From positions 1 to 64,000 of the forward strand of contig CASIAP010000007.1 in assembly GCA_949372645.1 (NCBI GenBank): 64,000 bases of DNA. Direction: 5' to 3'. The notes beneath the pieces are model-generated. The model had not been told where the DNA came from. It saw only the letters and a list, made by a program, of their open reading frames with translations, and did no database searches. Positions 1 to 64,000 of this stretch are shown here, piece after piece (positions within the stretch are counted from its first letter, which is position 1; each line of letters starts with the position of its first letter). Origin of the DNA: Candidatus Poseidoniaceae archaeon. GTDB lineage: Archaea; Thermoplasmatota; Poseidoniia; Poseidoniales; Poseidoniaceae. The position numbers were made by a program, and so were the translations under genes.

Positions 1-1
1 T

Positions 2-775
2 ATGGGCTTTGGAGCACTCATCGCCACACTTGTCTTGATGTGGCTCGTCCCAGGTGGCATACTCCTCATAGGTCCAGTGATGCTGTTTCTTTCTTTGCTC
101 AGTCCAGCTGGTCGATTGGCCTGGACAGAATTCAAAAGACCACGTCTCTTGGTCAGTATTGGTTTAGTAGTCATGGTTGTTGCTGGTGGCTTCACGCCGG
201 TATCAACTCCTCCCTCGCCTTCTGAATGGGGCCAACCCTTCTTTACAGAAAACCCAAATGCTCCGCTTTACCCAGCAGGAGAGCAATATACTTGGCTGAT
301 GTTACCTGAATTTGGAGATACTGATTTGGAGATCATTCAATCTTTGTCGCTACGCTTGCCATATCAATATGGGCCATACGGTGCTGAATCGTCGGCATTT
401 TGGCTTGCATCACTGTTCAATATGGAACAAGGTCGTTTGAACCAAGCAGTGGAATTGCTTGACCAAGAGTTGTCGGCATTCCGCCTTGATGTCGATGAAA
501 TGAATCTTGAACCCATGCCTGTGGAGAGCACACATCACTATTCTTCATCTGAAGCCTCTGTTGATCAAGTGGTGAGTGTCCGTTTGTATGAGTTACGAAG
601 TCTTTCAATTGGTACGAATGAAGAAGGAGTAAAAGTTGGTGAAGTACTTTGTGTGGGGACGGGTATTTGGGGAGGAGAACTCGAAGTTTTAGTCATCGTC
701 CGTCCGATTGGCCACCCTGGACTTTCGAATGACCGTTTTGCTAACGAATTGGTCTTGGATTGGCTTTCGGCATGA
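2..775 (+). CDS. Hypothetical membrane-anchored protein (5' end uncertain)
   Basis: I do not recognise a family. The visible protein has 257 residues. It begins with two hydrophobic segments (about residues 4-30 and 48-62), followed by a soluble region of about 190 residues with no catalytic motif I can name. The soluble part should lie outside the membrane. The first ATG is at base 2 of the window, so the real start may lie upstream and the protein may be longer. It ends 109 bases before the transferrin-like gene and is separated from it by a regulated promoter, so it is probably not in that operon. Confidence 0.6.
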   Translation: MGFGALIATLVLMWLVPGGILLIGPVMLFLSLLSPAGRLAWTEFKRPRLLVSIGLVVMVVAGGFTPVSTPPSPSEWGQPFFTENPNAPLYPAGEQYTWLMLPEFGDTDLEIIQSLSLRLPYQYGPYGAESSAFWLASLFNMEQGRLNQAVELLDQELSAFRLDVDEMNLEPMPVESTHHYSSSEASVDQVVSVRLYELRSLSIGTNEEGVKVGEVLCVGTGIWGGELEVLVIVRPIGHPGLSNDRFANELVLDWLSA

Positions 776-820
776 GCAGTGGCCCTTTTAGAAAACAAGA
801 GGAGCCATTCTAAAAAGAGA

Positions 821-836
821 TTTAGGGCAACCTAAA
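821..836. promoter_or_regulatory. Upstream DtxR-type palindromic operator (box 1)
   Basis: TTTAGGGCAACCTAAA is an inverted repeat with 6-base half-sites TTTAGG/CCTAAA around a 4-base spacer. This is the half-site style recognised by metal-dependent repressors of the DtxR/IdeR/MntR family, which archaea also have. It lies just upstream of the TATA-like element for the transferrin-like gene. Its centre is 33 bp from that of box 2, about three helical turns, so two repressor dimers could bind the same DNA face. Repressor identity is inferred. Confidence 0.75.
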
Positions 837-847
837 CTTCATATACA
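837..847 (+). promoter_or_regulatory. TATA-like promoter element between two operators
   Basis: CTTCATATACA is the only TATA-like stretch between the two palindromes. With the usual archaeal spacing of about 25 bases, transcription would start near 868-872, inside or just after box 2. That leaves a leader of about 15 nt containing GGTAGGT (872-878) six bases before the ATG at 885. A repressor on box 1 and box 2 would block both TBP/TFB binding and the start site. Confidence 0.5.
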
Positions 848-853
848 GTGGCA

Positions 854-869
854 TTTAGGGCACCCTAAA
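854..869. promoter_or_regulatory. Downstream DtxR-type palindromic operator (box 2)
   Basis: TTTAGGGCACCCTAAA is a perfect 7-base inverted repeat around a 2-base centre. It shares 15 of 16 bases with box 1. It covers the predicted transcription start of the transferrin/ABC operon, a typical repressor position. I did not notice a third copy in the window, but I did not search exhaustively. Confidence 0.75.
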
Positions 870-884
870 CCGGTAGGTCACAGC

Positions 885-2999
885 ATGAAAACAAGAACAC
901 TAAAAACCACATTGCTCGTATTTTTAATCGCCACTGCCTCTCTTGCAGGTTGTATAGGAAGTGAAGATGAAAAAGAAACTCCTGATTTAGAAGATTTTGT
1001 CATCGCATACAGTGTGAAAGACGATTACACGAATGTCGATGAGAATCCTCAACGATTAGCCTCCTACTTGAGCGAAGAACTCAACATGGATGTTACACTT
1101 TACCCAATTGACTCCGAAGGCGCAGCTCTTGAAGCGCTTCGTTTCGGTAACGCAGACATGGCTTTCATGGATGGCGGTGCTGCTTGGGTCGGTTGGCAAC
1201 AATACGGCCTAGAAGCTCTCGCAGCAGATCAGAAATCTGATGGAAGAGCATATTACAGCGCTCATGCAGTTGTCTTGAAAGACTCTGAAATGGCAGCAGC
1301 ATACCTCGACAACGATTCAACAACTGATCCGTTTTCCCTTCTCGCAGGTAAGACCTCGTGCCATACTGGCTGGCTCAAATCCGCTGGGATGTTACTCCCA
1401 ATGGGCTTCCTTATTGGAAATGGATACGCCAATGTGATTGGTGATTCAGGTGATGTTGAATCACTCCGAGATACCATTACCAACTTCTTCAGTGAAGACT
1501 CAAGTATTCCTGATTCAGGAACTCCTTACTACTCCTACTCAGGAGCAGTCAAGTGTCTTACCGAAGGCGTTGGCGATGTCGCCTTTGCTAAGGATTCGAC
1601 CGTAGCTTCATACTGCGGTAACGACAACGCTACTGACAACCTCGATTGGTGTCTCCCTGAATCCGATTATATCTTGCTTCCTTCATATGGGAATGCTCCA
1701 TCACACCCAGTGATGTATAATCCAGACTTTATGACTTCAGAAACAATTACGAAAGTTCAAAATGCTTTGGTCGCAATGAAAGATTCAACAGAAGGGGCTT
1801 CAATTCTTTCAGATGTTCTTAACACACCTGCAATCTCTGCAACCAATGCTCTTGATCACCTAGGTTCATATGGAAACCTCATTGAAGATGTCCCAGGAAT
1901 CTCTGCATATTACAGCACGAAATTTTCGATTAATGAGACAGTAGCTCCTACTGTTTCGAACATTCGAATTGCTTTTGAATTGAAGGACGATTATACCAAT
2001 GCTGATGAAAACCCGCAAATTCTTGCTGATTACATCGCTGAACAAACTGGTGTTACTGTTACTTTGTATCCTGTCGCATCTGAAGGTGCCATTATTGAAG
2101 CTCTTCGCTTTGGCAACGTCGATATCGCCTTTATGGATGGAGGAGCCGCTTGGGTTGGCTGGAAAGAATACGGCCTTGCCTCGATGGCTGCAGACCAGAA
2201 GTCCGATGGACGAACCTATTACAACGCTCATGCAGTCGTTTTGAATGGGTCCGATATCGCTGAGGCTTATCTTGATAATGATTCAACAACCGATCCATTT
2301 GCATTGATGGCTGGAAAGACTTCCTGTCACACTGGATGGCTCAAATCAGCAGGAATGTTGCTGCCAATGGGTCACTTGATTTCCCAAGGCTATGCTCCAG
2401 TCGTTGGACCTCAGGATGATATTGAATCTCTTCGAGACACCATCCATGCTTTCTTTAACGAAAATGCAAGTATTCCTGATTCAGGAACTCCTTACTACTC
2501 CTACTCTGGAGCAGTCAAGTGCCTTACTGAGGGTGTTGGCGATGTAGCCTTTGCAAAGGATTCGACCGTAGCTTCGTACTGCGGTAATGACAACGCTTCT
2601 GACAACCTCGATTGGTGTTTGCCCGAATCGGATTACATCTTGCTTCCTTCGTATGGTGCAGCTCCATCACACCCTGTGATGTATAATCCAGCTCAACTTG
2701 ATGTTCAAACACGTACTGCGATTCTCAACGCATTGCTCTCATTGAATAATGAAATGTATTTGGAAAATTACACTATGCAGGGACAAACCTTCACTGGATG
2801 CTACAATACGGGTTCGCACATGGTCGACAGCACTTCCCCGCAAAACCAGTGTGGAGATCAAATTCTTCAGAATGTTCTCAACACACCAGGATTAGTTGAA
2901 GCAAACACCCAAGATCATCTTGGAAGCTACAGTAGCCTCATCAGTGCGATTCCAGGAATCTCTGCTTACTTCGATACCAAATTCGAAATTGCGGAATGA
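885..2999 (+). CDS. Bilobal transferrin-like Fe(III)-binding lipoprotein of an ABC importer
   Basis: This is a 704-residue secreted lipoprotein (hydrophobic leader, lipobox SLAGC, lipidated C23) made of two homologous lobes, about 38-350 and 359-704. Automatic annotation would say PhnD-like phosphonate-binding protein. However, each lobe shows animal-transferrin signatures: FMDGG (D96, D418), YYxAHAVVL (Y123/Y445), SCHTG (T161, T483), YSGAVKCL followed by GDVAFAKDST (Y218, Y540), and APSHPV (H274, H596). These match human transferrin D63, Y95, T120, Y188 and H249. C159-C224 and C244-C256, with C481-C546 and C566-C578 in lobe 2, match transferrin disulfides 118-194 and 227-241. The anion-site Arg124 is Lys (K165, K487). 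Lobe 2 carries an extra loop of about 40 residues with two Cys near its C-terminus. Downstream ATPase and permease genes and upstream DtxR-type boxes support ferric iron capture at the cell surface. The transferrin relation is strong; the substrate is inferred. Confidence 0.88.
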   Translation: MKTRTLKTTLLVFLIATASLAGCIGSEDEKETPDLEDFVIAYSVKDDYTNVDENPQRLASYLSEELNMDVTLYPIDSEGAALEALRFGNADMAFMDGGAAWVGWQQYGLEALAADQKSDGRAYYSAHAVVLKDSEMAAAYLDNDSTTDPFSLLAGKTSCHTGWLKSAGMLLPMGFLIGNGYANVIGDSGDVESLRDTITNFFSEDSSIPDSGTPYYSYSGAVKCLTEGVGDVAFAKDSTVASYCGNDNATDNLDWCLPESDYILLPSYGNAPSHPVMYNPDFMTSETITKVQNALVAMKDSTEGASILSDVLNTPAISATNALDHLGSYGNLIEDVPGISAYYSTKFSINETVAPTVSNIRIAFELKDDYTNADENPQILADYIAEQTGVTVTLYPVASEGAIIEALRFGNVDIAFMDGGAAWVGWKEYGLASMAADQKSDGRTYYNAHAVVLNGSDIAEAYLDNDSTTDPFALMAGKTSCHTGWLKSAGMLLPMGHLISQGYAPVVGPQDDIESLRDTIHAFFNENASIPDSGTPYYSYSGAVKCLTEGVGDVAFAKDSTVASYCGNDNASDNLDWCLPESDYILLPSYGAAPSHPVMYNPAQLDVQTRTAILNALLSLNNEMYLENYTMQGQTFTGCYNTGSHMVDSTSPQNQCGDQILQNVLNTPGLVEANTQDHLGSYSSLISAIPGISAYFDTKFEIAE

Positions 3000-3027
3000 T
3001 CGCTGAAGACACCTTTGAAAATACATT

Positions 3028-3076
3028 GTCGGTGAAATGGCCCTCGTCCTCACCCTTTCGGGGCCATTTCACTGAC
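3028..3076 (+). terminator. Long hairpin between the binding-protein gene and the ATPase gene
   Basis: Bases 3028-3043 pair with 3061-3076. The stem has 16 bp with one G-U pair, including a perfect 12-bp core of GTGAAATGGCCC with GGGCCATTTCAC, and the loop has 17 nt. It lies 28 bases after the stop codon. No long T tract follows, so it is more likely an mRNA-end stabiliser or partial attenuator than a classic terminator. It would give more binding protein than transporter, as seen at similar positions in many ABC operons. Confidence 0.6.
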
Positions 3077-3172
3077 TTTCCATAGGAATAAAACAAACGA
3101 AACTCCATTGTTTTCTCTTTCTATCCATCCGTTTCAAAAAGTAAAGGCAGCAGGACAGCGTGAGGGGAATCT

Positions 3173-3856
3173 ATGGCAGACTCGATACTTACTCTCAAGA
3201 ACCTGAGTGTCGGCTATGATGAACCGTTGATTACCAACATCAACGTGGAAGTATTTCCTGGCGAGATCATTGCGATTCTTGGCCCCTCTGGGATTGGGAA
3301 AACTACGCTAATCCGTACGATCTCAGGACTTGTACGACCCCTTTCAGGTTCTTTTGAATTAAAGGTCGAGAAGCGAGGTGGCTTAGGATATATCCCTCAG
3401 CGTTTGGGATTAGTCCGCCATGCAACAGTAGCACACAATGTTTCACTTGGTGCCCGGACGAGAATTGGGTTTTCCCTCAACATGTGGAAGGAGCGTTCTC
3501 AACGAACAATGGAAGCATTGCGTATGCTGGGAATCGCAGACAAATCAAATGAACCAGTCCGACGATTATCCGGTGGTCAACAACGTCGTGTCGCCACTGC
3601 TAGAACTTTGGCTCAGAGACCACAATTGATGCTGGCGGATGAATTTCTAGGTGAACTTGATCATTCGAATGTTGAAATTGTATTCAAAGCAGTACAGACA
3701 TTAGTCGAGAATGGAACGGCCGTCATTATGGTTGAACACCATGATGATAACGCTCAATTATTCGCCACTCGAATTTGGAATATCAAAGACGACACACTCG
3801 AAGACTTATCACTCGAACAGTGGAATAACCGTTCTCATGGTGGTGAAGAAGAGTGA
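3173..3856 (+). CDS. ABC transporter ATPase (PhnC-type) of the transferrin-linked importer
   Basis: This is the cytoplasmic ATPase of 227 residues that would power the importer. Walker A is GPSGIGKT (37-44), the Q-loop Gln is at 76 (YIPQR), the signature LSGGQ is at 132-136, Walker B is LMLADE (152-157) and the switch His is at 189-190. All catalytic elements are intact. Homology is to the PhnC/metal-type ATPases. Its stop overlaps the permease start by four bases (GTGA), so the two are translationally coupled. A 173-base gap holding a strong hairpin separates it from the binding-protein gene. Confidence 0.88.
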   Translation: MADSILTLKNLSVGYDEPLITNINVEVFPGEIIAILGPSGIGKTTLIRTISGLVRPLSGSFELKVEKRGGLGYIPQRLGLVRHATVAHNVSLGARTRIGFSLNMWKERSQRTMEALRMLGIADKSNEPVRRLSGGQQRRVATARTLAQRPQLMLADEFLGELDHSNVEIVFKAVQTLVENGTAVIMVEHHDDNAQLFATRIWNIKDDTLEDLSLEQWNNRSHGGEEE

Positions 3857-4716
3857 AGTATCGCCTTTTTGCAATCATATTCATCTTGCTCTTCTTGGCT
3901 TGGAATACGCTGAATGGTTTAATCGAAGGTGACTGGGGTCGACTTGAGGGTGGATTTGAAAACCTCTCTGTCTTTTTCTCTGAAAGTATGTGGCCTCCAA
4001 ATTGGAGTGTTCTTGAAGCACGTTCGTATCCAGTGTGCGAATCTGATATCGAGTTTTTTTGTTCTGTTGGCTATATTGGTATGATGGAAACCATCAAAAT
4101 TGCTTTTGTCGCTACTATTCTTGGTTTTATTGGTGCCTTATTCTTTTCATCTCTTGCAGCACGTAATCTTGTGCCTCTCTATGTTGCTATTCCAGTTCGA
4201 ATTTTACTCTCAGCAACCCGAAGTCTTCCAAGTCTCATTTGGGCGATTTTATTTGTTATTGTCATCGGCTTTGGACCTCTTTCAGGTGTTTTAGCAATGA
4301 CCTTCTACACGGTCGGCTATCTTGGTAAATTGCAATATGAAACCTTTGAAGGAATGGCCAATGATTCTTTGGAAGCCAGTCGTGCCATGGGTCTTTCTCG
4401 AAGCAGTATTTTACTGAATGTTGTGATTCCCGAAAACAGCAATCATCTCTTGAGCCAATTGATGTTTATGTTTGAATACAATGTTCGACATGGCACAGTC
4501 ATTGGAATAGTTGGTGCTGGAGGTATTGGTTATTACATCAGTACCTATCTCAAATTTCTTCAATATGAGAAAGTATTCGCACTCCTTATTTTGATCTTTG
4601 TTGTCGTTGTCATCATCGATTTACTCTCAATGATGGTTCGTTCGTTTGTGAATGATGAAGGAGATGTTCGACGTCCAACCTGGTTGAATCTTATTCTTAC
4701 ACCAAAGGAAAAGTAA
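3853..4716 (+). CDS. ABC transporter permease (PhnE-type) of the transferrin-linked importer
   Basis: This inner-membrane permease of 287 residues has five to six hydrophobic segments. The cytoplasmic EAA coupling loop is visible around residues 166-198, where EASRAMGLSRSS is followed by PENSN, and the next segment carries GIVGAGGIGYYIS, typical of PhnE-like permeases. It starts at GTG overlapping the ATPase stop. One permease gene suggests a homodimer. The PhnE resemblance does not fix the substrate: the binding protein and its operators point to iron rather than phosphonate. It is the last gene of the operon and ends 18 bases from a convergent gene. Confidence 0.87.
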   Translation: MKYRLFAIIFILLFLAWNTLNGLIEGDWGRLEGGFENLSVFFSESMWPPNWSVLEARSYPVCESDIEFFCSVGYIGMMETIKIAFVATILGFIGALFFSSLAARNLVPLYVAIPVRILLSATRSLPSLIWAILFVIVIGFGPLSGVLAMTFYTVGYLGKLQYETFEGMANDSLEASRAMGLSRSSILLNVVIPENSNHLLSQLMFMFEYNVRHGTVIGIVGAGGIGYYISTYLKFLQYEKVFALLILIFVVVVIIDLLSMMVRSFVNDEGDVRRPTWLNLILTPKEK

Positions 4717-4734
4717 AGCTCTCAACGCCAAGAT

Positions 4735-4950
4735 TTACTCAGCAGCAATATGCAGTGATCCTTGTTTGTAAAACACTTGAATCCGGTTAGGAACCTTACG
4801 TGTTAATGCCGCAACTGCTTGGTAGACTTCCTCTTCTTTAACTTTAAAGGACTTGGCAGCTTTAGGGGTTGACCAAGCGACGGTCTCGAAATCTGATTGA
4901 CGAATCCACTCAAAGAGACGCGCTTCCAGTTCAGTTAATTCTTCCGCCAT
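4735..4950 (-). CDS. Small conserved-looking protein, possible winged helix
   Basis: The protein has 71 residues and starts at ATG 4950. It is acidic at the N-terminus (MAEELTELEARLFEWIRQ) and then reads like a short helix-turn-helix with a closing beta wing (STPKAAKSFKVKEEEVYQAV, then VFYKQGSLHIAAE). I recognise no named family. The winged-helix reading is by pattern only. It lies between the importer permease (convergent) and gpsA on the same strand, with 63 bases to gpsA. Confidence 0.6.
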   Translation of the reverse strand: MAEELTELEARLFEWIRQSDFETVAWSTPKAAKSFKVKEEEVYQAVAALTRKVPNRIQVFYKQGSLHIAAE

Positions 4951-5013
4951 GAATGACGCAGAGCGATTCCCCTCAAAACAGCACCGATTGATTTGAGGAT
5001 AAAATGGGAGGGC

Positions 5014-6012
5014 TCAGTGAAGTGCAACCATTCTTCTGCAGCATTCTTCTGCATCAATGAAGCCGTCCAGTAAAGTATTAAGGGCCTTTGTGAATGGGAT
5101 TTCAATTCCTAAATCTACAGCTCTTTCGCCAAACATACGAGCCGCTCGAACGCCTTCAGCAACCATATGCATCTCCTCAAGTGCCTGCTCAATGGTGAGG
5201 CCAGTACCTAATTTTTCACCCATCGAACGGTTTCGCCCATGGGGGGAAGTTGCTGTGACATACAAATCACCAAGGCCAGCCGGGCCAAAAGCAACTTCTG
5301 CTTTTGCTCCAAGTTGAGGAAGTAAGATACAGCCTTCTTTGAATCCAGCCATGAAAATAGCAGCTTTGAGGTTGTCTCCTCCAAGAGTGCCAATTTGTTT
5401 CAATCCATCAACTAATCCGCAGGCAAGAGCAACGACATTCTTGAATGCCCCCCATAATTCTGCTCCAGCAGGATCTGCTGCAGGATGTAGAATGAATGTT
5501 TGTGTGGTCAAAGTTGTCGCCAAATGTTGTGCTACTGAGACATCTTCACTTGCAACTAGAGCCGTTGTCATAACTCCACTTGCAGCTTCTGGAGCAATTG
5601 TCGGCCCTGTAACTACGGCAAGTGTGTTACTTTTCCCAGCATCGTTTAATTTTTGTTGAATCGCTTCTGAAATCAACTTATTTCCATCAGCCAAACCTTT
5701 AGCTAAATCAAGCAATACATGGCCTGGGCGAAGGTGAGGGATGATTTTGTCGACCACTCCAAGAATAACGGAAGATGGCACTGCCAATACGATAATCTCT
5801 ACACCATCCAATGCTTCTTCGAGATGCATGGTCGCTTCAAGACCTTCCACTGGATGATCTGGGAGATATTTTGTGTTGACTGAATTCATGGTGATGGATT
5901 CGTAAACTTCCTGTTCTACAGTCCAACCTTTGACATGATGGTTATCTGCTAACCACATGCGAGCAATTGCAGTTCCCCAATTTCCTAAACCCAAAATCGC
6001 AATGTGTGCCAT
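5014..6012 (-). CDS. gpsA: NAD(P)-dependent glycerol-3-phosphate dehydrogenase
   Basis: The enzyme reduces dihydroxyacetone phosphate to sn-glycerol-3-phosphate in the cytoplasm. The N-terminal dinucleotide-binding motif GLGNWGTA follows the start directly. LAVPSSVI, the catalytic-Lys segment AFKNVVALACG and GPAGLGDLYVTATS follow in GpsA order. Length is about 332 residues, normal for the family. I take ATG 6012 (MAHIAILG) as the start; an in-frame ATG three codons earlier is possible. GpsA makes the bacterial/eukaryal glycerol enantiomer, not the G1P of usual archaeal lipids. Together with the acyltransferase at 29.8 kb this hints at unusual lipid chemistry. Confidence 0.93.
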   Translation of the reverse strand: MAHIAILGLGNWGTAIARMWLADNHHVKGWTVEQEVYESITMNSVNTKYLPDHPVEGLEATMHLEEALDGVEIIVLAVPSSVILGVVDKIIPHLRPGHVLLDLAKGLADGNKLISEAIQQKLNDAGKSNTLAVVTGPTIAPEAASGVMTTALVASEDVSVAQHLATTLTTQTFILHPAADPAGAELWGAFKNVVALACGLVDGLKQIGTLGGDNLKAAIFMAGFKEGCILLPQLGAKAEVAFGPAGLGDLYVTATSPHGRNRSMGEKLGTGLTIEQALEEMHMVAEGVRAARMFGERAVDLGIEIPFTKALNTLLDGFIDAEECCRRMVALH

Positions 6013-6110
6013 AGATACCAAGCTGAACGCCGCTCACTTTACTTATGTTAATTGCCACTCATCGGGGGTGCAAGGATGCGTTTTTGAATGGGGATGAGAG
6101 TCAGCAAACT

Positions 6111-7268
6111 TCAGAACAAGTCATCATCATCATCAGTATCGAGGTCGAATACATTGTCATCTTCTTTCTTTGCCGCCTTCTTTGCAGGTGCTTTCTTTGC
6201 CGCCTTCTTTGCAGGTACTTTCTCTGCAACTGGCTTTTCCTCAGCAGGTTGTTGTTCTGAATCATCGTTTGCTTCTTCAGCGAGCTTGGCAATTTCTTCC
6301 TCACGAGCAGCCAATGCTGCTGGCGTAGTTCCGGTTTGAGCAGCAAGTGCCCGACGACGGTCCTCACGTGCTTTGCGTTCGAGTTGGCGGTGACGCGACT
6401 TTTCGATGCTCTGTAGCATATACATAGCGTCGTGTTCCAAGAGCGGGGAATCCGAAATGAGAGTGATATCAAGCCATCCGCCGTCTTCAACAATGAACTC
6501 AGCAAGTGGCTCAAAGTTCAAATCAGACTTCTTGATTTGTGTGTAATGCATGGCGTTACCGGATCGGTGTTCTACGCCAGAGAAGTGACAGTAGAATTCC
6601 TTTGTTCCAATTGTTTCACGAACTTCATCAAACAATTCTCCATAGTCTTCTGAAGTCCGCATTTTACCATGACCACGAGCGTGAATGTGGGCGATGTTGA
6701 GTACAGGGATTGTTCCTTCAACGTGATTGACAACTTCCAAAACTTCTTCCAAGCTACCCCACAATTCTTGGCGGCCTGATGTCTCAACGCCGATTTTCGA
6801 TGGAGTTCCATCTTTAATCCAAGGGAATACTGGGAATTCATCTTCATCATCATGCCAAATTTCATGGACACGATCGACGATACCAGCGAAAACATTGGCG
6901 ACCTGTTCATTTGCAGCACTTCCGGGGCTCATGCCTCCATAGTGTCCGGCGTGAAGGGTGATGTGGCGTGCATTGATGGTTCGAGCAGCCTGTAGAGTTG
7001 TTTCGATTTTGGTCATTGAACGTCCACGTTCAACACGGTTGCCAAGAAGTTCAGAATAGTAAGGTCCGTGAATATTCATCTCGAACTCAGTTTTGTTCGC
7101 AAGAACACCTGCTTGCCAATACTGTTCAAAGTGTTGAGGAGCGACCATACGTACGGTTTGGACTTCCATTGTTTCTAATCCGAGAGAGATAATATCGTCC
7201 ATTCCTTCAACGATAGTACGTCCTTTACAAGACAAAGGAACGCCTGCAGGTCCGAGTTTAATTGGCAT
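6111..7268 (-). CDS. nfo: Archaeal endonuclease IV-like AP endonuclease with a Lys/Ala-rich tail
   Basis: This TIM-barrel AP endonuclease would cut DNA at abasic sites. Residues 1 to about 285 match the archaeal endonuclease IV type: GLETMEVQTVR, NIHGPYYSELLGN, HITLHAGHYGG, GVETSGRQ, NIAHIHARG and FYCHFSG supply the His/Glu/Asp metal ligands. The C-terminal 100 residues are extra. They comprise a charged helical linker rich in Arg/Glu/Ala, a Lys/Ala block with KKAAKKAPA repeats like histone H1 or bacterial HU tails, and an acidic end (DTDDDDDLF). The tail may add non-specific DNA binding. The gene is divergent from the riboflavin operon, with 147 bases between them and no evident motif there. 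Confidence 0.85.
   Translation of the reverse strand: MPIKLGPAGVPLSCKGRTIVEGMDDIISLGLETMEVQTVRMVAPQHFEQYWQAGVLANKTEFEMNIHGPYYSELLGNRVERGRSMTKIETTLQAARTINARHITLHAGHYGGMSPGSAANEQVANVFAGIVDRVHEIWHDDEDEFPVFPWIKDGTPSKIGVETSGRQELWGSLEEVLEVVNHVEGTIPVLNIAHIHARGHGKMRTSEDYGELFDEVRETIGTKEFYCHFSGVEHRSGNAMHYTQIKKSDLNFEPLAEFIVEDGGWLDITLISDSPLLEHDAMYMLQSIEKSRHRQLERKAREDRRRALAAQTGTTPAALAAREEEIAKLAEEANDDSEQQPAEEKPVAEKVPAKKAAKKAPAKKAAKKEDDNVFDLDTDDDDDLF
6165..6217 (-). repeat. Tandem 27-bp repeat inside the endonuclease tail
   Basis: Two nearly identical 27-bp units (6165-6191 and 6192-6217) encode the KKAAKKAPA-like nonapeptide of the endonuclease IV tail. The near identity at DNA level suggests slippage-driven, length-variable repeats. 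Confidence 0.75.
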
Positions 7269-7415
7269 AATTCACAACTCCGCAGGAACGACCCAAGGGT
7301 CTTCCTATGATAACCCCTTTCCGTTGGCTGTCCGCTGCAATTGTCTTTTTTGGACCTCTTCTCGTTAATCAATTGCATACGACCATTGATGAACTCCTGC
7401 CGCGGAGGGTGAACC

Positions 7416-8123
7416 ATGGACGAGCAAGTCGAAGCCGCAGTAGCCGCTTTCCGGAACGGAATGCCTGTGTGTTTATTTGATTCAGAAAAAAGGGAAGGGG
7501 AAACAGATTTATTGTTTCCAGCCCAAAGTGCAGTCCCTGCCACAATGCGTCAATTGAGGATGGATTGTGGAGGCCTCTTGTTCCTTGCCATCGGCCATGA
7601 AATTGGAGAATTATTTTCTCTACCGTTTCTCCAAGACCTTCATACTCAAAAATCTCTTAGTGAACAATTTCCAGTGCTCACTCACCTTGTTACCAATGAC
7701 CTGCAATATGACTCACGTTCTGCTTTCACCTTGTCGATGAATCATCGAGAGACCTATACCGGTATCACTGACCATGACCGAGCGCTTACAACTCGTCGAT
7801 TTGCGGAATTATCGGCTGAGTTGACTGAAGCAGGCATTTCCGGAGATGAGGCGCAATCTGCTTTGGGTAAAGAATTCCGTACTCCTGGCCATATCCCTAT
7901 CTGCCGTGAAACAGAAGGTGGCCTTTCACGAAGACAAGGTCATACTGAATTGGCCGTTGGGCTTTCACGCCTTGCGGGTCTGACGCCAGTAGTCATCGGA
8001 GCAGAGATGCTGCAAAGTGATGGCGATGACGCACTCTCAGTGGCTGATGCACGCCTTTGGGCGCAAGAGCGAGGCATTCCCTTCATTGAAGGAGCCCAGT
8101 TAATTGAAGCCTTGAATTCATAA
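7416..8123 (+). CDS. ribB: 3,4-dihydroxy-2-butanone 4-phosphate synthase
   Basis: The enzyme converts ribulose 5-phosphate to the four-carbon precursor of the riboflavin xylene ring and needs Mg2+. Typical motifs are visible: EKREGETDLLFPA near residue 26, TGITDHDRALT, and the C-terminal RRQGHTELAVGLSRLAGL. Length is 235 residues, as usual for single-domain RibB. It has no GTP cyclohydrolase II fusion, in line with archaea. It is the first gene of a four-gene riboflavin/FAD operon. Confidence 0.93.
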   Translation: MDEQVEAAVAAFRNGMPVCLFDSEKREGETDLLFPAQSAVPATMRQLRMDCGGLLFLAIGHEIGELFSLPFLQDLHTQKSLSEQFPVLTHLVTNDLQYDSRSAFTLSMNHRETYTGITDHDRALTTRRFAELSAELTEAGISGDEAQSALGKEFRTPGHIPICRETEGGLSRRQGHTELAVGLSRLAGLTPVVIGAEMLQSDGDDALSVADARLWAQERGIPFIEGAQLIEALNS

Positions 8124-8189
8124 AGATTGGAACATCGGCATGCCGGTAAAACCTTGAGGGACTATACTTTCACATCAACAGGTGAGCAG

Positions 8190-8642
8190 ATGAAACGGGT
8201 CATGGCAGTCGGAGTTTTTGACTTACTTCATGCAGGTCATTTGCACTACATGGAGCAGGCTAAATCACTTGGAGATCATCTCACCGTTGTCGTTGCTCAC
8301 GATGACACAGTACGTATGCGCAAGCACGAACCAGTTACTGGCCAAGAACTTCGTCGCAGAATGGTTGAAGGGTTGAAACCAGTTGACCAAGCCATTATTG
8401 GAAATTCACCTGATGTGCCAATTTTCGACATATTGCCTCATGTCAAACCCGATATAATTGCTTTGGGATATGATCAAGAACACGCAGAGGACAGAATCCG
8501 TTCAAAATTAGATCAAATCGGATTTGGCCACATCCAGGTGACGCGTGTTGAAGGACTCTCAGATGATTTGGACGGTACGCGTAAGATTATCGCTCGAATT
8601 CTTCAACTCTCCACTCAATCCAATGAGGAAGATGATGCTTGA
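8190..8642 (+). CDS. ribL: Archaeal FAD synthetase (FMN adenylyltransferase)
   Basis: This cytidylyltransferase-family nucleotidyltransferase of about 150 residues transfers AMP to FMN. The HxGH nucleotide-binding motif is in GVFDLLHAGHLHYM at the N-terminus, and GYDQEHAEDRIR with a downstream TRKI segment completes the RibL pattern. I place the start at ATG 8190, preceded by GGTGAG. A TTG in frame at 8127 would add 21 unlikely residues. Its stop overlaps the riboflavin synthase start (TGATG). In this operon it takes the pathway past riboflavin to FAD; no riboflavin kinase gene is visible here. Confidence 0.9.
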   Translation: MKRVMAVGVFDLLHAGHLHYMEQAKSLGDHLTVVVAHDDTVRMRKHEPVTGQELRRRMVEGLKPVDQAIIGNSPDVPIFDILPHVKPDIIALGYDQEHAEDRIRSKLDQIGFGHIQVTRVEGLSDDLDGTRKIIARILQLSTQSNEEDDA

Positions 8643-9247
8643 TGTTTACCGGTATTATTCAAGGAGCGGGTACAGTGCTTGGCATTGAAGAGAAACAGGC
8701 CATTCATACCCTTCGAATCGAATTACCAGACACATCATCTCTGGAAACAGGCGCAAGTGTCTCGATTGATGGCGTATGCCTTACAGCGGTTACTATTCAA
8801 GATACAGTTGTCGATTTTGATGTCATCTCAGAAACCCTTACTCGAACCACGCTTGGCCAGCTTACAGTCGGTCAGTATGTTAATGTTGAACGTTCTTTAA
8901 AATTTGGAGATGAGATCGGTGGTCATTTACTTTCAGGTCACATCATGGCCACAGGTATTCTGCATTCCAAAAAAGAACGAGGAGAAGGTATTGATTACTC
9001 AGTCCTCGTTCCAGTCAATATGAGGAAATATGTGATGGAGAAGGGTTACATTGCAGTTGATGGAATTTCGTTAACCATCGGAAAAGTTCATGAAGGCACT
9101 TTTTCACTTCACATCATTCCCGAAACACTCCGCTTAACCACACTTGTCGACAAAGAAGTTGGCGATGCAGTCAATCTGGAAATCGATTCCACAACACAAA
9201 CTATTGTAGCAACAGTGGAACGTGTTCTTAAAGAAAAAAGGAGTTAA
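8642..9247 (+). CDS. ribE: Riboflavin synthase, bacterial two-domain type
   Basis: The enzyme dismutates two molecules of dimethylribityllumazine into riboflavin plus the pyrimidine. It begins with the hallmark MFTGIIQGAGTV and shows the two-fold repeat of the family: SIDGVCLTAV with LTRTTLG in half 1, and AVDGISLTIG with RLTTL in half 2. Length is about 201 residues, as in bacteria and fungi. Many archaea use the unrelated RibC instead, so this gene is probably bacterial in origin. I prefer ATG 8642 over the TTG one codon earlier. It ends 5 bases before the lumazine synthase start. Confidence 0.93.
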   Translation: MFTGIIQGAGTVLGIEEKQAIHTLRIELPDTSSLETGASVSIDGVCLTAVTIQDTVVDFDVISETLTRTTLGQLTVGQYVNVERSLKFGDEIGGHLLSGHIMATGILHSKKERGEGIDYSVLVPVNMRKYVMEKGYIAVDGISLTIGKVHEGTFSLHIIPETLRLTTLVDKEVGDAVNLEIDSTTQTIVATVERVLKEKRS

Positions 9248-9251
9248 TCAT

Positions 9252-9650
9252 ATGCCAAATATTGCCCTCATATGTGGATCTTTCCACCGTGCTGAAATCG
9301 AACGTATGCTTGCATGGGCTCGCGAAGAAGCAACAGCGCATGGCCTCGAGATTACCGATGTGGTATGGGTTCCTGGCGCAATGGAAGTGCCTCTTGCTCT
9401 GGACCGTCAGTTATCTGATGATGAGGTCGATGGAGCAGCATGTCTTGGTATCATCGAAAAAGGCCAGACACAGCATGGTTTGGCAATGGGCCAAGCCGTC
9501 ATCAAAACCATCATTGAATTACAACTTGTTCATGAAAAGCCAATCGGTTTAGGAATCATTGGACCGGGCGCTGAACCCGAACATATCGAACCTCGACTTG
9601 AGGCGCATGCTCGGGCTGCAGTCGCTGCAATCGCATCCATGCTCCAATGA
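9252..9650 (+). CDS. ribH: 6,7-dimethyl-8-ribityllumazine synthase
   Basis: This protein joins the RibB product to the pyrimidine intermediate; the family forms pentameric or icosahedral shells. Motifs are ALICGSFHRAEIERML near the start, VPGAMEVPLAL, and LGIIEKGQTQHGLAMG, which carries the His that acts in catalysis. Length is about 132 residues. ATG 9252 follows GGAG at 9239-9242 and is chosen over an in-frame upstream start within ribE. It is the last recognisable riboflavin gene of the operon. Confidence 0.93.
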   Translation: MPNIALICGSFHRAEIERMLAWAREEATAHGLEITDVVWVPGAMEVPLALDRQLSDDEVDGAACLGIIEKGQTQHGLAMGQAVIKTIIELQLVHEKPIGLGIIGPGAEPEHIEPRLEAHARAAVAAIASMLQ

Positions 9651-9671
9651 ATCACTCATTGAGGTTTCAAC

Positions 9672-9920
9672 ATGCAAGCATCAAAGTTTCAGCAATTGCG
9701 TGCAAACCCCTTGTTTCGCTCCTTCATTCTTTTCTCAATTTTCCGTGCATTCTATGGTGCTGGTATTCTTGCAGTCACCTATTTCCTTTCCACTTCCGCC
9801 GAAGCACCTTTGCCCGTTTCAATCGGTTTTCTTCTTTTTTCCATGATTTTTTCTCGTTGGCTGTTTAAACAAATCAAAGGTCGGAAAGGTTCGACTGATG
9901 AATCACAATCTGTCGAATGA
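9672..9920 (+). CDS. Small two-segment membrane protein
   Basis: The protein has 82 residues with two hydrophobic segments (about 18-38 and 47-65), followed by a basic and then acidic tail (KQIKGRKGSTDESQ). It resembles small DUF4229-like membrane proteins by pattern only. It starts 21 bases after ribH on the same strand and could be the last gene of that operon, or stand alone. No function can be given. Confidence 0.6.
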   Translation: MQASKFQQLRANPLFRSFILFSIFRAFYGAGILAVTYFLSTSAEAPLPVSIGFLLFSMIFSRWLFKQIKGRKGSTDESQSVE

Positions 9921-9988
9921 GTTCTAATGCTTCGATGTCAATGTTCAAGTGATGAATCCTCGTAACAAGGTTGTAGGAGATACAAATC

Positions 9989-10915
9989 ATGTCGAAAGTT
10001 CACAATGTCATCATCATCGGTTCAGGGCCTGCAGGATACACTGCTGGACTGTATGCAGCTCGAGCAATGCTTGAACCACTTATGTTTGCAGGCTATATGT
10101 CTGGAGGTCAGTTAATGCTTACTTCGGACGTAGAGAACTTCCCAGGATATCCAAAGGGCATTGGAGGTCCTGAGATGATGATAGAATTAAGAGAACAAGC
10201 TGAACGGTTTGGACTCGAAGTTCGTGACCAAAATGTCGAATCCGTCGACCTGTCTGAACAACCTTACAAAGTAGTTGTCGAAGGTGAGACATTTCTCACT
10301 CAAGCCATTATTGTTTCAACTGGTGCAGAATCAATTTGGTTGAATGCTCCTGGTGAAGAAGCACAGAAAGGGAGAGGTATTTCGACCTGTGCAACCTGTG
10401 ATGGTGCATTTTTCAAGAATGAAGAAGTGATGGTCATTGGTGGTGGCGATTCTGCTTGTGAAGAGGCAACTTTCCTCACACGGTTCGCTTCTAAAGTAAC
10501 ACTTGTTCACCGTCGAGATACTTTCCGTGCTTCAACCATCATGTATGAGCGAGCACTTAAGCATGAGAAAATTGAAATCAAAACTTTCCGGCAAGTGAAG
10601 GAATGGCTTTCAGATGAAAAAGGCTTGACAGGTGCGGTACTTGAGGATCCAAGAGATGGAACCACCGAGAACATCAATGTCACAGGCGCGTTTATTGCCA
10701 TTGGCCATAAACCGATTACAGGTTTCCTTGAAGGGCAAGTCGAGGTCGATGAAGAAGGCTACATTCTTCACAAGAGACATACGATGACTTCTGTTGAAGG
10801 TGTTTTTGCAGCCGGAGATGTTGTCGATACCCGTTACAAACAAGCGATTACTGCTGCTGGCATGGGTTGTCAAGCAGCTATGGATGTTGAAAAGTGGCTT
10901 GAAGATCAACATTGA
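9989..10915 (+). CDS. trxB: Thioredoxin reductase
   Basis: This FAD and NAD(P)H disulfide reductase has 308 residues. It has FAD-binding GSGPAGYTAGLYAARA at the N-terminus, the redox-active pair CATCDG in the centre, a second dinucleotide-binding GGGDSACEEA, and the C-terminal FAD motif GVFAAGDVVD. All active residues are present. It reduces thioredoxin in the cytoplasm. Its position just after the FAD operon may be coincidence, though the enzyme needs FAD. A small gap leads to the E1-rhodanese gene, which also handles sulfur. Confidence 0.93.
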   Translation: MSKVHNVIIIGSGPAGYTAGLYAARAMLEPLMFAGYMSGGQLMLTSDVENFPGYPKGIGGPEMMIELREQAERFGLEVRDQNVESVDLSEQPYKVVVEGETFLTQAIIVSTGAESIWLNAPGEEAQKGRGISTCATCDGAFFKNEEVMVIGGGDSACEEATFLTRFASKVTLVHRRDTFRASTIMYERALKHEKIEIKTFRQVKEWLSDEKGLTGAVLEDPRDGTTENINVTGAFIAIGHKPITGFLEGQVEVDEEGYILHKRHTMTSVEGVFAAGDVVDTRYKQAITAAGMGCQAAMDVEKWLEDQH

Positions 10916-10930
10916 CCTCTCAATGAGTTT

Positions 10931-12136
10931 ATGTCCGAGCCCTGCTTGGACAGTTTGGGATTGCTTGTGGATATTGATGTACAACGTTATGCGCGTCACA
11001 TCACCTTGCCACAAGTTGGGCTTGAAGGACAACGACTGCTTTGTCAATCGAGCGTTCTAGTTATCGGGGCAGGAGGGCTTGGGAGTCCAGTCCTTCTCTA
11101 TCTCGCAGCAGCTGGCATCGGCCACATTGGAATTGTTGATGATGATGTTGTCGATCTCTCGAATCTTCAACGGCAAGTCATTCATTCGACTTCTGCTGTC
11201 GGTCAGCCAAAAGTAGAATCTGCTCGTAACCGCCTCCTTGAATTAAATCCTGAGTTGAAAATCTCCACTTTTGGAATTCGTTTGACGCCAGAACGTGTTG
11301 AATCAATATTGAGTGAAGGCTGGGATGTCGTAATTGATGGAACGGATAATCTCCCCACACGGTACCTCATTGATGATGCATGCTTTTTGAATAATACGCC
11401 TTGGGTTTATGGTTCTATATATCGTTTTGAAGGCCAAGTGAGCGTCTTTAATCACAAACAAGGGCCATGCTATCGTGATTTATTTTCAGAACCGCCACCG
11501 CCTCAATCTGTTCCTTCATGTGAGCAAGGTGGAGTTCTTGGCGTCTTACCAGGAGTGATTGGTTCCTTGCAAGCCAATGAAGCCATCAAGATAATTCTTG
11601 GACTCGGTGAAGTACTCAGTGGTCGGCTTCTCATCTATGATGCTGAATTAATGACCTTTGAAACGCTTCGATTCTCACAGAACTCTGAACGTGAAATCAT
11701 TTCTGATTTATCATTGAGTACGGCTATGTTTGACGATGAGGCATGGTGCATGCGAGTGACACGGATGGGTGATATTGATGAAGGAGATACTTCTGCGTCC
11801 AAAACAATGTTCAATTCTCTTTCAATGAATGATTTTGTCGAACGCAGAAAAACCGGCTGGACGCCTTTTCTTCTCGATGTTCGTTCTGAAGGTGAGTATC
11901 AACGTGCACATGTTGCTTCCACTGACCTACAAATCAATCATGAAGCAGTACTCTCTATGACTGATTCCATCCCGAAAGACAGGGAAGTGGTGGTTCTGTG
12001 CCGAAGCGGAATGCGTTCGCAAATGGCTGCGATGTTTTTGATAAGAGCAGGTTATGATGGCTCTTCACTTTACAACCTTGAGGGTGGCATCATTGCTTGG
12101 AAATCAGTCGCTCCAGACGAGATTGTTCGTGGCTGA
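10931..12136 (+). CDS. MoeB/ThiF-type adenylyltransferase fused to a rhodanese domain
   Basis: The protein has 401 residues. An E1-like domain (about 15-265) adenylates the C-terminus of a ubiquitin-like sulfur carrier (ThiS, MoaD or SAMP), and a rhodanese domain (about 295-400) supplies sulfur. The E1 part has RYARHITLPQVG, GAGGLGSP for ATP binding, and the adduct Cys C197 in PSCEQGGVLG. The zinc-site pair CxxC of E. coli MoeB is incomplete (CYRD), as in the MoeZ subgroup. The rhodanese Cys is C357 in VVLCRSGMRS. Architecture matches MoeZ and MOCS3. Likely roles are thiamine, molybdopterin or tRNA thiolation; the molybdenum genes in this window make molybdopterin attractive. Confidence 0.88.
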   Translation: MSEPCLDSLGLLVDIDVQRYARHITLPQVGLEGQRLLCQSSVLVIGAGGLGSPVLLYLAAAGIGHIGIVDDDVVDLSNLQRQVIHSTSAVGQPKVESARNRLLELNPELKISTFGIRLTPERVESILSEGWDVVIDGTDNLPTRYLIDDACFLNNTPWVYGSIYRFEGQVSVFNHKQGPCYRDLFSEPPPPQSVPSCEQGGVLGVLPGVIGSLQANEAIKIILGLGEVLSGRLLIYDAELMTFETLRFSQNSEREIISDLSLSTAMFDDEAWCMRVTRMGDIDEGDTSASKTMFNSLSMNDFVERRKTGWTPFLLDVRSEGEYQRAHVASTDLQINHEAVLSMTDSIPKDREVVVLCRSGMRSQMAAMFLIRAGYDGSSLYNLEGGIIAWKSVAPDEIVRG

Positions 12137-12239
12137 CACGGCTTTACTTTCCGAACTCGTGAATTAAGCATTCATCTCATTTAACAGGGGTGAGGTTCAA
12201 GTCTCAACAGCCATCCCTGTAGATGAAGGGAGGGAGTTC

Positions 12240-13328
12240 ATGGCCAAAGTCATCGTTGCAGACGAAAATGAAGGTCGCCGTTCCCTTCTTGCCAATACGC
12301 TTGAGCGTGAAGGATTCGACATTACTCGTGCTGCTACTCTTCGACAGGCTGAAGGCACGGCTCTTGTCATTATGCCCGAAGTCGTTTTGATTGATGGAGA
12401 ATGGAAAAACGGTGATGCCATCGATGCAGCACAGCGTCTGATGGGAGACCCTGAATTTGCTTTCAAGTGCCGTATTGTCATTCTTGCACGAAATGTCTCA
12501 CAAGAATACCGAGTGAGTGCGGCTCAGTCTGGGGTTGCTGAAGTCATATCCAAACCGGTTGATATGAAGGTCTTAATTGACCAATTACACAAACATACTC
12601 GGAAGCAATTTGTTCCACCTCCAGCAGATGTGGCTACGGGTCAGAGTGGTGGAGGAAGTTTCGATGTCTCAATGACCATGGGTGACAGTACATGGGCTCT
12701 ACCGATGTTGAAAGGACTTGTTGGGCCAGAAAAAATCAATACAAATTTCATCGATGAAATACTTTCTCAAATGAATGAAGAAGGTTTGGAGGTCAAGACT
12801 GAACTTGATTCATCAGCAATGTCCTCTATGCTTCGTTTAGCTCTCAACAAATTAGTCGAACAAGCGAGTGCTGATGGTGAGCTCATACCTCCAAATCAAT
12901 TCTCTGAAGGAGATGGAGCACAGCAGCAGACCCACTCAGGACCATCTTCTCCAAGTCAAGCCAAACGAGGTGCACCATTAGGGGGTAACGCTGCTTCTGA
13001 AATGAAACAAGGCATTTCCACCTCGATGGGAGGGATTCTTGAAGCACAAGCCCAAGGACTCGCAGATGAAGTCGAAGGGATGATGGATTCAATACTCGAT
13101 GAACAACCAGATCTTATTGCTTTACATAGTTTTGAAACGATGGTCCCGATCGATCCACAAGTACTTGAATTGACTCGGCTGACTACAGAAGTTGTTTCAG
13201 ACCTCATGTGGAATTTAGGTCGTCCTGGTGCTGTATCTGATCTCACACTCATTACACAAATTGAAGATGCTGCACAGATGCTGAGCGATGTATTAGCGGC
13301 TTTACCCGAGGCTGAAGAGGAGGAATAA
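12240..13328 (+). CDS. Receiver-domain protein with an unknown C-terminal region
   Basis: The protein has 362 residues. The first 120 or so form a two-component receiver domain: KVIVADENEGRR with the acidic pocket, VVLIDGEW with the probable phosphoacceptor Asp near 60, and VISKPVD with the conserved Lys. A Pro/Gly linker follows. The rest is helical and acidic with two segments I cannot assign (about 145-225 and 255-362). There is no DNA-binding or histidine kinase domain, so output is probably by protein contact. It is followed by the VTT gene after 2 bases, and that gene by the E1 gene with an overlap. Confidence 0.75.
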   Translation: MAKVIVADENEGRRSLLANTLEREGFDITRAATLRQAEGTALVIMPEVVLIDGEWKNGDAIDAAQRLMGDPEFAFKCRIVILARNVSQEYRVSAAQSGVAEVISKPVDMKVLIDQLHKHTRKQFVPPPADVATGQSGGGSFDVSMTMGDSTWALPMLKGLVGPEKINTNFIDEILSQMNEEGLEVKTELDSSAMSSMLRLALNKLVEQASADGELIPPNQFSEGDGAQQQTHSGPSSPSQAKRGAPLGGNAASEMKQGISTSMGGILEAQAQGLADEVEGMMDSILDEQPDLIALHSFETMVPIDPQVLELTRLTTEVVSDLMWNLGRPGAVSDLTLITQIEDAAQMLSDVLAALPEAEEEE

Positions 13329-13330
13329 GT

Positions 13331-14110
13331 ATGGCTAAATATCCAATTCCTCGGCCCAATGAACTCAGGCTTATCGATCGTAAATCAGACCTCGATGAAC
13401 TTAAAAAAAGCCAACCGAAAATTTACCGTTGGCGTGCACTGATTGGTTTATGTCTCCTCGTATTCTGTGCAGTATGCGGGTTTTTTTTGTTCAAAGATGC
13501 TCAAAAGATTTTGTTCTGGTTTGAGGGTTTAGGGCCGATGGGCCCAATTGTATTCACATTGGGCTTATCTCTTGCTGTTGTCATTATGCTTCCAACTCCG
13601 CTGATTAAAGTGGCAGCTGGAGCTATATTCCCCTTTTGGGTTGCGGCTGCAGCTAATTTCATAGCCTCTTTACTCGGGGGCTTTCTTGCTTTTGTTCTCG
13701 GTAGATGGCTGTTTCGAGAAACAATACAGCGGTCTATTGTCAACGATTCACGTCTAAGGAATATTGAGCATGCCTTAACCGTCGATGCGATGAAAATCTC
13801 TATTCTTGTTCGGTTGTCTCCTCTTATTCCTGATGAGTGGCTCAATTATCTGATGTCTGCAACACCGGTCAGTCTTCGGGTGTACATGCTTTCAAATTGT
13901 TCAGGCATCGTTTATTCTTTGGCATATGCCTACTATGGTCATGCTTTAGGGCGTTTTGCTCTTAATTCATCAGGCATAGAAGGTATGAGCTCAACACCGA
14001 TGGGTAATGCAATGCTCATACTTGGAATATTGGCCTCCATATTGGCTACTGTGATGGTCACTCGCGCCTCAATGAAGGCGCTCAGAGATGTAATTCCTGA
14101 AGAAGAATGA
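13331..14110 (+). CDS. TVP38/TMEM64 (VTT/DedA-like) family membrane protein
   Basis: The protein has 259 residues. A basic N-terminal stretch is followed by about five hydrophobic segments. The family core is visible: a segment with MLPTPLIKVAAGAIFPFW, then NFIASLLGGFLAFVLGRW, the usual VTT signature with a re-entrant loop. Family members move lipids or small ions across membranes, and the exact substrate is usually unknown. The stop overlaps the next start in ATGA. It sits between a receiver protein and a dehydrogenase E1, a grouping I cannot explain. Confidence 0.83.
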   Translation: MAKYPIPRPNELRLIDRKSDLDELKKSQPKIYRWRALIGLCLLVFCAVCGFFLFKDAQKILFWFEGLGPMGPIVFTLGLSLAVVIMLPTPLIKVAAGAIFPFWVAAAANFIASLLGGFLAFVLGRWLFRETIQRSIVNDSRLRNIEHALTVDAMKISILVRLSPLIPDEWLNYLMSATPVSLRVYMLSNCSGIVYSLAYAYYGHALGRFALNSSGIEGMSSTPMGNAMLILGILASILATVMVTRASMKALRDVIPEEE

Positions 14111-16785
14111 AACACTTTCTCATCGAAAGCCCCGTACCGTTCAGCCGTCGCGTTTGTATGGGGGTGGCCTATGGCCAAACCATGAGCCAAGGAGATTTAC
14201 CGGCTATCCATGGAACTGATTGGACTCCGAAAGAGCCATTGGTTTTCTCTCAACCCTTGCTTGCAGAAGCAGCGCGTCGGGAAACTTTACGTTTTATCGC
14301 TCAGCGTCATGATGGTCACCTTTTCCTTATAGCGAATATTTGGGATGTTATGATTGAGAATGAATCTCAACAATTTGAAGGCCCTTCGTGGCATAAATTC
14401 AGTCAACGTTTTGTCGACGCAGTTCAACGAGGATTAATTGCCCAAACCGATGCAAAAATGAAAGAGGAAGTGGATGTGGAAGTCATACCACGTCGAAGTT
14501 TAACGATGTTTTTAGATCGCAGGTGTCAACACTTCTTAGTGGATTTACGTTTAGTATTCCGCCGTTTGGCTCACTACATGTCCATTACCATGGAACAACG
14601 TATTGAATGGCAAACTATGATGACTCGGACACGAATGTTAGATGGTGAATTAAAATCTATTTTTTCAGAAGGCCTTGAAACTCCAGATGGTTCTTCATTT
14701 GGTGGTAAAGGATTCCGTTCAACTTGGCAAGAAGGTGTTGTTGCAGTGGCTACGGCTCTTGACCGTCAACCTGATTCTCCTCGTGACGCTCGACCTGGAA
14801 AGGGCTACGATGGCGACCTTGTCGCTCCAATGATACGAGATATTGGCCTTGGATTAGCCATGGGTGATACTCCATTGGACGTCATGGCTGCAAATTTAGG
14901 AAAAGTAGGTTCGAATCAAAACGGAGGTTGGGATGATGCAGGTGGTCGCGATCTCCACGTTGGAGCATGGCATGTTGGAGTTTTACCTCCAACTGCTCCA
15001 CTACCGATTGCCAGTGTTACGATGACTGGTCTTGCTTTTGCTGCGTGGCACCAAAATCTCAATCGGTTCCAAGTGGCTTGTATTGGAGAAGGAGCATCAT
15101 CTTCTGGAGAATTTTGGGAAGCCATGAATCTCGCTGGAGCACGAGGCCTTCCAATCACCTATATTCTTCAAAATAATCAAATCGCTTTAGACACTTCTCC
15201 AATCAAACAATCGGGTGTTGAAGTATGGGCGGATAAAGCCACTGCCATGGGTTTCCCAGCATGGACCATCGATGGATCAGATCCAGCAGCATGGTATGCA
15301 AGTACGGCTTGTGCTCGTGAATTTGCTTTGAACGGAGGTGGGCCAACACTCATCCATGTCGAAACAATGCGTGGATGTGGCCATGCTCATCATCATGATG
15401 ATTTGTATCTTGGAAATGAATCTGGAACTCCTCCCGGATATGTGGACCGCGATTTGCTTGCCTATTGGGAAGCGAAAGATCCGATACCAACTCATCGCCA
15501 ATTGCTTCTTGACCTCGGTCTTGAAGAATCAGTATTACTGGAAATGGAGGCACAGGAACAACATGATGTGGAAACTGCTCGAATGGAACTTGAGCAAATG
15601 GCATGGCCAGAACCAGAAACGGTTACGAAAGGCGTCACGTTATTGAGCGATGCTGAATCGCATGAAGAGCGCTTTACTCGTTTGTCGCTTAGTCAAGAGA
15701 CTGAAGTGATTGAATCAACTCTTGAGATTGGTGAAACTACGCTTACCTATGCAGAAAAGGGTGGCTGGACCTATGCTCGTTCTATTCAACAAGCCATGGT
15801 GGATATCGCAACACGTCACGGCGATGATTGTATCTTCATCGGTGAAGATATGGAAGTTGCAGGCGCCTTTGGAATGAATATGGCCTTGAAAAATGCAGGC
15901 CATTCAGAAAAACTTCTTGATATGCCGTTGTGTGAAGCAGCGATTGTTCACACAGGCGTAGGAACTGCCCTCTCCGGTATGCGTCCGATGGTTGAGATAC
16001 AATTTGGTGGATTTGCAGCACTTGGCTTCAACGCTTTAGTCAACAATGCAGCCATGCTTCGTTGGCGCTGGGGTGCTGATTGTCCAATGACCATTCGTAT
16101 ACCTTTAGGTGGCCGTACACGCTCCGGACCGTTCCATGCCAACATGATTGAGTCTTGGTTTGCCAATGACCCTGGATTGGTTGTTGTTGCCGCAGGAACG
16201 CCTCAAGATGCGTATGACCTTCTCATGGAAGGTGCAGAATTAAATGATCCCGTACTCTTCTTAGAACACATTGGATTGTATGGTCTACGTGGAGGAATGA
16301 CTGGCTGGGGTCAAAATATCAACCAAGTAGTTGATACGGAAACAGTCAAACAAGCCATTGCTAAAGGAGAGAGATACAAACTCGGTAAGGCTGCAGTGGT
16401 CCGTGGTGGACGGGATGTAACGTTAGTTACCTGGGGTTCAATGCTTCATGTTGCCCATCAAGCTGCGGAGCACCTTGCTTCTGAAGATATTGAGGTCGAA
16501 ATCGTTGACTTGCGAACACTTCTTCCATTTGATGCACAAACATGCATTGACTCCGTTCAAAGAACTGGTCGTCTGGTTGTACTCCAAGAAGGTCAATGGT
16601 GCGGTGGATTAGGTCACAGTATTCAAAGTCGAATATTGGAATCATGTTTCTATTCTCTTGAAGCAGCACCTCTTGTCATTGGTGCCTTAGATACACCCGT
16701 TCCATTCTCTCCCCCGCTTGAAAATTTCACTATACCTTCACTTGAGCATGTGATCAAAGTATTACGCTTAACCGTTCAATCTTGA
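14107..16785 (+). CDS. Fused alpha/beta E1 component of a 2-oxoacid dehydrogenase
   Basis: The protein has 892 residues. The E1-alpha part (about 200-510) carries the thiamine-diphosphate motif from GEG (327-329) to QNN (355-357), with SSSGEFWEAMNLAGARGLP between. The E1-beta part (about 540-890) has FIGEDMEVAGAFG and GVGTALSGMRPMVEIQFGGF followed by the PVLFLEH segment. It decarboxylates a 2-oxoacid (pyruvate or branched-chain) and passes the acyl group to a lipoyl E2. No E2 or E3 gene is in the window. The first 200 residues are an extra N-terminal region of the fused type. The start at 14107 overlaps the VTT stop; in-frame ATGs a few codons later are alternatives. The end overlaps the convergent aquaporin gene by 10 bases. 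Confidence 0.87.
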   Translation: MKHFLIESPVPFSRRVCMGVAYGQTMSQGDLPAIHGTDWTPKEPLVFSQPLLAEAARRETLRFIAQRHDGHLFLIANIWDVMIENESQQFEGPSWHKFSQRFVDAVQRGLIAQTDAKMKEEVDVEVIPRRSLTMFLDRRCQHFLVDLRLVFRRLAHYMSITMEQRIEWQTMMTRTRMLDGELKSIFSEGLETPDGSSFGGKGFRSTWQEGVVAVATALDRQPDSPRDARPGKGYDGDLVAPMIRDIGLGLAMGDTPLDVMAANLGKVGSNQNGGWDDAGGRDLHVGAWHVGVLPPTAPLPIASVTMTGLAFAAWHQNLNRFQVACIGEGASSSGEFWEAMNLAGARGLPITYILQNNQIALDTSPIKQSGVEVWADKATAMGFPAWTIDGSDPAAWYASTACAREFALNGGGPTLIHVETMRGCGHAHHHDDLYLGNESGTPPGYVDRDLLAYWEAKDPIPTHRQLLLDLGLEESVLLEMEAQEQHDVETARMELEQMAWPEPETVTKGVTLLSDAESHEERFTRLSLSQETEVIESTLEIGETTLTYAEKGGWTYARSIQQAMVDIATRHGDDCIFIGEDMEVAGAFGMNMALKNAGHSEKLLDMPLCEAAIVHTGVGTALSGMRPMVEIQFGGFAALGFNALVNNAAMLRWRWGADCPMTIRIPLGGRTRSGPFHANMIESWFANDPGLVVVAAGTPQDAYDLLMEGAELNDPVLFLEHIGLYGLRGGMTGWGQNINQVVDTETVKQAIAKGERYKLGKAAVVRGGRDVTLVTWGSMLHVAHQAAEHLASEDIEVEIVDLRTLLPFDAQTCIDSVQRTGRLVVLQEGQWCGGLGHSIQSRILESCFYSLEAAPLVIGALDTPVPFSPPLENFTIPSLEHVIKVLRLTVQS

Positions 16786-17450
16786 GAGTCAGCCTTGTCG
16801 TTTCCAAGTTTCATACGGATAAATATCTCGGCAGCAATCAAAGCACCAACTGCAGTAGTAAAACTATAGAACAAGATGCTTGAAGCTTCCCCGGCGAACA
16901 TATTGGGTCCGAAAGTTCGAGCAGGATTCATTGATGCACCCGTCAAAGGTCCAAACATAAAGGCCAGTAAGGCTACGACAAAACCGACAAAAACAGCGAT
17001 AGATACATGAGTTTGTGAGCGTAGAACAATCCAATATATGCTCGCCATCAGTGAAAACGTGATGAATACTTCAATCAATCCTGCCGTTGGAATTGAGACG
17101 TCAACAGCTCTTTTTGTTGGTCCAGCACCTTGGAGTAGAAAAGCAGCAACGGCCCCCCCACTTAATTGAGCAATGATGTAAGGAAGTAATGCCTGCCTTT
17201 CGAGATGTCCCGTTCGAAAAAAGGCAAGTGAGACAGCAGGATTAATGTGTGCTCCACTGATTGGTTGGAAGATCAAGATTGCAGCAGTGACGGCGATTCC
17301 AAAACAGAGAGACACTGTTGCGTGGGATGCACCGAATGCTATACTACCACAACCAATGCCAACCATCAGTGCAGTGCCAAAGAATTCAGCCAAAATTCTA
17401 CCCCGCATGTTCACTGCTTCAGTCATTATGTTATGTTCTTTACCAAACAC
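16776..17450 (-). CDS. Aquaporin / MIP-family channel
   Basis: This six-helix membrane channel of about 224 residues has both NPA boxes, HINPAVSLAF (70-72) and MNPARTFGP (175-177), the second followed by the selectivity-filter Arg. It conducts water or small neutral solutes such as glycerol. With gpsA and an acyltransferase in the window, glycerol is a possible substrate, but the filter residues cannot be fixed by eye. The start could be at 17450 or at inner Mets 9 or 15 (MRGRILAEFFGTALMV). It is convergent with the E1 gene. Confidence 0.88.
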   Translation of the reverse strand: MFGKEHNIMTEAVNMRGRILAEFFGTALMVGIGCGSIAFGASHATVSLCFGIAVTAAILIFQPISGAHINPAVSLAFFRTGHLERQALLPYIIAQLSGGAVAAFLLQGAGPTKRAVDVSIPTAGLIEVFITFSLMASIYWIVLRSQTHVSIAVFVGFVVALLAFMFGPLTGASMNPARTFGPNMFAGEASSILFYSFTTAVGALIAAEIFIRMKLGNDKADSQD

Positions 17451-17528
17451 TCTCTTGATGAGGATTGCAAGGCAAGCGTGAAGAAGTAAAGAGTATTGGT
17501 TCGTCTCATGGGGTCAGAGGAGAATGTA

Positions 17529-18635
17529 ATGGGAATCCCCCAACTCCTTCATTTCCAAACGATGATTACGACTGGAGCTTTATTCCTCGGAATAATAGGT
17601 GTTAGTTTTCTTTCAAATTCGACAGGTACTGACAGTCTTATCATTACCTTCTTGATAGCTTGTTTAGCACTTGGTTTGCTGGTGTTCTCCGCAGATTTTT
17701 TCATTGAAGGAGCCAAAGGATTAGCTCGCCGCGGAGGATTGCCAGAGGTCGTCATCGGCTTGACAATTGTCTCGATTGGAACATCACTACCCGAAATATT
17801 GGTGTCAACAACGGCAGCTGCAGATGTCGCTTCAAAGCCTGAAGTGGCAGATTTCGCAATAGGTGGAATCCTTGGTTCGGTCTTTGTTCAAATCACTCTG
17901 ATATTGGGGATTGTGGTAGTTAATAAAGGATTTAAAATTCGAGAATCATGGTTGAAGCGTGATGGCCTCATCATGCTGTTAGCAGTTTTGATCCTCACCT
18001 TTTTCCTGCTCACAGAACGGACCTTGCAACGTTGGGAATCTGGGATTCTTGTTCTCTTGTATGTGATTTACATTGTATGGCTCTTAATGCATCGTAAAGT
18101 GATACAAATGGAAGAGGATGAAAACAAAGAAGAAGTCGAAGTTCGTGGCTCTACTTGGAGTACTGCAGCCTACACTATCATGGTCATCGGAGGTCTTGCC
18201 TTTGCCTTATTTGCAGCTCACCATCTGGTCGAATACGCAAGTCAAATTGCGATGAAATTGAATGTCCCTCACGCTATCGTTGGAACAACTGTTTCAGGAA
18301 TTGGGACCTCTTTACCAGAGTTAACCATTGCTTTGATGGCGGCAAAGAAAAGCCAAGGTGTTGCGATAGGTACGCTTATTGGGTCCAATATTACAGACCC
18401 ACTGCTTTCCATTGGTTTGGCAGGTTTAGTCCATCCTCTTGCCATAACCTCTGATGGATTCGAATTGATTGTCTACATCATTATCCCGTTCACCATCGTT
18501 GGGTGCATGTCTGCTTTATTGTTGATGCGAACTTCATATGAGATCAAAAAGTGGGAAGGCTACACATTGATTCTCATGTATCTCTTGTTCATAATTACCC
18601 TTGAGGCATACAACCGTAATTGGATAGCCTTCTGA
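17529..18635 (+). CDS. Ca2+/Na+ antiporter family (CaCA) protein
   Basis: This polytopic membrane exchanger has about 368 residues. The two inverted alpha repeats that build the ion site are clear: GLTIVSIGTSLPEILVSTTA in the first half and GTTVSGIGTSLPELTIALMA in the second, each with the G-T-S-x-P-E core. A charged cytoplasmic loop (EEDENKEEVEV) separates the halves. It exports calcium or another cation against sodium or protons, YrbG-like. I place the start at ATG 17529 because AGAGGAG (17517-17523) precedes it; a TTG at 17496 and an ATG at 17508 are in frame. Confidence 0.88.
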   Translation: MGIPQLLHFQTMITTGALFLGIIGVSFLSNSTGTDSLIITFLIACLALGLLVFSADFFIEGAKGLARRGGLPEVVIGLTIVSIGTSLPEILVSTTAAADVASKPEVADFAIGGILGSVFVQITLILGIVVVNKGFKIRESWLKRDGLIMLLAVLILTFFLLTERTLQRWESGILVLLYVIYIVWLLMHRKVIQMEEDENKEEVEVRGSTWSTAAYTIMVIGGLAFALFAAHHLVEYASQIAMKLNVPHAIVGTTVSGIGTSLPELTIALMAAKKSQGVAIGTLIGSNITDPLLSIGLAGLVHPLAITSDGFELIVYIIIPFTIVGCMSALLLMRTSYEIKKWEGYTLILMYLLFIITLEAYNRNWIAF

Positions 18636-18675
18636 AAACAATGAAGACATAAGGGGCGACTTCTTCGCCTTCTTC

Positions 18676-19824
18676 ATGGTGAACTTCCAACTCGACGAAA
18701 TGCAAGAGATGTTGAAAGAACTTGCGCACGAATTCGCAGTCGATGAAATACGCCCAAATGCTGAGCATTGGGATACTGAATCGATTTACCCAAAAGAAGC
18801 CATTCAAGCTGCTCACGAAATAGGATTGCTCAATCTCCACATTCCAGAAGATTATGGCGGTCCAGGATTAGGTTCAGTTGAAGAAGTCCTTGTCAATGAA
18901 GAACTTGCATGGGGAGACCCTGGTTTTGCAACTGCTGCATATGCCACTTCGCTTGCATGTGCCCCAATCATTACCGGTGCTACCGAAGAACAGAAACAGA
19001 AATGGCTTCGAATGGTGGCAGAAGACGGGGCTTTAGCGTCCTATGCAGTAACTGAACCTGGTGCAGGTTCTGATGTTGCTGCATGTAAAACCAGTGCAAT
19101 TCGCGACGGTGACGACTACATCATCAACGGTTCTAAAATGTGGATTACAGGCGCAGGATATGCCGATTTCTTCTTCGTACTCGCTAAGACCGATGTCGAT
19201 GCTGGATACAAAGGCATGTCAGGTTTCATCGTTGAGAAAGACGCTGAAGGTTTCTCGCTTGGAAAGAAAGAAATTAACATGGGACAACGCTGCTCAGACA
19301 CCCGTTCCATTCAGTTCGATGATGTTCGCGTCCCAGCAAATCAATTAATTGGCGGTTCCGAATCTGGTGGCTGGATGAACGCCATGAAGGCTTTTGACAT
19401 GAGCCGTCCAAACATTGCAGCCCACGCCACTGGCTTGTCCCGTGCTGCTTACGAGCATGCCCTCCAATATTCGGGCGAACGTTCGACTTTTGGTAAACCC
19501 CTCCATCGACACCAAGCCATCCAATTCATGTTGGCTGATATGAAAACAAAAATTGAAGCATCTCGAATGTTGACATGGAGATCTGCTGCTGACTCAGACG
19601 CAGGACTTCCAAACACAGAATCAGCAGCTCATGCAAAACGGTTCGCAGCTGACACGGCTATGGAAGTTTCAACCGATGCAGTGCAAGTTTATGGCGGATA
19701 TGGATATTCTGAGGAATATCCAGTGGCTCGACTCATGCGAGCGGCAAAGGTCATGCAAATTTATGAAGGGTCTTCACAAGTTCAGAGAATGATTATTGGT
19801 CGCGAGATTACCAAAAACCTCTGA
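18676..19824 (+). CDS. Acyl-CoA dehydrogenase
   Basis: This FAD enzyme has 382 residues. The N-terminal helical domain is followed by the flavin-binding segment AVTEPGAGSDVAA and MWITGAGYADFF, the C-terminal helical domain contains RSTFGKPLHRHQAIQFMLADM, and the end has QVYGGYGYSEEYPVARLMR and the catalytic Glu364 in QIYEGSSQVQR. It oxidises acyl-CoA to enoyl-CoA in fatty acid or branched-chain amino acid breakdown. Chain length cannot be read. It stands alone here. A branched-chain role would fit an E1 of the branched-chain type nearby, but that is a guess. Confidence 0.93.
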   Translation: MVNFQLDEMQEMLKELAHEFAVDEIRPNAEHWDTESIYPKEAIQAAHEIGLLNLHIPEDYGGPGLGSVEEVLVNEELAWGDPGFATAAYATSLACAPIITGATEEQKQKWLRMVAEDGALASYAVTEPGAGSDVAACKTSAIRDGDDYIINGSKMWITGAGYADFFFVLAKTDVDAGYKGMSGFIVEKDAEGFSLGKKEINMGQRCSDTRSIQFDDVRVPANQLIGGSESGGWMNAMKAFDMSRPNIAAHATGLSRAAYEHALQYSGERSTFGKPLHRHQAIQFMLADMKTKIEASRMLTWRSAADSDAGLPNTESAAHAKRFAADTAMEVSTDAVQVYGGYGYSEEYPVARLMRAAKVMQIYEGSSQVQRMIIGREITKNL

Positions 19825-19903
19825 TGGTTAGGTGCAATGCACCGAACATTTTGAACCGTTTTCGAGAGCAAAGAACAAAGCCCTCGGGCCTCGAATTTGG
19901 AGT

Positions 19904-20497
19904 ATGGCCAAATCTTGTCCTGCCGTTATACTCGCTGCGGGAGCGAGTCAGCGTCTTGGCGAGCCGAAATCTTTGGTGGCTGTTGGCGATACCACCTTGG
20001 TTGGTCTTGCCTACCAAAAATTAGTCAAAGCCGGTTGCTCACCAGTTGTAATTGTTACACGAAGCGAACTTTCAGTTCAAATTATGCAAGCAACCCTTGG
20101 TTCGATCGTTCTTGTAAATTCGGATCCCGAAGAAGGGCGAACTGGAAGTATTCAATGTGGAATTTTATCCCTAGCAGGTGATAAAGGACGAATGCCTCGA
20201 CGCCTCATCATTGCTCCAGTTGATCGGCCAGGTTGGAGGATTGAGCATGTCAAGTCTTTACTTTTAGAAGAAAGTAGTTCGACTCTTGCTTCAAATGGCC
20301 GAAGAGGTCACCCCTTACTTTTGGATGCAGAGGCCATACAATCTGTTCTCGCAGCATCGGCTCAGTCGCCTTTACGGGAATTAGTTTCCTTTGAGGAAGT
20401 GGTTGTTGACGGACCTCTACTTGGATTGAATATTGATCATCCTGACGATTTAATTTTATTGAAGCAACACGAATCATCCCTGCTTGAAATGAGCTGA
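19904..20497 (+). CDS. mocA: MobA/MocA-like nucleotidyltransferase, probable molybdenum cofactor cytidylyltransferase
   Basis: This NTP-transferase fold protein has about 197 residues. The nucleotide-binding loop is AVILAAGASQRLGEPKSLV, and PVDRPGW supplies the metal-binding Asp region; NGRRGHPLLL is the typical MocA stretch. MocA attaches CMP to molybdopterin for xanthine dehydrogenase-family enzymes. The next gene is xdhC and a matching hydroxylase lies at 31.4-35.9 kb, which supports the MocA reading over MobA. The start at ATG 19904 puts the loop directly at the N-terminus; an ATG at 19832 is in frame but adds a poor N-terminus. Confidence 0.83.
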   Translation: MAKSCPAVILAAGASQRLGEPKSLVAVGDTTLVGLAYQKLVKAGCSPVVIVTRSELSVQIMQATLGSIVLVNSDPEEGRTGSIQCGILSLAGDKGRMPRRLIIAPVDRPGWRIEHVKSLLLEESSSTLASNGRRGHPLLLDAEAIQSVLAASAQSPLRELVSFEEVVVDGPLLGLNIDHPDDLILLKQHESSLLEMS

Positions 20498-20518
20498 AAC
20501 CTGTAGGGCAAAGGGTAT

Positions 20519-21409
20519 GTGTCACCTCTTCAACCGGTAAACATGACTGCGGCGGTGATGGCTTGGGCTCTCTCACGTCTCGAGGTAGGCCAACGCGTCA
20601 TACTCGCCAGTGTCGTCGAAACTGCTGGTAGTGTTCCTGGGAAAGTCGGTGCGCGTTTGGCAATGACTCCTGATGAGCAATGGGTTGGGACTGTAGGCGG
20701 TGCAGGATTAGAATTGAAAGTTCTTCAACGTTGTAAAGAGCGTCTTCAAACACATCACCGACCGTTTGGAGAAGTTGTACGTTATGGCTTGAACAAAGGT
20801 GCGAAGGGCTATGAAGTGACACCGCTTGATTCCCTTTGCGGCGGTCAAGTTACGCTGTCAATCGAGGTGATGATTCCAATGCCACATGTCTTATTGATGG
20901 GAGGTGGTCACTGCGGTCAAGCAATTGCAAAGTCTTTGGATGCATTAGACTGGCAGTATTCTGTTCATGATACACGTACTGAATTCTCCACAGAGGTCAT
21001 GTATCCGAATGCTCAATATCGCTCCTCAGTTCCAGTTGATGTTTTTCTTCAAGCCGAAACGCTCGAAAGTCTCCATCGTTTTTCAGATGTTTTGCTGTTA
21101 GGGCATGACTGGTCTGAAGATCAAGAGCGTTTGTTAGGATTGCTTCATCTCTTCCACGATGCTAAAGCCATCCCAGATGGCCAGCGCGGTCCTCGAATTG
21201 GCGTGATTGGTAGTCGTTCAAAATGGCAAACCTTTGAGAAGAAATGTCTCGGGCAAGGCATCGAGCAAAGCATTCTTGATGGGGTGGTTTGCCCGATTGG
21301 TTTGAACATCGGTGCTGAGTCACCGGAAGAAATTGCTGTTGCAGTTGTTGCTCAAATCATGGCTTCATTCAAGGGAATCGATTCAGAATCATCGATTTGG
21401 CGTACTTAA
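20519..21409 (+). CDS. xdhC: XdhC/CoxI family molybdenum hydroxylase maturation factor
   Basis: The protein has about 296 residues. The N-terminal XdhC/CoxI domain shows VILASVVETAGSVPGKVGAR and GTVGGAGLE, and the C-terminal Rossmann domain starts with LLMGGGHCGQAIAKSL. XdhC binds the molybdenum cofactor, protects it during sulfuration and inserts it into xanthine dehydrogenase-type enzymes. It starts 21 bases after mocA. GTG 20519 and ATG 20543 (MTAAVMAW) are both possible starts. Its likely client is the three-subunit hydroxylase encoded at 31.4 kb. Confidence 0.88.
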   Translation: MSPLQPVNMTAAVMAWALSRLEVGQRVILASVVETAGSVPGKVGARLAMTPDEQWVGTVGGAGLELKVLQRCKERLQTHHRPFGEVVRYGLNKGAKGYEVTPLDSLCGGQVTLSIEVMIPMPHVLLMGGGHCGQAIAKSLDALDWQYSVHDTRTEFSTEVMYPNAQYRSSVPVDVFLQAETLESLHRFSDVLLLGHDWSEDQERLLGLLHLFHDAKAIPDGQRGPRIGVIGSRSKWQTFEKKCLGQGIEQSILDGVVCPIGLNIGAESPEEIAVAVVAQIMASFKGIDSESSIWRT

Positions 21410-21410
21410 T

Positions 21411-21956
21411 TTACTTTTGAGCAAATATCCGCTCTCGAAAATAGCGGAGTTCTTCGATCGATTCAAGAATATCATCGAGTGCAAGGTGTGCCCCCTTCTT
21501 TTGATATCGTCCCGCTTCGGGATACCAACGACGGGCTAATTCCTTCACCGTTGAAACATCAATCATCCGATAATGGAGATAGTCTACAAGGAGCGGCATT
21601 TCCTTTTCCATGAATTTTTTATCGTTCCAGATACTGTTTCCACAGAGTGGTGCAATACCTTCAGGGACCCACTTTTTGAGGAAAGCCAGTGTTTCAGCTT
21701 CTGCTTGTTCGCAAGAAACGCTCACTGTACGGACACGTTCAACTAATCCACTTGCAGTATGATGCGAAGTATTCCATTCATCCATTCCAGCCAAGAGTTT
21801 TTCTGATACAGAAACCGCAAGATTTGGACCAGTAGCAAGAATGTTGAGTTGCCCATCGGTCACCACTGTTGCAATTTCGATGATGGATTCTTTCCCAATA
21901 TCCAGTCCAGTCATTTCAAGGTCAATCCAAACCAAGCGTTCATCGCTTTCACCCAT
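21411..21956 (-). CDS. orn: Oligoribonuclease (DEDDh 3'-5' exonuclease)
   Basis: The protein has 181 residues. All family blocks are visible: WIDLEMTGLD (the DxE pair), GNSIWNDKKFM, RMIDVSTVKELARRW, and HLALDDILESIEELRYFRE with the catalytic His and Asp. It degrades 2-5-nt RNA fragments to mononucleotides. Orn is common in proteobacteria, actinobacteria and eukaryotes and not expected in most archaea, so acquisition from bacteria is likely. The gene is convergent with xdhC, one base apart. Confidence 0.9.
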   Translation of the reverse strand: MGESDERLVWIDLEMTGLDIGKESIIEIATVVTDGQLNILATGPNLAVSVSEKLLAGMDEWNTSHHTASGLVERVRTVSVSCEQAEAETLAFLKKWVPEGIAPLCGNSIWNDKKFMEKEMPLLVDYLHYRMIDVSTVKELARRWYPEAGRYQKKGAHLALDDILESIEELRYFRERIFAQK

Positions 21957-22025
21957 GATTTCGCCAATCGGTTGGGGTTTTTGAATTGGGCGTAGGGTTA
22001 TGAAGTTCTCACTGGAGGGACAACC

Positions 22026-22994
22026 ATGGCGGATGAGACGGTTATCGATGCCTTAGAAGATCCTTTTGACACCGCCCCTTTGATGGAATCGAAATCTCTT
22101 ATTGCTGTTGGTCTCCTCACTTTTTTACTTATTTTCTCCTTTTTTGCCCTTGCATTAACAGATGAATCCCCACCTTATCTGTCTTCACTGGAAACGGCCG
22201 AAAGCGATGACTGGCGAGCCTTTTCCGTTGTTGCCCCAGTCGATACTGGCATCAATGTTTATCACGACCATTTCCGAACCAATGAGACATATCCTTCTTG
22301 GCTCTTGGATGGCCTTGGCGTGAACAAAGTATGCGAGTTGACCTTTGAGGGGAATTGGCAAGAACGGTATGATGCTGATAAAGAATCATGCTGGAATACG
22401 TTGACAGCAACCGATATCGTCTATTTCCCCGGAACCAAGATCATTGGTACTTCACCCGATGGTGATAGCGAGATATTAATTTTAGATGATCCAAGTGATG
22501 GTCATGGCTCGGCAGTTACGGGAGCAGTTTTGAATGCCAATCCCCAAGCAGTGATTTTCTTTGTCGAAGGATTCAGTACTGAGGCAGTGGTCGCTGCGGC
22601 CAATCAACCTCTCGTCGACGTCATTACGACATCCTTCGGAGCACCGGGTTCGGTTCCAGTCTCTGGGATCGAGCGAGGAACTGAAATTGCGGTTGTTGAA
22701 CAAGGAAAGATGCATACTGGAGCTGCTGATAATAGTCCCTCTCCAGCGGTCCAAGATTCAACAGCTGGTCCACCTTGGTCGATTGGTATTGCAGGATATG
22801 CTGAAGAAGGCGATGATCAAAAAGAAATAATGTCGGGTTCATATCCTGATATTTCGGCAGACTGGACTCAAAACCTGCCAAATCATGACGATATTGACGG
22901 GTATCATGAAACTTCAGGAACTTCCTTTGCTACACCTCGTACAGCAGGAATTCTTTCTTTTGTCTTAGAATCTCTACGTTTTGAGTTCGAGTGA
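22026..22994 (+). CDS. Membrane-anchored subtilisin-like protease (S8), N-terminal part before a frame break
   Basis: The protein starts with an acidic cytoplasmic stretch and one membrane segment (about 23-45), so the protease faces outward. The catalytic triad is present: D73 (PVDTGINVYH), H160 (DGHGSAV) and S300 (SGTSFATP). The frame stops at 22994, just after the serine helix, where a subtilase normally continues. The continuation is in the next frame at 22981-23406. Removing one T from the TTTT run at 22977-22980 would join both into a protein of about 459 residues. Sequencing error, phase variation or decay are all possible. Confidence 0.75.
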   Translation: MADETVIDALEDPFDTAPLMESKSLIAVGLLTFLLIFSFFALALTDESPPYLSSLETAESDDWRAFSVVAPVDTGINVYHDHFRTNETYPSWLLDGLGVNKVCELTFEGNWQERYDADKESCWNTLTATDIVYFPGTKIIGTSPDGDSEILILDDPSDGHGSAVTGAVLNANPQAVIFFVEGFSTEAVVAAANQPLVDVITTSFGAPGSVPVSGIERGTEIAVVEQGKMHTGAADNSPSPAVQDSTAGPPWSIGIAGYAEEGDDQKEIMSGSYPDISADWTQNLPNHDDIDGYHETSGTSFATPRTAGILSFVLESLRFEFE

Positions 22995-23406
22995 TGATGG
23001 TGCTGGGGCCTCTCCTGAACTCCGTCAAGGCATGTTAGTGAACGGAACCGATGCAGATGGTAATCCTTTCATCATTTCCAATGCTGATGTTCGAGAAGCA
23101 CTCAATCGTTCTGCATGGTATCCAGATGTCGGATGGGACCCTACATCAGGGACAATGCCAATCTCACCTGTGGCTCCTTGCACACAAACGGGTTGGGGTT
23201 TGGTTAATCTTTCGAATATCGAGCCTATGATTGCGCATCTTAACCAATCTGCAGCCCTCGCTGAAAGGCCAGGCGATGTCGTAGCATGCATGAATGCAAA
23301 TCAAGACATGCGTGAAGCATATTGGAATGCTTACCCTTCATCTCCTGTTTTACCCGAGGAACTGCTCGTTACAGGTTCTCAAGGTGTAGAACGTCGATTT
23401 GTTTGA
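22981..23406 (+). CDS. C-terminal part of the frame-broken subtilisin-like protease
   Basis: This open frame of 141 residues has no signal or start context of its own and overlaps the end of the upstream protease frame by 14 bases. Its content (SNADVREALNRSAWYPDVGWDP, then TGWGLVNLSNIEPM) is what follows the serine helix in S8 proteases, where the last helix and a Gly-rich G-x-G-x-V/L-N segment close the fold. I read it as part of the same gene. It ends 1 base before a convergent gene. Confidence 0.6.
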   Translation: MSSSDDGAGASPELRQGMLVNGTDADGNPFIISNADVREALNRSAWYPDVGWDPTSGTMPISPVAPCTQTGWGLVNLSNIEPMIAHLNQSAALAERPGDVVACMNANQDMREAYWNAYPSSPVLPEELLVTGSQGVERRFV

Positions 23407-23407
23407 A

Positions 23408-26400
23408 TCAAACTGCAACCCAATCAATCACAATTTGGCCGTTTGAATTGAAACTGATCACAGCTTTGTATCCCTCGTGCGGCGTTGAGCCAATTGATTT
23501 GATAATCGCTTCTAATTTCCCAGGTGGAAGGCGGATTTCAAACCCTTTTGATGTTTCAATCGTGTCAGGCATTGGAAGAAGCATCTGTTCAACAACTTCA
23601 GGAACTTCTGCCGCCTCTTTTGTAACGGGTTCTGGAATTCCTTTGAATTCCTCTTCAACCACTTCAGGGACTTCAGCCGACTCTTTTGTAACGGGCTCTG
23701 GTATGTATTCAATCGTTTTCTGTGCCTTATCCAATAGAGATGCTTTTTGGATGTTTGGTATAGATTCTTGAGGTTGGGGTTCTCCCATTTCATAAACGAC
23801 CTCATCATCTTCTAATCGTTGCATGGTCAGGAATCCCCACCCTAATGCGATCAATCCGACACCGACAAATGAAAGTGCTTTCATCGTTTCATTATCAACG
23901 TTCATACTGAAAGCAACAAAGGACAGAATTGAACCATAACCTCCGAACATACGTCTCCAGCGAGCCTCATAATCGGGTGCATAGCCTTGAATACCAACAG
24001 CGATGAGAATCACTGTCGTAAGAATCCAAGCCAAAGACCATTGATCTATTTCACCAAACACAAAGAATATTCCTGCAAGCGCACTGAGTACCCCTGCCAT
24101 TCCTAAACGGTCAAGGAAATCAAGGAATTGATTATCATGTTCCCATTCAAAGAATTCAAGTTCATACATCTTATCATTTTGTAAAGAAAGCCAAGAGATC
24201 GCCAGCCCTTCGATCATAAGGAATATTCCAATTGGTATACCGATATCAATCGAATCGATTTCCAGTTGAATAATGAGATTTGTGAGTGCTAATGCATGTA
24301 TTGCAGGAGCAAAGAATAAGGCATTTGAATAGCCTTTAATGACAATATCTCGTGTCAATAATATCGCTCCAGCCAGAGTTCCAAGGCCAAGTAAGGCATC
24401 GAAACTTAGAACAAATGCAACATAGGTGAGGATGTAAAGTGTGTTGACGACTTCCTGTCTTTTTTGTTGAGGTATTTCGGTCCCAGTTTCATGTGATACA
24501 TATTTGAAGAGTAGATCTTTACTGTTTAAGCTTACAAACGTAAGTGCAGAACAGGCAGTAAGCAATACACTCCAAGAGAATGCTTGCGTGAAGGTGTCGA
24601 ACATCTGTTCAATCCCCATGCCGATGAGGAGGCTGATTGCCAATCCTAAATGGAGGATTGGAAGTGAATTGACTTTACCGGAAGTCCATGAATGAATAAT
24701 GAGGTACGCAAACAGGATTGCGGGAATCCAACCGACGCTTGAACTTGCAGCAAGCACACCAATTAAGGCCCAACCCCAAACCAAATAGAAAGGCAATACT
24801 TCTCGTCCAGTTTGACTTTGTTTGACGAATTTATTATCCATGATGAGGACATATGCCATTTGCAAAGTGATGAAAATACCACCCAGTCGGGTGAGGGATA
24901 GGAATCCAAATTCAGCAAAATCATAGTTTGTAGAATCGATTGCTTCGATAATAAATCTCGAGATTCCTGCTGATTTAAGCCAATGAGCGTTGAGTAAGAA
25001 GAATGCAATCGGTGAAAGCATCAGTGGCCAGATGTGGCGATGTTGAACACATCGAACAGTGACCAATCCAATCATAGAGATTAACAATAATCCACCGGAG
25101 TTGTCAAGGCAGGCTAAGCCTATCAGTCCAAGCATTGCCCATGCATCTGCATTCACGGAAAGATGGTCATCATCGATACCGCGTTTAGTAATGAGCCAGT
25201 TGACATAAAGTGGAGCACTCAGAAGTATGACGTCGAGAAGAATCGCGAATGGAATGATCGTAGTAGTGCTATAATCAACATCAGTCTGCATTCTTTCCCG
25301 TATACTATAGAACGCAATACTGATGGGGAGAGCGATTGTAAACAAGACCCACACTCCTGCCGAACGAACTGTTGAAGAGATGATGTCCATGTTCTTTATT
25401 TCAAGAACCAGAGCAACCACAGGTACGAGCAGGAGCAAAATCCACGGCCCACCAACCAATGATTCAGTACCCGGTATGTCGAATTCAGCACCCCATGGAT
25501 TTACCATTGTGATGAGGCTAAAACTCATCATGAAAAACGGAATAAGGAGGGATAATCGGGTTAATTGACTCCAACTGTTTTTCCTAACCCAATCGACATC
25601 TTCTTTCAACTCTTGACCAGTTTGAAAGACCCAAGAGTCTGTTTCAATATTGTAAACAGGTACGCTAACTGCATACCTCTTAGTCCAGTTAAATAATAAT
25701 CCAAGGTCCAATTCAATGTTACGAGCAGGGTAAAGAACCCAATACCCTAATGCTCCGAGGATGAAAATTTGGTAGTTAAAATATTCAGGTAAGGGCAAGT
25801 TTTGCAAAAATTCAGGTAAATTAAGTCGGTTAACTGCAGCGAGAAGAACCATTGATCCATTGGCAATTAAAGCCACCATTGTGGCTTGCATTTTCTCTTT
25901 CAATGGACTTTCAGTAGTTAATTGTTCGAATGTATTCCGAGCGAGATAAAGCATGTAGCCAATGAAGATCCACGGCATGAACCAATCTTCTGCTTGTAGA
26001 ATTGTTCGTGAAAGAACAATCGAACCAAGTATCATGAGGTGGGTCCAATTCGATATTTTGTCTTTTTTCCGAGCGAATTCGGAAATGCAAAATAAGGCAA
26101 GGGGGATGATGACTTGCATACCGTTAAATCCAAATGTTTCTTTGAGCGGTATATCACCTATATTTGCGAATACATCGGTCAAAAAGTAAGACAATGCCAA
26201 AGCAGTCACTGTAAAATCGGCAACCCAGCGCCGTGTTGCCTTTGCAAAAAAGAGCATGTAGGGTATCATCAAGAGTGTGATGATCCAAGGCAAAGCACTT
26301 CCATCATTTGGCAACATAATGAGGGCAGCCGCTAACCCAATCGGCATCCATGGTACTCGACGTTGTTGAACTGCAGGGAAATAGAACACTAATACGGCAA

Positions 26401-27529
26401 TCCAAAGAGCGACACTTAGTCCAAAGATGTGGTCAATGCCTAATTCAGATGACTTGAGTGGCCCAATGTGAAGGTTTAACCCTTCAATACGGGCAATAAA
26501 CATGGCGAGTACGATTTCTCCAACGAGCACAATCGAAGCCTTTTGTATTAATTCTGAACGAAGTTCTTGCCGTGAAGCGTAGTATCCTTGGATAGCGATG
26601 ATGAAGATAAGCAGCGACATTGCACCACCTGCACCATCGGTATCGGCACCTGTATTGAATACTTCAAAGAGAATTGGAGTGAGTCCAGACACCACCGCCA
26701 CAACAACAAAATTCAGTGCTTTATTTGAACGAAGTGCCATTTCCATAGCAGCAAAACAGAGCAAAATAAGTGAGAGCCCCATTTCGTATGAAATCTTATT
26801 TTCCGTCCATGTCATCCACGGCCCCATTCCAGCTCCAACCAAGACTAATATTGGTGCATATGCCGCGACAGCACGGCCAAAACCAGTGGCGCCTTTAAAG
26901 CGCTTTAAGAGCTGAATTTCACCAAATATCAGCGCCAGCATGGCTGCTGTTTGGACATAGATTGCTTTTGCATTTGGATGCCATTCTACGAATTCCTGTG
27001 TGTCAGGGTCGTCCCAGCCCTTTGCGTTGAACTCTGCAGCGTTACCAAAGAGCTCAGTCCAACCTTCTCCTGTGACAAAGCCGATTAAAAACCGTGAACC
27101 CCAAATGGTCCCGATAGTAGCGAAAAAGAATCCTATACCGAGCATATAATCTTGTACTTCATACAGGACAAAATCGTTTTTTTTACTCTGAGCATAAATC
27201 CACCCAATGGCAATACCAGCAGATAAAAACCCACCTAAAAACAAGACTAAGAAATCATTATTTGTAGCACCTTCAGCAAATGCAATTTGATACAAACCAC
27301 CCCAAATCGCTGCTAAAGCGATACACATCATGATGAGTTGTGAAAATTTCATCAGTGAACGATTGGAATCTGAAATCGATTGACCTGGTGACCGAATCAT
27401 CATTGGCTGTTCGATGGGCTTCGAATCGACATAAATCGCACTTGAAGGCGCTGGTTGGGTGGATTTTGGCAACAACCCTTGTTCTGATATGTTCATTCTT
27501 CGTGGTGCAGAACGTCTTGGAGCGGCCAT
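23408..27529 (-). CDS. Giant polytopic membrane protein of unknown function
   Basis: The protein has about 1,373 residues from the ATG at 27529 (MAAPRRSAPRRMNISEQ); an upstream in-frame extension to 27625 looks non-coding. A cytoplasmic-looking N-terminus of about 80 residues is followed by at least thirty hydrophobic segments with very short loops, and then by a soluble tail. The tail has two copies of an IPEPVTKE(S/A)AEVPEVVE unit and a final small domain ending FNSNGQIVIDWVAV. I see no transporter, polymerase or glycosyltransferase motif. The design recalls DUF2339-like giant membrane proteins, but I cannot confirm this. It is divergent from a secreted subtilase. Confidence 0.8.
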   Translation of the reverse strand: MAAPRRSAPRRMNISEQGLLPKSTQPAPSSAIYVDSKPIEQPMMIRSPGQSISDSNRSLMKFSQLIMMCIALAAIWGGLYQIAFAEGATNNDFLVLFLGGFLSAGIAIGWIYAQSKKNDFVLYEVQDYMLGIGFFFATIGTIWGSRFLIGFVTGEGWTELFGNAAEFNAKGWDDPDTQEFVEWHPNAKAIYVQTAAMLALIFGEIQLLKRFKGATGFGRAVAAYAPILVLVGAGMGPWMTWTENKISYEMGLSLILLCFAAMEMALRSNKALNFVVVAVVSGLTPILFEVFNTGADTDGAGGAMSLLIFIIAIQGYYASRQELRSELIQKASIVLVGEIVLAMFIARIEGLNLHIGPLKSSELGIDHIFGLSVALWIAVLVFYFPAVQQRRVPWMPIGLAAALIMLPNDGSALPWIITLLMIPYMLFFAKATRRWVADFTVTALALSYFLTDVFANIGDIPLKETFGFNGMQVIIPLALFCISEFARKKDKISNWTHLMILGSIVLSRTILQAEDWFMPWIFIGYMLYLARNTFEQLTTESPLKEKMQATMVALIANGSMVLLAAVNRLNLPEFLQNLPLPEYFNYQIFILGALGYWVLYPARNIELDLGLLFNWTKRYAVSVPVYNIETDSWVFQTGQELKEDVDWVRKNSWSQLTRLSLLIPFFMMSFSLITMVNPWGAEFDIPGTESLVGGPWILLLLVPVVALVLEIKNMDIISSTVRSAGVWVLFTIALPISIAFYSIRERMQTDVDYSTTTIIPFAILLDVILLSAPLYVNWLITKRGIDDDHLSVNADAWAMLGLIGLACLDNSGGLLLISMIGLVTVRCVQHRHIWPLMLSPIAFFLLNAHWLKSAGISRFIIEAIDSTNYDFAEFGFLSLTRLGGIFITLQMAYVLIMDNKFVKQSQTGREVLPFYLVWGWALIGVLAASSSVGWIPAILFAYLIIHSWTSGKVNSLPILHLGLAISLLIGMGIEQMFDTFTQAFSWSVLLTACSALTFVSLNSKDLLFKYVSHETGTEIPQQKRQEVVNTLYILTYVAFVLSFDALLGLGTLAGAILLTRDIVIKGYSNALFFAPAIHALALTNLIIQLEIDSIDIGIPIGIFLMIEGLAISWLSLQNDKMYELEFFEWEHDNQFLDFLDRLGMAGVLSALAGIFFVFGEIDQWSLAWILTTVILIAVGIQGYAPDYEARWRRMFGGYGSILSFVAFSMNVDNETMKALSFVGVGLIALGWGFLTMQRLEDDEVVYEMGEPQPQESIPNIQKASLLDKAQKTIEYIPEPVTKESAEVPEVVEEEFKGIPEPVTKEAAEVPEVVEQMLLPMPDTIETSKGFEIRLPPGKLEAIIKSIGSTPHEGYKAVISFNSNGQIVIDWVAV
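23589..23701 (-). repeat. Two 47-bp repeats at 66-bp period in the giant membrane protein gene
   Basis: Units at 23589-23635 and 23655-23701 encode the repeated peptide PEPVTKExAEVPEVVE in the cytoplasmic tail. The period is 66 bp (22 codons). DNA similarity is high but not perfect, so the duplication is not very recent. Confidence 0.7.
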
Positions 27530-27684
27530 AATAATCAAACTTACTATTTTGGAACAGGCTTTAACAATTGACCCGTTCATACATTCGAAATGCCAAATAT
27601 TGAAGCATATTAATCCGTTCACCACTTTTTACACTTTATTTCAATGGGTTCAAAAGTCGGCGGCGATTGGGTCGATTAGGTGAA

Positions 27685-29691
27685 ATGATGTTTGTATCAC
27701 GAAAAGCAATAACTTTACTCTGTTTGAGTATTATGGTTCTTCCAACTTTGGCTATGGCTGTACCGGTTACTGCTCAACAAGAGGATGTTGAAGAAATAGG
27801 CTGGTGGGTTAATACAACGGTTGACCGGAACGGTAACGGTATTGGAGATATGATCGAAGTTCACAAAGACAGCCCACTTTTCCTTGATGAAGCGAATACT
27901 CTTCCTTTAATCATCGATTTCGACCATACGCCTGGTGCTGAAGAAATCGCTTTACTCGAACGGGAAATTGATTTTCAACACCAGTGGACTTTGGAAGGAA
28001 TTGATGCCTTAGCAGGCCGAGTTCCTGTCGAATCAATCCTTGATGCAGCGACCTTACCAGGCGTTATCATGCTTGAATTGGATGGCATTCTTTCAGTGAA
28101 TAACGGTGATGCAGCAGTTCTTCACGGCGTTGATACCGTGTGGGCAGATACTGGCTATGACGGTGCAGGGTCTGCAGTCGCTATTATCGATACTGGAATC
28201 GACGGTGCTCACGCAAGTCTTGACGATCTTGATGATGACAATTCGACCAATGATCCGAAAGTCATCGCATTCTATGACCCGGTAAATAATCCAACCTTAG
28301 TCAATGGAACTGAAGTGTTCCCTTACGATGACCAAGGACATGGCTCCCATTGTGCAGGTACTACTGCAGGTACTGGCGCTCCGAATTATGAGCATGTTGG
28401 AATGGCCCCTCAAGCCTTCTTAGTTGGTGTTAAAGTTCTCGATGCAGGTGGTTCAGGTTCCTTCGCTACTGTGATGGCTGGAATGGAGTGGACCGTTGAA
28501 AACCGCTACAAGTTCAATATCCGAGCAGCTTCGATGAGCCTTGGAGGCCCAGGCCTTGCAGAGTGGGCTTCATCTGATGATGACAGTGTAAACCGTTATG
28601 CTAATGAGATGATGACTGCAGGAATTGCAATCTTCATAGCGGCAGGAAACAACGCAGTTTCCGCTCAAATTGGAACACCAGGTTCGGCAGAAGATGCCAT
28701 CACTGTCGGAGCATTGGACAAGAATTCAGCCATTGCAGTTTATTCAAGTCAAGGCCCGACTGAGGAAGGCCGAGTCAAACCAAACATTGCTTATGTCGGT
28801 AGCAATGTCATGTCGGTAGCCTTCAACACTGGTGACCAATACACCGACATGTCTGGAACTTCAATGGCCACTCCAGGTGCTGCAGGTGTTGCTGCACTGA
28901 TGTTCCAAGCGAATCCCGACCTTTCACCTTTCGATATCAAAAATATAATGCAAGAAACGGCAACATATCGTTTGTGTATATACATGGCTGCAAACGAACC
29001 TTGCCTTGAAGATGCCATTCCAAAAAACCGTCAAAACAACGTCTATGGGCATGGCGAAGTACGAGCTCTTGATGCTGTTTATGAAGCAGCAGAACGAGAT
29101 TATGTATTTGACACCTCATTAGATGTCTCACTTACGACTGAAAACGGTAATGACAATCGTATCCATATGTTCCCTGAAGATTCTTTGTCGTATTCGGCAC
29201 TTGGTGATGTTGATACCATCCAATGGCGTAGTAATCACTTACGAGACGACTGGTCAAACATCCACAGTTTTGATGATGGAGACACCAGTGGGACCTTGTC
29301 GGCGATTGATATCATTCACCAACTTGAACACCTTCCGGGTATTGACATTGAAGGAAACCACACTGTCTCACTCCGTGGTATCAAAGCCAACGATACGGGC
29401 GGTCACACCTCTTCTCCTTTGATCACTGCAAACATCATGCTGATGGATACAGACTCGGCCTTTGAAACAAAAGTTGATGCATCAGGTATGTCTTCAAATG
29501 TAATGTTTATGGGGATTGGGGCATTCATTGTTCTCTTCATTCTTGTTCTCTTTGTCGTGAATATTATTTCAACGAAAGAAGAAGGAACATTTGCAGGAAT
29601 CGACTTCAATACATTAGGGAATGAAGGCACAATTGAGACCAATTCCAATGCTGTGCTAATTGGGACACTTCAAGAAACATCAGAACCGTAG
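27685..29691 (+). CDS. Secreted, membrane-anchored subtilisin-like serine protease (S8)
   Basis: The protein has about 668 residues. It has a signal peptide ending near VPVTAQQ, an I9-like propeptide region (LPLIIDFDHTPGAEEIALLE onward), a catalytic domain with Asp169 (AIIDTGIDGAH), His219 (DQGHGSHCAG), the oxyanion Asn (AAGNNA) and Ser393 (SGTSMATPGAAG), then a C-terminal beta-rich region and a membrane anchor (MGIGAFIVLFILVLFVVNII) with a short acidic tail. It should digest proteins at the cell surface, in line with a protein-consuming lifestyle. I choose ATG 27685 after AGGTG; a TTG at 27667 is in frame. Confidence 0.92.
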   Translation: MMFVSRKAITLLCLSIMVLPTLAMAVPVTAQQEDVEEIGWWVNTTVDRNGNGIGDMIEVHKDSPLFLDEANTLPLIIDFDHTPGAEEIALLEREIDFQHQWTLEGIDALAGRVPVESILDAATLPGVIMLELDGILSVNNGDAAVLHGVDTVWADTGYDGAGSAVAIIDTGIDGAHASLDDLDDDNSTNDPKVIAFYDPVNNPTLVNGTEVFPYDDQGHGSHCAGTTAGTGAPNYEHVGMAPQAFLVGVKVLDAGGSGSFATVMAGMEWTVENRYKFNIRAASMSLGGPGLAEWASSDDDSVNRYANEMMTAGIAIFIAAGNNAVSAQIGTPGSAEDAITVGALDKNSAIAVYSSQGPTEEGRVKPNIAYVGSNVMSVAFNTGDQYTDMSGTSMATPGAAGVAALMFQANPDLSPFDIKNIMQETATYRLCIYMAANEPCLEDAIPKNRQNNVYGHGEVRALDAVYEAAERDYVFDTSLDVSLTTENGNDNRIHMFPEDSLSYSALGDVDTIQWRSNHLRDDWSNIHSFDDGDTSGTLSAIDIIHQLEHLPGIDIEGNHTVSLRGIKANDTGGHTSSPLITANIMLMDTDSAFETKVDASGMSSNVMFMGIGAFIVLFILVLFVVNIISTKEEGTFAGIDFNTLGNEGTIETNSNAVLIGTLQETSEP

Positions 29692-29781
29692 TGAAAACCG
29701 CGGTTATTACGGACCTTAGAAAGAGCCTTTGACGAGTTATTCCGGAGATGAACTCAAAAGTTAGAACCGTGAGCTCTGTTC

Positions 29782-31383
29782 ATGCGCTGGCCAAAAGACC
29801 CGACAGGAAAGGGCCATCCGCGTATCAATCGGATTTATCGCTTAGTCCGCAGACTTTCCAGATCATTGGTGAGTATTTGGTTTCGAGAGATCAACATTGT
29901 CGATGATGAAAACATACCGCCGGAGGGTGGAATCATCTTCATTTCTTGGCACCCGAGTGGATTAATTGATCCGATGCTCATGCACGCCTCACTTCCAGGT
30001 AAACTCTCTATGATTGCCAAACATACACTGTTTAATATTCCAATTTTAGGCCGAATGATCCGCAGTGCTGGAGCAGTTCCAATCGAGCGTTCACAAGACA
30101 GTAATGACCAACATGGCTCGAAAGACAGAAATAAGCAACAATTGGATAATGTGGCTTCCGTTGTTGCAGACGGTGGCCGTTTGATTATTTTTCCAGAAGG
30201 AACAACCCATACTGAATCATCTGTAAAACGAGCGCGTTCAGGTGCGGCTCGAATACTTCTTGCAGCTCGTCGAAAAGCCCAAGAAGGTGGTAAACCATTG
30301 CCTCAATTGGTTCCAATTGGACTCCACTATTCTGAATCACAAACGTTCCGTGAACGAGCCGCAGTGGTCGTCGAACGCGTGATGCAATTCGAAGCAATTC
30401 CTGAACTCATTGAAGATGAAGAGAAACAAGATCTGCTTGATAGGGCTTGGGTCAATTTAGTGACCGATTCAATCGGTATTGAATTGAAGCGAGCGAGCCT
30501 TTCAAAGACCACATGGAGGGAACGAACGCTTATTTGGAAGAGCCGAAGTCTGGCCTATGCAGAGAAAATCCGCCAATCGGGTGGTAAACTGGTTAAACCT
30601 ACTTATGCTGAATCAGTGTTAGGAGCGCGACGCATTCGAGCGGGCTGGGAATATTTAGCCGAGAAAGATCCCGATTTGACGTCAAAGTTAGTCGAAGATT
30701 GTGAGGAACATTTCGAGCAACTCGAGCAACGAACTCTGACTCCACTGGACGTCGATGCTCGACCTGAGCGCCTTACGACATGGTCATCGATGAAATTGTT
30801 CATCTCATGGACTTGGTCTGCGGTTTGGATGCTTGGTCTGGTCACATGGAGCGCTATTTTTGGCAACCTTCCCCCCTACCGTGGTAATGCTCTTGCCATT
30901 CGAATCATGAAAAAACGAGGTGCAGACCAATCGATCATTGGTACGCTCAAAGTGATCACAGCAGTCGTCTTCTTTCCACTTTGGTGGCTCGTTGCATCAG
31001 GTGGGCTGACTTGGATGCTCCTTGCTGAGGCCAGCCCAGTGAACGAATTCTTGCAATTGCATTGGTTGTTGGCTATGTTAACTGAATTACCCGTTGCTTT
31101 GGTATTCATTCTCCTGTTTCTTTGGTGGCCGGCATCAGGAAAACTCCATTTGCGCCTGTATGGTCGCTTGGTCGTCAAATCACGTCAACTTCGACGCTGG
31201 AAGGTGTGGAAAGATGATCAGCATAATTGGGATGAATTAGTCCGGCATCAAAGACTTCTCGCTGGTCGCTTAGTTGGTTTGGGTGAAGGGCTTGTATTGC
31301 CGGGAGATGAGGATTGGATTGATCCACCTGCAGGTAAAGATGATGCAGGTTCTGTGAAAAAACGAGCACCTGCCCAAGTTTGA
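29782..31383 (+). CDS. PlsC-type glycerolipid acyltransferase with C-terminal membrane segments
   Basis: The protein has 533 residues. The acyltransferase domain (about 20-230) has the variant catalytic box WHPSGLIDP, with His57 and Asp63 in the HX5D spacing seen in Gpt2/Sct1-like G3P acyltransferases, and motif III FPEGTT (137-142). The C-terminal half has two or three hydrophobic segments (about 345-450). It would acylate glycerol-3-phosphate or a lysophosphatidate at the membrane. Fatty-acyl ester lipids are not the classical archaeal type. With gpsA in the same window, it suggests G3P-based or ester lipids. Confidence 0.85.
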   Translation: MRWPKDPTGKGHPRINRIYRLVRRLSRSLVSIWFREINIVDDENIPPEGGIIFISWHPSGLIDPMLMHASLPGKLSMIAKHTLFNIPILGRMIRSAGAVPIERSQDSNDQHGSKDRNKQQLDNVASVVADGGRLIIFPEGTTHTESSVKRARSGAARILLAARRKAQEGGKPLPQLVPIGLHYSESQTFRERAAVVVERVMQFEAIPELIEDEEKQDLLDRAWVNLVTDSIGIELKRASLSKTTWRERTLIWKSRSLAYAEKIRQSGGKLVKPTYAESVLGARRIRAGWEYLAEKDPDLTSKLVEDCEEHFEQLEQRTLTPLDVDARPERLTTWSSMKLFISWTWSAVWMLGLVTWSAIFGNLPPYRGNALAIRIMKKRGADQSIIGTLKVITAVVFFPLWWLVASGGLTWMLLAEASPVNEFLQLHWLLAMLTELPVALVFILLFLWWPASGKLHLRLYGRLVVKSRQLRRWKVWKDDQHNWDELVRHQRLLAGRLVGLGEGLVLPGDEDWIDPPAGKDDAGSVKKRAPAQV

Positions 31384-31433
31384 ACTCGGGAAGAGTTCGT
31401 GCTCTCTCAATCAAGAGCATACCCTAGGTTGAT

Positions 31434-32072
31434 ATGCAGGGGCCACTACCTCGCCTTTGGCGACTGATTATGGTAGGCAGTGAACACATCGAAATGATAC
31501 CTTCTCCTGCCAAGAATATTTGGTCTGCAGAAGTGAATGGCAGACCTGTAGAAGTTTTGATACCCTCAAATGCAATTCTACTTGATGTGCTCCGCGACAA
31601 GGTCGGAACACTGGGCGTAAAGCGTGGGTGTGACCTCGGTACATGCGGTTGTTGTACGGTAATGGTCGACGGCGCTCCTCGACTTTCATGCCTCTGCTTG
31701 GCCGGTCAAGTTGAAGGTTCTGCCATCACGACAGTTGAAGGGTTAGCGGACGGTGCACATTTGGCGCCAATTCAATCCTGCTTTGCCGAGTATGGAGGCT
31801 CACAATGCGGCTTTTGCACACCCGGATTTTTGATCAGCGCTCAAGCGTTATTGAATGAAAACGATACCCCAACAGACCAAGAAATAGCTTGTGCTATCGA
31901 TGGTAACCTTTGCCGTTGTACTGGTTACCAACAAATTATTGAATCAATCCAAGGTGCTGCAGCGATTCATCGCGGTGAAGTCGAAGCGGCTGCTCCGGCT
32001 AGCGATGCGCACCCAGATCCACATCCCGATGGGCCTGATGAACCCAATATGCCTCCAGGCCACGCACGGTGA
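31434..32072 (+). CDS. Molybdenum hydroxylase small [2Fe-2S] subunit (4-hydroxybenzoyl-CoA reductase gamma-like)
   Basis: The protein has 212 residues and two [2Fe-2S] clusters: the plant ferredoxin-like one at C66, C71, C74 and C86 ([10 protein letters not shown] and LSC), and the helical one at C125, C128, C160 and C162 (CGFCTPGF and CRCTGY). It passes electrons between the molybdenum and FAD subunits. The N-terminal 13 residues before MVGSEHIEM may not be translated; a second ATG is at 31470. The His/Asp/Pro-rich tail of about 35 residues is unusual. The stop overlaps the large-subunit start (GTGA). Confidence 0.92.
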
Positions 32073-34882
32073 TTTTCATGTCTGAAGGATACCGTCAACA
32101 ACCAGGTGGCCCCGGCCAAACTACTCGTAAAGATGGCAAGCGTGTCGCAGGGAAACAAGCGTTTCCCCCCCCTGGTTCAGGGGGCTCAAAACCACAAATG
32201 GCTCCCCGCGATTTAGATTTTATTCCCGAATCTGTTGGAGGCAAAGAGCCGCAACCTGCAGGATCTCACATCCATGACCGTGTTCGAACTGGAACCAGTG
32301 TTGGTAGAGAAATGCCCTTGGTCGATTCGAATGCTAAAGTGACAGGTCAAGCATGGTATGGGGATGACGTCCGACTGCCCAATGAAGCGATTGGAAAAAT
32401 TCTGCGTTCCCCTCACCATTATGCTAAAATAAAGTCGATTGACACTTCACGTGTTGAAGCACTTCCCGGCGTTCTTGCAGTTTCAACTGGTGCTGACGCC
32501 CCCCAACGCTTTGGCGTACTTCCAGTGACAAAAGACGAGCATGCTATGGCTGTTGAGAAAGTCCGCCACGTTGGAGACCTGGTCGCATGTGTGGCTGCTA
32601 TCGACGAGGCAACTGCTTTGGAAGCACTGAACCTTTTCGACATTGAATGGGAACTCCTAGAGCCAGTCTTTGATCCAAAAAAGGGACTTGAAGATGCTGA
32701 TGAACCAATTCATTGGAGAGGTAAGTACCATTTGGCAAGAACTAACGTCCAAAAGCGAGTGTTTCAAGAATTTGGAGACCGGTCCTTGGTCGAAAAGCCA
32801 CATGCTGAATCATATGGGAAATGGAGTATGGCGGGTGTTCATCATGGTTTCACTGAACCGCACGCAGTAGTTGCGCACTGGGATCCGAACGGCCGATTAC
32901 AACTTTACACTCCTCAGCAAGTACCCCATTACACCCACCGAGCTCTTTCAACAGTGCTTGATGTCCCTATGCACCAAATCAACGTGATTCGTACCTTTGT
33001 AGGTGGTGGTTTTGGTGGTAAGTCTGATCCGTTCCCTCACGAAATGTGTGCGGCGATTTTATCGCGGAAATCAGGCCGACCTGTTCGAATTACCTTCGAC
33101 CGTGAAGAAGTCTACTGGATTAACCGAGGGCGCCACCCGAGCCATATCGAAGTCAAAATGACGGCTGATAAAGATGCTCGAATTTCCGGCTTTGATATCG
33201 ACGCTCTCATCGACGGTGGTGGTTTTGCATCGTTTGGTCACGTCACTTCATATTACAATGGAGTCTTGGCAACAGCGCCCTATGAATTGGGCTCATTCCA
33301 CTATACAGGCGCTCGTGTCTGGACAAACAAGCCTGCCTCGGGAGCCATGCGTGGCCACGGTGCAGTCAACACCCGTTGTGCTGTTGAAGTTGGATTGGAT
33401 GAAATGGCTGAAACTATGCAAGTCGACCCTATTGATTTGCGCTTGGCCAACCTCCTTCCCCCCCACAGCAGAACCATCAGTGGATTCCGAATCACCTCAA
33501 ACGGTATGCGTGAAGCACTCGAAAAGGTTCGGAAAGGCTCGAACTGGGATGAGAAATTCCGCCAAATGCCGCTCGGTAAAGGAATTGGAATTGGATGTGG
33601 ATTCTTTATTTCAGGTTCTGGCCTACCAATTCATTGGGACCCAAACCGATTCCCTCACGCTACGGTTCATATGCAAGTCGACATGGATGGTGGGGTGACA
33701 GTGCATACCGGTGCTGCAGATATCGGCCAAGGTTCGACCACTGCAGTCGCTCAAGTTGTTTCAGAAGTCCTCGCACTCCCCATTGAAATGATTCACGTTC
33801 GAAGCCATGAAAGCGATACATCACCAGTCGATTTGGGTTCATATTCCAGCCGCGTTACGTTCATGAACGCCAATGCTGCAATTCGGGCAGCACTTGAAAT
33901 CCGTGAACAATTGCTCAATGCTGCATGGGAGATTCTTGGCTATCATCCGAATAATCTCATCATGAACGATCGCCGAATTTACTACAAACACGATCCGGCA
34001 ATCGGAGTTTCATACCTCAAAGCCCTCCATAAAGCGCAAGAAGATAAAGGCGCTTTGATTGCAAGTGGAGCTTATCGCTCACCTCCAATGGGTGGAGTCC
34101 ACAAAGGAGCAGCAGCAGGTTTAGCACCGGCCTATTCGTTTTCAGCCTATGTCGCAGAAGTTGATGTCGACGTTGAAACTGGAATGATTAAGTGTACCAA
34201 TGTATGGGCAGCCCACGATTGTGGAAAAGCTCTCAATCCTTTGGCCGTCAAAGGTCAAATTATTGGCTCTTGTCACATGGGGCTTGGCCAAGTACTTTCA
34301 GAAAAGATGGTGTATGGTCGAACCGGGCATCTCCAAAACGCTAATCTTCTTGATTACAAAATCCCCTCTGTTCATGAAATGCCACACGTCGAACCAATCA
34401 TTGTTGAGTCGTGCGATCCAGAGGGACCATTCGGAGCCAAAGAGGCTGGTGAAGGGCCTTTGCTCCCTATTCTCCCTGCAGTAGTCAATGCAGTGTACGA
34501 TGCGATTGGGATTCGATTACGCACTCTTCCACTTACTCCTGACGTTGTCTTCAAAGGAATTGAAAAGGCGCTCAAAGCTTCTGAATTTGACGATCCAACC
34601 GACTTGCCTTCACCAACACTTACGTTCAGTTCGTTACAACCCAAACTGGTTGCTCGGGCACAAGAACATAAAATCCGAGATTTGGCACGTCAACGAACCG
34701 AAGATACAAGCCCCTATGTGAACGGAGTCTTGTTCGGGTTTGACCCAACTGTTCCATTAGAAGATCAAGTGGAAGGCTGGCGTACTGCCACAGAACCCGA
34801 TCCTGAACAACTTGCTGAACTTGGACTTGCAGGCCGTGCTTGGCTCAAGAAAGAACAGCGACAAATGGAAGGTGAAAATTAA
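32069..34882 (+). CDS. Molybdenum hydroxylase large subunit (4-hydroxybenzoyl-CoA reductase alpha-like)
   Basis: The molybdopterin-binding catalytic subunit has about 937 residues. It has [49 protein letters not shown] and [20 protein letters not shown], where the Glu of GEGP (about residue 795) is the family's catalytic base. The CO-dehydrogenase loop with its special Cys is absent. The GAKEAGEGP style and the matching medium subunit point to the 4-hydroxybenzoyl-CoA reductase branch rather than xanthine dehydrogenase. A Pro/Gly/Lys-rich N-terminal region of about 75 residues is extra. GTG 32069 or ATG 32078 may be the start. Confidence 0.92.
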
Positions 34883-35856
34883 TGTTGATGCCACCGTTTA
34901 CACTTCATAACCCTACAACCGTTGAGGAAGCCTGTTCACTTGCGGGAGTCTTGCTTGGAAAAGGCGAAGAATTTGATTGGGTTGCAGGAGGTACTGACCT
35001 TCTCCCAAATTACAAATGGCACCTTAATCCAAAACCGCATGTTATTTCCCTGGCACGAATCGAAGGTGTTGACACGTTATCTCTTCATGAGATTGGTTGC
35101 ATGGCTCGACTGGCAGATTTGACAGTTGAAAACGGCATTCATCCGTTGATTGTTGAAGCTGCGAGCAAAGTTGCTTCCTCCCTCGTTCGACGTAACGCTA
35201 CACTCGGAGGAAACCTTTGCCTCGATACTCGATGCTTTTGGTATAACCAAGGTGAACTATGGCGTCGTTCTATAGATTGGTGCCATAAAGCCGACTGTGG
35301 GACGGGTGCCGATTGCCGTGTGATTCCGAATCAAAACACCTTATGTGTTGCAACCTACCAAGGGGATATTGCTCCAACATTGATGGTACTTGGGGCTGAA
35401 GTACATTTGATTGGGCCCAACGGTTTGCGAACACTCCCCCTTGCTGAGTTCTACCAACTCGACGGTATGACGAAAAATATTCTCAAAAAGGGAGAATTCT
35501 TGCTTAAAGTTACTCTTTCCAAAGAAGGCGCTGCCCGTATGGGTTCGTATCAAAAATTACGAGTTCGTGATTCATGGGATTTCCCTGAAGCAGGGGTTGC
35601 AGCATCATGGATTCCTGGCGATGTGAACTCACTTCAAATTGCTACTACTGCACTGGAATCTATTCCTCGATGCCACCCTGAAGAAGTGGCAGCTGTACTT
35701 GAAGAAGGGTGGGATGGAATGGTTTCGGTCAAAGCGCTTGCCGCTGCAGTGCGAAAGAGTGTCCAACCTGTTAACAATACCTCTTTACCACCTCGATATC
35801 GTAAATCTATGGTTCGTGTCTTAACCAAGAGAGCGGTTCAAAAAATGCTAGAATGA
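34882..35856 (+). CDS. Molybdenum hydroxylase FAD subunit with an extra Fe-S loop (4-hydroxybenzoyl-CoA reductase beta-like)
   Basis: The protein has 324 residues. It has the FAD-binding WVAGGTDLLPNYK and ATLGGNLCLDTRC. After this comes an insertion with Cys at 113, 118, 134, 139, 145 and 155. The matching loop of Thauera 4-hydroxybenzoyl-CoA reductase beta (NLCLDTRC, YNQ, W-R) holds an extra [4Fe-4S] cluster on four Cys. Then come GDIAPTLMVLGA and a C-terminal domain. The enzyme could reduce an aromatic acyl-CoA by removing its hydroxyl group, or run as an oxidative hydroxylase. The start overlaps the previous stop by one base. Confidence 0.9.
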   Translation: MLMPPFTLHNPTTVEEACSLAGVLLGKGEEFDWVAGGTDLLPNYKWHLNPKPHVISLARIEGVDTLSLHEIGCMARLADLTVENGIHPLIVEAASKVASSLVRRNATLGGNLCLDTRCFWYNQGELWRRSIDWCHKADCGTGADCRVIPNQNTLCVATYQGDIAPTLMVLGAEVHLIGPNGLRTLPLAEFYQLDGMTKNILKKGEFLLKVTLSKEGAARMGSYQKLRVRDSWDFPEAGVAASWIPGDVNSLQIATTALESIPRCHPEEVAAVLEEGWDGMVSVKALAAAVRKSVQPVNNTSLPPRYRKSMVRVLTKRAVQKMLE

Positions 35857-35865
35857 AGTGATACC

Positions 35866-36846
35866 ATGAAAAAATCTCCAATCGTTGTGCTGATGACTCT
35901 TCTTCTTGGGTGCTCAGTGTTGAGTAGTATTCCCGTTCATGCTCAAAGTCCGATTGAAGGCTCAGTTTGGACTCTCGGGTGGGCAACGGACATGGATTCG
36001 AAATACATCGTAGAAATGGATCTTGATTGGGATGCAGAAGGTGAAATAATCGCCTATGTTGAAAATAATCGAATGTCTCCTCTTGAAATCGAACTTACCT
36101 ATGAATTTGACCAATGGGTTCCCTTTACGTTCAGCGGTCCAGATTCTTTTTCCGTTGCAGCGAATGGCAATGAGACCTTTACCATTACTTTCAGCTCCAT
36201 CGATGATGATGATGCCCGTGAATACAACCCCGATAACACCTCTACCTTATTGGTAACAGCAGAAGAGAAAGTTGGTGATACATCGACAAGTACACAAGAA
36301 ATCCAAGGTGACCTTGGTGTTCCGAGAATCTTTGATTTACGCCCTGAGGTTACTCTTTCCGATGAAACGCTATATTCGGGTTCATGGGTTGAACTTTCGG
36401 CGAAACTCACCAATAATGGAAACGCACGAGATGCAGTGAAACAAGCGACAGTACAATTCCGTAGTTGTCCACATCTTTCGATGCCAGGTATTGATGACCT
36501 TGCGAATACATTGGTTGAACCCACCGATGCACAGAATGGAAAAGATTCCTTCGTAAAGCTTCGACTTGAAGCATCTGAAAGTCAGCCAAATCGAGTCTGT
36601 GAAATTACCTTATCTTTGACTTCAGAGGGTGATGATGCTTCACGGAGTACCACCTTTGAACTCGAAGTTATGGCGACTGATGAGCAAGATTCTCCTTCAA
36701 CTTCATCAGAGGTCGGGAATTCTGATACCGATGACGATGAGAGTTTATCACAAGAATCCAATACTTTACCTTGGGTTGGGAGTGTTGAACTTTTGATGCT
36801 ACTCAGCCTTGCCTCACTGAGCCGAAGCCTTCATTTGAAACGCTAA
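35866..36846 (+). CDS. Secreted protein with Ig-like domains and a C-terminal anchor
   Basis: The protein has 326 residues. It has a signal peptide (MKKSPIVVLMTLLLGCSVLSS, cleavage near HAQS), two beta-sandwich-like regions (about 30-135 and 150-270; the second with LTNNGNARDAV as in CARDB-type repeats), an acidic Ser/Asp linker, and a C-terminal hydrophobic helix ending in basic SRSLHLKR. It is a surface-anchored protein of unknown role. It starts 9 bases after the hydroxylase FAD subunit, so it may be co-transcribed with it. It is followed by a T-rich terminator. Confidence 0.7.
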   Translation: MKKSPIVVLMTLLLGCSVLSSIPVHAQSPIEGSVWTLGWATDMDSKYIVEMDLDWDAEGEIIAYVENNRMSPLEIELTYEFDQWVPFTFSGPDSFSVAANGNETFTITFSSIDDDDAREYNPDNTSTLLVTAEEKVGDTSTSTQEIQGDLGVPRIFDLRPEVTLSDETLYSGSWVELSAKLTNNGNARDAVKQATVQFRSCPHLSMPGIDDLANTLVEPTDAQNGKDSFVKLRLEASESQPNRVCEITLSLTSEGDDASRSTTFELEVMATDEQDSPSTSSEVGNSDTDDDESLSQESNTLPWVGSVELLMLLSLASLSRSLHLKR

Positions 36847-36853
36847 ATACTGG

Positions 36854-36879
36854 TTTTTGTGTTATTTTTTAGGGTTTTT
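36854..36879 (+). terminator. T-rich archaeal-type terminator
   Basis: Three T tracts (36854-36858, 36865-36870 and 36875-36879) follow the stop at 36846 within 35 bases, with no stem-loop. Runs of T on the coding strand are the usual archaeal termination signal. It would end the hydroxylase/secreted-protein transcript before the DUF4350 cluster. Confidence 0.6.
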
Positions 36880-37041
36880 GTCCTGCATCATAATTTGTGA
36901 AGATGTGTTGGTGATTTCGAATTCCATCCCATATTAATCTGTGGCTTCAAATCATGCATGAAAAAGCATTAAGTGTAGAGCGAGGTTCCGACGGTTGTTA
37001 TACTGTTCAAGAGTACGGCAAGCGCACAAGGAGGGAGAAAT

Positions 37042-38622
37042 ATAGCAGACCAAGAATCAACCAAAATTAGTATCGAAACTTGGCTTAAAGTAGGGTTTGT
37101 TTCCTCGCTTCTGCTTTCAGTTCTTGTCATCAGTCTTGTGAGCTGGGACAAGAACACGGTCCTTTCGCCCTACAACAATGCTGCTGACGAATATTCGATG
37201 CAACAGCTGACTGAAATGCGTAATGTTCTCGAAGACAAAGATTTCAGTATTGCCAACACCATGTCGACACCGATGTTGGTCAATGATTGGAATGACCCTC
37301 ACAGAACCATGCTTATCATTGCTGGACCAGAAAAGCCCTTCGATGCAGCTGAAGCATCTGCACTCCATGACTTCGTTACGAAGAAAGGCGGAAAAGTCAT
37401 CCTTGCCGCGAGTTCGACCAATGCACAACTGGTCGCTTCAGAATTCGGAGTGAAATATTTTGACGCTCCAGTCTACGATGATCAGCGATTCTACGAAGTC
37501 GAAGACGACTTGGGCACTCTCCAGCCGGCCGATTACCGCCGCCTTTGGTCCGTAGCAAGTGTGAATCAAAACATCAGCGAGATGGGTGGGGAGAGATTGG
37601 TCCCATGTTCCAAAGAAATGGCATCGAACGCTCAAGTCGACAATTGTCGAATGCCAGTTCTTTTTCATCGCCCAACCGCCATTCAAGTTCTTGATGAACA
37701 ATCTGATTCGGATCGGGAGATTAGCATCCTTGCGGCTGCGTCGACCTCAGCCCGTGTTGCAAAATTCCCTGACAACATCGATAGCGACCAAAACCCAACA
37801 TTGGGTGAAGGAATGACAGGGCTCATTATTCGTATCGATTATCCAGTGACTGATGTTCTTGATGTGATTCAAAACAAGGACTATGGTGAAATCGACGTCA
37901 CTGGTTCAATCGTCTTCGTGTCCGATCACTCAGTTCTCGCCAATCATCTCTGGGACGCTGACTTGGGTGAAGAGAATGGATACTTACAATGCACATCTCC
38001 AGTCTATATCCAAAATGGCCACAACTGCTGGGACACAGACCCAGATGGCCTCTCCTCAGGCCTAGGAAATACCGACTGGAATGGGAACAGCCAATACTTT
38101 TCTGCCTTGATTTATGATATGATGGAATTCGACAACCCCGAGTTATCAAGCACAATTACTCGATCACCTTCTGAGTTTTATGTTGTCTTTGATGAGAGCC
38201 GTCACGTGTCAAGCCCTCTCATCTCTCCCTTCACAGAAGCCATGGGAGTCGTTGTTTTGCTCACCAGCGATGTCGTCTTGAAGTGGCTCATCATCCTCAA
38301 TCTCTTTGCTTTGCTTGCGATTGCAATCATGGTTGTTCCAGAGAAAGAAAACTGGCGGCATGTGTTTGACTTGACTCGCTTCAGGGAACGCCCTTCAAAA
38401 CTAAATCCTTCTCAATACCAAGCCCGAACCCGCGACGCGTTACTCTCGAAAGTTCGGCAGTTTAATGACCTGACGCGTGATGAATTCATGCGCAAATCGC
38501 CTGCGGAGATCATGCAAATGGTCAGAGACCCGCGCCTGGTCGAGCTCATTAGCTCAACCCGTTCCTACTCCAACGAAGAATTGCGTGAAGTTATCCCGCA
38601 AATCCGTCGTTGGGGAAATTGA
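37042..38622 (+). CDS. DUF4350-type membrane protein with a probable AUA start
   Basis: A normal start search gives GTG 37138, but that cuts through the N-terminal membrane helix. The frame is open back to a stop at 36976. It encodes ADQESTKISIETWLKVGFVS and a hydrophobic stretch just before 37138, with no ATG, GTG or TTG. A strong ribosome site, AAGGAGGG (37028-37035), is six bases before ATA 37042. I infer initiation at AUA, giving about 526 residues. The exterior part has a DUF4350 fold (TMLIIAGPEKPF, FVTKKGGKVILAA, VVFDESRH), followed by a second membrane helix and a cytoplasmic tail. It is grouped with MoxR and DUF58, its usual partners. Confidence 0.8.
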   Translation: MADQESTKISIETWLKVGFVSSLLLSVLVISLVSWDKNTVLSPYNNAADEYSMQQLTEMRNVLEDKDFSIANTMSTPMLVNDWNDPHRTMLIIAGPEKPFDAAEASALHDFVTKKGGKVILAASSTNAQLVASEFGVKYFDAPVYDDQRFYEVEDDLGTLQPADYRRLWSVASVNQNISEMGGERLVPCSKEMASNAQVDNCRMPVLFHRPTAIQVLDEQSDSDREISILAAASTSARVAKFPDNIDSDQNPTLGEGMTGLIIRIDYPVTDVLDVIQNKDYGEIDVTGSIVFVSDHSVLANHLWDADLGEENGYLQCTSPVYIQNGHNCWDTDPDGLSSGLGNTDWNGNSQYFSALIYDMMEFDNPELSSTITRSPSEFYVVFDESRHVSSPLISPFTEAMGVVVLLTSDVVLKWLIILNLFALLAIAIMVVPEKENWRHVFDLTRFRERPSKLNPSQYQARTRDALLSKVRQFNDLTRDEFMRKSPAEIMQMVRDPRLVELISSTRSYSNEELREVIPQIRRWGN

Positions 38623-38641
38623 TAATTGGAGGAAAATAGAC

Positions 38642-39817
38642 ATGCAACCCCCCGCACCCCCAGCAGCCCCGCCCGCGCCAATGCCAGCAGCGCCTGTGGC
38701 CCCAGCAGCACCTGTAATGCCTGCACCAGCAGCGCCAATGCCAGCAGCACCAATGCCTGCAGCACCAGCGCCTATGCCTGCAGCACCAGTAATGCCTGCC
38801 CCAGCCCCAGCACCTGTAGCACCGGCCGCTCCGGCCCAGCCGAAGCACCAGACCAGCCCAGAAAACAAAGAGAAGTTGAAGGCCGTCGGTTCGATTGCAA
38901 GTGCAATCAGCGCCGAAGTCCAGAAAGTAATTATCGGTAAAGCACACGTTATCGATAATGTATTGATCAACATTCTTTCCGACGGTAACCTTCTGTTCGA
39001 AGATTATCCCGGTCTGGCTAAGACATTGATGACCAATACTTTTGCTGATGCACTTGGTTGCGATTTCAAGCGTGTTCAATTTACGCCTGACTTGCTCCCT
39101 GCTGACATCACTGGTACCAACATCTATGATGCAAAGAAAGGTGAATTTACGTTCAAACCAGGACCATTGTTCTGTAACCTTCTCCTTGCTGACGAGATTA
39201 ACCGTGCTCCTCCAAAGACCCAAGCAGCTTTGCTTGAGGCTATGCAAGAGAAGCAAGTTACCATTGGTACCGTTACGCACAAGCTCCCAGCACCGTTCAT
39301 TGTTATGGCAACTCAAAACCCTGTCGAACAAGAAGGTACTTACCCACTCCCTGAAGCTCAACTTGACCGTTTCATGTTCAAGATGTCCGTCGGATACCCT
39401 GACCGTGCTGACGAAGATGAAATTCTTCGCCGCCGTATTGCTCGTGGAAAAGACGCTGTCGAAGTCGATGTGATCACTCACCCTGAGATGGTCATCAACA
39501 TGCAACAAGCATGTGAATTCGTCTACGTTGACCCTGCTCTACGAATGTACATGGTTGAAGTTGTTTCCCGAACACGTGAAGATCCTCGTGTTTTGGTCGG
39601 CGCTTCTCCTCGTGGTTCCCAAGCATTGCTCAAGACCTCTCGTGCTGCAGCAGCACTCCGTGGTCGTGACTTCGTCACTCCTGACGATATCAAAGCAATC
39701 GCAGAACTTGCACTGGCACACCGAATTATTCTCAAGCCTGAGCACCAAATCAAGGGCCTCGAGTCCGGTGAAGTGATTCAAGCGATTCTTCGAGAAGTAC
39801 CAGTCCCTACCGTTTGA
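38642..39817 (+). CDS. MoxR-family AAA+ ATPase with a Pro/Ala-rich N-terminus
   Basis: The protein has 391 residues. The first 67 residues are Pro/Ala/Met only. The AAA+ domain follows: Walker A-like DYPGLAKT, Walker B LLADEINRAPP, ATQNPVEQEGTYPLPEAQLDRF (sensor 1 and Arg-finger region) and GASPRGSQALLK (sensor 2). MoxR proteins act as chaperones that load metals or assemble complexes together with DUF58/vWA proteins, one of which is next in line. ATG 38642 follows GGAGG at 38628-38632; an in-frame GTG or ATG inside the previous gene is unlikely. Confidence 0.93.
   Translation: MQPPAPPAAPPAPMPAAPVAPAAPVMPAPAAPMPAAPMPAAPAPMPAAPVMPAPAPAPVAPAAPAQPKHQTSPENKEKLKAVGSIASAISAEVQKVIIGKAHVIDNVLINILSDGNLLFEDYPGLAKTLMTNTFADALGCDFKRVQFTPDLLPADITGTNIYDAKKGEFTFKPGPLFCNLLLADEINRAPPKTQAALLEAMQEKQVTIGTVTHKLPAPFIVMATQNPVEQEGTYPLPEAQLDRFMFKMSVGYPDRADEDEILRRRIARGKDAVEVDVITHPEMVINMQQACEFVYVDPALRMYMVEVVSRTREDPRVLVGASPRGSQALLKTSRAAAALRGRDFVTPDDIKAIAELALAHRIILKPEHQIKGLESGEVIQAILREVPVPTV
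38648..38842 (+). repeat. Pro/Ala low-complexity tract in the MoxR gene
   Basis: About 195 bases are built of short CCAGCA/GCACCA/ATGCC units encoding PMPAAP-like hexapeptides. GC content is far above that of the neighbours. It gives long spurious open frames on the other strands (Gly/Ala-rich on the minus strand). Confidence 0.8.
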
Positions 39818-39854
39818 TTGTAGAACTGAACTAATTTTGATGAGGTGAAATGTG

Positions 39855-41168
39855 ATGTGGAGTCGTAAATCTGCTATGTTAGGAAGCTTGGCTGTTGCCA
39901 TGTATTTGCTTGGTTTGACCTTGCGAAACTCCCAACTGGTTACGATTGCGGTCGTGATTTTCGTATTCCTCACTTGGGCGGCCTTGTTTGGTGGCCACGC
40001 TGATGTTGCCGCTACTGGTCGCCGTGCAGAGGAATGGACCGGAGAAGAAGGTGCAGCTTTGAACAGTGTGAGTGCTATGCGCAAACTGTCCAGTGCTCGT
40101 ATTTTTGAAGACGGTGAACTCAACATTACCTTGAGGATGCAAAATCATTCCTCACTTGCCAAAATTCTCGAAGTTCGAGATCGAGTCCCTGAAGTTATGC
40201 GCATCAAAGATGGTGCAAATTATATCTTGATGGAACTTGGTCCTCGCCGTGAAACATTCATCGAATACACCGTCGAATGCCCTCTTCGAGGTTTCTATAG
40301 TGTTGGTCCTGTGGCTGTCAGGATTCAAGACCCCTTCGGATTATTTCATAAGGAAAAAGAATTGCATGTCTACAATGATTTCCTTGTGTTCCCGAAAATG
40401 GAAGACCTCCAAGATACATTCGTCAAATCCCGTGTTCCGAAGATTTTCACAGGTGCTGTCAATATTCGTCAACCAGGTCCCGGTTCCGAGTTTTATTCGC
40501 TTCGTGAATATTTCGAAGGCGATTCGTTCCGAGCTATTAACTGGTCTGCTTATGCCCGTTCCGGCAAACTCATGGTCAATGAACGAGAACGTGATGCTGT
40601 TTCAGACATCATCATTATTGTAGATTCACGTTCAGTTGCTGAGACTGGTCCAGTGTCTCGCAATGCACTCGTTTACTCGACACGTGCAGCAGCTTCTCTC
40701 GCAAAGTTCTTCCTCGGTCGTCGTGACTCTGTCGGTGTTGTCGTCTACGGAGATGAGGTTGTCAGTGTTGATCGAGATACAGGGAAGAAACAACTCTACG
40801 TTATCTTAACCAAACTTTCTGGTGCTGTGGCACGAGGAAACATTCCACTTCAGGTGGTTGTGAATCGTATTTTGCCACACATCAACAAAGGAAGTCCAAT
40901 TATCTTCTTGTCAAATCTTGAAGATGACCCTACTATTGTGAATGCTTTGCGTGATTTCCGTGCTCGTGATTTCGATGTCACAGTTCTCACCCCTTCGTCA
41001 CTTGAGTTTGAATTCGATGCACGTCGCATCGACCGAACAGGGTATGAAATTATGAAGACAGAGCGCGATGTTCTGATCAGTGAACTACGTGGTCTTGGTG
41101 TTAATATTATGGATTGGGAGCCAGATATGTTGCTCTCAACAGCACTTGCAGGCGCAAGAGGATTCTGA
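39855..41168 (+). CDS. DUF58-domain protein
   Basis: The protein has 437 residues. Two hydrophobic segments lie at the N-terminus (about 8-48), followed by a beta-rich region and the DUF58 signature: PGPGSEFYSLREYFEGDSFR, INWSAYARSGKLMVNERE, and then a vWA-like domain (DIIIIVDSRS) with a degenerate metal site. DUF58 proteins work with MoxR ATPases. ATG 39855 follows GAGGTGA; a GTG one codon earlier is possible. The next gene follows after 9 bases. Confidence 0.9.
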   Translation: MWSRKSAMLGSLAVAMYLLGLTLRNSQLVTIAVVIFVFLTWAALFGGHADVAATGRRAEEWTGEEGAALNSVSAMRKLSSARIFEDGELNITLRMQNHSSLAKILEVRDRVPEVMRIKDGANYILMELGPRRETFIEYTVECPLRGFYSVGPVAVRIQDPFGLFHKEKELHVYNDFLVFPKMEDLQDTFVKSRVPKIFTGAVNIRQPGPGSEFYSLREYFEGDSFRAINWSAYARSGKLMVNERERDAVSDIIIIVDSRSVAETGPVSRNALVYSTRAAASLAKFFLGRRDSVGVVVYGDEVVSVDRDTGKKQLYVILTKLSGAVARGNIPLQVVVNRILPHINKGSPIIFLSNLEDDPTIVNALRDFRARDFDVTVLTPSSLEFEFDARRIDRTGYEIMKTERDVLISELRGLGVNIMDWEPDMLLSTALAGARGF

Positions 41169-41177
41169 GGTGAAAAA

Positions 41178-42104
41178 ATGACTGTATCCCGACCATCCAG
41201 CGACACCTCTCACTTGTATGATGGTAAGACCGTTCGTTCAGCAGCGCCTTCTCGAAAGAAGATTGCTGGTCAAATCGGAACTGGAAGTGAAATTCCAACC
41301 GATGCAATTCCTCAAGTAGAAATTCCAAGCTTCATTGAAAGTCTTCTTGGAGGCCCTTTGGTCCCGAAGACGAAGTTTTTACCGCCTGCAAAGATGGTAC
41401 AAAATCTTCAACTTGCAGTCTATGGAATACTTGTTGCTTTATCGCTCATGACCTACTTGATTTCGCCTGCAGAAGGCACAATCTGGTATATGATCACGGG
41501 AAGTCTTGGAATTGCGACAGTACTCCAATTAGTTGTCATCGCAGCAGCGACTGGTACCGGGTTCTGGGGGACATTCCAACGTGATGGCCGTTTCACGCTC
41601 ATCAGTAATTTGCTGTTTATTCTTGCAATCTTACGTTTTGCATCCTCAAAAATCCTTCTTTCAAACGATTTGTTCGAACTTCAAGATAAACCGTTTTTAC
41701 TCTCAGCCCTGGTAGTGATCTATGCAGTACTTTTGATTATGTATTTCGAACTGACCAATGGTGTCATTCGTTATTCAATGCTTGATACAAGTATTCGAAC
41801 GAATGAAGTTTATGTCATGAATCCTCAAAAGATCGTCGGTAAATACCATCGCTCCCTTCTCATCAACCCGATTATTGCTATAATTCTAGCCACCATTGTT
41901 CTCTCTGCTAATACGATTCTTCCTTTCATTGTTGGAATCTTTTCAGAGGATACAGCGCTTCGTATGGAAGAATCAGTCGAACTGATTTCGGTCTATGGTG
42001 TTGCACTTGGGACCTTCTTTGTGTTCTGCGTCGTTGGTGGCTTATTTGCGTTAAATCTACCGACTCACTTACAGAGTTTCCGTGAAAAGCGTGCAGGCGA
42101 TTGA
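41178..42104 (+). CDS. Membrane protein of the MoxR/DUF58 cluster
   Basis: The protein has 308 residues. A soluble N-terminus of about 75 residues is followed by six or seven hydrophobic segments in three groups (about 78-125, 140-195 and 225-300). I recognise no family. Its place directly after DUF58 on the same strand suggests that it belongs to the same complex. It is convergent with the aspartate kinase gene, two bases apart. Confidence 0.75.
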   Translation: MTVSRPSSDTSHLYDGKTVRSAAPSRKKIAGQIGTGSEIPTDAIPQVEIPSFIESLLGGPLVPKTKFLPPAKMVQNLQLAVYGILVALSLMTYLISPAEGTIWYMITGSLGIATVLQLVVIAAATGTGFWGTFQRDGRFTLISNLLFILAILRFASSKILLSNDLFELQDKPFLLSALVVIYAVLLIMYFELTNGVIRYSMLDTSIRTNEVYVMNPQKIVGKYHRSLLINPIIAIILATIVLSANTILPFIVGIFSEDTALRMEESVELISVYGVALGTFFVFCVVGGLFALNLPTHLQSFREKRAGD

Positions 42105-42106
42105 AA

Positions 42107-43306
42107 CTAAGCCTGAAGGGCGAGTTGCAAATGCTTTGCTAATATTTCAAGCATCGAATGAACATCTTTATTTTTGGAGATGATTCGAATGGCATGTTCG
42201 TTAATCGAAAGTACTTCTACTTCGAGTAGTTGCTTGAGTTGATTCGTCAAAATTGATTCCGAATCATCAGGTAGTTTGTTCCCAACTAATGAAAACATCA
42301 CTCCAAACTCCGCTATTTTAGTTTCAACAAAGTGCCCACGTACGATCGATGTGGCAACAGTAAGGTCATGTTGTGATACAATCCACGAGATGTGTCCTGG
42401 CACTGAGTCTAAATTCCAACAAGGAATACTTTGTTTTGCAAATTCAATTAACACTCTGCCGAGTTTCTCGCTTTGAATTTCAAGTGATGGGGAATGAACG
42501 CTGATTCGGGCAATACTCGGTAAACATCCGATTGCTTTCACTTTTCGAGTTTGATGTAAATCGGGTCCGATTATTGATGCAGCTCTTTCGTGGTGAGTTC
42601 CTCTCAAGTCCCGTATTTCGAGAGGTATTCCAATGCTTCGGAGTGGTTCGACTGTTGCCGGATGTAGTACTGGTGTATCCAAACGTGCAAGTTCTTCAGC
42701 TTCACCATATCCAAGGTAAGGAATTGGTTTTGATTGGATGCCCCATCGAGGATTCAACGGTAAGACTCCTTCCACGTCTTTCCATAGAATGACCTTGTCA
42801 GCGTTAATCAAATGGGCAATAGAAGTTGCAGTATGGTCACTTCCCCCACGACCAAGCAGTGCCAGTTCACCATCCGAGCCTTCGCCAAACCATCCAGTAA
42901 TGACTGGAGTGCCGTAGAGGGCAGACCGATCGAGCTCTTCCATTGAGGCATCAATATCGACAACAGGGGCCCTGTTGATCCCTTTGAGCTTCAATCCGAT
43001 ATCCTCGGCTCCAACAGGATGGGCTGGAATATCAAATTCTTGCAAATGGTGTGCTACAACCAAAGCCGACAAACGTTCTCCTGCTGCAAGTAAACGATTT
43101 GTAGCATTCCAGTCATCTGGACTTCGAGACAATTCTTCCAGTGAATGTTCAATGCCTTTCAATACAGCATTGAACAAATCCGCATTATCACTGTCGATTA
43201 ATCCTGGTGCGAATCGTAAATGTTGACGGGAAAGGTCGCTTACCAGACGGCTTGCATAACGCGGTTCTTGACTTGCACGCATTAAGCGGTCGGTCGTACC
43301 CCACAA
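42107..43306 (-). CDS. lysC: Aspartate kinase, main part after a frame break
   Basis: This frame holds most of an aspartate kinase: GTTDRLMRASQEP near the start, AAGERLSALVVAHHLQ, ITGWFGEGSDGELALLGRGGSDHTAT with KVILWKDVEGVLP, and two C-terminal ACT-like regions (ISVHSPSLEIQ onward). The N-terminal lysine-binding motif KFGGS is missing from this frame and is in the frame just upstream (ATG 43430). Skipping one C of the CCC at 43336-43334 (minus strand) restores GQSILVVSALWGTTDRLM and a protein of about 440 residues. It makes aspartyl phosphate for lysine, threonine, methionine and, here, the DKFP aromatic route. Confidence 0.85.
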   Translation of the reverse strand: MWGTTDRLMRASQEPRYASRLVSDLSRQHLRFAPGLIDSDNADLFNAVLKGIEHSLEELSRSPDDWNATNRLLAAGERLSALVVAHHLQEFDIPAHPVGAEDIGLKLKGINRAPVVDIDASMEELDRSALYGTPVITGWFGEGSDGELALLGRGGSDHTATSIAHLINADKVILWKDVEGVLPLNPRWGIQSKPIPYLGYGEAEELARLDTPVLHPATVEPLRSIGIPLEIRDLRGTHHERAASIIGPDLHQTRKVKAIGCLPSIARISVHSPSLEIQSEKLGRVLIEFAKQSIPCWNLDSVPGHISWIVSQHDLTVATSIVRGHFVETKIAEFGVMFSLVGNKLPDDSESILTNQLKQLLEVEVLSINEHAIRIISKNKDVHSMLEILAKHLQLALQA

Positions 43307-43430
43307 GGCGGAAACAACGAGAATGGATTGACCGGGCCAGATGTTCGATCACTTCAGCAATACGATTTAAATCCGAAATATCTCGGAGACAAGACCCTCC
43401 GAACTTGTGAACAGTGATGGCATTATTCAT
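43188..43430 (-). CDS. lysC: Aspartate kinase, N-terminal fragment before the frame break
   Basis: From ATG 43430, MNNAITVHKFGGSCLRDISD is the standard aspartate kinase start with the KFGGS motif. The real coding part is about 43337-43430; the rest of this frame down to 43188 is out-of-frame sequence. The ATG overlaps the end of aroC by 8 bases, so it is translationally coupled to the aromatic operon. See the main part for the joint. Confidence 0.75.
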   Translation of the reverse strand: MNNAITVHKFGGSCLRDISDLNRIAEVIEHLARSIHSRCFRLVGYDRPLNACKSRTALCKPSGKRPFPSTFTIRTRINRQ

Positions 43431-44505
43431 CAAAAAACCCTCCTCGTAAGGCGAGGTCACAGAGGACCAGTTTGGCCATTGCTTCGACAACTGAAACTGC
43501 ACGTGGACCAAGAACAGGGTCGTGACGTCCACCGACAATCAATGGTTCAATCGAACCCGTTGCAAGGTTCAACGTGAGTTGTTCTAAAGCAATACTCGAT
43601 GGTGGTTTGAACGCAACTGAAACATGGATCGGAGAACCCGTAGCAAGACCGGCTAGTACACCGTCAGGTTTCTCACCCATCAGTTTTGGAAGTTCATCTG
43701 TCCCACCCCATGCATCATTATGTTCGAACCCAGACATTTCTACAACATCGAACCCTCGTCCAAATGTTACGCCTCGTGCTGCAGGAATCGCCATCATAGC
43801 ACGTGCTAGAGCAGGTTCAAGCCCATCAAACCAAGGTTCGCCTAATCCAAGAGGTACGCCAGTGATACAGAGGTCGACACGGCTTCCAATCGAATTCCGC
43901 GACATTCTGTGTTGTTCCACAGTTTCAACCATTGCCAGGGCGGCAACAGGGTCTCTACATCTCATTTCTTGGCAGGCTTCACTTTCCCACCTTGGAGGGC
44001 AGAGTTTCATAGATTGTGCTTTGACTTGCCCAATTGCTCCAACATGGGCCTCGCATTCGATGCCGACTTTGTTGAGGAGAGGCGAAAGAACGGCCGCAGC
44101 AGCCACTAAAGCAGCGGTTAAGCGAGCACTCGAACTCCCTCCGCCGCGAAGATCAGCCTCACCGTTGGTTCGCTTATGCATCACCATGTCTTGGTGACCA
44201 GGGCGTGGATGGTCAGGTAAGAAGCTGTAATCGCGAGATTTGGCGTCTGTGTTGGCGATTGAAATCTCAATATCTTCACCAGTCGTACAACCATCGGTTA
44301 CGCCAGTTCGAATTTCCACATGATCGGGCTCCTTACGCTTACTTGCGTATCGCCCACCGGGGCGTCGTGAAGCCATCGCTTCCTCAATGGCCGGATAATC
44401 AAGTTCAATTCCAGCGGGTACACCCTTGAGTATTGCACCCACTCGAGGTCCATGACTTGTCCCAAAAAGGGTGAGTCGGATACGTTCTCCGAGGTGCATA
44501 TGCAT
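43423..44505 (-). CDS. aroC: Chorismate synthase
   Basis: The enzyme converts EPSP to chorismate using reduced FMN. The motifs are LTLFGTSHGPRVGAILKGVPAG at the N-terminus, SRRPGGRYAS, PGHQDMVMHKR, ADLRGGGSSSARLTA and the C-terminal GGRHDPVLGPRAVSVVEAM. Length is about 360 residues. I place the start at ATG 44505 (MHMHLGERIRL), which matches the family's distance to the TSHG motif; an ATG at 44553 would overlap the previous gene's end. It is the next-to-last gene of the aromatic operon. Confidence 0.93.
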   Translation of the reverse strand: MHMHLGERIRLTLFGTSHGPRVGAILKGVPAGIELDYPAIEEAMASRRPGGRYASKRKEPDHVEIRTGVTDGCTTGEDIEISIANTDAKSRDYSFLPDHPRPGHQDMVMHKRTNGEADLRGGGSSSARLTAALVAAAAVLSPLLNKVGIECEAHVGAIGQVKAQSMKLCPPRWESEACQEMRCRDPVAALAMVETVEQHRMSRNSIGSRVDLCITGVPLGLGEPWFDGLEPALARAMMAIPAARGVTFGRGFDVVEMSGFEHNDAWGGTDELPKLMGEKPDGVLAGLATGSPIHVSVAFKPPSSIALEQLTLNLATGSIEPLIVGGRHDPVLGPRAVSVVEAMAKLVLCDLALRGGFFDE

Positions 44506-44549
44506 TGGATTCAGTTTCACGAACCACCCACACTTCAAGAAGGTGTGTC

Positions 44550-45443
44550 TCACGAAGTTTCTTCTCTATCGATGCTTAAGAAGGATGTTTCAATCACTTT
44601 GACCACATCTTTGTTGGATTCAAACAATTTCCGTAGCCGATCACAACTTGGTGTACTGACTCTCGGTGCAATCACAATGATGGCATTTCCAGAACCACTC
44701 ATGCCCGCTGCTCGTGCGCCATTGAGCATTGCATCGTTAGTAATCTTTCGACCTTGAACATCGTTCATGACTGCAACAGTACCTCGTCCATTCCAAGTTA
44801 AGGCAACTAATTCATTCATTTCTTGTAATGCGTCAAGTGAATTTTGAAAGGCACTACGGTGCGGAATGAAATCTTCAAGTTTCGGGCGCTTCGTTCGTTC
44901 ATTGCGACACACAATCATGACCAGCCAGTGCTCCATATTGGGCCCGTCACCTTCAAACAATATCCCTTCAGCTATACTGTTGGCTCGTGGATCGATAAGT
45001 TTCCATCCAGGGGTAAGGCAAGCCCATGCATCATCAATAGAGCCAGTGATTGAGACTTCTGCATCGAGTTGAGCTTGTGCAGCCATTGCGACATATTCCT
45101 CATCGGTCACTTCGGATTTCGTTGCGTCTGCAAGCGCCCTAAGTGCCCCTATGGAGGTTGCTGCACTTGATTTCAAACCTTGACGCGGAGGGATTTGACT
45201 TATGACAGCCCAGTGCAAATCTTCTTTTCCCATATCATTTGGAAGCTTGAATCCACCTGCAAGCCAAGCATCAATAATTGCTGGAAGTAATCCGTCTGGA
45301 TCATCGAGATCACGTTTGCTCGGTCGGTCAAGTAAACGAACTGCTAAGGGCAAGTCAAGGCCAATACTTGCTCCATATCCAAGACCTGCTGCATGAAGTA
45401 AACTGCAACCGCCGTTAGCGCTTCCAGAACCTAACACCGCCAT
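44550..45443 (-). CDS. aroK: Shikimate kinase, archaeal GHMP-kinase type
   Basis: This GHMP-superfamily kinase has about 297 residues and is unrelated to bacterial AroK. It has LGSGSANGGCSLLHAAGLGYG at the N-terminus, the ATP loop PPRQGLKSSAATS (GLGSSAA with Lys in place of the second Gly), and the C-terminal AAGMSGSGNAIIVI. It phosphorylates shikimate. I take ATG 45443 (MAVLGSGSA) as the start, four bases after the upstream gene's stop. The context between DHQ synthase II and chorismate synthase supports shikimate over homoserine or mevalonate. Confidence 0.9.
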   Translation of the reverse strand: MAVLGSGSANGGCSLLHAAGLGYGASIGLDLPLAVRLLDRPSKRDLDDPDGLLPAIIDAWLAGGFKLPNDMGKEDLHWAVISQIPPRQGLKSSAATSIGALRALADATKSEVTDEEYVAMAAQAQLDAEVSITGSIDDAWACLTPGWKLIDPRANSIAEGILFEGDGPNMEHWLVMIVCRNERTKRPKLEDFIPHRSAFQNSLDALQEMNELVALTWNGRGTVAVMNDVQGRKITNDAMLNGARAAGMSGSGNAIIVIAPRVSTPSCDRLRKLFESNKDVVKVIETSFLSIDREETS

Positions 45444-45447
45444 TGAA

Positions 45448-46476
45448 TCATCTCTCAGTAACTGTACTTGAGATTGAAGCACCAATGTGCCTCGCCCCTA
45501 TGTCGCACCAGCCAAGAACAATTTCGCCTTCTTTCAATGCAGTTATTGATTTGGTTTTATTGTCAAGGCCCACGACTCGTACTGTCTCCGCTTGTTGCAA
45601 GAACATACTTCCTTCTTTATCATTTTCATCAACCCATTTTATCAAAATCATCGGGCGGGTTTCAATTTTGAGTCTACCAATCGTTGCACTACGAAGTAAT
45701 CCATCGGTATTCGTCAAGAGAATTTCATCACCAGCATGAAGTTCAGAGAGATATTTCGTATTGCCGCTTGCCATGCGAACGTAAGCATGCGGGGGGCCGG
45801 CATTGACGCGGAAAGGGCGCGTAGGTACAAATTCCGATTCAACCGTTTCACCATGAACGAAGAGAAAACTTGAGGCACTCGAGCCGAGCAAAAGCCCTTC
45901 CCCATGATCGAGTAAACAAGTCATATCGATACAATACCGTTCAGCAGTACCGCCTGGTTTTACCGATGTAATGGTGAGTTCTCCCATGCCGATTTTCCCC
46001 GAAAAAGGAATCGAGTCATTCGACTCAGAATGTTTTGACTCTAAGCGTTGAGATTTGACGATCAAGGCAGCTTCGGTCATGGCAGTTGAAGATTTTACCA
46101 CTAACGCCTCTACACCTCTTTGTAATGCAAAACCAGCTCCTTGTGCTTGGTCTGGAGTTGAAATTACGGCAGCGATTTTTGTTGGAGTACCTTCACAGGC
46201 TGCTAAGAGGTTTTCAATCGGGATCATCGACCAGTCTGCGAATTCAAGAACCAACCACTCGACACTTCCCACCAAAGAACGGGCATAGTCTTGCGATGCA
46301 TCACCTTCCAGAGTGACCAAACCACCGACGAGTTGATGACCGCACATCAAACGATTACCATCACTGTAAAAGTTCGTCTGCGAGTCAGTGGATTTGGAGG
46401 AAAGGATACGGTCTGCACCATCAACTAACACGTCTTCTAATTCTATAGAATGCCGCTCATCAATCCAAACTTCCAT
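45448..46476 (-). CDS. aroB': 3-dehydroquinate synthase II (archaeal type)
   Basis: The enzyme converts the ADH product to 3-dehydroquinate by NAD-dependent oxidative deamination. Length is 342 residues. Conserved blocks are SVKPGGTAERYCIDMTCLL, GEGLLLGSSA, RPFRVNAGPPHAYV, YLSELHAGDEILL and GRLKIETRPMILI. It is the partner of the ADH synthase encoded 9 bases upstream and replaces classical AroF/AroB, as in methanogens and other euryarchaea. Confidence 0.93.
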   Translation of the reverse strand: MEVWIDERHSIELEDVLVDGADRILSSKSTDSQTNFYSDGNRLMCGHQLVGGLVTLEGDASQDYARSLVGSVEWLVLEFADWSMIPIENLLAACEGTPTKIAAVISTPDQAQGAGFALQRGVEALVVKSSTAMTEAALIVKSQRLESKHSESNDSIPFSGKIGMGELTITSVKPGGTAERYCIDMTCLLDHGEGLLLGSSASSFLFVHGETVESEFVPTRPFRVNAGPPHAYVRMASGNTKYLSELHAGDEILLTNTDGLLRSATIGRLKIETRPMILIKWVDENDKEGSMFLQQAETVRVVGLDNKTKSITALKEGEIVLGWCDIGARHIGASISSTVTER

Positions 46477-46485
46477 GCTGATACC

Positions 46486-47283
46486 TCAAAGTCCGCAGAT
46501 GTCGATTGCTTCTTCGACAGTTGAATCTTGGTGAACCAGCATCATCAATGCTTTGGCAATTGCTTCAACGTTTGGATGTTCAAAAACTTGCCGTCCCATG
46601 CATACACCCGAGGCGCCAGCATCAAGCGCATCCCGTACCATCGTCAACATTGCTTTCGAATCGCCAGTAGAAGGACCTCCAGCCACCAGTACCGGTATCG
46701 GCACGGCGGAAGTAATTTTTTTGAAACTTTCTTTGTTGCCGGTCCATGTCGTCTTCGCTGCATCACAGCCTAACTCAAATGCGAGTCGAACCGCATGTGC
46801 GTTCGCGTTTGTATCATCGCCTTCGATGATCGAAAGGTGTTTGCCACGAGCATATACCATTCCGAACATCGGCAAGTTGTGGTGAAGGGCCGCTCGACTC
46901 ATTTGACCCATACGTTCAATCATTACAGCTTCATTTGGACTCCCCATATTGACTTGGCAAGATACTCCAAGGCCACCGCGAGGGAGCACTTCATCGGCAT
47001 TGCCGACTAAGACTTTGTTCGAACTGTCAGGCCCTGCATGTCGTGTTGAGACTGAGAAATGAACAACCATATCGGTTGAAGAGTCTTGGCAAAGGTGGTT
47101 ATAGTGACTCACCAACCCCTTTTGCGCAACAATTGCATCAACTCCAGCACGAACAAGAGAACGTATGACATGCTCTGTGTCAACAAGGCCATCAAGAGGA
47201 TAATCAGATGCGCCGTGGTCAATTGGAATCCAAACGCCTCGTCCATTTGGAAGCAATGAGCCCAAACGCGCTGCCTTGTCCAT
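46486..47283 (-). CDS. aroA': 2-amino-3,7-dideoxy-D-threo-hept-6-ulosonate (ADH) synthase
   Basis: This class I aldolase-like TIM barrel of 265 residues condenses a DKFP-derived fragment with L-aspartate semialdehyde. Seen are RGVWIPIDHGASDYP at the N-terminus, QVNMGSPNEAVMIERMG, the Schiff-base Lys region DAAKTTWTGNKESF, and the phosphate-binding PVLVAGGP and ASGVCMGRQVFEHPN. It is the first gene of the aromatic operon. The aspartate semialdehyde substrate explains an aspartate kinase gene in the same operon. Confidence 0.92.
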   Translation of the reverse strand: MDKAARLGSLLPNGRGVWIPIDHGASDYPLDGLVDTEHVIRSLVRAGVDAIVAQKGLVSHYNHLCQDSSTDMVVHFSVSTRHAGPDSSNKVLVGNADEVLPRGGLGVSCQVNMGSPNEAVMIERMGQMSRAALHHNLPMFGMVYARGKHLSIIEGDDTNANAHAVRLAFELGCDAAKTTWTGNKESFKKITSAVPIPVLVAGGPSTGDSKAMLTMVRDALDAGASGVCMGRQVFEHPNVEAIAKALMMLVHQDSTVEEAIDICGL

Positions 47284-47324
47284 GGTTCGCCCAAAACTCG
47301 CTTGTTCTCAAGGTTTTGCACGCC

Positions 47325-47987
47325 TTATACACTCTCAATCTGTTCACTTGACCATTTCATCATGGCTAATTCAGCTCGATTGAGATGTTCTTGTAGGGTC
47401 GAACGGGGAATTTTCATCAATTCAGAGAGTTCTCGTAATTTTATTTGTTTGGGGTGATCGTAGTATCCCGATCTAGCAGCTACTTTGACACATTCAATTT
47501 GGCGTTCGGTGAGGATTCCCTCGATGAGGCTGTTATTATCTTCCATTTCCACAACTTTGACTACATCGGGGGGGAGTAATTCTCGACAGGTTTTCAAGAA
47601 TTGTGAAATCCCTGACGGTACACCTCGGACGGTGATATTTATTCCTTCTCCGCCATAGGTATATGGCGGGAGGATGTGGATGTTAGAAAAACGGATTGCT
47701 GCAATTGAAAGTGGATGTGAATTCCAAACGACGAGATATCCTGATTGACCACCATCAAGTTCGGATTCAACTGTCAAAAAAGGGACGTGGTTCAAATCTT
47801 GAGGACCTTTACCTTCACAGAAGTGTGGGAGAATTAACTGACGAATACCTTTTTCGCCTATGTCAAGATGTCCGACCACTTCTAAAGAATGTGCAATTTT
47901 AGCAATAGGAGCGTATTCTGACCTCACAACTGTCTCAGCAGTCCACCTAAGATGAATTTCACGCACAATCACTCCACCGCCTAACAT
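47325..47987 (-). CDS. Bat-type HTH-10 transcription regulator
   Basis: The protein has 220 residues. A sensor-like N-terminal region of about 145 residues precedes the HTH-10 domain: LTERQIECVKVAARSGYYDHP and LRELSELMKIPRSTLQEHLN. This is the bacterio-opsin activator type common in archaea, with a unknown ligand here. A TATA-like TTTTATATC lies immediately before ATG 47987, which suggests a later true start. GTG codons at 47972 and 47966, preceded by GGCGGTGGA, are good candidates. It sits just upstream of the aromatic operon on the same strand and may control it. Confidence 0.85.
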   Translation of the reverse strand: MLGGGVIVREIHLRWTAETVVRSEYAPIAKIAHSLEVVGHLDIGEKGIRQLILPHFCEGKGPQDLNHVPFLTVESELDGGQSGYLVVWNSHPLSIAAIRFSNIHILPPYTYGGEGINITVRGVPSGISQFLKTCRELLPPDVVKVVEMEDNNSLIEGILTERQIECVKVAARSGYYDHPKQIKLRELSELMKIPRSTLQEHLNRAELAMMKWSSEQIESV

Positions 47988-48112
47988 GATATAAAATATC
48001 AGTCAGTCTACATCATTTGCATAATACTCGGCTTTTTTGGTAAAAATCATCTAAAGAAGCCGAGTCTATTCCAACCGATGCTACCAAAGGCTAGCACCTC
48101 TTGCGAGTTCTA

Positions 48113-49369
48113 ATGGCCACTCCGGAGACAGCGCAAATAGTAACTTGGGTGATTACAATTCTCCTCGCTGGGGGCTTTATCCTGGGAGTATGGAGAATTC
48201 TTACTCGACAAGACGTGACTGTATCTGCCCGACAAGGCATGAGTCCAGAAGGCCTTCGATATGGTTCTGGGGCTCCTGGTTTCGGGACTGCTAAGAACGA
48301 AATTGATCGTAAATTAGCAATTGTAGCAACTCGTCGTCGGCGCCAAGAGACAATTGCAAGCCACCTCGCCATTGAAAATACTGAGCGCCAAGCCAAAGAA
48401 CAGCTCGCTCAAGCTCGTGCTCGTCAAGAGGTTGAGCATCAGCAGATGTTAGCAGATGCCCGAGAAACAGCACTTGAAGAGGCTCGTTTGGCATCGGAAG
48501 CGGCGCAAAAAGTCCGCGAACAAGAAGATGAAGCCCGCCGTCGAGAAGAAGAAGAGGCCCGCCTCTCAGCTGAACGCGAAAATCAACGACAGGCTGACTT
48601 TTTGGCTGCTGAAGAAGCACGTCTTGCAGAAATTTCAGCTGCCCAACAGCAACAAGTGTCCTCAACGAATGCTAATTCGAAGGCTATTAAGGAACTCCAA
48701 GCACGTTTGGAACGAGAAGGTGCTAAATCTTCAGACGTTCAAGTTTCATTGATGTGGAACAATTACAACGACCTTGATTTGCATATTGTATGCCCATCTG
48801 GTGAACGTCTTCACGGTGGAAACAAAACTTCAGCCTGTGGCGGAATTCTTGATGTGGATGCGAATGTTCGAGCAGAAACCCGCAAGCCTGTCGAGAATGT
48901 CTTTTGGCCAGAGGGAACAGCCCCAGGTGGACAATACCACGTCTATGTGCATTATTACAAAAAGCATAACAAGCGCCGTTCCAAAGATCCAACGAGTTTC
49001 CAGATTATGGTGAACAGTGGTGGGGAAATGACCGAATACACTGCTGAACTTAGCAAAGGTGATCCGATCATGCAAGTATGTTCCTTTAGTGTTTCATCGA
49101 AATCAGAACGAGCAAGTGTAAAACGTGAACTTGAATTGGAACTTGAATCACTCAAGAACAAGTTTACAGACGCAGATGCTGATGGTAGTGCGCAACTTTC
49201 GGTTGAAGAACTGGCAAAGGCTACTGGAATGTCTATCGAAGAAGCTGAAGTCATTCACAAGAAGGCCGACAAAGACGGCGATGGATCTGTTTCACTTGAT
49301 GAATACCTCTCCGCCTCTGACGTCCCTAGTGCTCCTGATTTAGAATCACTGAGCAATGACGATGCCTGA
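48113..49369 (+). CDS. Membrane-anchored coiled-coil protein with a YfaP/DUF2135-like domain and two EF-hands
   Basis: The protein has about 418 residues. It has one N-terminal membrane helix (about 10-28), a long Arg/Glu/Ala/Gln-rich coiled coil (about 60-205), a beta-sandwich with the NDLDLHIVCPSGERLHGGNK and PGGQYHVYVHYY pattern of DUF2135/YfaP proteins (about 208-320), and two EF-hand loops: DADGSAQLSVEE (355-366) and DKDGDGSVSLDE (386-397). The loops have all calcium-ligand positions. Domain order and calcium binding are read from sequence; the function is unknown. I use ATG 48113; an in-frame TTG is at 48101. Confidence 0.8.
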   Translation: MATPETAQIVTWVITILLAGGFILGVWRILTRQDVTVSARQGMSPEGLRYGSGAPGFGTAKNEIDRKLAIVATRRRRQETIASHLAIENTERQAKEQLAQARARQEVEHQQMLADARETALEEARLASEAAQKVREQEDEARRREEEEARLSAERENQRQADFLAAEEARLAEISAAQQQQVSSTNANSKAIKELQARLEREGAKSSDVQVSLMWNNYNDLDLHIVCPSGERLHGGNKTSACGGILDVDANVRAETRKPVENVFWPEGTAPGGQYHVYVHYYKKHNKRRSKDPTSFQIMVNSGGEMTEYTAELSKGDPIMQVCSFSVSSKSERASVKRELELELESLKNKFTDADADGSAQLSVEELAKATGMSIEEAEVIHKKADKDGDGSVSLDEYLSASDVPSAPDLESLSNDDA

Positions 49370-49458
49370 TGGCGTCACACGGTTTTGATTGAACGCTGTA
49401 AAGTGAATGTAGTCATCGACTTTCCATTCGATGGTAGTGAAGTGATTCTCTTGCTTCT

Positions 49459-50571
49459 TCAAGAGAGAATGTCTTCAAGATGATTCCCCTCACACGCCTT
49501 GCGAATTGAACGAGCAATACGACGACCTGTCGACATACGTTGTTCGTTAATGTCAGAGTATGGTGAGCCTCCAACGAAGGGGTTTGAGCCTGCAACAATT
49601 CGTGCGCTTATTTCAAACACTTTGAATTCGAGTGCATCGGTGACAATAGTTTCGAGGCAGAAAGGTCCGATCATTCCACGGCTTCCTTCTTCCAATTCAA
49701 AAGATTCAGCCACAGTACCTTCTGCCATCTCAAAAGCCCTTGGGAGTAGAGATTCACGGATGACGACCGGCTGGTTGCCTGTGACGACGAAAGAAGGTTC
49801 AACTCCCATTTCACGTAAGTCACGGAGCGATCCTAATTTGTAGAATTCATCGACATTTGACTCGTCTCTTCGGTCCATTGAAAGTAATTCCAGTCGGCCA
49901 AGATTCTTTCCAGCATGCGAGCCTTTACCACGGACTTGGAATCCATCAGTAGCTGTAGGGTCAAAGAAAAAGTGAAGGTAATATCGGCATCCAAGGACGT
50001 ATTCTTGAATTGTAAATTCTTCTTCAATATCGACATTTCTTCTGAAATCACGGTAATTTCGAGCGATGAAATAACCTCTGCCACCTTTTGCTCCCGCATA
50101 CTTCACAATAACTGGACCTTCAATATCATGAGGGTCTTCGAGAACTTTCGGCATTGTACAGCCACCGGCTTCCAGCCACCGACGTTGCCGTTCTCGGCTA
50201 CTTTCCCAATGGAGAATTCCACGGTTTCCAAAAGTTGGAACTTGGAGTTCTCGGTAATTTGAAGAACCAAGATATTCAACTAAAGACCCGTGAGGGATAA
50301 TCACTACATTTCTCTCTCGGAACCATTCAGCATGGTCCAGCATTTCACGATAATTTTCGAGCATCAACCACTCATCGGGTTCAGCACCTGGGAAGGCTTT
50401 GTAGAAACGTCGTCGGTTTTCACCCACTGCAATTCCCAGTGTGCGAAAACCTTCAACACGAGCACCGTGCAGTATTTGTAAAGAGGAATGTGAGGCAACA
50501 ACACCAATGGTAATGTTGTCTCGGTCGTAGTTGGCGAGCCACCCCGCCAGTGTATCTGAATCTACGCCCAT
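49459..50571 (-). CDS. purP: Formate-dependent FAICAR synthetase
   Basis: This archaeal purine enzyme of 370 residues makes FAICAR from AICAR, formate and ATP. It is an ATP-grasp protein: ASHSSLQILHGARVEGF at the N-terminus, FGNRGILHWESSRERQRRWL, VIVKYAGAKGGRGYF as the ATP-binding loop, FTIQEYVLGCRYYLHFFF, and ISARIVAGSNPFVGGSPYSD near the end. Archaea lacking bacterial-type PurH use PurP for this step. It is convergent with the EF-hand gene. Confidence 0.93.
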   Translation of the reverse strand: MGVDSDTLAGWLANYDRDNITIGVVASHSSLQILHGARVEGFRTLGIAVGENRRRFYKAFPGAEPDEWLMLENYREMLDHAEWFRERNVVIIPHGSLVEYLGSSNYRELQVPTFGNRGILHWESSRERQRRWLEAGGCTMPKVLEDPHDIEGPVIVKYAGAKGGRGYFIARNYRDFRRNVDIEEEFTIQEYVLGCRYYLHFFFDPTATDGFQVRGKGSHAGKNLGRLELLSMDRRDESNVDEFYKLGSLRDLREMGVEPSFVVTGNQPVVIRESLLPRAFEMAEGTVAESFELEEGSRGMIGPFCLETIVTDALEFKVFEISARIVAGSNPFVGGSPYSDINEQRMSTGRRIARSIRKACEGNHLEDILS

Positions 50572-50719
50572 GTCGAGGGGTTCAGTATTTGCGATATGAG
50601 TGTTATGATTGGAAAATCTTACTGTGAAGATTTTTTGGCACTTTTACCTCCTCTCAGTTTCAGAGCAAAACCTATGTTTACGCCACAACAACGACAAACC
50701 CTCCGCTCAAACACATCTC

Positions 50720-51070
50720 ATGGCATTGCTACAACTTGCTGTTCGTCTCCTTCTCTCTGGTGGATTGATTGTTGGTGCGAGTGAAATTGCAAAGAAGAAC
50801 GATGTCTTTGGGGCTTTTCTTGCTTCTTTACCCTTAATCTCCATCTTTGCAATGGTTTGGTTATACAATGATACGGGAGATACTGAACAGATTGCAACCT
50901 TTAGTAAGGACATTTTTTGGTTAGTTATCCCTTCACTCGTGCTCTTTCTCGCTTTACCTTTTTTCCTTCAAAAAGGAATGGAATTTTGGCCTGCACTCGG
51001 AACCTCAGTTCTCCTCACTATTCTTGCCTATGGCATCGGTCTGAAAATCGCAAGTGGCTCACCTTCTTGA
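50720..51070 (+). CDS. DUF3147-like small membrane protein
   Basis: The protein has about 116 residues and four hydrophobic segments. The pattern LLLSGGLIVGASEIAKKNDV, then GAFLASLPLISIFAMVWLY, is typical of DUF3147 proteins. ATG 50720 puts the first helix at the N-terminus; the in-frame extension to 50609 is a poor coding sequence. The function is unknown. It is divergent from purP. Confidence 0.72.
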   Translation: MALLQLAVRLLLSGGLIVGASEIAKKNDVFGAFLASLPLISIFAMVWLYNDTGDTEQIATFSKDIFWLVIPSLVLFLALPFFLQKGMEFWPALGTSVLLTILAYGIGLKIASGSPS

Positions 51071-51138
51071 GACCAAGTCCAAACAAATCGCTCTTAGAAT
51101 GAGTGAAGAGTTCAAGGGCTTGACCACTATCCAAAACC

Positions 51139-52230
51139 ATGACCGAAGTACCTACCCATCGCATGACTTACGGCGGCTACCTGCAGTTGGATGAATTATT
51201 GACGCTTCAAGATGGTCCTCAAGGTTACAGCCCCGCTCCATCAAACGATGAACAACACTTTATTATCGTCCATCAAGCGTTTGAACTCTGGTTCAAACTA
51301 ATTCTACGAGAATTAAAAGAAACTCATGCATTGCTTAATCAAGAGCATGTTCCAGAAGAAAAACTACCTCAGATGGTCCACCATTTAGATCGAGTTACTG
51401 AAATCTTCCGCCTCCTCTCGAATCAATGGAAAGTTATGGAAACACTCACGCCTCAAGGCTTCCTAGCTTTCCGAGATAAGCTCGGTACTTCTTCTGGATT
51501 TGAATCATGGCAAATGCGTGAATTAGAAGTTCTTCTCGGCCTTGATAATTCTCAAAGAATGGGAGGTATGGATCCTCTTCTACACATGAAAAAACTGGCC
51601 GATGAAGATAAAATTACAGCGTCGGTTCTCGCCAATTTTGAAGCAACATCAAACGCGCCATCGCTCCGTGAAGCCCTTTCTTCTTGGCTCGCTCGGACAC
51701 CGATTAACGGTTCACTCGCAGGCTCTGAAGGTGATTCCAAAATCATTGAAGGTTTTGTCGAAGGTCATGTGCAAGCAATGCGCGCACATGGTGAAGAGGT
51801 CATTGCACATATTGTTGCCATCGGTCACGGTGAAGAAGCACCGGTCCGTTCTCGAATTGAGGCCGGTACTGAACAAGCTGCTGAATTCCTCCGCCCTGAT
51901 GGAATTATTTCACGTTCGAGAGCCGGTTTGCTGTTTATCGAATCGTATCGCGACCTCCCTTTACTTTCTTGGCCTCGAAAACTTATTGACGCCTTTGTTG
52001 GACTCGAGCAATCAATGATACTCTTCCGTTCTGCACATGCTCGAATGGTTGAACGAATGATTGGCCGTCGAATGGGGACGGGTGGTTCAAGCGGCGTAGA
52101 TTATCTCGATGCTACAACCAAATACCGAGTGTTTGTTGATCTCTGGGCTGTTCGAACAATGCTGGTGAAGCGTGAAGCACTACCGGATGTTGAACAAGCC
52201 GATTTCTACGGCTTTGCTACAAATGATTGA
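51139..52230 (+). CDS. kynA: Tryptophan 2,3-dioxygenase
   Basis: This heme enzyme of 363 residues opens the indole ring of tryptophan to N-formylkynurenine. It has MTYGGYLQLDELLTLQ, NDEQHFIIVHQAFELWFKLI with the distal His45, SGFESWQMRELEVLLG, and the proximal heme ligand His300 in SAHARMVERMIG followed by GTGGSSGVDYL. All landmarks are intact. It is the first step of the kynurenine route; no formamidase or kynureninase is in the window. The gene is rare in archaea and likely acquired from bacteria. It is convergent with rpoK. Confidence 0.9.
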   Translation: MTEVPTHRMTYGGYLQLDELLTLQDGPQGYSPAPSNDEQHFIIVHQAFELWFKLILRELKETHALLNQEHVPEEKLPQMVHHLDRVTEIFRLLSNQWKVMETLTPQGFLAFRDKLGTSSGFESWQMRELEVLLGLDNSQRMGGMDPLLHMKKLADEDKITASVLANFEATSNAPSLREALSSWLARTPINGSLAGSEGDSKIIEGFVEGHVQAMRAHGEEVIAHIVAIGHGEEAPVRSRIEAGTEQAAEFLRPDGIISRSRAGLLFIESYRDLPLLSWPRKLIDAFVGLEQSMILFRSAHARMVERMIGRRMGTGGSSGVDYLDATTKYRVFVDLWAVRTMLVKREALPDVEQADFYGFATND

Positions 52231-52231
52231 T

Positions 52232-52486
52232 TCAGTCAAGGTGTGGGTCGATATCGATTGGAATGAGTTCGTGTTCATACTCATACAAAGCAATCTTAAG
52301 AGGGTCGAGGACGAAGCGGACTGATGCTTCTTCAAGACCATAGAGTGAAATGAGTTCATCCATAAAAGCCTCACGGAGGACTTCTTCATTTGCATAAAGC
52401 GGAGCGCCCATTCCAATTTGGAGTGCGCGTGCGCCAATAATCCGTGCTCGTTCAAATCGTGTGTGGAGTCGTGCTGGCTTGACCAT
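52232..52486 (-). CDS. rpoK: DNA-directed RNA polymerase subunit K (omega/RPB6)
   Basis: The protein has about 84 residues. RFERARIIGARALQIGMGAP is the omega/RPB6 signature that clamps the RNA polymerase large subunit; DPLKIALYEYEHELIPIDI follows as in archaeal RpoK. I choose ATG 52486 with AGGTG before it. An upstream ATG at 52513 gives a 93-residue form, and the longer frame to 52612 overlaps the neighbour's end. It is a strong archaeal marker. Confidence 0.92.
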   Translation of the reverse strand: MVKPARLHTRFERARIIGARALQIGMGAPLYANEEVLREAFMDELISLYGLEEASVRFVLDPLKIALYEYEHELIPIDIDPHLD

Positions 52487-52572
52487 AAGATACACCTGCG
52501 AGTACACCCGCATTTGGGCGACTTGCCTACTGGTCTTGAACCTAACCCTTGGGTCAAATAGGATTATCAAAC

Positions 52573-53463
52573 TTATTCTTCTTCTGGAATGACCTTTTTT
52601 GAAAGATTCCATCGCATGTAGAGAGCAGGTGCTAGAGCTGCGATGAGAATACCGGTCCAGAGACTTGCTCTTTGGCCAGGGGACATGCCTTGAGTTCCCA
52701 TGATTTGTCCGGTATCAGTGCCATCATACAATTCGACACCAACGACAGCACTCATTGGGGCCACAAGCCGGTACACACCTGTTTGTTCTAACATCACAAC
52801 TAAACTTCCATTAAAATCTTCGATAAGATTCGAAATATTCCCTGAACCATTTGAAGCATTGAATTGCATCATACCGGTTGCAAGAGTTGGATGTGTTCGA
52901 TTTCGATTTGGATGGTCGATAGACTCTGTTCGCCAGACACTCACTTGGTCGCCTTGTGATGCATTCCAAGTAAGACTTCCATTGACCAGTTTGATATTTG
53001 AAAGGCCACTAAAAGAGGTTGAGCGCTGGCTAAGAATATTTGAAAGTTCGAGGGCTTGACTTGATCCAGTTAGCAACTCTTCTCCATCGATGACAAGACT
53101 TGGCAAAAACAGCAATCGATGCTCATTTTCAAATCGCAATTTCGAAGCACTGAGGAATGAAGTATCAACAACCGAGGGATGATGTTGAATCACGAAGGTA
53201 TCGCTACGATTCAGGGCTTCTATTTCTTCTTCAATCAGTTCGCAAGGTTCACACCAATCTGCGCCATAGTATTCGACCAAATGTTCGACTCGTTCACCCA
53301 CGCATGATGTAGAGTTAAGACAAGATGAATCGAATATGATCGCATCATGGGTCGTGGCGAAAATGGGTTCATCAGCCGAGGCATACGTCGATGAAGGCAA
53401 GGAACCAGCCATAATCATTACCAAAATCAGTATTGGCAATATCTGGGCATGAGTTCTCGGCAC
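52573..53463 (-). CDS. Secreted membrane-anchored protein with a thioredoxin-like CxxC domain
   Basis: The protein has about 296 residues. I place the start at GTG 53463, giving a signal peptide with the core ILPILILVMIMAGS; the in-frame region upstream overlaps the divergent ctaA gene and is not coding. The mature part has YYGADWCEPCELIEEEIEAL, a thioredoxin-type redox site, a second region with Ig-like sheets, and a C-terminal helix before a short basic tail. It works outside the cell. Its place beside heme A and O synthesis suggests a role in cytochrome oxidase assembly or disulfide formation; that is inference. Confidence 0.78.
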   Translation of the reverse strand: MPRTHAQILPILILVMIMAGSLPSSTYASADEPIFATTHDAIIFDSSCLNSTSCVGERVEHLVEYYGADWCEPCELIEEEIEALNRSDTFVIQHHPSVVDTSFLSASKLRFENEHRLLFLPSLVIDGEELLTGSSQALELSNILSQRSTSFSGLSNIKLVNGSLTWNASQGDQVSVWRTESIDHPNRNRTHPTLATGMMQFNASNGSGNISNLIEDFNGSLVVMLEQTGVYRLVAPMSAVVGVELYDGTDTGQIMGTQGMSPGQRASLWTGILIAALAPALYMRWNLSKKVIPEEE

Positions 53464-53476
53464 AGTTGCTGGGTGT

Positions 53477-54577
53477 ATGAATGTGTTCAAAAGGGAACTG
53501 CACTCACCACTACCTATGGGGCAAGCATGGTGGCGCCGACCGTCCGCCCTTCCGCTTGTACTTCTTGTAATGGCGTTGTGCATCATCATCGCCGGTGGTA
53601 CAATTCGTATCAATGATGCTGGAGAATCATGCCCTGATTGGCCTCAATGCTTTGGCACATGGGGATTTGATATATCCCCCGATGAGCAAGGTGAATATTG
53701 GGCAGAAAATCCTGATGAAGAAGATTCACGCGGCCTTGACCATCGATATACAACCTTTGAGATCTTTTCTGAATGGTTTCATCGCCTCTTGGTCGGTATC
53801 ATTGCCATACCCATACTTCTGAATGCTATTTTGGCTTGGAAAATGATGGAGACGTATGGAAAAACAGTCTTCCGTTCGACCCTTTTGTCAGGTGTGTTGT
53901 TAATTGTTCAAGCATTGGTCGGTGCGTTGACCGTTTCGATGGATAATGTTGATTGGTCAGTAGCTTTACACCTCTCCCTCGCCAGTATATTTACTTCGAC
54001 CTTTTTGTTTCAGCATTTTGCAATGAGAAAGGCAGAAGGTTCTGAACATGAATTGTTTTCTATGAATGCTGAATTTGTTTCATCAAATAGACTTCGTGTT
54101 GATGCTATGGTTGGGTCAGTGTTTACCCTCCTGATTCTTGGAGCATGGGTCTCATCAACAGCTGGTGGGCAGTATAACCAAGGTTGTTCTGTTGGGTTCC
54201 CAAACGGTTGGCCAAAGTGCAACGGAACATTGCTTCCGTCCCTCGATGGTCCTGGTGTTTTGGTTCAAATGATTCATCGTTTTGGAGCTGTTCTTGTGGG
54301 ATTGGTATTGGTTTCAGGTTCTGCTCGCCTTCGAAGTGATGCACGAACCCACAATGTTTCGCCCTTGTTCGGACGTATTACTGACTTCACTGCTGGTTTA
54401 TGGATTCTCAATGTTCTTGTCGGCGGTTCCTACATTGTTCTAGCAGATATGGACGATTTCCCAGAATGGGTTTCCCTTCTTCACTTGGTTTTTGGAATTA
54501 GTTGTTTCCTTGTCGCTGTTTCAGCATCATTCTTTTTACGCCTAGGCACCGAACAAGGCTCATTGGAGGAGGAATGA
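53477..54577 (+). CDS. ctaA: Heme A synthase (CtaA/COX15)
   Basis: This eight-helix membrane enzyme oxidises heme O to heme A. GGTIRINDAGESCPDWPQCFG is the family's N-terminal signature with a Cys pair; EWFHRLLVG and, in the second half, MIHRFGAVLVGL carry the heme-ligand His residues. It has GQYNQGCSVGFPNGWPKCNG as a second Cys-rich external loop. ATG 53477 is used; ATG 53516 (MGQAWWRRP) fits the family better but leaves fewer residues. Its end overlaps ctaB (ATGA). It implies an aa3-type oxidase and oxygen respiration. Confidence 0.9.
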   Translation: MNVFKRELHSPLPMGQAWWRRPSALPLVLLVMALCIIIAGGTIRINDAGESCPDWPQCFGTWGFDISPDEQGEYWAENPDEEDSRGLDHRYTTFEIFSEWFHRLLVGIIAIPILLNAILAWKMMETYGKTVFRSTLLSGVLLIVQALVGALTVSMDNVDWSVALHLSLASIFTSTFLFQHFAMRKAEGSEHELFSMNAEFVSSNRLRVDAMVGSVFTLLILGAWVSSTAGGQYNQGCSVGFPNGWPKCNGTLLPSLDGPGVLVQMIHRFGAVLVGLVLVSGSARLRSDARTHNVSPLFGRITDFTAGLWILNVLVGGSYIVLADMDDFPEWVSLLHLVFGISCFLVAVSASFFLRLGTEQGSLEEE

Positions 54578-55596
54578 GTATGGTAGGAGAGTTGCAAGAA
54601 GACCTGGCACCTCATCCTGGTTGGTTCAAGGTGTTCACACAATTGATGAAACTTCGTGTCATCGTCTTGCTTCAAGTTACTGCGGTCTGCGCGATACTCA
54701 TCCACGACCTTCTCGCTCGTCATGGATTACTCGATGTTGATCGTTCTTGGATGGATACTTTCTCAACTATCCTCCTTACTGTGGTAGCAGGTACTCTTTC
54801 TGCTGGTGGTTCAAATTCAATCAACATGTGGTATGATGCAGATATTGACCCTCATATGCGCCGAACAATGAATCGGCCAGTTCCGCAAGGGCATATATCT
54901 GCACGAGGTGCCTTGCTCTTTGGATTAGTCATAGCGATATCAGGTTCTTCTCTGTTTTTTTTCGTACATTGGAAAGCCGCTTTTTGGTCTTTCTTCTCTG
55001 TAGCCTTCTATGTCCTCGTGTATTCAATGTGGCTGAAGCGTCGTACACCTCAAAATATTGTGATTGGCGGTCTTGCAGGCGCCACTCCTCCGCTAATTGG
55101 CTGGGCGGCAGCAGCAGCTTCAACGATTGATTCAAACAACCCTTTCGATTTGGGTTCACCTATTCCATGGATGCTGTTCATGTTGATTTTCTTGTGGACA
55201 CCTCCACATTTTTGGGCATTAGCACTGTATCGTTCGGGAGAATATGGGAAAGTCAATATTCCAATGATGAATGAAGTAAAAGGTCCTGAACATACTCTCT
55301 TCCAATCCAAAATATATTGTGTTCTTCTTATGATGCTCGGCTCTGTGCCTTGCTTTTGGCCAGAAAGTGGGCTTCCGCTTTTATGGGCATTCCTTGCGGG
55401 TGGTTTGACGCTGTGGTATTCAAAATCAGTTTGGGATATCGATCCACTTGAAGGACTCGATGTGAACGGTCGTATGCCAAAGGCAGCCCGCTCCTTTTTC
55501 CGTTCCATATACTATCTTGGTTGGATGCACGTTGCACTTGTGGCGGTTTGTGTCATTCCTCCAGAATGGCTTGGAGTTCTCGGACCATTGGCCTGA
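54574..55596 (+). CDS. ctaB: Protoheme IX farnesyltransferase (heme O synthase)
   Basis: This UbiA-family membrane prenyltransferase of about 340 residues adds farnesyl to heme B. The first Asp-rich site is in NMWYDADIDPHMRRTMNRPV, and the second conserved loop contains YSMWLKRRTPQN with GGLAGATPPLIGW. About nine hydrophobic segments follow. The start ATGAGTATGG overlaps the ctaA stop; the second ATG at 54580 is possible. GGAGGAG upstream supports 54574. With ctaA it makes heme A. Confidence 0.93.
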   Translation: MSMVGELQEDLAPHPGWFKVFTQLMKLRVIVLLQVTAVCAILIHDLLARHGLLDVDRSWMDTFSTILLTVVAGTLSAGGSNSINMWYDADIDPHMRRTMNRPVPQGHISARGALLFGLVIAISGSSLFFFVHWKAAFWSFFSVAFYVLVYSMWLKRRTPQNIVIGGLAGATPPLIGWAAAAASTIDSNNPFDLGSPIPWMLFMLIFLWTPPHFWALALYRSGEYGKVNIPMMNEVKGPEHTLFQSKIYCVLLMMLGSVPCFWPESGLPLLWAFLAGGLTLWYSKSVWDIDPLEGLDVNGRMPKAARSFFRSIYYLGWMHVALVAVCVIPPEWLGVLGPLA

Positions 55597-55628
55597 GTGC
55601 ATCGTTTTTACCACAGTTTAGTGAACTG

Positions 55629-55667
55629 CGGCAACCGTCATGTTCATGACTGCCTCGACGGTCGCCG
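55629..55667 (+). other. Long hairpin between ctaB and tRNA-Ser
   Basis: CGGC-A-ACCGTC (55629-55639) pairs with GACGGT-C-GCCG (55657-55667), giving ten base pairs and one mismatch around a 17-nt loop; the loop itself holds a small palindrome (GTCATGTTCATGAC overlaps it). It is 7 bases before the tRNA. It might be a ctaB mRNA end, a processing signal or a small RNA. No family match is recognised. Confidence 0.45.
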
Positions 55668-55674
55668 AGTTACT

Positions 55675-55761
55675 GCGGCAGTCGCATAGCCTGGCCATTG
55701 CGCTGGATTGCTAATCCAGTGGTGTTTCACCTCGGGAGTTCGAATCTCCCCTGCCGCGCCA
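55675..55761 (+). tRNA. tRNA-Ser (anticodon GCT) with encoded CCA
   Basis: The acceptor stem GCGGCAG (55675-55681) pairs with CTGCCGC (55751-55757); discriminator G 55758 and CCA 55759-55761 follow. The anticodon stem CTGGA/TCCAG surrounds TTGCTAA, anticodon GCT at 55710-55712. The extra arm GGTGTTTCACC is long, as in class II tRNA-Ser. The T arm is GGGAG-TTCGAAT-CTCCC. It reads AGC/AGU serine codons. No intron is seen. It is 7 bases before the end of a convergent surface-protein gene. Confidence 0.95.
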
Positions 55762-55768
55762 TCAATTC

Positions 55769-58720
55769 TTAATCAAAGAAATCTTCGAATTCATCTGCAG
55801 TCTCACGAGCACTCGACCGGCGATTACGTGCATTCATGACCCGAGCCAATCGTTTTCTTTTCTTGAAGAGGATTGGTAGGGAAATCATACTCATGACCAG
55901 GGTAATCAAAGCTACAGCGCCAGTGGTTTTGAATTCATCAACTTCCATATAATCAGTGAGTGTACCGAGCCATTCGACTCCAAGTGGTGGTTCCGGTTCT
56001 GGTGGTGGGATTGGCACCAAGTGTTGATTATATTCCCACCATTGGTCAGCAATCACAACACGGATTGAATTCACAGGATAGTCTACTTGCATGAGTTGAT
56101 TTCCAACAGAATCAACAGGTGCTAGGACATAATAGGACGTGCGCCAAGGTCGAATGTTTTCATCCTGTATTCCGCTTACGTTGTAATATCCCGTGTCCCC
56201 TGATGCCCCAGTCAATCCCACTTCCACTGGCGTCAGGAATCTCAAGTCGATTCCTTCAGGGTTCTGATCTGTTCGATATAAATCCCATGTGACATTACCC
56301 GTCGTTTCTTGATCTGGCCAAACCCATGTCATGTTCAAATCATAGCACATTGCCCAATCATTTTGAATCTTGTAACACTCAGTATCATTGGTGAACGTGG
56401 TCGTATATTTGATACTTGAAACAGATTTATCAGGCGCCAATGCATCACCGCAAATGGCCGTGCTCTGATCTGTTTCATCTCTTGAGATTTCAATATGGAG
56501 GAAGTCGGGATTTCCTTCACGGTCAGCTGGCATGATGGCGTAGGATGCACAGATGCCGGTAGGGAGCGGAGAAGGGTCAATCCATGTCGTAGAATCCTTC
56601 GCGACGGAGGCAACGAGTGTATTCATAGTCAATTGCTCCCATATGAACGCGTTGAAATCAGGATAAGGTTGAGGGAAAATTGTTCCAGCTCCATTTTCTA
56701 CTGTCAACTTAAATATTTCCCAAGAGCCAATGTAGGGGTTTTCGATGTCCCCTGTAGGGTCCCAATGGATTTGCATACTTCCACCTTCAAGTTGAGTAAA
56801 TTCAAGAGGTCCGCTGCTTGCATTTGGGGCAGGTGCGTTGCCGATAATGAGTAATACGCCATTTTGACTGAGTGTCACGTCAAAAGAGTTATCTGAATTT
56901 TTGGTATACTCGTTAAGGTAGGTCCAAATGTAGTCATCAAGAGATGGTAAAAAGCGTACATCAACACTTTCAAGTGGGATATTTGACGGTAAGAGGGCCG
57001 AAGTATTGAGGTGTATATTCATCTGTTCCAAGCCTGTGTTATCCGAGTCATCTTCACTTGCTAATACCTTGTATGAAAGCAGCATTAACGGTTGTCTCCC
57101 TTCTCCTATGCCATATTGTGTTCCGAGCACAGGTAGTATCGATTCATATTCGAGATAAGCTAATGATCGAGTAACTGCCTGTCCGGTAAAAAATGGTTCA
57201 TTATCGAGTGAGATGTAATTAAACAGGGTAATTTCTTTGTGAACCGATTCCAGTTCTCCAAAGGCATCGGTTACTCGTAGAGTGATAACGTGGTCGCCAA
57301 GCCCTAGTATTGATCCTGAGAGGTTAAGAGATTGCCCATATCCAAGAGATATGATGCCTGAGACCCACCATGAATAGTTAAGGGGTGCAGCAGCAGTATT
57401 GCTACTTCTCGCCTCCATTTCGATGTTTTCTCCAGTCGTATAGATCCCGAGAGGATTGCTCTGTACGATGACAGCATTGATGTTGCCTGCGAGAATATCA
57501 GTTTGTTCTGAGAGAGTGTTATCACCTGGTTTTGCATCTGGCCCTTCTATGAATGAAGTAGGTACGTTAATTGATAATATTCGATTAGTGCCAACATTTG
57601 TGAGGTTGAACATACATGAACGGGATTCAGCAGGCTTGAAGTTGGTTAATGTGCAAGATTCTTCTTCAAAGAGTTCTCCAATTGAATTATACACATTGAA
57701 TATGATCATCACGTAATTAACCGATAAATTCCCTTTGTTCGTAATGGTTGTATGGACCATGTCATCGCCATAATAGTACTCGTTTGAAGTCGAGTCATGT
57801 CCAGGGGCCATGGAAGTTGCTTGGAGGTCGAGGGTGTTGTCGAAGACGACGATGATTTCGGAGAGGTCATTCGAGGGATTCAAGTCTGCATAAGGCGTCC
57901 CGCTGCTGTTGAATAGCCCCCACGTGAGGCTAAAGGTTCCTTGAGTGGAGTGAGTCAATACTGGCATTGTTTGTGAAAATTGGGAAACTCCACCCCATGC
58001 CGGAAGATTTGTCACGTTCATATAAGATTCAGAAAGAAGGGTGGTTTTATCTTCACTCCAAAGTTGCCAGCCAAGTTGAGCAACAACGTTGCATGTACCA
58101 CATGCAGTGATTGAGCCTTTGAGCTGCATCGTATAATCGGTGCCTGTATTGAGGACTTTTTTCCCGTTATAGGTTGCAAGGTCGGTTAAGGTGCTTGTAG
58201 GGTCGTATGTTGAATCAACTGCGAGGTCAACAAAAGAGCGGGTAAGGTTGATGTGAAACTGGTAGGAATCATCAGAAGCGTCTTGGTCTAGTAAATCAAA
58301 AGCATATACTATGGTGAAAATCCCTTCTTTTCCTGCTGGGTTCCAGAAATCAGCTGATAAGAGTTTCAATGTTGTACCTGGGTGAATAGTTGAGGTGGGG
58401 AAACTACCACGGTCATCATATGTAGATTTGCAAATTGAAGTATCGACCTCTCCTTCACACGCATACCACCATAGGGCGCGATCTGCTATGGATTGAAATC
58501 CTTGATTTGAGATTGAAGCATTGAAACGAATCGGATCCCATGCTGAATTCCACGAGTCCTCTAGCGGGGAATTTGACATTTGAATCGACAAATCACCCGA
58601 TTCTACGGCTTTAGCATTAGGCACTGCCAGGAGTCCGGTAAAAGATGCAAATAAAAGGAGGAATACCAACGAAATACTTCCGCTTTTTAGCCTCGAATCA
58701 CTTGGAGCATAGCGCGACAT
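55769..58720 (-). CDS. Large secreted surface protein with Ig-like repeats and a C-terminal membrane anchor
   Basis: The protein has 983 residues. It has a signal peptide (SGSISLVFLLLFASFTGLLA, cleavage after AKA), then many beta-sandwich-type segments of CARDB/PKD style: ASISNQG and TITNKGNLSVNYV, and a PKD-like LRVTDAFGEL. Near the end is a membrane helix (TGAVALITLVMSMISLPILF) followed by a strongly basic stretch (KKRKRLARVMNARNRR) and an acidic end. There are many N-glycosylation sequons. It is a cell-surface structural or binding protein without enzyme motif. It is divergent from the pilin-like gene. Confidence 0.8.
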   Translation of the reverse strand: MSRYAPSDSRLKSGSISLVFLLLFASFTGLLAVPNAKAVESGDLSIQMSNSPLEDSWNSAWDPIRFNASISNQGFQSIADRALWWYACEGEVDTSICKSTYDDRGSFPTSTIHPGTTLKLLSADFWNPAGKEGIFTIVYAFDLLDQDASDDSYQFHINLTRSFVDLAVDSTYDPTSTLTDLATYNGKKVLNTGTDYTMQLKGSITACGTCNVVAQLGWQLWSEDKTTLLSESYMNVTNLPAWGGVSQFSQTMPVLTHSTQGTFSLTWGLFNSSGTPYADLNPSNDLSEIIVVFDNTLDLQATSMAPGHDSTSNEYYYGDDMVHTTITNKGNLSVNYVMIIFNVYNSIGELFEEESCTLTNFKPAESRSCMFNLTNVGTNRILSINVPTSFIEGPDAKPGDNTLSEQTDILAGNINAVIVQSNPLGIYTTGENIEMEARSSNTAAAPLNYSWWVSGIISLGYGQSLNLSGSILGLGDHVITLRVTDAFGELESVHKEITLFNYISLDNEPFFTGQAVTRSLAYLEYESILPVLGTQYGIGEGRQPLMLLSYKVLASEDDSDNTGLEQMNIHLNTSALLPSNIPLESVDVRFLPSLDDYIWTYLNEYTKNSDNSFDVTLSQNGVLLIIGNAPAPNASSGPLEFTQLEGGSMQIHWDPTGDIENPYIGSWEIFKLTVENGAGTIFPQPYPDFNAFIWEQLTMNTLVASVAKDSTTWIDPSPLPTGICASYAIMPADREGNPDFLHIEISRDETDQSTAICGDALAPDKSVSSIKYTTTFTNDTECYKIQNDWAMCYDLNMTWVWPDQETTGNVTWDLYRTDQNPEGIDLRFLTPVEVGLTGASGDTGYYNVSGIQDENIRPWRTSYYVLAPVDSVGNQLMQVDYPVNSIRVVIADQWWEYNQHLVPIPPPEPEPPLGVEWLGTLTDYMEVDEFKTTGAVALITLVMSMISLPILFKKRKRLARVMNARNRRSSARETADEFEDFFD

Positions 58721-58757
58721 TGAGAGGTGCCTTACAGCGGGGCTTCAAAGACTCATC

Positions 58758-58772
58758 GCCCCCGAAGGGGGC
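58758..58772. other. GC hairpin in a divergent promoter region
   Basis: GCCCCCGAAGGGGGC is a perfect 6-bp stem with a 3-base loop. It is the most GC-rich spot of the 100-base gap between two divergent surface-protein genes, so it could shape either leader or bind a regulator. Nothing further can be said. Confidence 0.4.
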
Positions 58773-58820
58773 AGATTAGCGTTAATGTGATGATTTGCAT
58801 CAACTCCATGCGGCAACCTC

Positions 58821-59930
58821 TTGAATCGTCGAATATCACCGATGTTCATGCGCGGGGGTGGATTTTGTTGTCTGAAAAGAGACGAAAATGCTCTTACAGC
58901 TGTGATTGAATTCCTTTCTGCATTTGCATTATTTTTAATGATCCTCACTGCTTTTTTATCACTCGCCCAACTTCAAATGGGCTCCAATGACCCGGATGTT
59001 GACCGGATTGACCGGTCTGCAGTACAGGGTTTAGACCGATTGACCTCAGATGGCGGTTGGTTCGTTCCGATGGGGGGGCAGGGGTTAGATTATGCCAATT
59101 CAACTTCGGAATGGCATCTTCTTGATGCAGTAGAACTGGATAGTGGCCGAGTACAAACTGGATTGGTAAAGGATGGAATTCTCGATCTTCAACGCATAGA
59201 GGCCCTGCGAAATGTGTCTGAAGAGAATATGGCGTTAGGTCTTGGCCTCGATGTGGGATACACCTTATTTTTGTCGATTGAAATCATCGAATCAAACATC
59301 TCTTCCCGGGTCGGCATGGAGTTGTTTTCTGGAGGGACTGAGCGCGCAACTGCTTCTTCCTCTTCGAATGCGAATCGTCAATTTGCACAGGGGGGGGAGC
59401 TTCTCCAAGTTGTACTTGAAGTTCACAAAGGGGGCAATAAGAATAATGACCTCTATTTGACCGAAATAATGATCCGCCCAATGTCTTCAGGCCCGGAATG
59501 GATTGAAATCTATAATCCAAATGACTTCGCTCTTGCTCTGCGCGGTTGGTCATTGAATCATACTTCTACTTCGAGTGCGAGTAATCTATTGTTCAAGGAA
59601 GGTATAATCTCGGGTCATTCGACCATTCTTTTGACGGGTGATGCGAGTTCTCAAGATTCTGGAAACGCTTCACAAGTACTCGATTTGTCACAGGAATCTT
59701 TCCTTGGTGTTGGCTCTCTAAACCTCTTGGCAGATGGTAGCGGAACTCTCTCTCTACGATATACTCAGGTTGATGAAGCTCGACCTTATGATGTCATGAG
59801 TGTAGGGTGGGGGGGGGATTCCGGCTTGTTTACTTCACTCGGCCAATCACTCGGGGCCGATCGTAATTCTGGCGGCACTGGGTTAAATTGGAGTGTCCAA
59901 CAAACCTCGACTCCCGGAGATTATTTCTGA
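58821..59930 (+). CDS. Pilin-like membrane protein with a lamin-tail domain
   Basis: The protein has about 369 residues. A short basic N-terminus with KRDENALTAVIEFLSAFALF is followed by a long hydrophobic helix (about 26-50), like the type IV pilin/archaellin class III signal where a charged site precedes a hydrophobic axis. The exterior part of about 150 residues is unknown. Residues about 215-310 form a lamin-tail domain: LYLTEIMIRPMSSGPEWIEI with YNPNDFALALRGWSLN. ATG 58821, 58842 or 58848 may be the start. Next is the KaiC-like cluster, suggesting a surface appendage or secretion link. Confidence 0.7.
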   Translation: MNRRISPMFMRGGGFCCLKRDENALTAVIEFLSAFALFLMILTAFLSLAQLQMGSNDPDVDRIDRSAVQGLDRLTSDGGWFVPMGGQGLDYANSTSEWHLLDAVELDSGRVQTGLVKDGILDLQRIEALRNVSEENMALGLGLDVGYTLFLSIEIIESNISSRVGMELFSGGTERATASSSSNANRQFAQGGELLQVVLEVHKGGNKNNDLYLTEIMIRPMSSGPEWIEIYNPNDFALALRGWSLNHTSTSSASNLLFKEGIISGHSTILLTGDASSQDSGNASQVLDLSQESFLGVGSLNLLADGSGTLSLRYTQVDEARPYDVMSVGWGGDSGLFTSLGQSLGADRNSGGTGLNWSVQQTSTPGDYF

Positions 59931-60008
59931 GGAGTCCAGTTCAACGTATTCGCCTCTCTCTTAGCGGATGCTTCATGAACCCATGGCCACTGGTCTGTAC
60001 AGATTCCC

Positions 60009-60797
60009 ATGCAGTCAACTTCAGTTTACACCCGGGACCGTTGCGTAACGGGTATTCATGGATTGGATGAAATCCTTCGTGGAGGCATCCCTCACGGTTC
60101 AACCGTGCTTGCTGCTGGGACCTGTGGTTCTGGAAAAACTACCCTTGCCATGGAATTCTTGGTTCGAGGTGCTTTAGCCAAATTACCAGAATCCTGTGCC
60201 CACTTTACTGCAACAGAACCTTCGATTAAATTACTTGAAAACATCCGACAATATGCCTTTTTCGACATGAAAATGGTCGATTCCGGGAAAATCAATGTTT
60301 TTGATATGGACGTTTTGTATTCATGGCTCGGGTTGGACAAAGCATCGTTCGATCTTGATGATGTTCACGCTCTGATTAAAGCAATCATCAATATTGTTCA
60401 TGAAATCGGTGCCACACGTTTAGTAATTGATTCAGTCACAACCTTATGTTACAAGATTAAATCTGAACAACTCATCCGAGATTTCCTCTTCACTTTGGGG
60501 AAGAAATTGGCATCGCTTGGCTGCACCACCATCCTCATCTCCGAAATCACATCAGCTACTGAAAATGCACATTGGTCTTCTTTTGGAGTTGAAGAAGCGA
60601 TTGCGGACGGTATTATCGTCATGGGTGACGTTGAACGTATGGGTCACCTTCTTCGATTTTTACAAGTCGTTAAAATGCGTGGAACTTCACACAGCCGAGC
60701 AAAGCATGCCATTGAATTAACTCCATTAGGCGTTATGCTCACTCCTATGCTCAAATGGGGCGCTCAGCACGATAAAACCAACAAGGTAGGGAACTGA
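60009..60797 (+). CDS. KaiC-like RecA-fold ATPase with an intact P-loop
   Basis: The protein has 262 residues and is a single KaiC-type domain. VTGIHGLDEILRGGIPHGS is the family start; Walker A is GTCGSGKTT (37-45) and Walker B RLVIDS (137-142). Gly/Asp-rich MGDVERMGHLLRFLQVVKMRG follows as in KaiC/RadA relatives. Single-domain KaiC proteins in archaea include the archaellum ATPase-regulator ArlH and many signalling proteins. It is the first gene of a three-gene group (3 and 10 bases apart) in which the next two have lost the P-loop. Confidence 0.88.
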   Translation: MQSTSVYTRDRCVTGIHGLDEILRGGIPHGSTVLAAGTCGSGKTTLAMEFLVRGALAKLPESCAHFTATEPSIKLLENIRQYAFFDMKMVDSGKINVFDMDVLYSWLGLDKASFDLDDVHALIKAIINIVHEIGATRLVIDSVTTLCYKIKSEQLIRDFLFTLGKKLASLGCTTILISEITSATENAHWSSFGVEEAIADGIIVMGDVERMGHLLRFLQVVKMRGTSHSRAKHAIELTPLGVMLTPMLKWGAQHDKTNKVGN

Positions 60798-60800
60798 TAC

Positions 60801-61406
60801 ATGTATTCTAACATTATTCTCGATGATCGAATTGCTGAACAATTATCAGCCGACATTAGTCTAAGTAGCGCAATACAAGTGCGGTTTGGCAACTCGAACG
60901 CGTTCAACGTGACGGCGAGTACCTTGATTCCTTTGATGCGAGATCATGATATGGGAGGAGTATACATTTGTGCGAGCGTTGGAGCTGCTGAACGGATTCA
61001 AGAATTCCAGGCCATCGGACTTTCTGATGAAGACATCTCGCGAATTCAATTTATTGATTTGGTTTCTTCCGGGATTCTTGGCGGGACTGATGTTGAACAC
61101 ACTAATATCCATTTTGTCGATAGCCCAATAATGCTCGAATCAGTCCTCCTTCGAACATTGTATATTCTCCGAATGACCACCTCAGTTCGAAACTTTGTAT
61201 TCTTGGACAGCGTCAATGCATTGGCAATATATAATGATGAGCGAATGCTTGCAGAATACCTTCACACGTTCATCAATACCTTCCGTCAAAGAGAAGTTCT
61301 CTCGGTCATTCTCAATGTCCCAGATCAAACTCCTCCGTTAGTTCTCTCTAATCTTGACCTTTACTGTACCGACTTAATTGATCGAGGACAAGTTCTGATT
61401 AACTGA
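60801..61406 (+). CDS. Degenerate KaiC-like protein without P-loop
   Basis: The protein has 201 residues. There is no Walker A motif. The fold is suggested by the alternating strand/helix pattern and a Walker B-like strand NFVFLDSVNAL followed by ERMLAEYLHTFINTFRQ, which matches the KaiC helix after Walker B. It probably cannot bind ATP in the usual way and may act as a regulatory subunit of its neighbours. The homology call is by pattern and context. Confidence 0.65.
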   Translation: MYSNIILDDRIAEQLSADISLSSAIQVRFGNSNAFNVTASTLIPLMRDHDMGGVYICASVGAAERIQEFQAIGLSDEDISRIQFIDLVSSGILGGTDVEHTNIHFVDSPIMLESVLLRTLYILRMTTSVRNFVFLDSVNALAIYNDERMLAEYLHTFINTFRQREVLSVILNVPDQTPPLVLSNLDLYCTDLIDRGQVLIN

Positions 61407-61416
61407 GGTTTCTATT

Positions 61417-62220
61417 ATGGCGCGTAAAATTGATTTCGACTCAGAAGATGAAGATTTTTTTGGAAAAGTAGGTTCTTTTGGAGTTCCAAAGTTCGATAAT
61501 GAAATGCATGGAGGGGTCCCTCGTGGGTTCATCATGGTTGCCTTTACGGATACGGGTTCAGGAAGTGAATTATTTGCAAAGCAATTCACTTCACCTGCTG
61601 AAGAATCAGATAACACTCTCTATATCTCGACCAATGAAGGTCAACAAGAAATAATCCGTATTTTCCAAAAGTATGATTGGCCACTCGACATCAGTGTCCG
61701 AACCATTGGTGAAGAATACAACTCGACTGTTTTGGAGCGTGAACTCCTTGCTAGCCGTTACCGATTGGAAGGCTTCCGACTCGATGACATTCGACGACTC
61801 GCTCAAACCCGGTTTGTCGATGACAATACACAAGATTATTTGACTGAAGTAACCAATGAAATCATGGCTCTTGGCCCCTATTTTAGAGCCGTTATTGACA
61901 GCCTTGATTTTTTCTTACAACGGGAAGATCCAGCACGTGTTATTGCAATGGTGCGTATGCTTCAAGCGCATACCCAATTGAATCGGGGACTTTTACTCAT
62001 CTCGGTTTCGACCAATGGTCTGGACGCGCTTGTCAAGCAAGAATTATCTTCAATCGCTGATATGGTTCTCTCCTTCCAAGTTCGAACAATTGGTACAGAT
62101 TTTGAAACTTCAATGATTGTTTCAAAGTTCCGAAATGCACCTGAAAATTTGAAAGTACTCGTATTCCGTGTGACTCCCGAAGAAGGAATCACTCCAGAAA
62201 CAGTCGAACGTATCGCTTGA
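61417..62220 (+). CDS. KaiC-like protein with a degenerate P-loop
   Basis: The protein has 267 residues. An acidic N-terminus (DFDSEDEDFFGKVG) precedes a KaiC-like start (FGVPKFDNEMHGGVPRGF). Where Walker A is expected it has FTDTGSGSEL (43-52), with Ser in place of the catalytic Lys. The Walker B-like strand RAVIDSLDFFL and the following RVIAMVRMLQAHTQLNRGLL are kept. It is therefore a likely pseudo-ATPase. It ends the three-gene KaiC-like group. Confidence 0.75.
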   Translation: MARKIDFDSEDEDFFGKVGSFGVPKFDNEMHGGVPRGFIMVAFTDTGSGSELFAKQFTSPAEESDNTLYISTNEGQQEIIRIFQKYDWPLDISVRTIGEEYNSTVLERELLASRYRLEGFRLDDIRRLAQTRFVDDNTQDYLTEVTNEIMALGPYFRAVIDSLDFFLQREDPARVIAMVRMLQAHTQLNRGLLLISVSTNGLDALVKQELSSIADMVLSFQVRTIGTDFETSMIVSKFRNAPENLKVLVFRVTPEEGITPETVERIA

Positions 62221-62308
62221 GGCACAGAACTGGCCGGGTTCAACACCGGTGCAATTCATGGTGCTTTTATGGCGACATCTCCAAAGAGGTCGGGGGTAAC
62301 GAGTCATC

Positions 62309-63058
62309 ATGGGCGACCGAGCAGCAACTGGCGGTTTCGACCCTTCAGGCATCGATATTGATGCATGGGAGAAGCTGGAGCAACAGCTTGAAGAGACGAT
62401 TCCTAACTATGACCGTGTCAATCGTTTGATGACGTTTGGCCAAGACAAGCGTTGGCGAAGAAATGTCCGAAATCATGCTGCCGATGGAATGAAGGTTCTC
62501 GAAGTTGGCTGTGGGCCAGGTTCATTCGCAGAAGATCTCATCGGTCTCGATGTGACTTGTCTTGACCCTTCGTCGGAGATGTTGAAAGTAGCGAAAAAGC
62601 GGGTTGACGCAGCTCGCAGTTCTCGTGGTGAGCAACCAGCACACTATCTCGAGGCTATTGCTGAATCAATTCCTTGTGAGGACGACACCTTCGATATGGT
62701 GTTCTGCCTCTTTTCTTTCCGCGACTTTCAAGACAAAAAGAAGGGATTGAGTGAGATTTACCGTGTCCTCAAGCCGGGTGGTCGGCTGATCATCTGTGAT
62801 GCAGGTAAAGCCAATTGGTTACATGGTCTTGGGGGTCGAATCTGGATGGCAACCGTTGTTCAATGGATTGCTCGTTTTGTGACCAAGGAGAAAAACCATC
62901 CTTGGAAGGGTCTTGCAAATACATACACTCAATACGGTACAAACGGGTACTATCGGGCCATGATGTGTGAAGTGGGATTTCATGACGTTCAAGGCCGATT
63001 ATTGTGGCCTTTTTTGATGTCTAGCCGATTTAGAGCAACCAAACCCAAGCAAGAATAA
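62309..63058 (+). CDS. Class I SAM-dependent methyltransferase (UbiE/MenG-like)
   Basis: The protein has 249 residues. SAM-binding motif I is VLEVGCGPGSF, with CLDPSSEML as the acidic post-I strand and IPCEDDTFDMVFCLFSFRDF as motif II/III, which is typical of the ubiquinone/menaquinone methyltransferase group (YDRVNRLMTFGQDKRWRR near the start is UbiE-like). It could methylate a quinone for the respiratory chain. The exact substrate is not proven. It stands alone before the ATP synthase operon. Confidence 0.87.
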   Translation: MGDRAATGGFDPSGIDIDAWEKLEQQLEETIPNYDRVNRLMTFGQDKRWRRNVRNHAADGMKVLEVGCGPGSFAEDLIGLDVTCLDPSSEMLKVAKKRVDAARSSRGEQPAHYLEAIAESIPCEDDTFDMVFCLFSFRDFQDKKKGLSEIYRVLKPGGRLIICDAGKANWLHGLGGRIWMATVVQWIARFVTKEKNHPWKGLANTYTQYGTNGYYRAMMCEVGFHDVQGRLLWPFLMSSRFRATKPKQE

Positions 63059-63149
63059 ACGGCCATTGCGTTGAAGAAGTCCATACTTTCCGCCCATTAG
63101 CCTCATAAACCCCTTCCGATTCAGCGATTCATTGGTGGTTTACTTGGGT

Positions 63150-63461
63150 ATGAAAGACGTCCTCCGAAAAATCAAAGAAGCTGAGCAGTCTGCTGAAAAG
63201 CGATTGAACTCGGCTCAAACTGAGTCAAGTAAAATTACTGGTGACGCCCGAAGAGAAGCTTCAGCCCTTGTGACGAGTGCTACCGAAGACTCAGTGAGTG
63301 ACACTCAAACAACTCTCGATGCTGCTCGAAGCAAAGCAGGAAAAGAAGCAGATAATGTTCAAAAAGAAGGTGCTTTGATCGTTGAAAAAATCGAATCATC
63401 TGCATCGAGTCGAAAGGAAAAAGCAGTCAAGAACCTTCTTGACGCAGTTACTTCACAATGA
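63150..63461 (+). CDS. A/V-type ATP synthase peripheral stalk subunit H (G-like)
   Basis: The protein has 103 residues and is almost all coiled coil: KIKEAEQSAEKRLNSAQ and REASALVTSATEDSV are typical of the AtpH/subunit H family, which pairs with subunit E to form the peripheral stalk. I prefer ATG 63150 over an in-frame GTG at 63132, which adds MVVYLG. The next gene, 9 bases away, is subunit I, which confirms an ATP synthase operon reading out of the window. Confidence 0.83.
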   Translation: MKDVLRKIKEAEQSAEKRLNSAQTESSKITGDARREASALVTSATEDSVSDTQTTLDAARSKAGKEADNVQKEGALIVEKIESSASSRKEKAVKNLLDAVTSQ

Positions 63462-63470
63462 GGCGATATC

Positions 63471-64000
63471 ATGTTTGCTACTTCTGAGATGTCCCGTCTT
63501 ACAGTAGCAGCTCCTGTCGGTAAGATGGAAGAGATTCTCCGCCTCTGCAGCGAACTTTCCTGCGTCCACATAGAAGAATACGGTCGCTTTGAAGACGGGA
63601 TTGGCGTTGGAGCATCAATGGATTCAGATGAGGCAAATGCCATTAGCAACTTGTTAGTTAAGGTCCAAGCAGTTTCTTCTTCAGTTCAAGCATCGAATAC
63701 AGATGGTCCAGTTCCACATGCTGATGCGGTCAAAATGGTTGCCTCTTTCGAAGAGAAAGTCGTCGCAGCATTGGCATACATCGATACCATCCGTGACGCC
63801 CAATCCACAATCGTCACCTCCAAAGAGCAGTACCATGTTCTCAATCGTTTGGCTCCTCTTGACCTTCCGCTCGAATTGATGGGTGGATTTGAGGGCATTG
63901 AAGTGTTTGTCGGAGAAGCACGAAGCACCTCGAAAGCCTCAGAAATTTTTTCTGACATACTCTCAGAGATTGAGTTGCATGCTGCAGGTGGCCTTATCGC
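63471..64000 (+). CDS. A/V-type ATP synthase membrane subunit I, N-terminal part (cut by window end)
   Basis: The frame is open from ATG 63471 to the last base. Visible are about 176 residues: SEMSRLTVAAPVGKMEEILR, the start of the family in which subunit I has a cytoplasmic domain contacting the peripheral stalks, then SCVHIEEYGRF. The membrane domain is beyond the window. Subunit I forms the proton half-channels against the rotor ring. Confidence 0.85.
   Translation, partial: MFATSEMSRLTVAAPVGKMEEILRLCSELSCVHIEEYGRFEDGIGVGASMDSDEANAISNLLVKVQAVSSSVQASNTDGPVPHADAVKMVASFEEKVVAALAYIDTIRDAQSTIVTSKEQYHVLNRLAPLDLPLELMGGFEGIEVFVGEARSTSKASEIFSDILSEIELHAAGGLI

Follow-up and report, generated by a model that had tools for sequence, protein, structure and literature searches.

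A common ancestry of transferrins and the periplasmic binding proteins of bacteria is a long-standing idea, for which FbpA is the usual comparison, and the name "PhnD/SsuA/transferrin family substrate-binding protein" is in use at NCBI. In human transferrin, the metal is bound by Asp63, Tyr95, Tyr188 and His249 and again by Asp392, Tyr426, Tyr517 and His585, and Arg124 and Arg456 belong to the anion site (as given in PMC9957567). The window analyzed here is a stretch of 64,000 nucleotides from a Candidatus Poseidoniaceae archaeon (assembly GCA_949372645.1, contig CASIAP010000007.1, positions 1 to 64,000), and it carries a gene whose product resembles both transferrins and PhnD-type substrate-binding proteins. 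A search of the open-licence literature showed no earlier archaeal transferrin, no account of the origin of one and no Marine Group II phosphonate or iron importer among the matches listed; in two Marine Group II papers the apparent mentions of transferrin were the word "transferring". Archaeal DtxR regulons were reportedly described by Leyn and Rodionov in 2015, and that work might already list relatives of the gene.

The operon and its metal-site residues

The gene (885..2999, + strand) is an open reading frame with an ATG start that encodes a two-lobed transferrin-like substrate-binding lipoprotein of 704 amino acids. A signal peptide ending in the lipobox LAGC occupies 885..953 (+), with the codon of Cys23 at 951-953, and the lipoprotein would sit anchored on the outer face of the cell membrane. 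G22 and C23 of the lipobox are invariant in 35/35 rows of alignment A1, which consists of the window protein and 34 of its 53 relatives, all two-lobed orthologues; the remaining 19 were partial, one-lobed, near copies, or not needed. Downstream lie a PhnC-like ABC transporter ATPase (3173..3856, +), identified by profile matches, and an ABC permease of the PhnE type (3853..4716, +), which scores 217.6 bits with TIGR01097 against a cut-off of 216.7. An earlier note on this DNA, made from the letters and reading frames, had described the gene as a lipoprotein next to an ATPase and a permease, and the LAGC box with Cys23 and the two downstream genes bear it out. In other words, the locus has the layout by which an ABC importer is recognized, a lipoprotein substrate-binding protein with an adjacent ATPase and permease. 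Both genes come after the lipoprotein gene in 45 of 53 loci; of the rest, five stop at a contig edge, L045 and L047 are without both, and L067 is without the ATPase. The gene at 5014-6021, whose product is presumably gpsA-like, is opposite to the operon in orientation, and many relatives have the same neighbor next to theirs. Bacterial-type promoters and terminators were considered and rejected: 6 were counted where shuffled sequence gave a mean of 6.6, and 4 where it gave 3.0.

The N-lobe (990..1925, +) was delimited by alignment, by profile register with lactoferrin and by a structural model, and the C-lobe (1956..2984, +) by alignment and the same register. The metal-site residues of the N-lobe are D96 (1170-1172), Y124 (1254-1256), T161 (1365-1367), K165 (1377-1379), Y218 (1536-1538) and H274 (1704-1706), and those of the C-lobe are D418 (2136-2138), Y446 (2220-2222), T483 (2331-2333), K487 (2343-2345), Y540 (2502-2504) and H596 (2670-2672), all on the + strand. 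Every one of them is invariant in 35/35 rows of A1. In the HMMER alignment, the N-lobe set falls on Asp60, Tyr92, Thr117, Arg121, Tyr192 and His253 of lactoferrin 1b1x (as counted off the numbers printed with the alignment), of which we take Asp60, Tyr92, Thr117, Tyr192 and His253 to be the lactoferrin ligands. Where two tyrosines stand side by side, as they do once in each lobe, the second is the one aligned with the transferrin ligand. Cysteines 159/224 and 244/256 of the N-lobe and 481/546 and 566/578 of the C-lobe would pair as in the transferrin register, and the C-lobe carries an additional putative pair, 639/656; all ten are invariant in 35/35 rows. Thus, what the earlier note had claimed for each lobe, namely an Asp-Tyr-Tyr-His set, an anion-site threonine and two disulfide pairs, stands in transferrin register, with the pairing of the cysteines predicted from that register. 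The departure lies in the anion-site arginine (Arg124 in human transferrin), which is replaced by an invariant lysine, Lys165 or Lys487.

The alignment of four PhnD-type proteins with these lobes shows how much of the set is particular to them. In the Asp column all four have Gly, in the Thr column they have either Gly or Ala, and equivalents of Cys159 and Cys224 are missing. However, both tyrosines and the histidine are present in three of them, which are plasmid-borne, while E. coli PhnD does not have them. Part of the set is therefore not known to be confined to proteins that bind iron.

Family affinity and distribution

Profile searches connect the protein with two families. The Transferrin profile PF00405 gives 140 bits against a cut-off of 20.3 and is matched as four separate stretches, not at full length. 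The Phosphonate-bd profile PF12974 gives 151.2 bits against a cut-off of 27 and spans the lobe in one piece. The check that the earlier note had suggested is thus answered in two ways: the transferrin profile is far over its cut-off, but the phosphonate-binding profile is slightly higher (151 against 140). The outcome that the note had named as fatal to its reading, a clearly better match to PhnD together with ligands that lie apart in the model, was not seen: the full PhnD model TIGR03431 reaches 67.2 against a cut-off of 261.1. The related model TIGR01098 is also below its cut-off (99.4 against 112.05). Because the anion-site arginine is replaced and the PF12974 cut-off is passed, the product is called here a transferrin-like ABC binding protein and not a transferrin.

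A sequence search of the PDB points to transferrins. The best 60 of 100 chains were all transferrin-family, with a top E-value of 6.7e-29, and a profile built from 57 lobes gave the same result for the best 60 of 102 chains, with a top E-value of 1.2e-37. FbpA was absent among the best 60 in both searches. One of the best 60 of the 102 chains is named an inhibitor of carbonic anhydrase, and matches below the best 60 may include PhnD-type chains. Could the resemblance be a matter of chance? E. coli PhnD and the three plasmid-borne PhnD-type proteins gave no PF00405 match at E <= 0.01, and the one of them from Roseibium gave 20 matches in the PDB, of which 0 were transferrins. Among 14 named control genomes, PF00405 was found in 0, while PF12974 was found in 12 of the same 14 and over its cut-off in 10. 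These controls argue against chance resemblance, which was rejected.

Relatives in other Poseidoniales, where the earlier note had proposed to look for orthologs, were found in quantity: PF00405 occurs in 125 of 145 genomes of the order and in 25 of the 33 that are at least 90% complete. In a sample of 292 genomes from the phylum it occurs in 73, divided, as counted from the listing, into 67/81 in the order, 3/6 in the same class and 3/205 elsewhere. Beyond the Thermoplasmatota, the searches covered plasmids, phages, viral contigs and the 14 control genomes, and a search of all genome contigs reached close relatives only. Carriage by viruses was rejected, as relatives were found neither in the viral contigs nor in the phages searched. 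A binning artefact is unlikely because the gene is also carried by CM001443.1, a contig of 2.06 Mb that bears the title Marine Group II chromosome. In the genome of the window itself, the two lobes are the only PF12974 matches. PhnJ, FeoB_C, Peripla_BP_2 and Fea1 were not found in that genome, which is 83.66% complete, so these absences weigh little.

Several relatives differ in lobe number or in ligands. Outside the order, one-lobed L072 and L093 keep all four ligands; in one-lobed L077 the second Tyr is replaced by Asn and the Lys by Gly. A plasmid of Natronococcus occultus carries a DtxR-family regulator, then a relative split across two frames, and then the ATPase and phnE. In this relative Ser replaces the Asp and Ala the first Cys; HTG, PSH and the second Tyr are retained, and there is no operator box.

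Operator boxes and iron

Two palindromes lie 33 bp apart just ahead of the start codon. The distal box, TTTAGGGCAACCTAAA, occupies 821..836, with the IdeR/DtxR half-site pattern TTAGGNNNNCCTAA at 822-835. The proximal box, TTTAGGGCACCCTAAA, occupies 854..869, with TTAGGNNNNCCTAA at 855-868, and its position is kept in relatives. Neither box is assigned to a strand. These boxes had not been reported in the earlier note. The two are the only places in the window within 3 mismatches of TTTAGGGCACCCTAAA, where 0.33 matches would be expected. In the entire assembly of 1,808,715 bases, TTAGGNNNNCCTAA occurs at exactly two places, both before this gene, and the reversed pattern has six occurrences. 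DtxR-family regulators can sense manganese as well as iron, and the one DtxR-family gene (PF01325) found in the genome is on another contig. TTAGGNNNNCCTAA has been proposed as an IdeR/DtxR consensus (PMC8464063), and TTAGGTTAGCCTAACCTAA is given for DtxR (PMC7762939). A TATA-like CATATAC stands between the distal and proximal boxes; from its position, transcription would begin close to the second box, which makes repression by blocking plausible.

The box is retained in relatives. A core box, [TA]AGG-N4-CCTA, was found no more than 150 nt upstream in 45 of 49 genes (48 relatives and the window gene) and in 47 of 52 homologues once L064 and L068, with the box, and L069, without it, are added; these counts come from kin and so are not independent samples. 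The box is missing in L037, L045, L047, L058 and L069, and L048 and L056 were excluded as they start at a contig edge. The remainder of the same loci, 561,537 nt in all, contains 14 further core boxes. Among 19 further homologous genes, one of them from Natronococcus, 13 have the box and 6 have none. In three class-mate loci (L094, L095 and L096), the gene is divergent from its neighbor with three boxes between them. The neighbor is of the DtxR family by Pfam in L094 and L095, and that of L096 is alike at its start.

Evidence for iron that does not depend on the resemblance to transferrin comes from a second kind of gene. The FEA1 domain was matched 17 times, in 15 of the 59 genomes searched, and in all six of the lipoprotein loci fetched the box lies about 27 to 61 nt upstream. 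FEA-domain proteins are described as iron-assimilation proteins (PMC7972479). The same box before lipoproteins of this type ties it to iron without any appeal to the transferrin-like residues. A one-lobed copy of the transferrin-like gene adjoins a ferritin-domain gene in one genome, and a FEA1-related lipoprotein (PF07692; 358.9 bits with NF038033 against a cut-off of 250) lies nearby with a box 60 nt upstream. Taken from sequence, the boxes are predicted IdeR/DtxR-type operators and point to iron.

Fold, ancestry and proposed function

The structure of a single lobe was predicted with good scores. The N-lobe model has a pLDDT of 86.3 and a pTM of 0.80, while the model of both lobes together is weak (pLDDT 69.5, pTM 0.49). 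In the N-lobe model the Asp immediately precedes a helix, and the Thr and Lys also come before one; the first Tyr lies within a strand, a helix begins at the second Tyr, and the His is flanked by two strands. By secondary structure, the modeled placement would be compatible with the hinge and cleft of the transferrin topology. A Foldseek search with the lobe model placed human melanotransferrin first (8.9e-15), and ArrX, PtxB, AioX and many transferrins followed at nearly equal E-values among the best 50 of 1525 matches; FbpA was absent among these 50.

How did the two lobes arise? In the tree, the N- and C-lobes of lactoferrin group together (100/99). A grouping of the C-lobe of lactoferrin with those of the archaea was rejected at p-AU 0.0035, and a grouping of the lactoferrin N-lobe with the archaeal N-lobes was rejected at p-AU 0.024; the latter included L096_1, a one-lobed row that nests among the archaeal N-lobes. 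A shared ancestral two-lobed protein is thereby rejected, and the two results together argue that two-lobedness arose separately in archaea and in animals. Lactoferrin falls among the archaeal rows in both trees, but its branches are long and it is represented by parts of one lactoferrin only, so that this position is tentative. An alternative tree that unites the archaeal rows and puts lactoferrin outside, beside the PhnD-type rows, is still allowed (p-AU 0.129). The DNA of the two lobes of the window gene is 73% identical in one part and 89% in another, which suggests exchange between the lobes.

These findings divide the claim of the earlier note that the protein is a living intermediate between binding proteins and transferrins. 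The lobe model lies near PtxB/ArrX-type proteins and transferrins alike, as that claim would have it. However, the two-lobed state is not a shared ancestral one (p-AU 0.0035 and 0.024), one-lobed relatives with the same ligands exist, and the tree is compatible both with a lactoferrin nested among the archaeal lobes and with one placed next to them (p-AU 0.129). The archaeal protein would have arisen within the PhnD-like (PF12974) family by completion of a transferrin-type metal site, and duplication of the lobe would have followed within the archaea. A broader proposal is put forward tentatively, with rather less than even odds: that eukaryotic transferrins come from a prokaryotic substrate-binding protein of the PhnD family, that the archaeal lipoproteins are their closest surviving kin, that the iron site was already in use in an iron-repressed importer in one- and two-lobed forms, and that two-lobedness evolved twice.

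The reading that best accounts for the locus, as judged from sequence, is an iron-regulated Fe(III) ABC importer whose lipoprotein takes Fe(III) and an anion in each lobe, and its probability is put at about 0.78. Each lobe would close around a single Fe(III), whose ligands would be the Asp, the two Tyr and the His together with a synergistic anion, carbonate or possibly phosphate. The lobes would then pass the metal to the permease, with the ATPase driving transport. When Fe(II) is ample inside the cell, a DtxR-family repressor loaded with Fe(II) would sit on the boxes and shut the operon.

Against the Fe(III) importer stands the PF12974 score, which at 151 bits exceeds the 140 bits of PF00405 and covers the lobe whole, so that ligands of the phosphonate or phosphate type are still conceivable. 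The Lys at the anion site, the two Tyr and the His in three plasmid PhnD-type proteins, the manganese sensing of some DtxR-family regulators, the relatives that lack a box or the transporter genes, and the poor model of the two lobes together also count against it. The operon might instead be an ordinary PhnD-kind importer of phosphonate, phosphite or phosphate in which the transferrin residues are incidental. A PhnE-type permease over its cut-off, a PhnC-like ATPase, the presence of PtxB and ArrX among the top fold matches, and the two Tyr and the His common to three plasmid PhnD-type proteins agree with such an importer. It is nevertheless very unlikely, given that the protein falls short of TIGR03431 (67.2 against 261.1) and TIGR01098 (99.4 against 112.05), that the four PhnD-type proteins are without a PF00405 match, the Asp, the Thr and both tested cysteines, that the Roseibium control gave no transferrin match in the PDB, that boxes of the IdeR/DtxR type lie upstream, and that PhnJ was not found in the roughly 84%-complete genome. 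The PhnD model scores, the operators and the lack of a PhnJ match are why a phosphonate function is not the leading reading.

The same lobes might instead import another metal, such as manganese, or an iron chelate or ferric phosphate, which is unlikely. There are manganese sensors among the DtxR-family regulators, the PhnD-like operon of Roseibium lies near mntR, the anion-site residue is Lys instead of Arg, and phosphate could be the anion because PF12974 kin bind phosphorus oxyanions. On the other hand, Asp, two Tyr, His and an anion are the Fe(III) set of transferrin as described in PMC9957567, and the same box before FEA1-related lipoproteins and the ferritin-domain gene beside one one-lobed copy also speak for iron. 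Capture of a eukaryotic transferrin gene by a marine archaeon, with insertion into a PhnCE operon, would fit the observations that animal transferrins are the closest solved sequences among the matches listed and that the tree does not separate archaeal from lactoferrin rows. Such a capture is highly improbable, as PF00405 is spread over 67/81 genomes of the order, 3/6 class-mates and only 3/205 others, a plasmid of a haloarchaeon carries a split relative, one-lobed relatives occur outside the order, and similarity to PF12974 is retained along the whole lobe.

If the Fe(III) importer is real, a prokaryotic protein with all first-shell transferrin ligands in a transport operon would make the origin of transferrins directly testable through structure and binding, and a route of iron uptake would be gained for a very abundant group of surface-ocean archaea. 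As searches of the 84%-complete genome gave no match to FeoB_C, Peripla_BP_2 or FEA1, the operon may be its main recognizable iron importer. The best family names of the operon point to phosphonate transport.

Among the closest known systems are the FbpA-type ferric-binding proteins, with which the archaeal protein would share the use of Fe(III) and a synergistic anion in an ABC importer, but class III FbpA uses three tyrosines (PMC10182148). Phytotransferrins and other FEA1-domain proteins (PF07692) have marine iron assimilation in common with it, and FEA1-related archaeal lipoproteins have the same box; they belong to a separate Pfam family and are described as convergent functional analogues of transferrins (PMC7972479). 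The fold, a PF12974 score over the cut-off and an operon with a PhnC-like ATPase and PhnE are shared with PhnD/PtxB-type substrate-binding proteins (PF12974, TIGR01098, TIGR03431), whereas the archaeal protein stays under the TIGR01098 and TIGR03431 cut-offs, and the four PhnD-type proteins examined are without the Asp, the Thr and Cys159/224. Animal transferrins and lactoferrins (PF00405) share its Asp-Tyr-Tyr-His and anion-site Thr register, equivalent cysteine pairs, two lobes and the stretches CHTG...SAG and YSGAxKCL...GDVAF. They differ from it in that the archaeal protein is a lipoprotein in an ABC operon, has Lys for the anion-site Arg, matches PF00405 in pieces and acquired its two lobes by an independent duplication.

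FEA1-related lipoproteins

A second iron-uptake lipoprotein, unrelated to the transferrin-like one, lies behind the same putative operator. This FEA1-related lipoprotein was recognized by PF07692 in relatives (L098:7271-8503 and L103-L108), and in L098 it also matched NF038033. A Pfam profile search of 59 relatives found PF07692 in 15. The TAGG-N4-CCTA box was present ~27-61 nt upstream of the gene in all six loci examined.

Plasmid-borne loci

Three plasmid operons (L110:498-5293, L111, and L112) encode a cytochrome c peroxidase, a PhnD-like binding protein, an ATPase, and PhnE, with a hypothetical protein at the peroxidase position in L112. Their binding proteins carry both Tyr and the His but lack the Asp, and mntR is located near the operon in L110. 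These operons possibly represent another metal importer filed under phosphonate. The Natronococcus plasmid relative (L081:3932-4956) is split over two reading frames and is absent from the PLSDB gene table.

Possible lobe exchange and altered metal sites

The two lobes of the window gene are 89% identical in DNA between 1485-1725 and 2451-2691, vs 73% between 1091-1390 and 2057-2356. The former part looks as if it had been exchanged between the lobes.

In the two-lobed paralogues L097:5494-7698 (the gene also listed as L011), L073, and L079, sequence comparison showed MEGG instead of MDGG in the C-lobe. In other words, Glu replaces Asp at its first ligand position.

Decayed metal sites were observed in the two-lobed copies of L098 (from 8806) and L099 (8202-10250). 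In alignment columns, both N-lobes lack the His and both C-lobes lack the His and both Tyr; the L098 C-lobe additionally lacks the Asp. Certain animal transferrins have lost sites too, and the decay in these copies resembles those losses.
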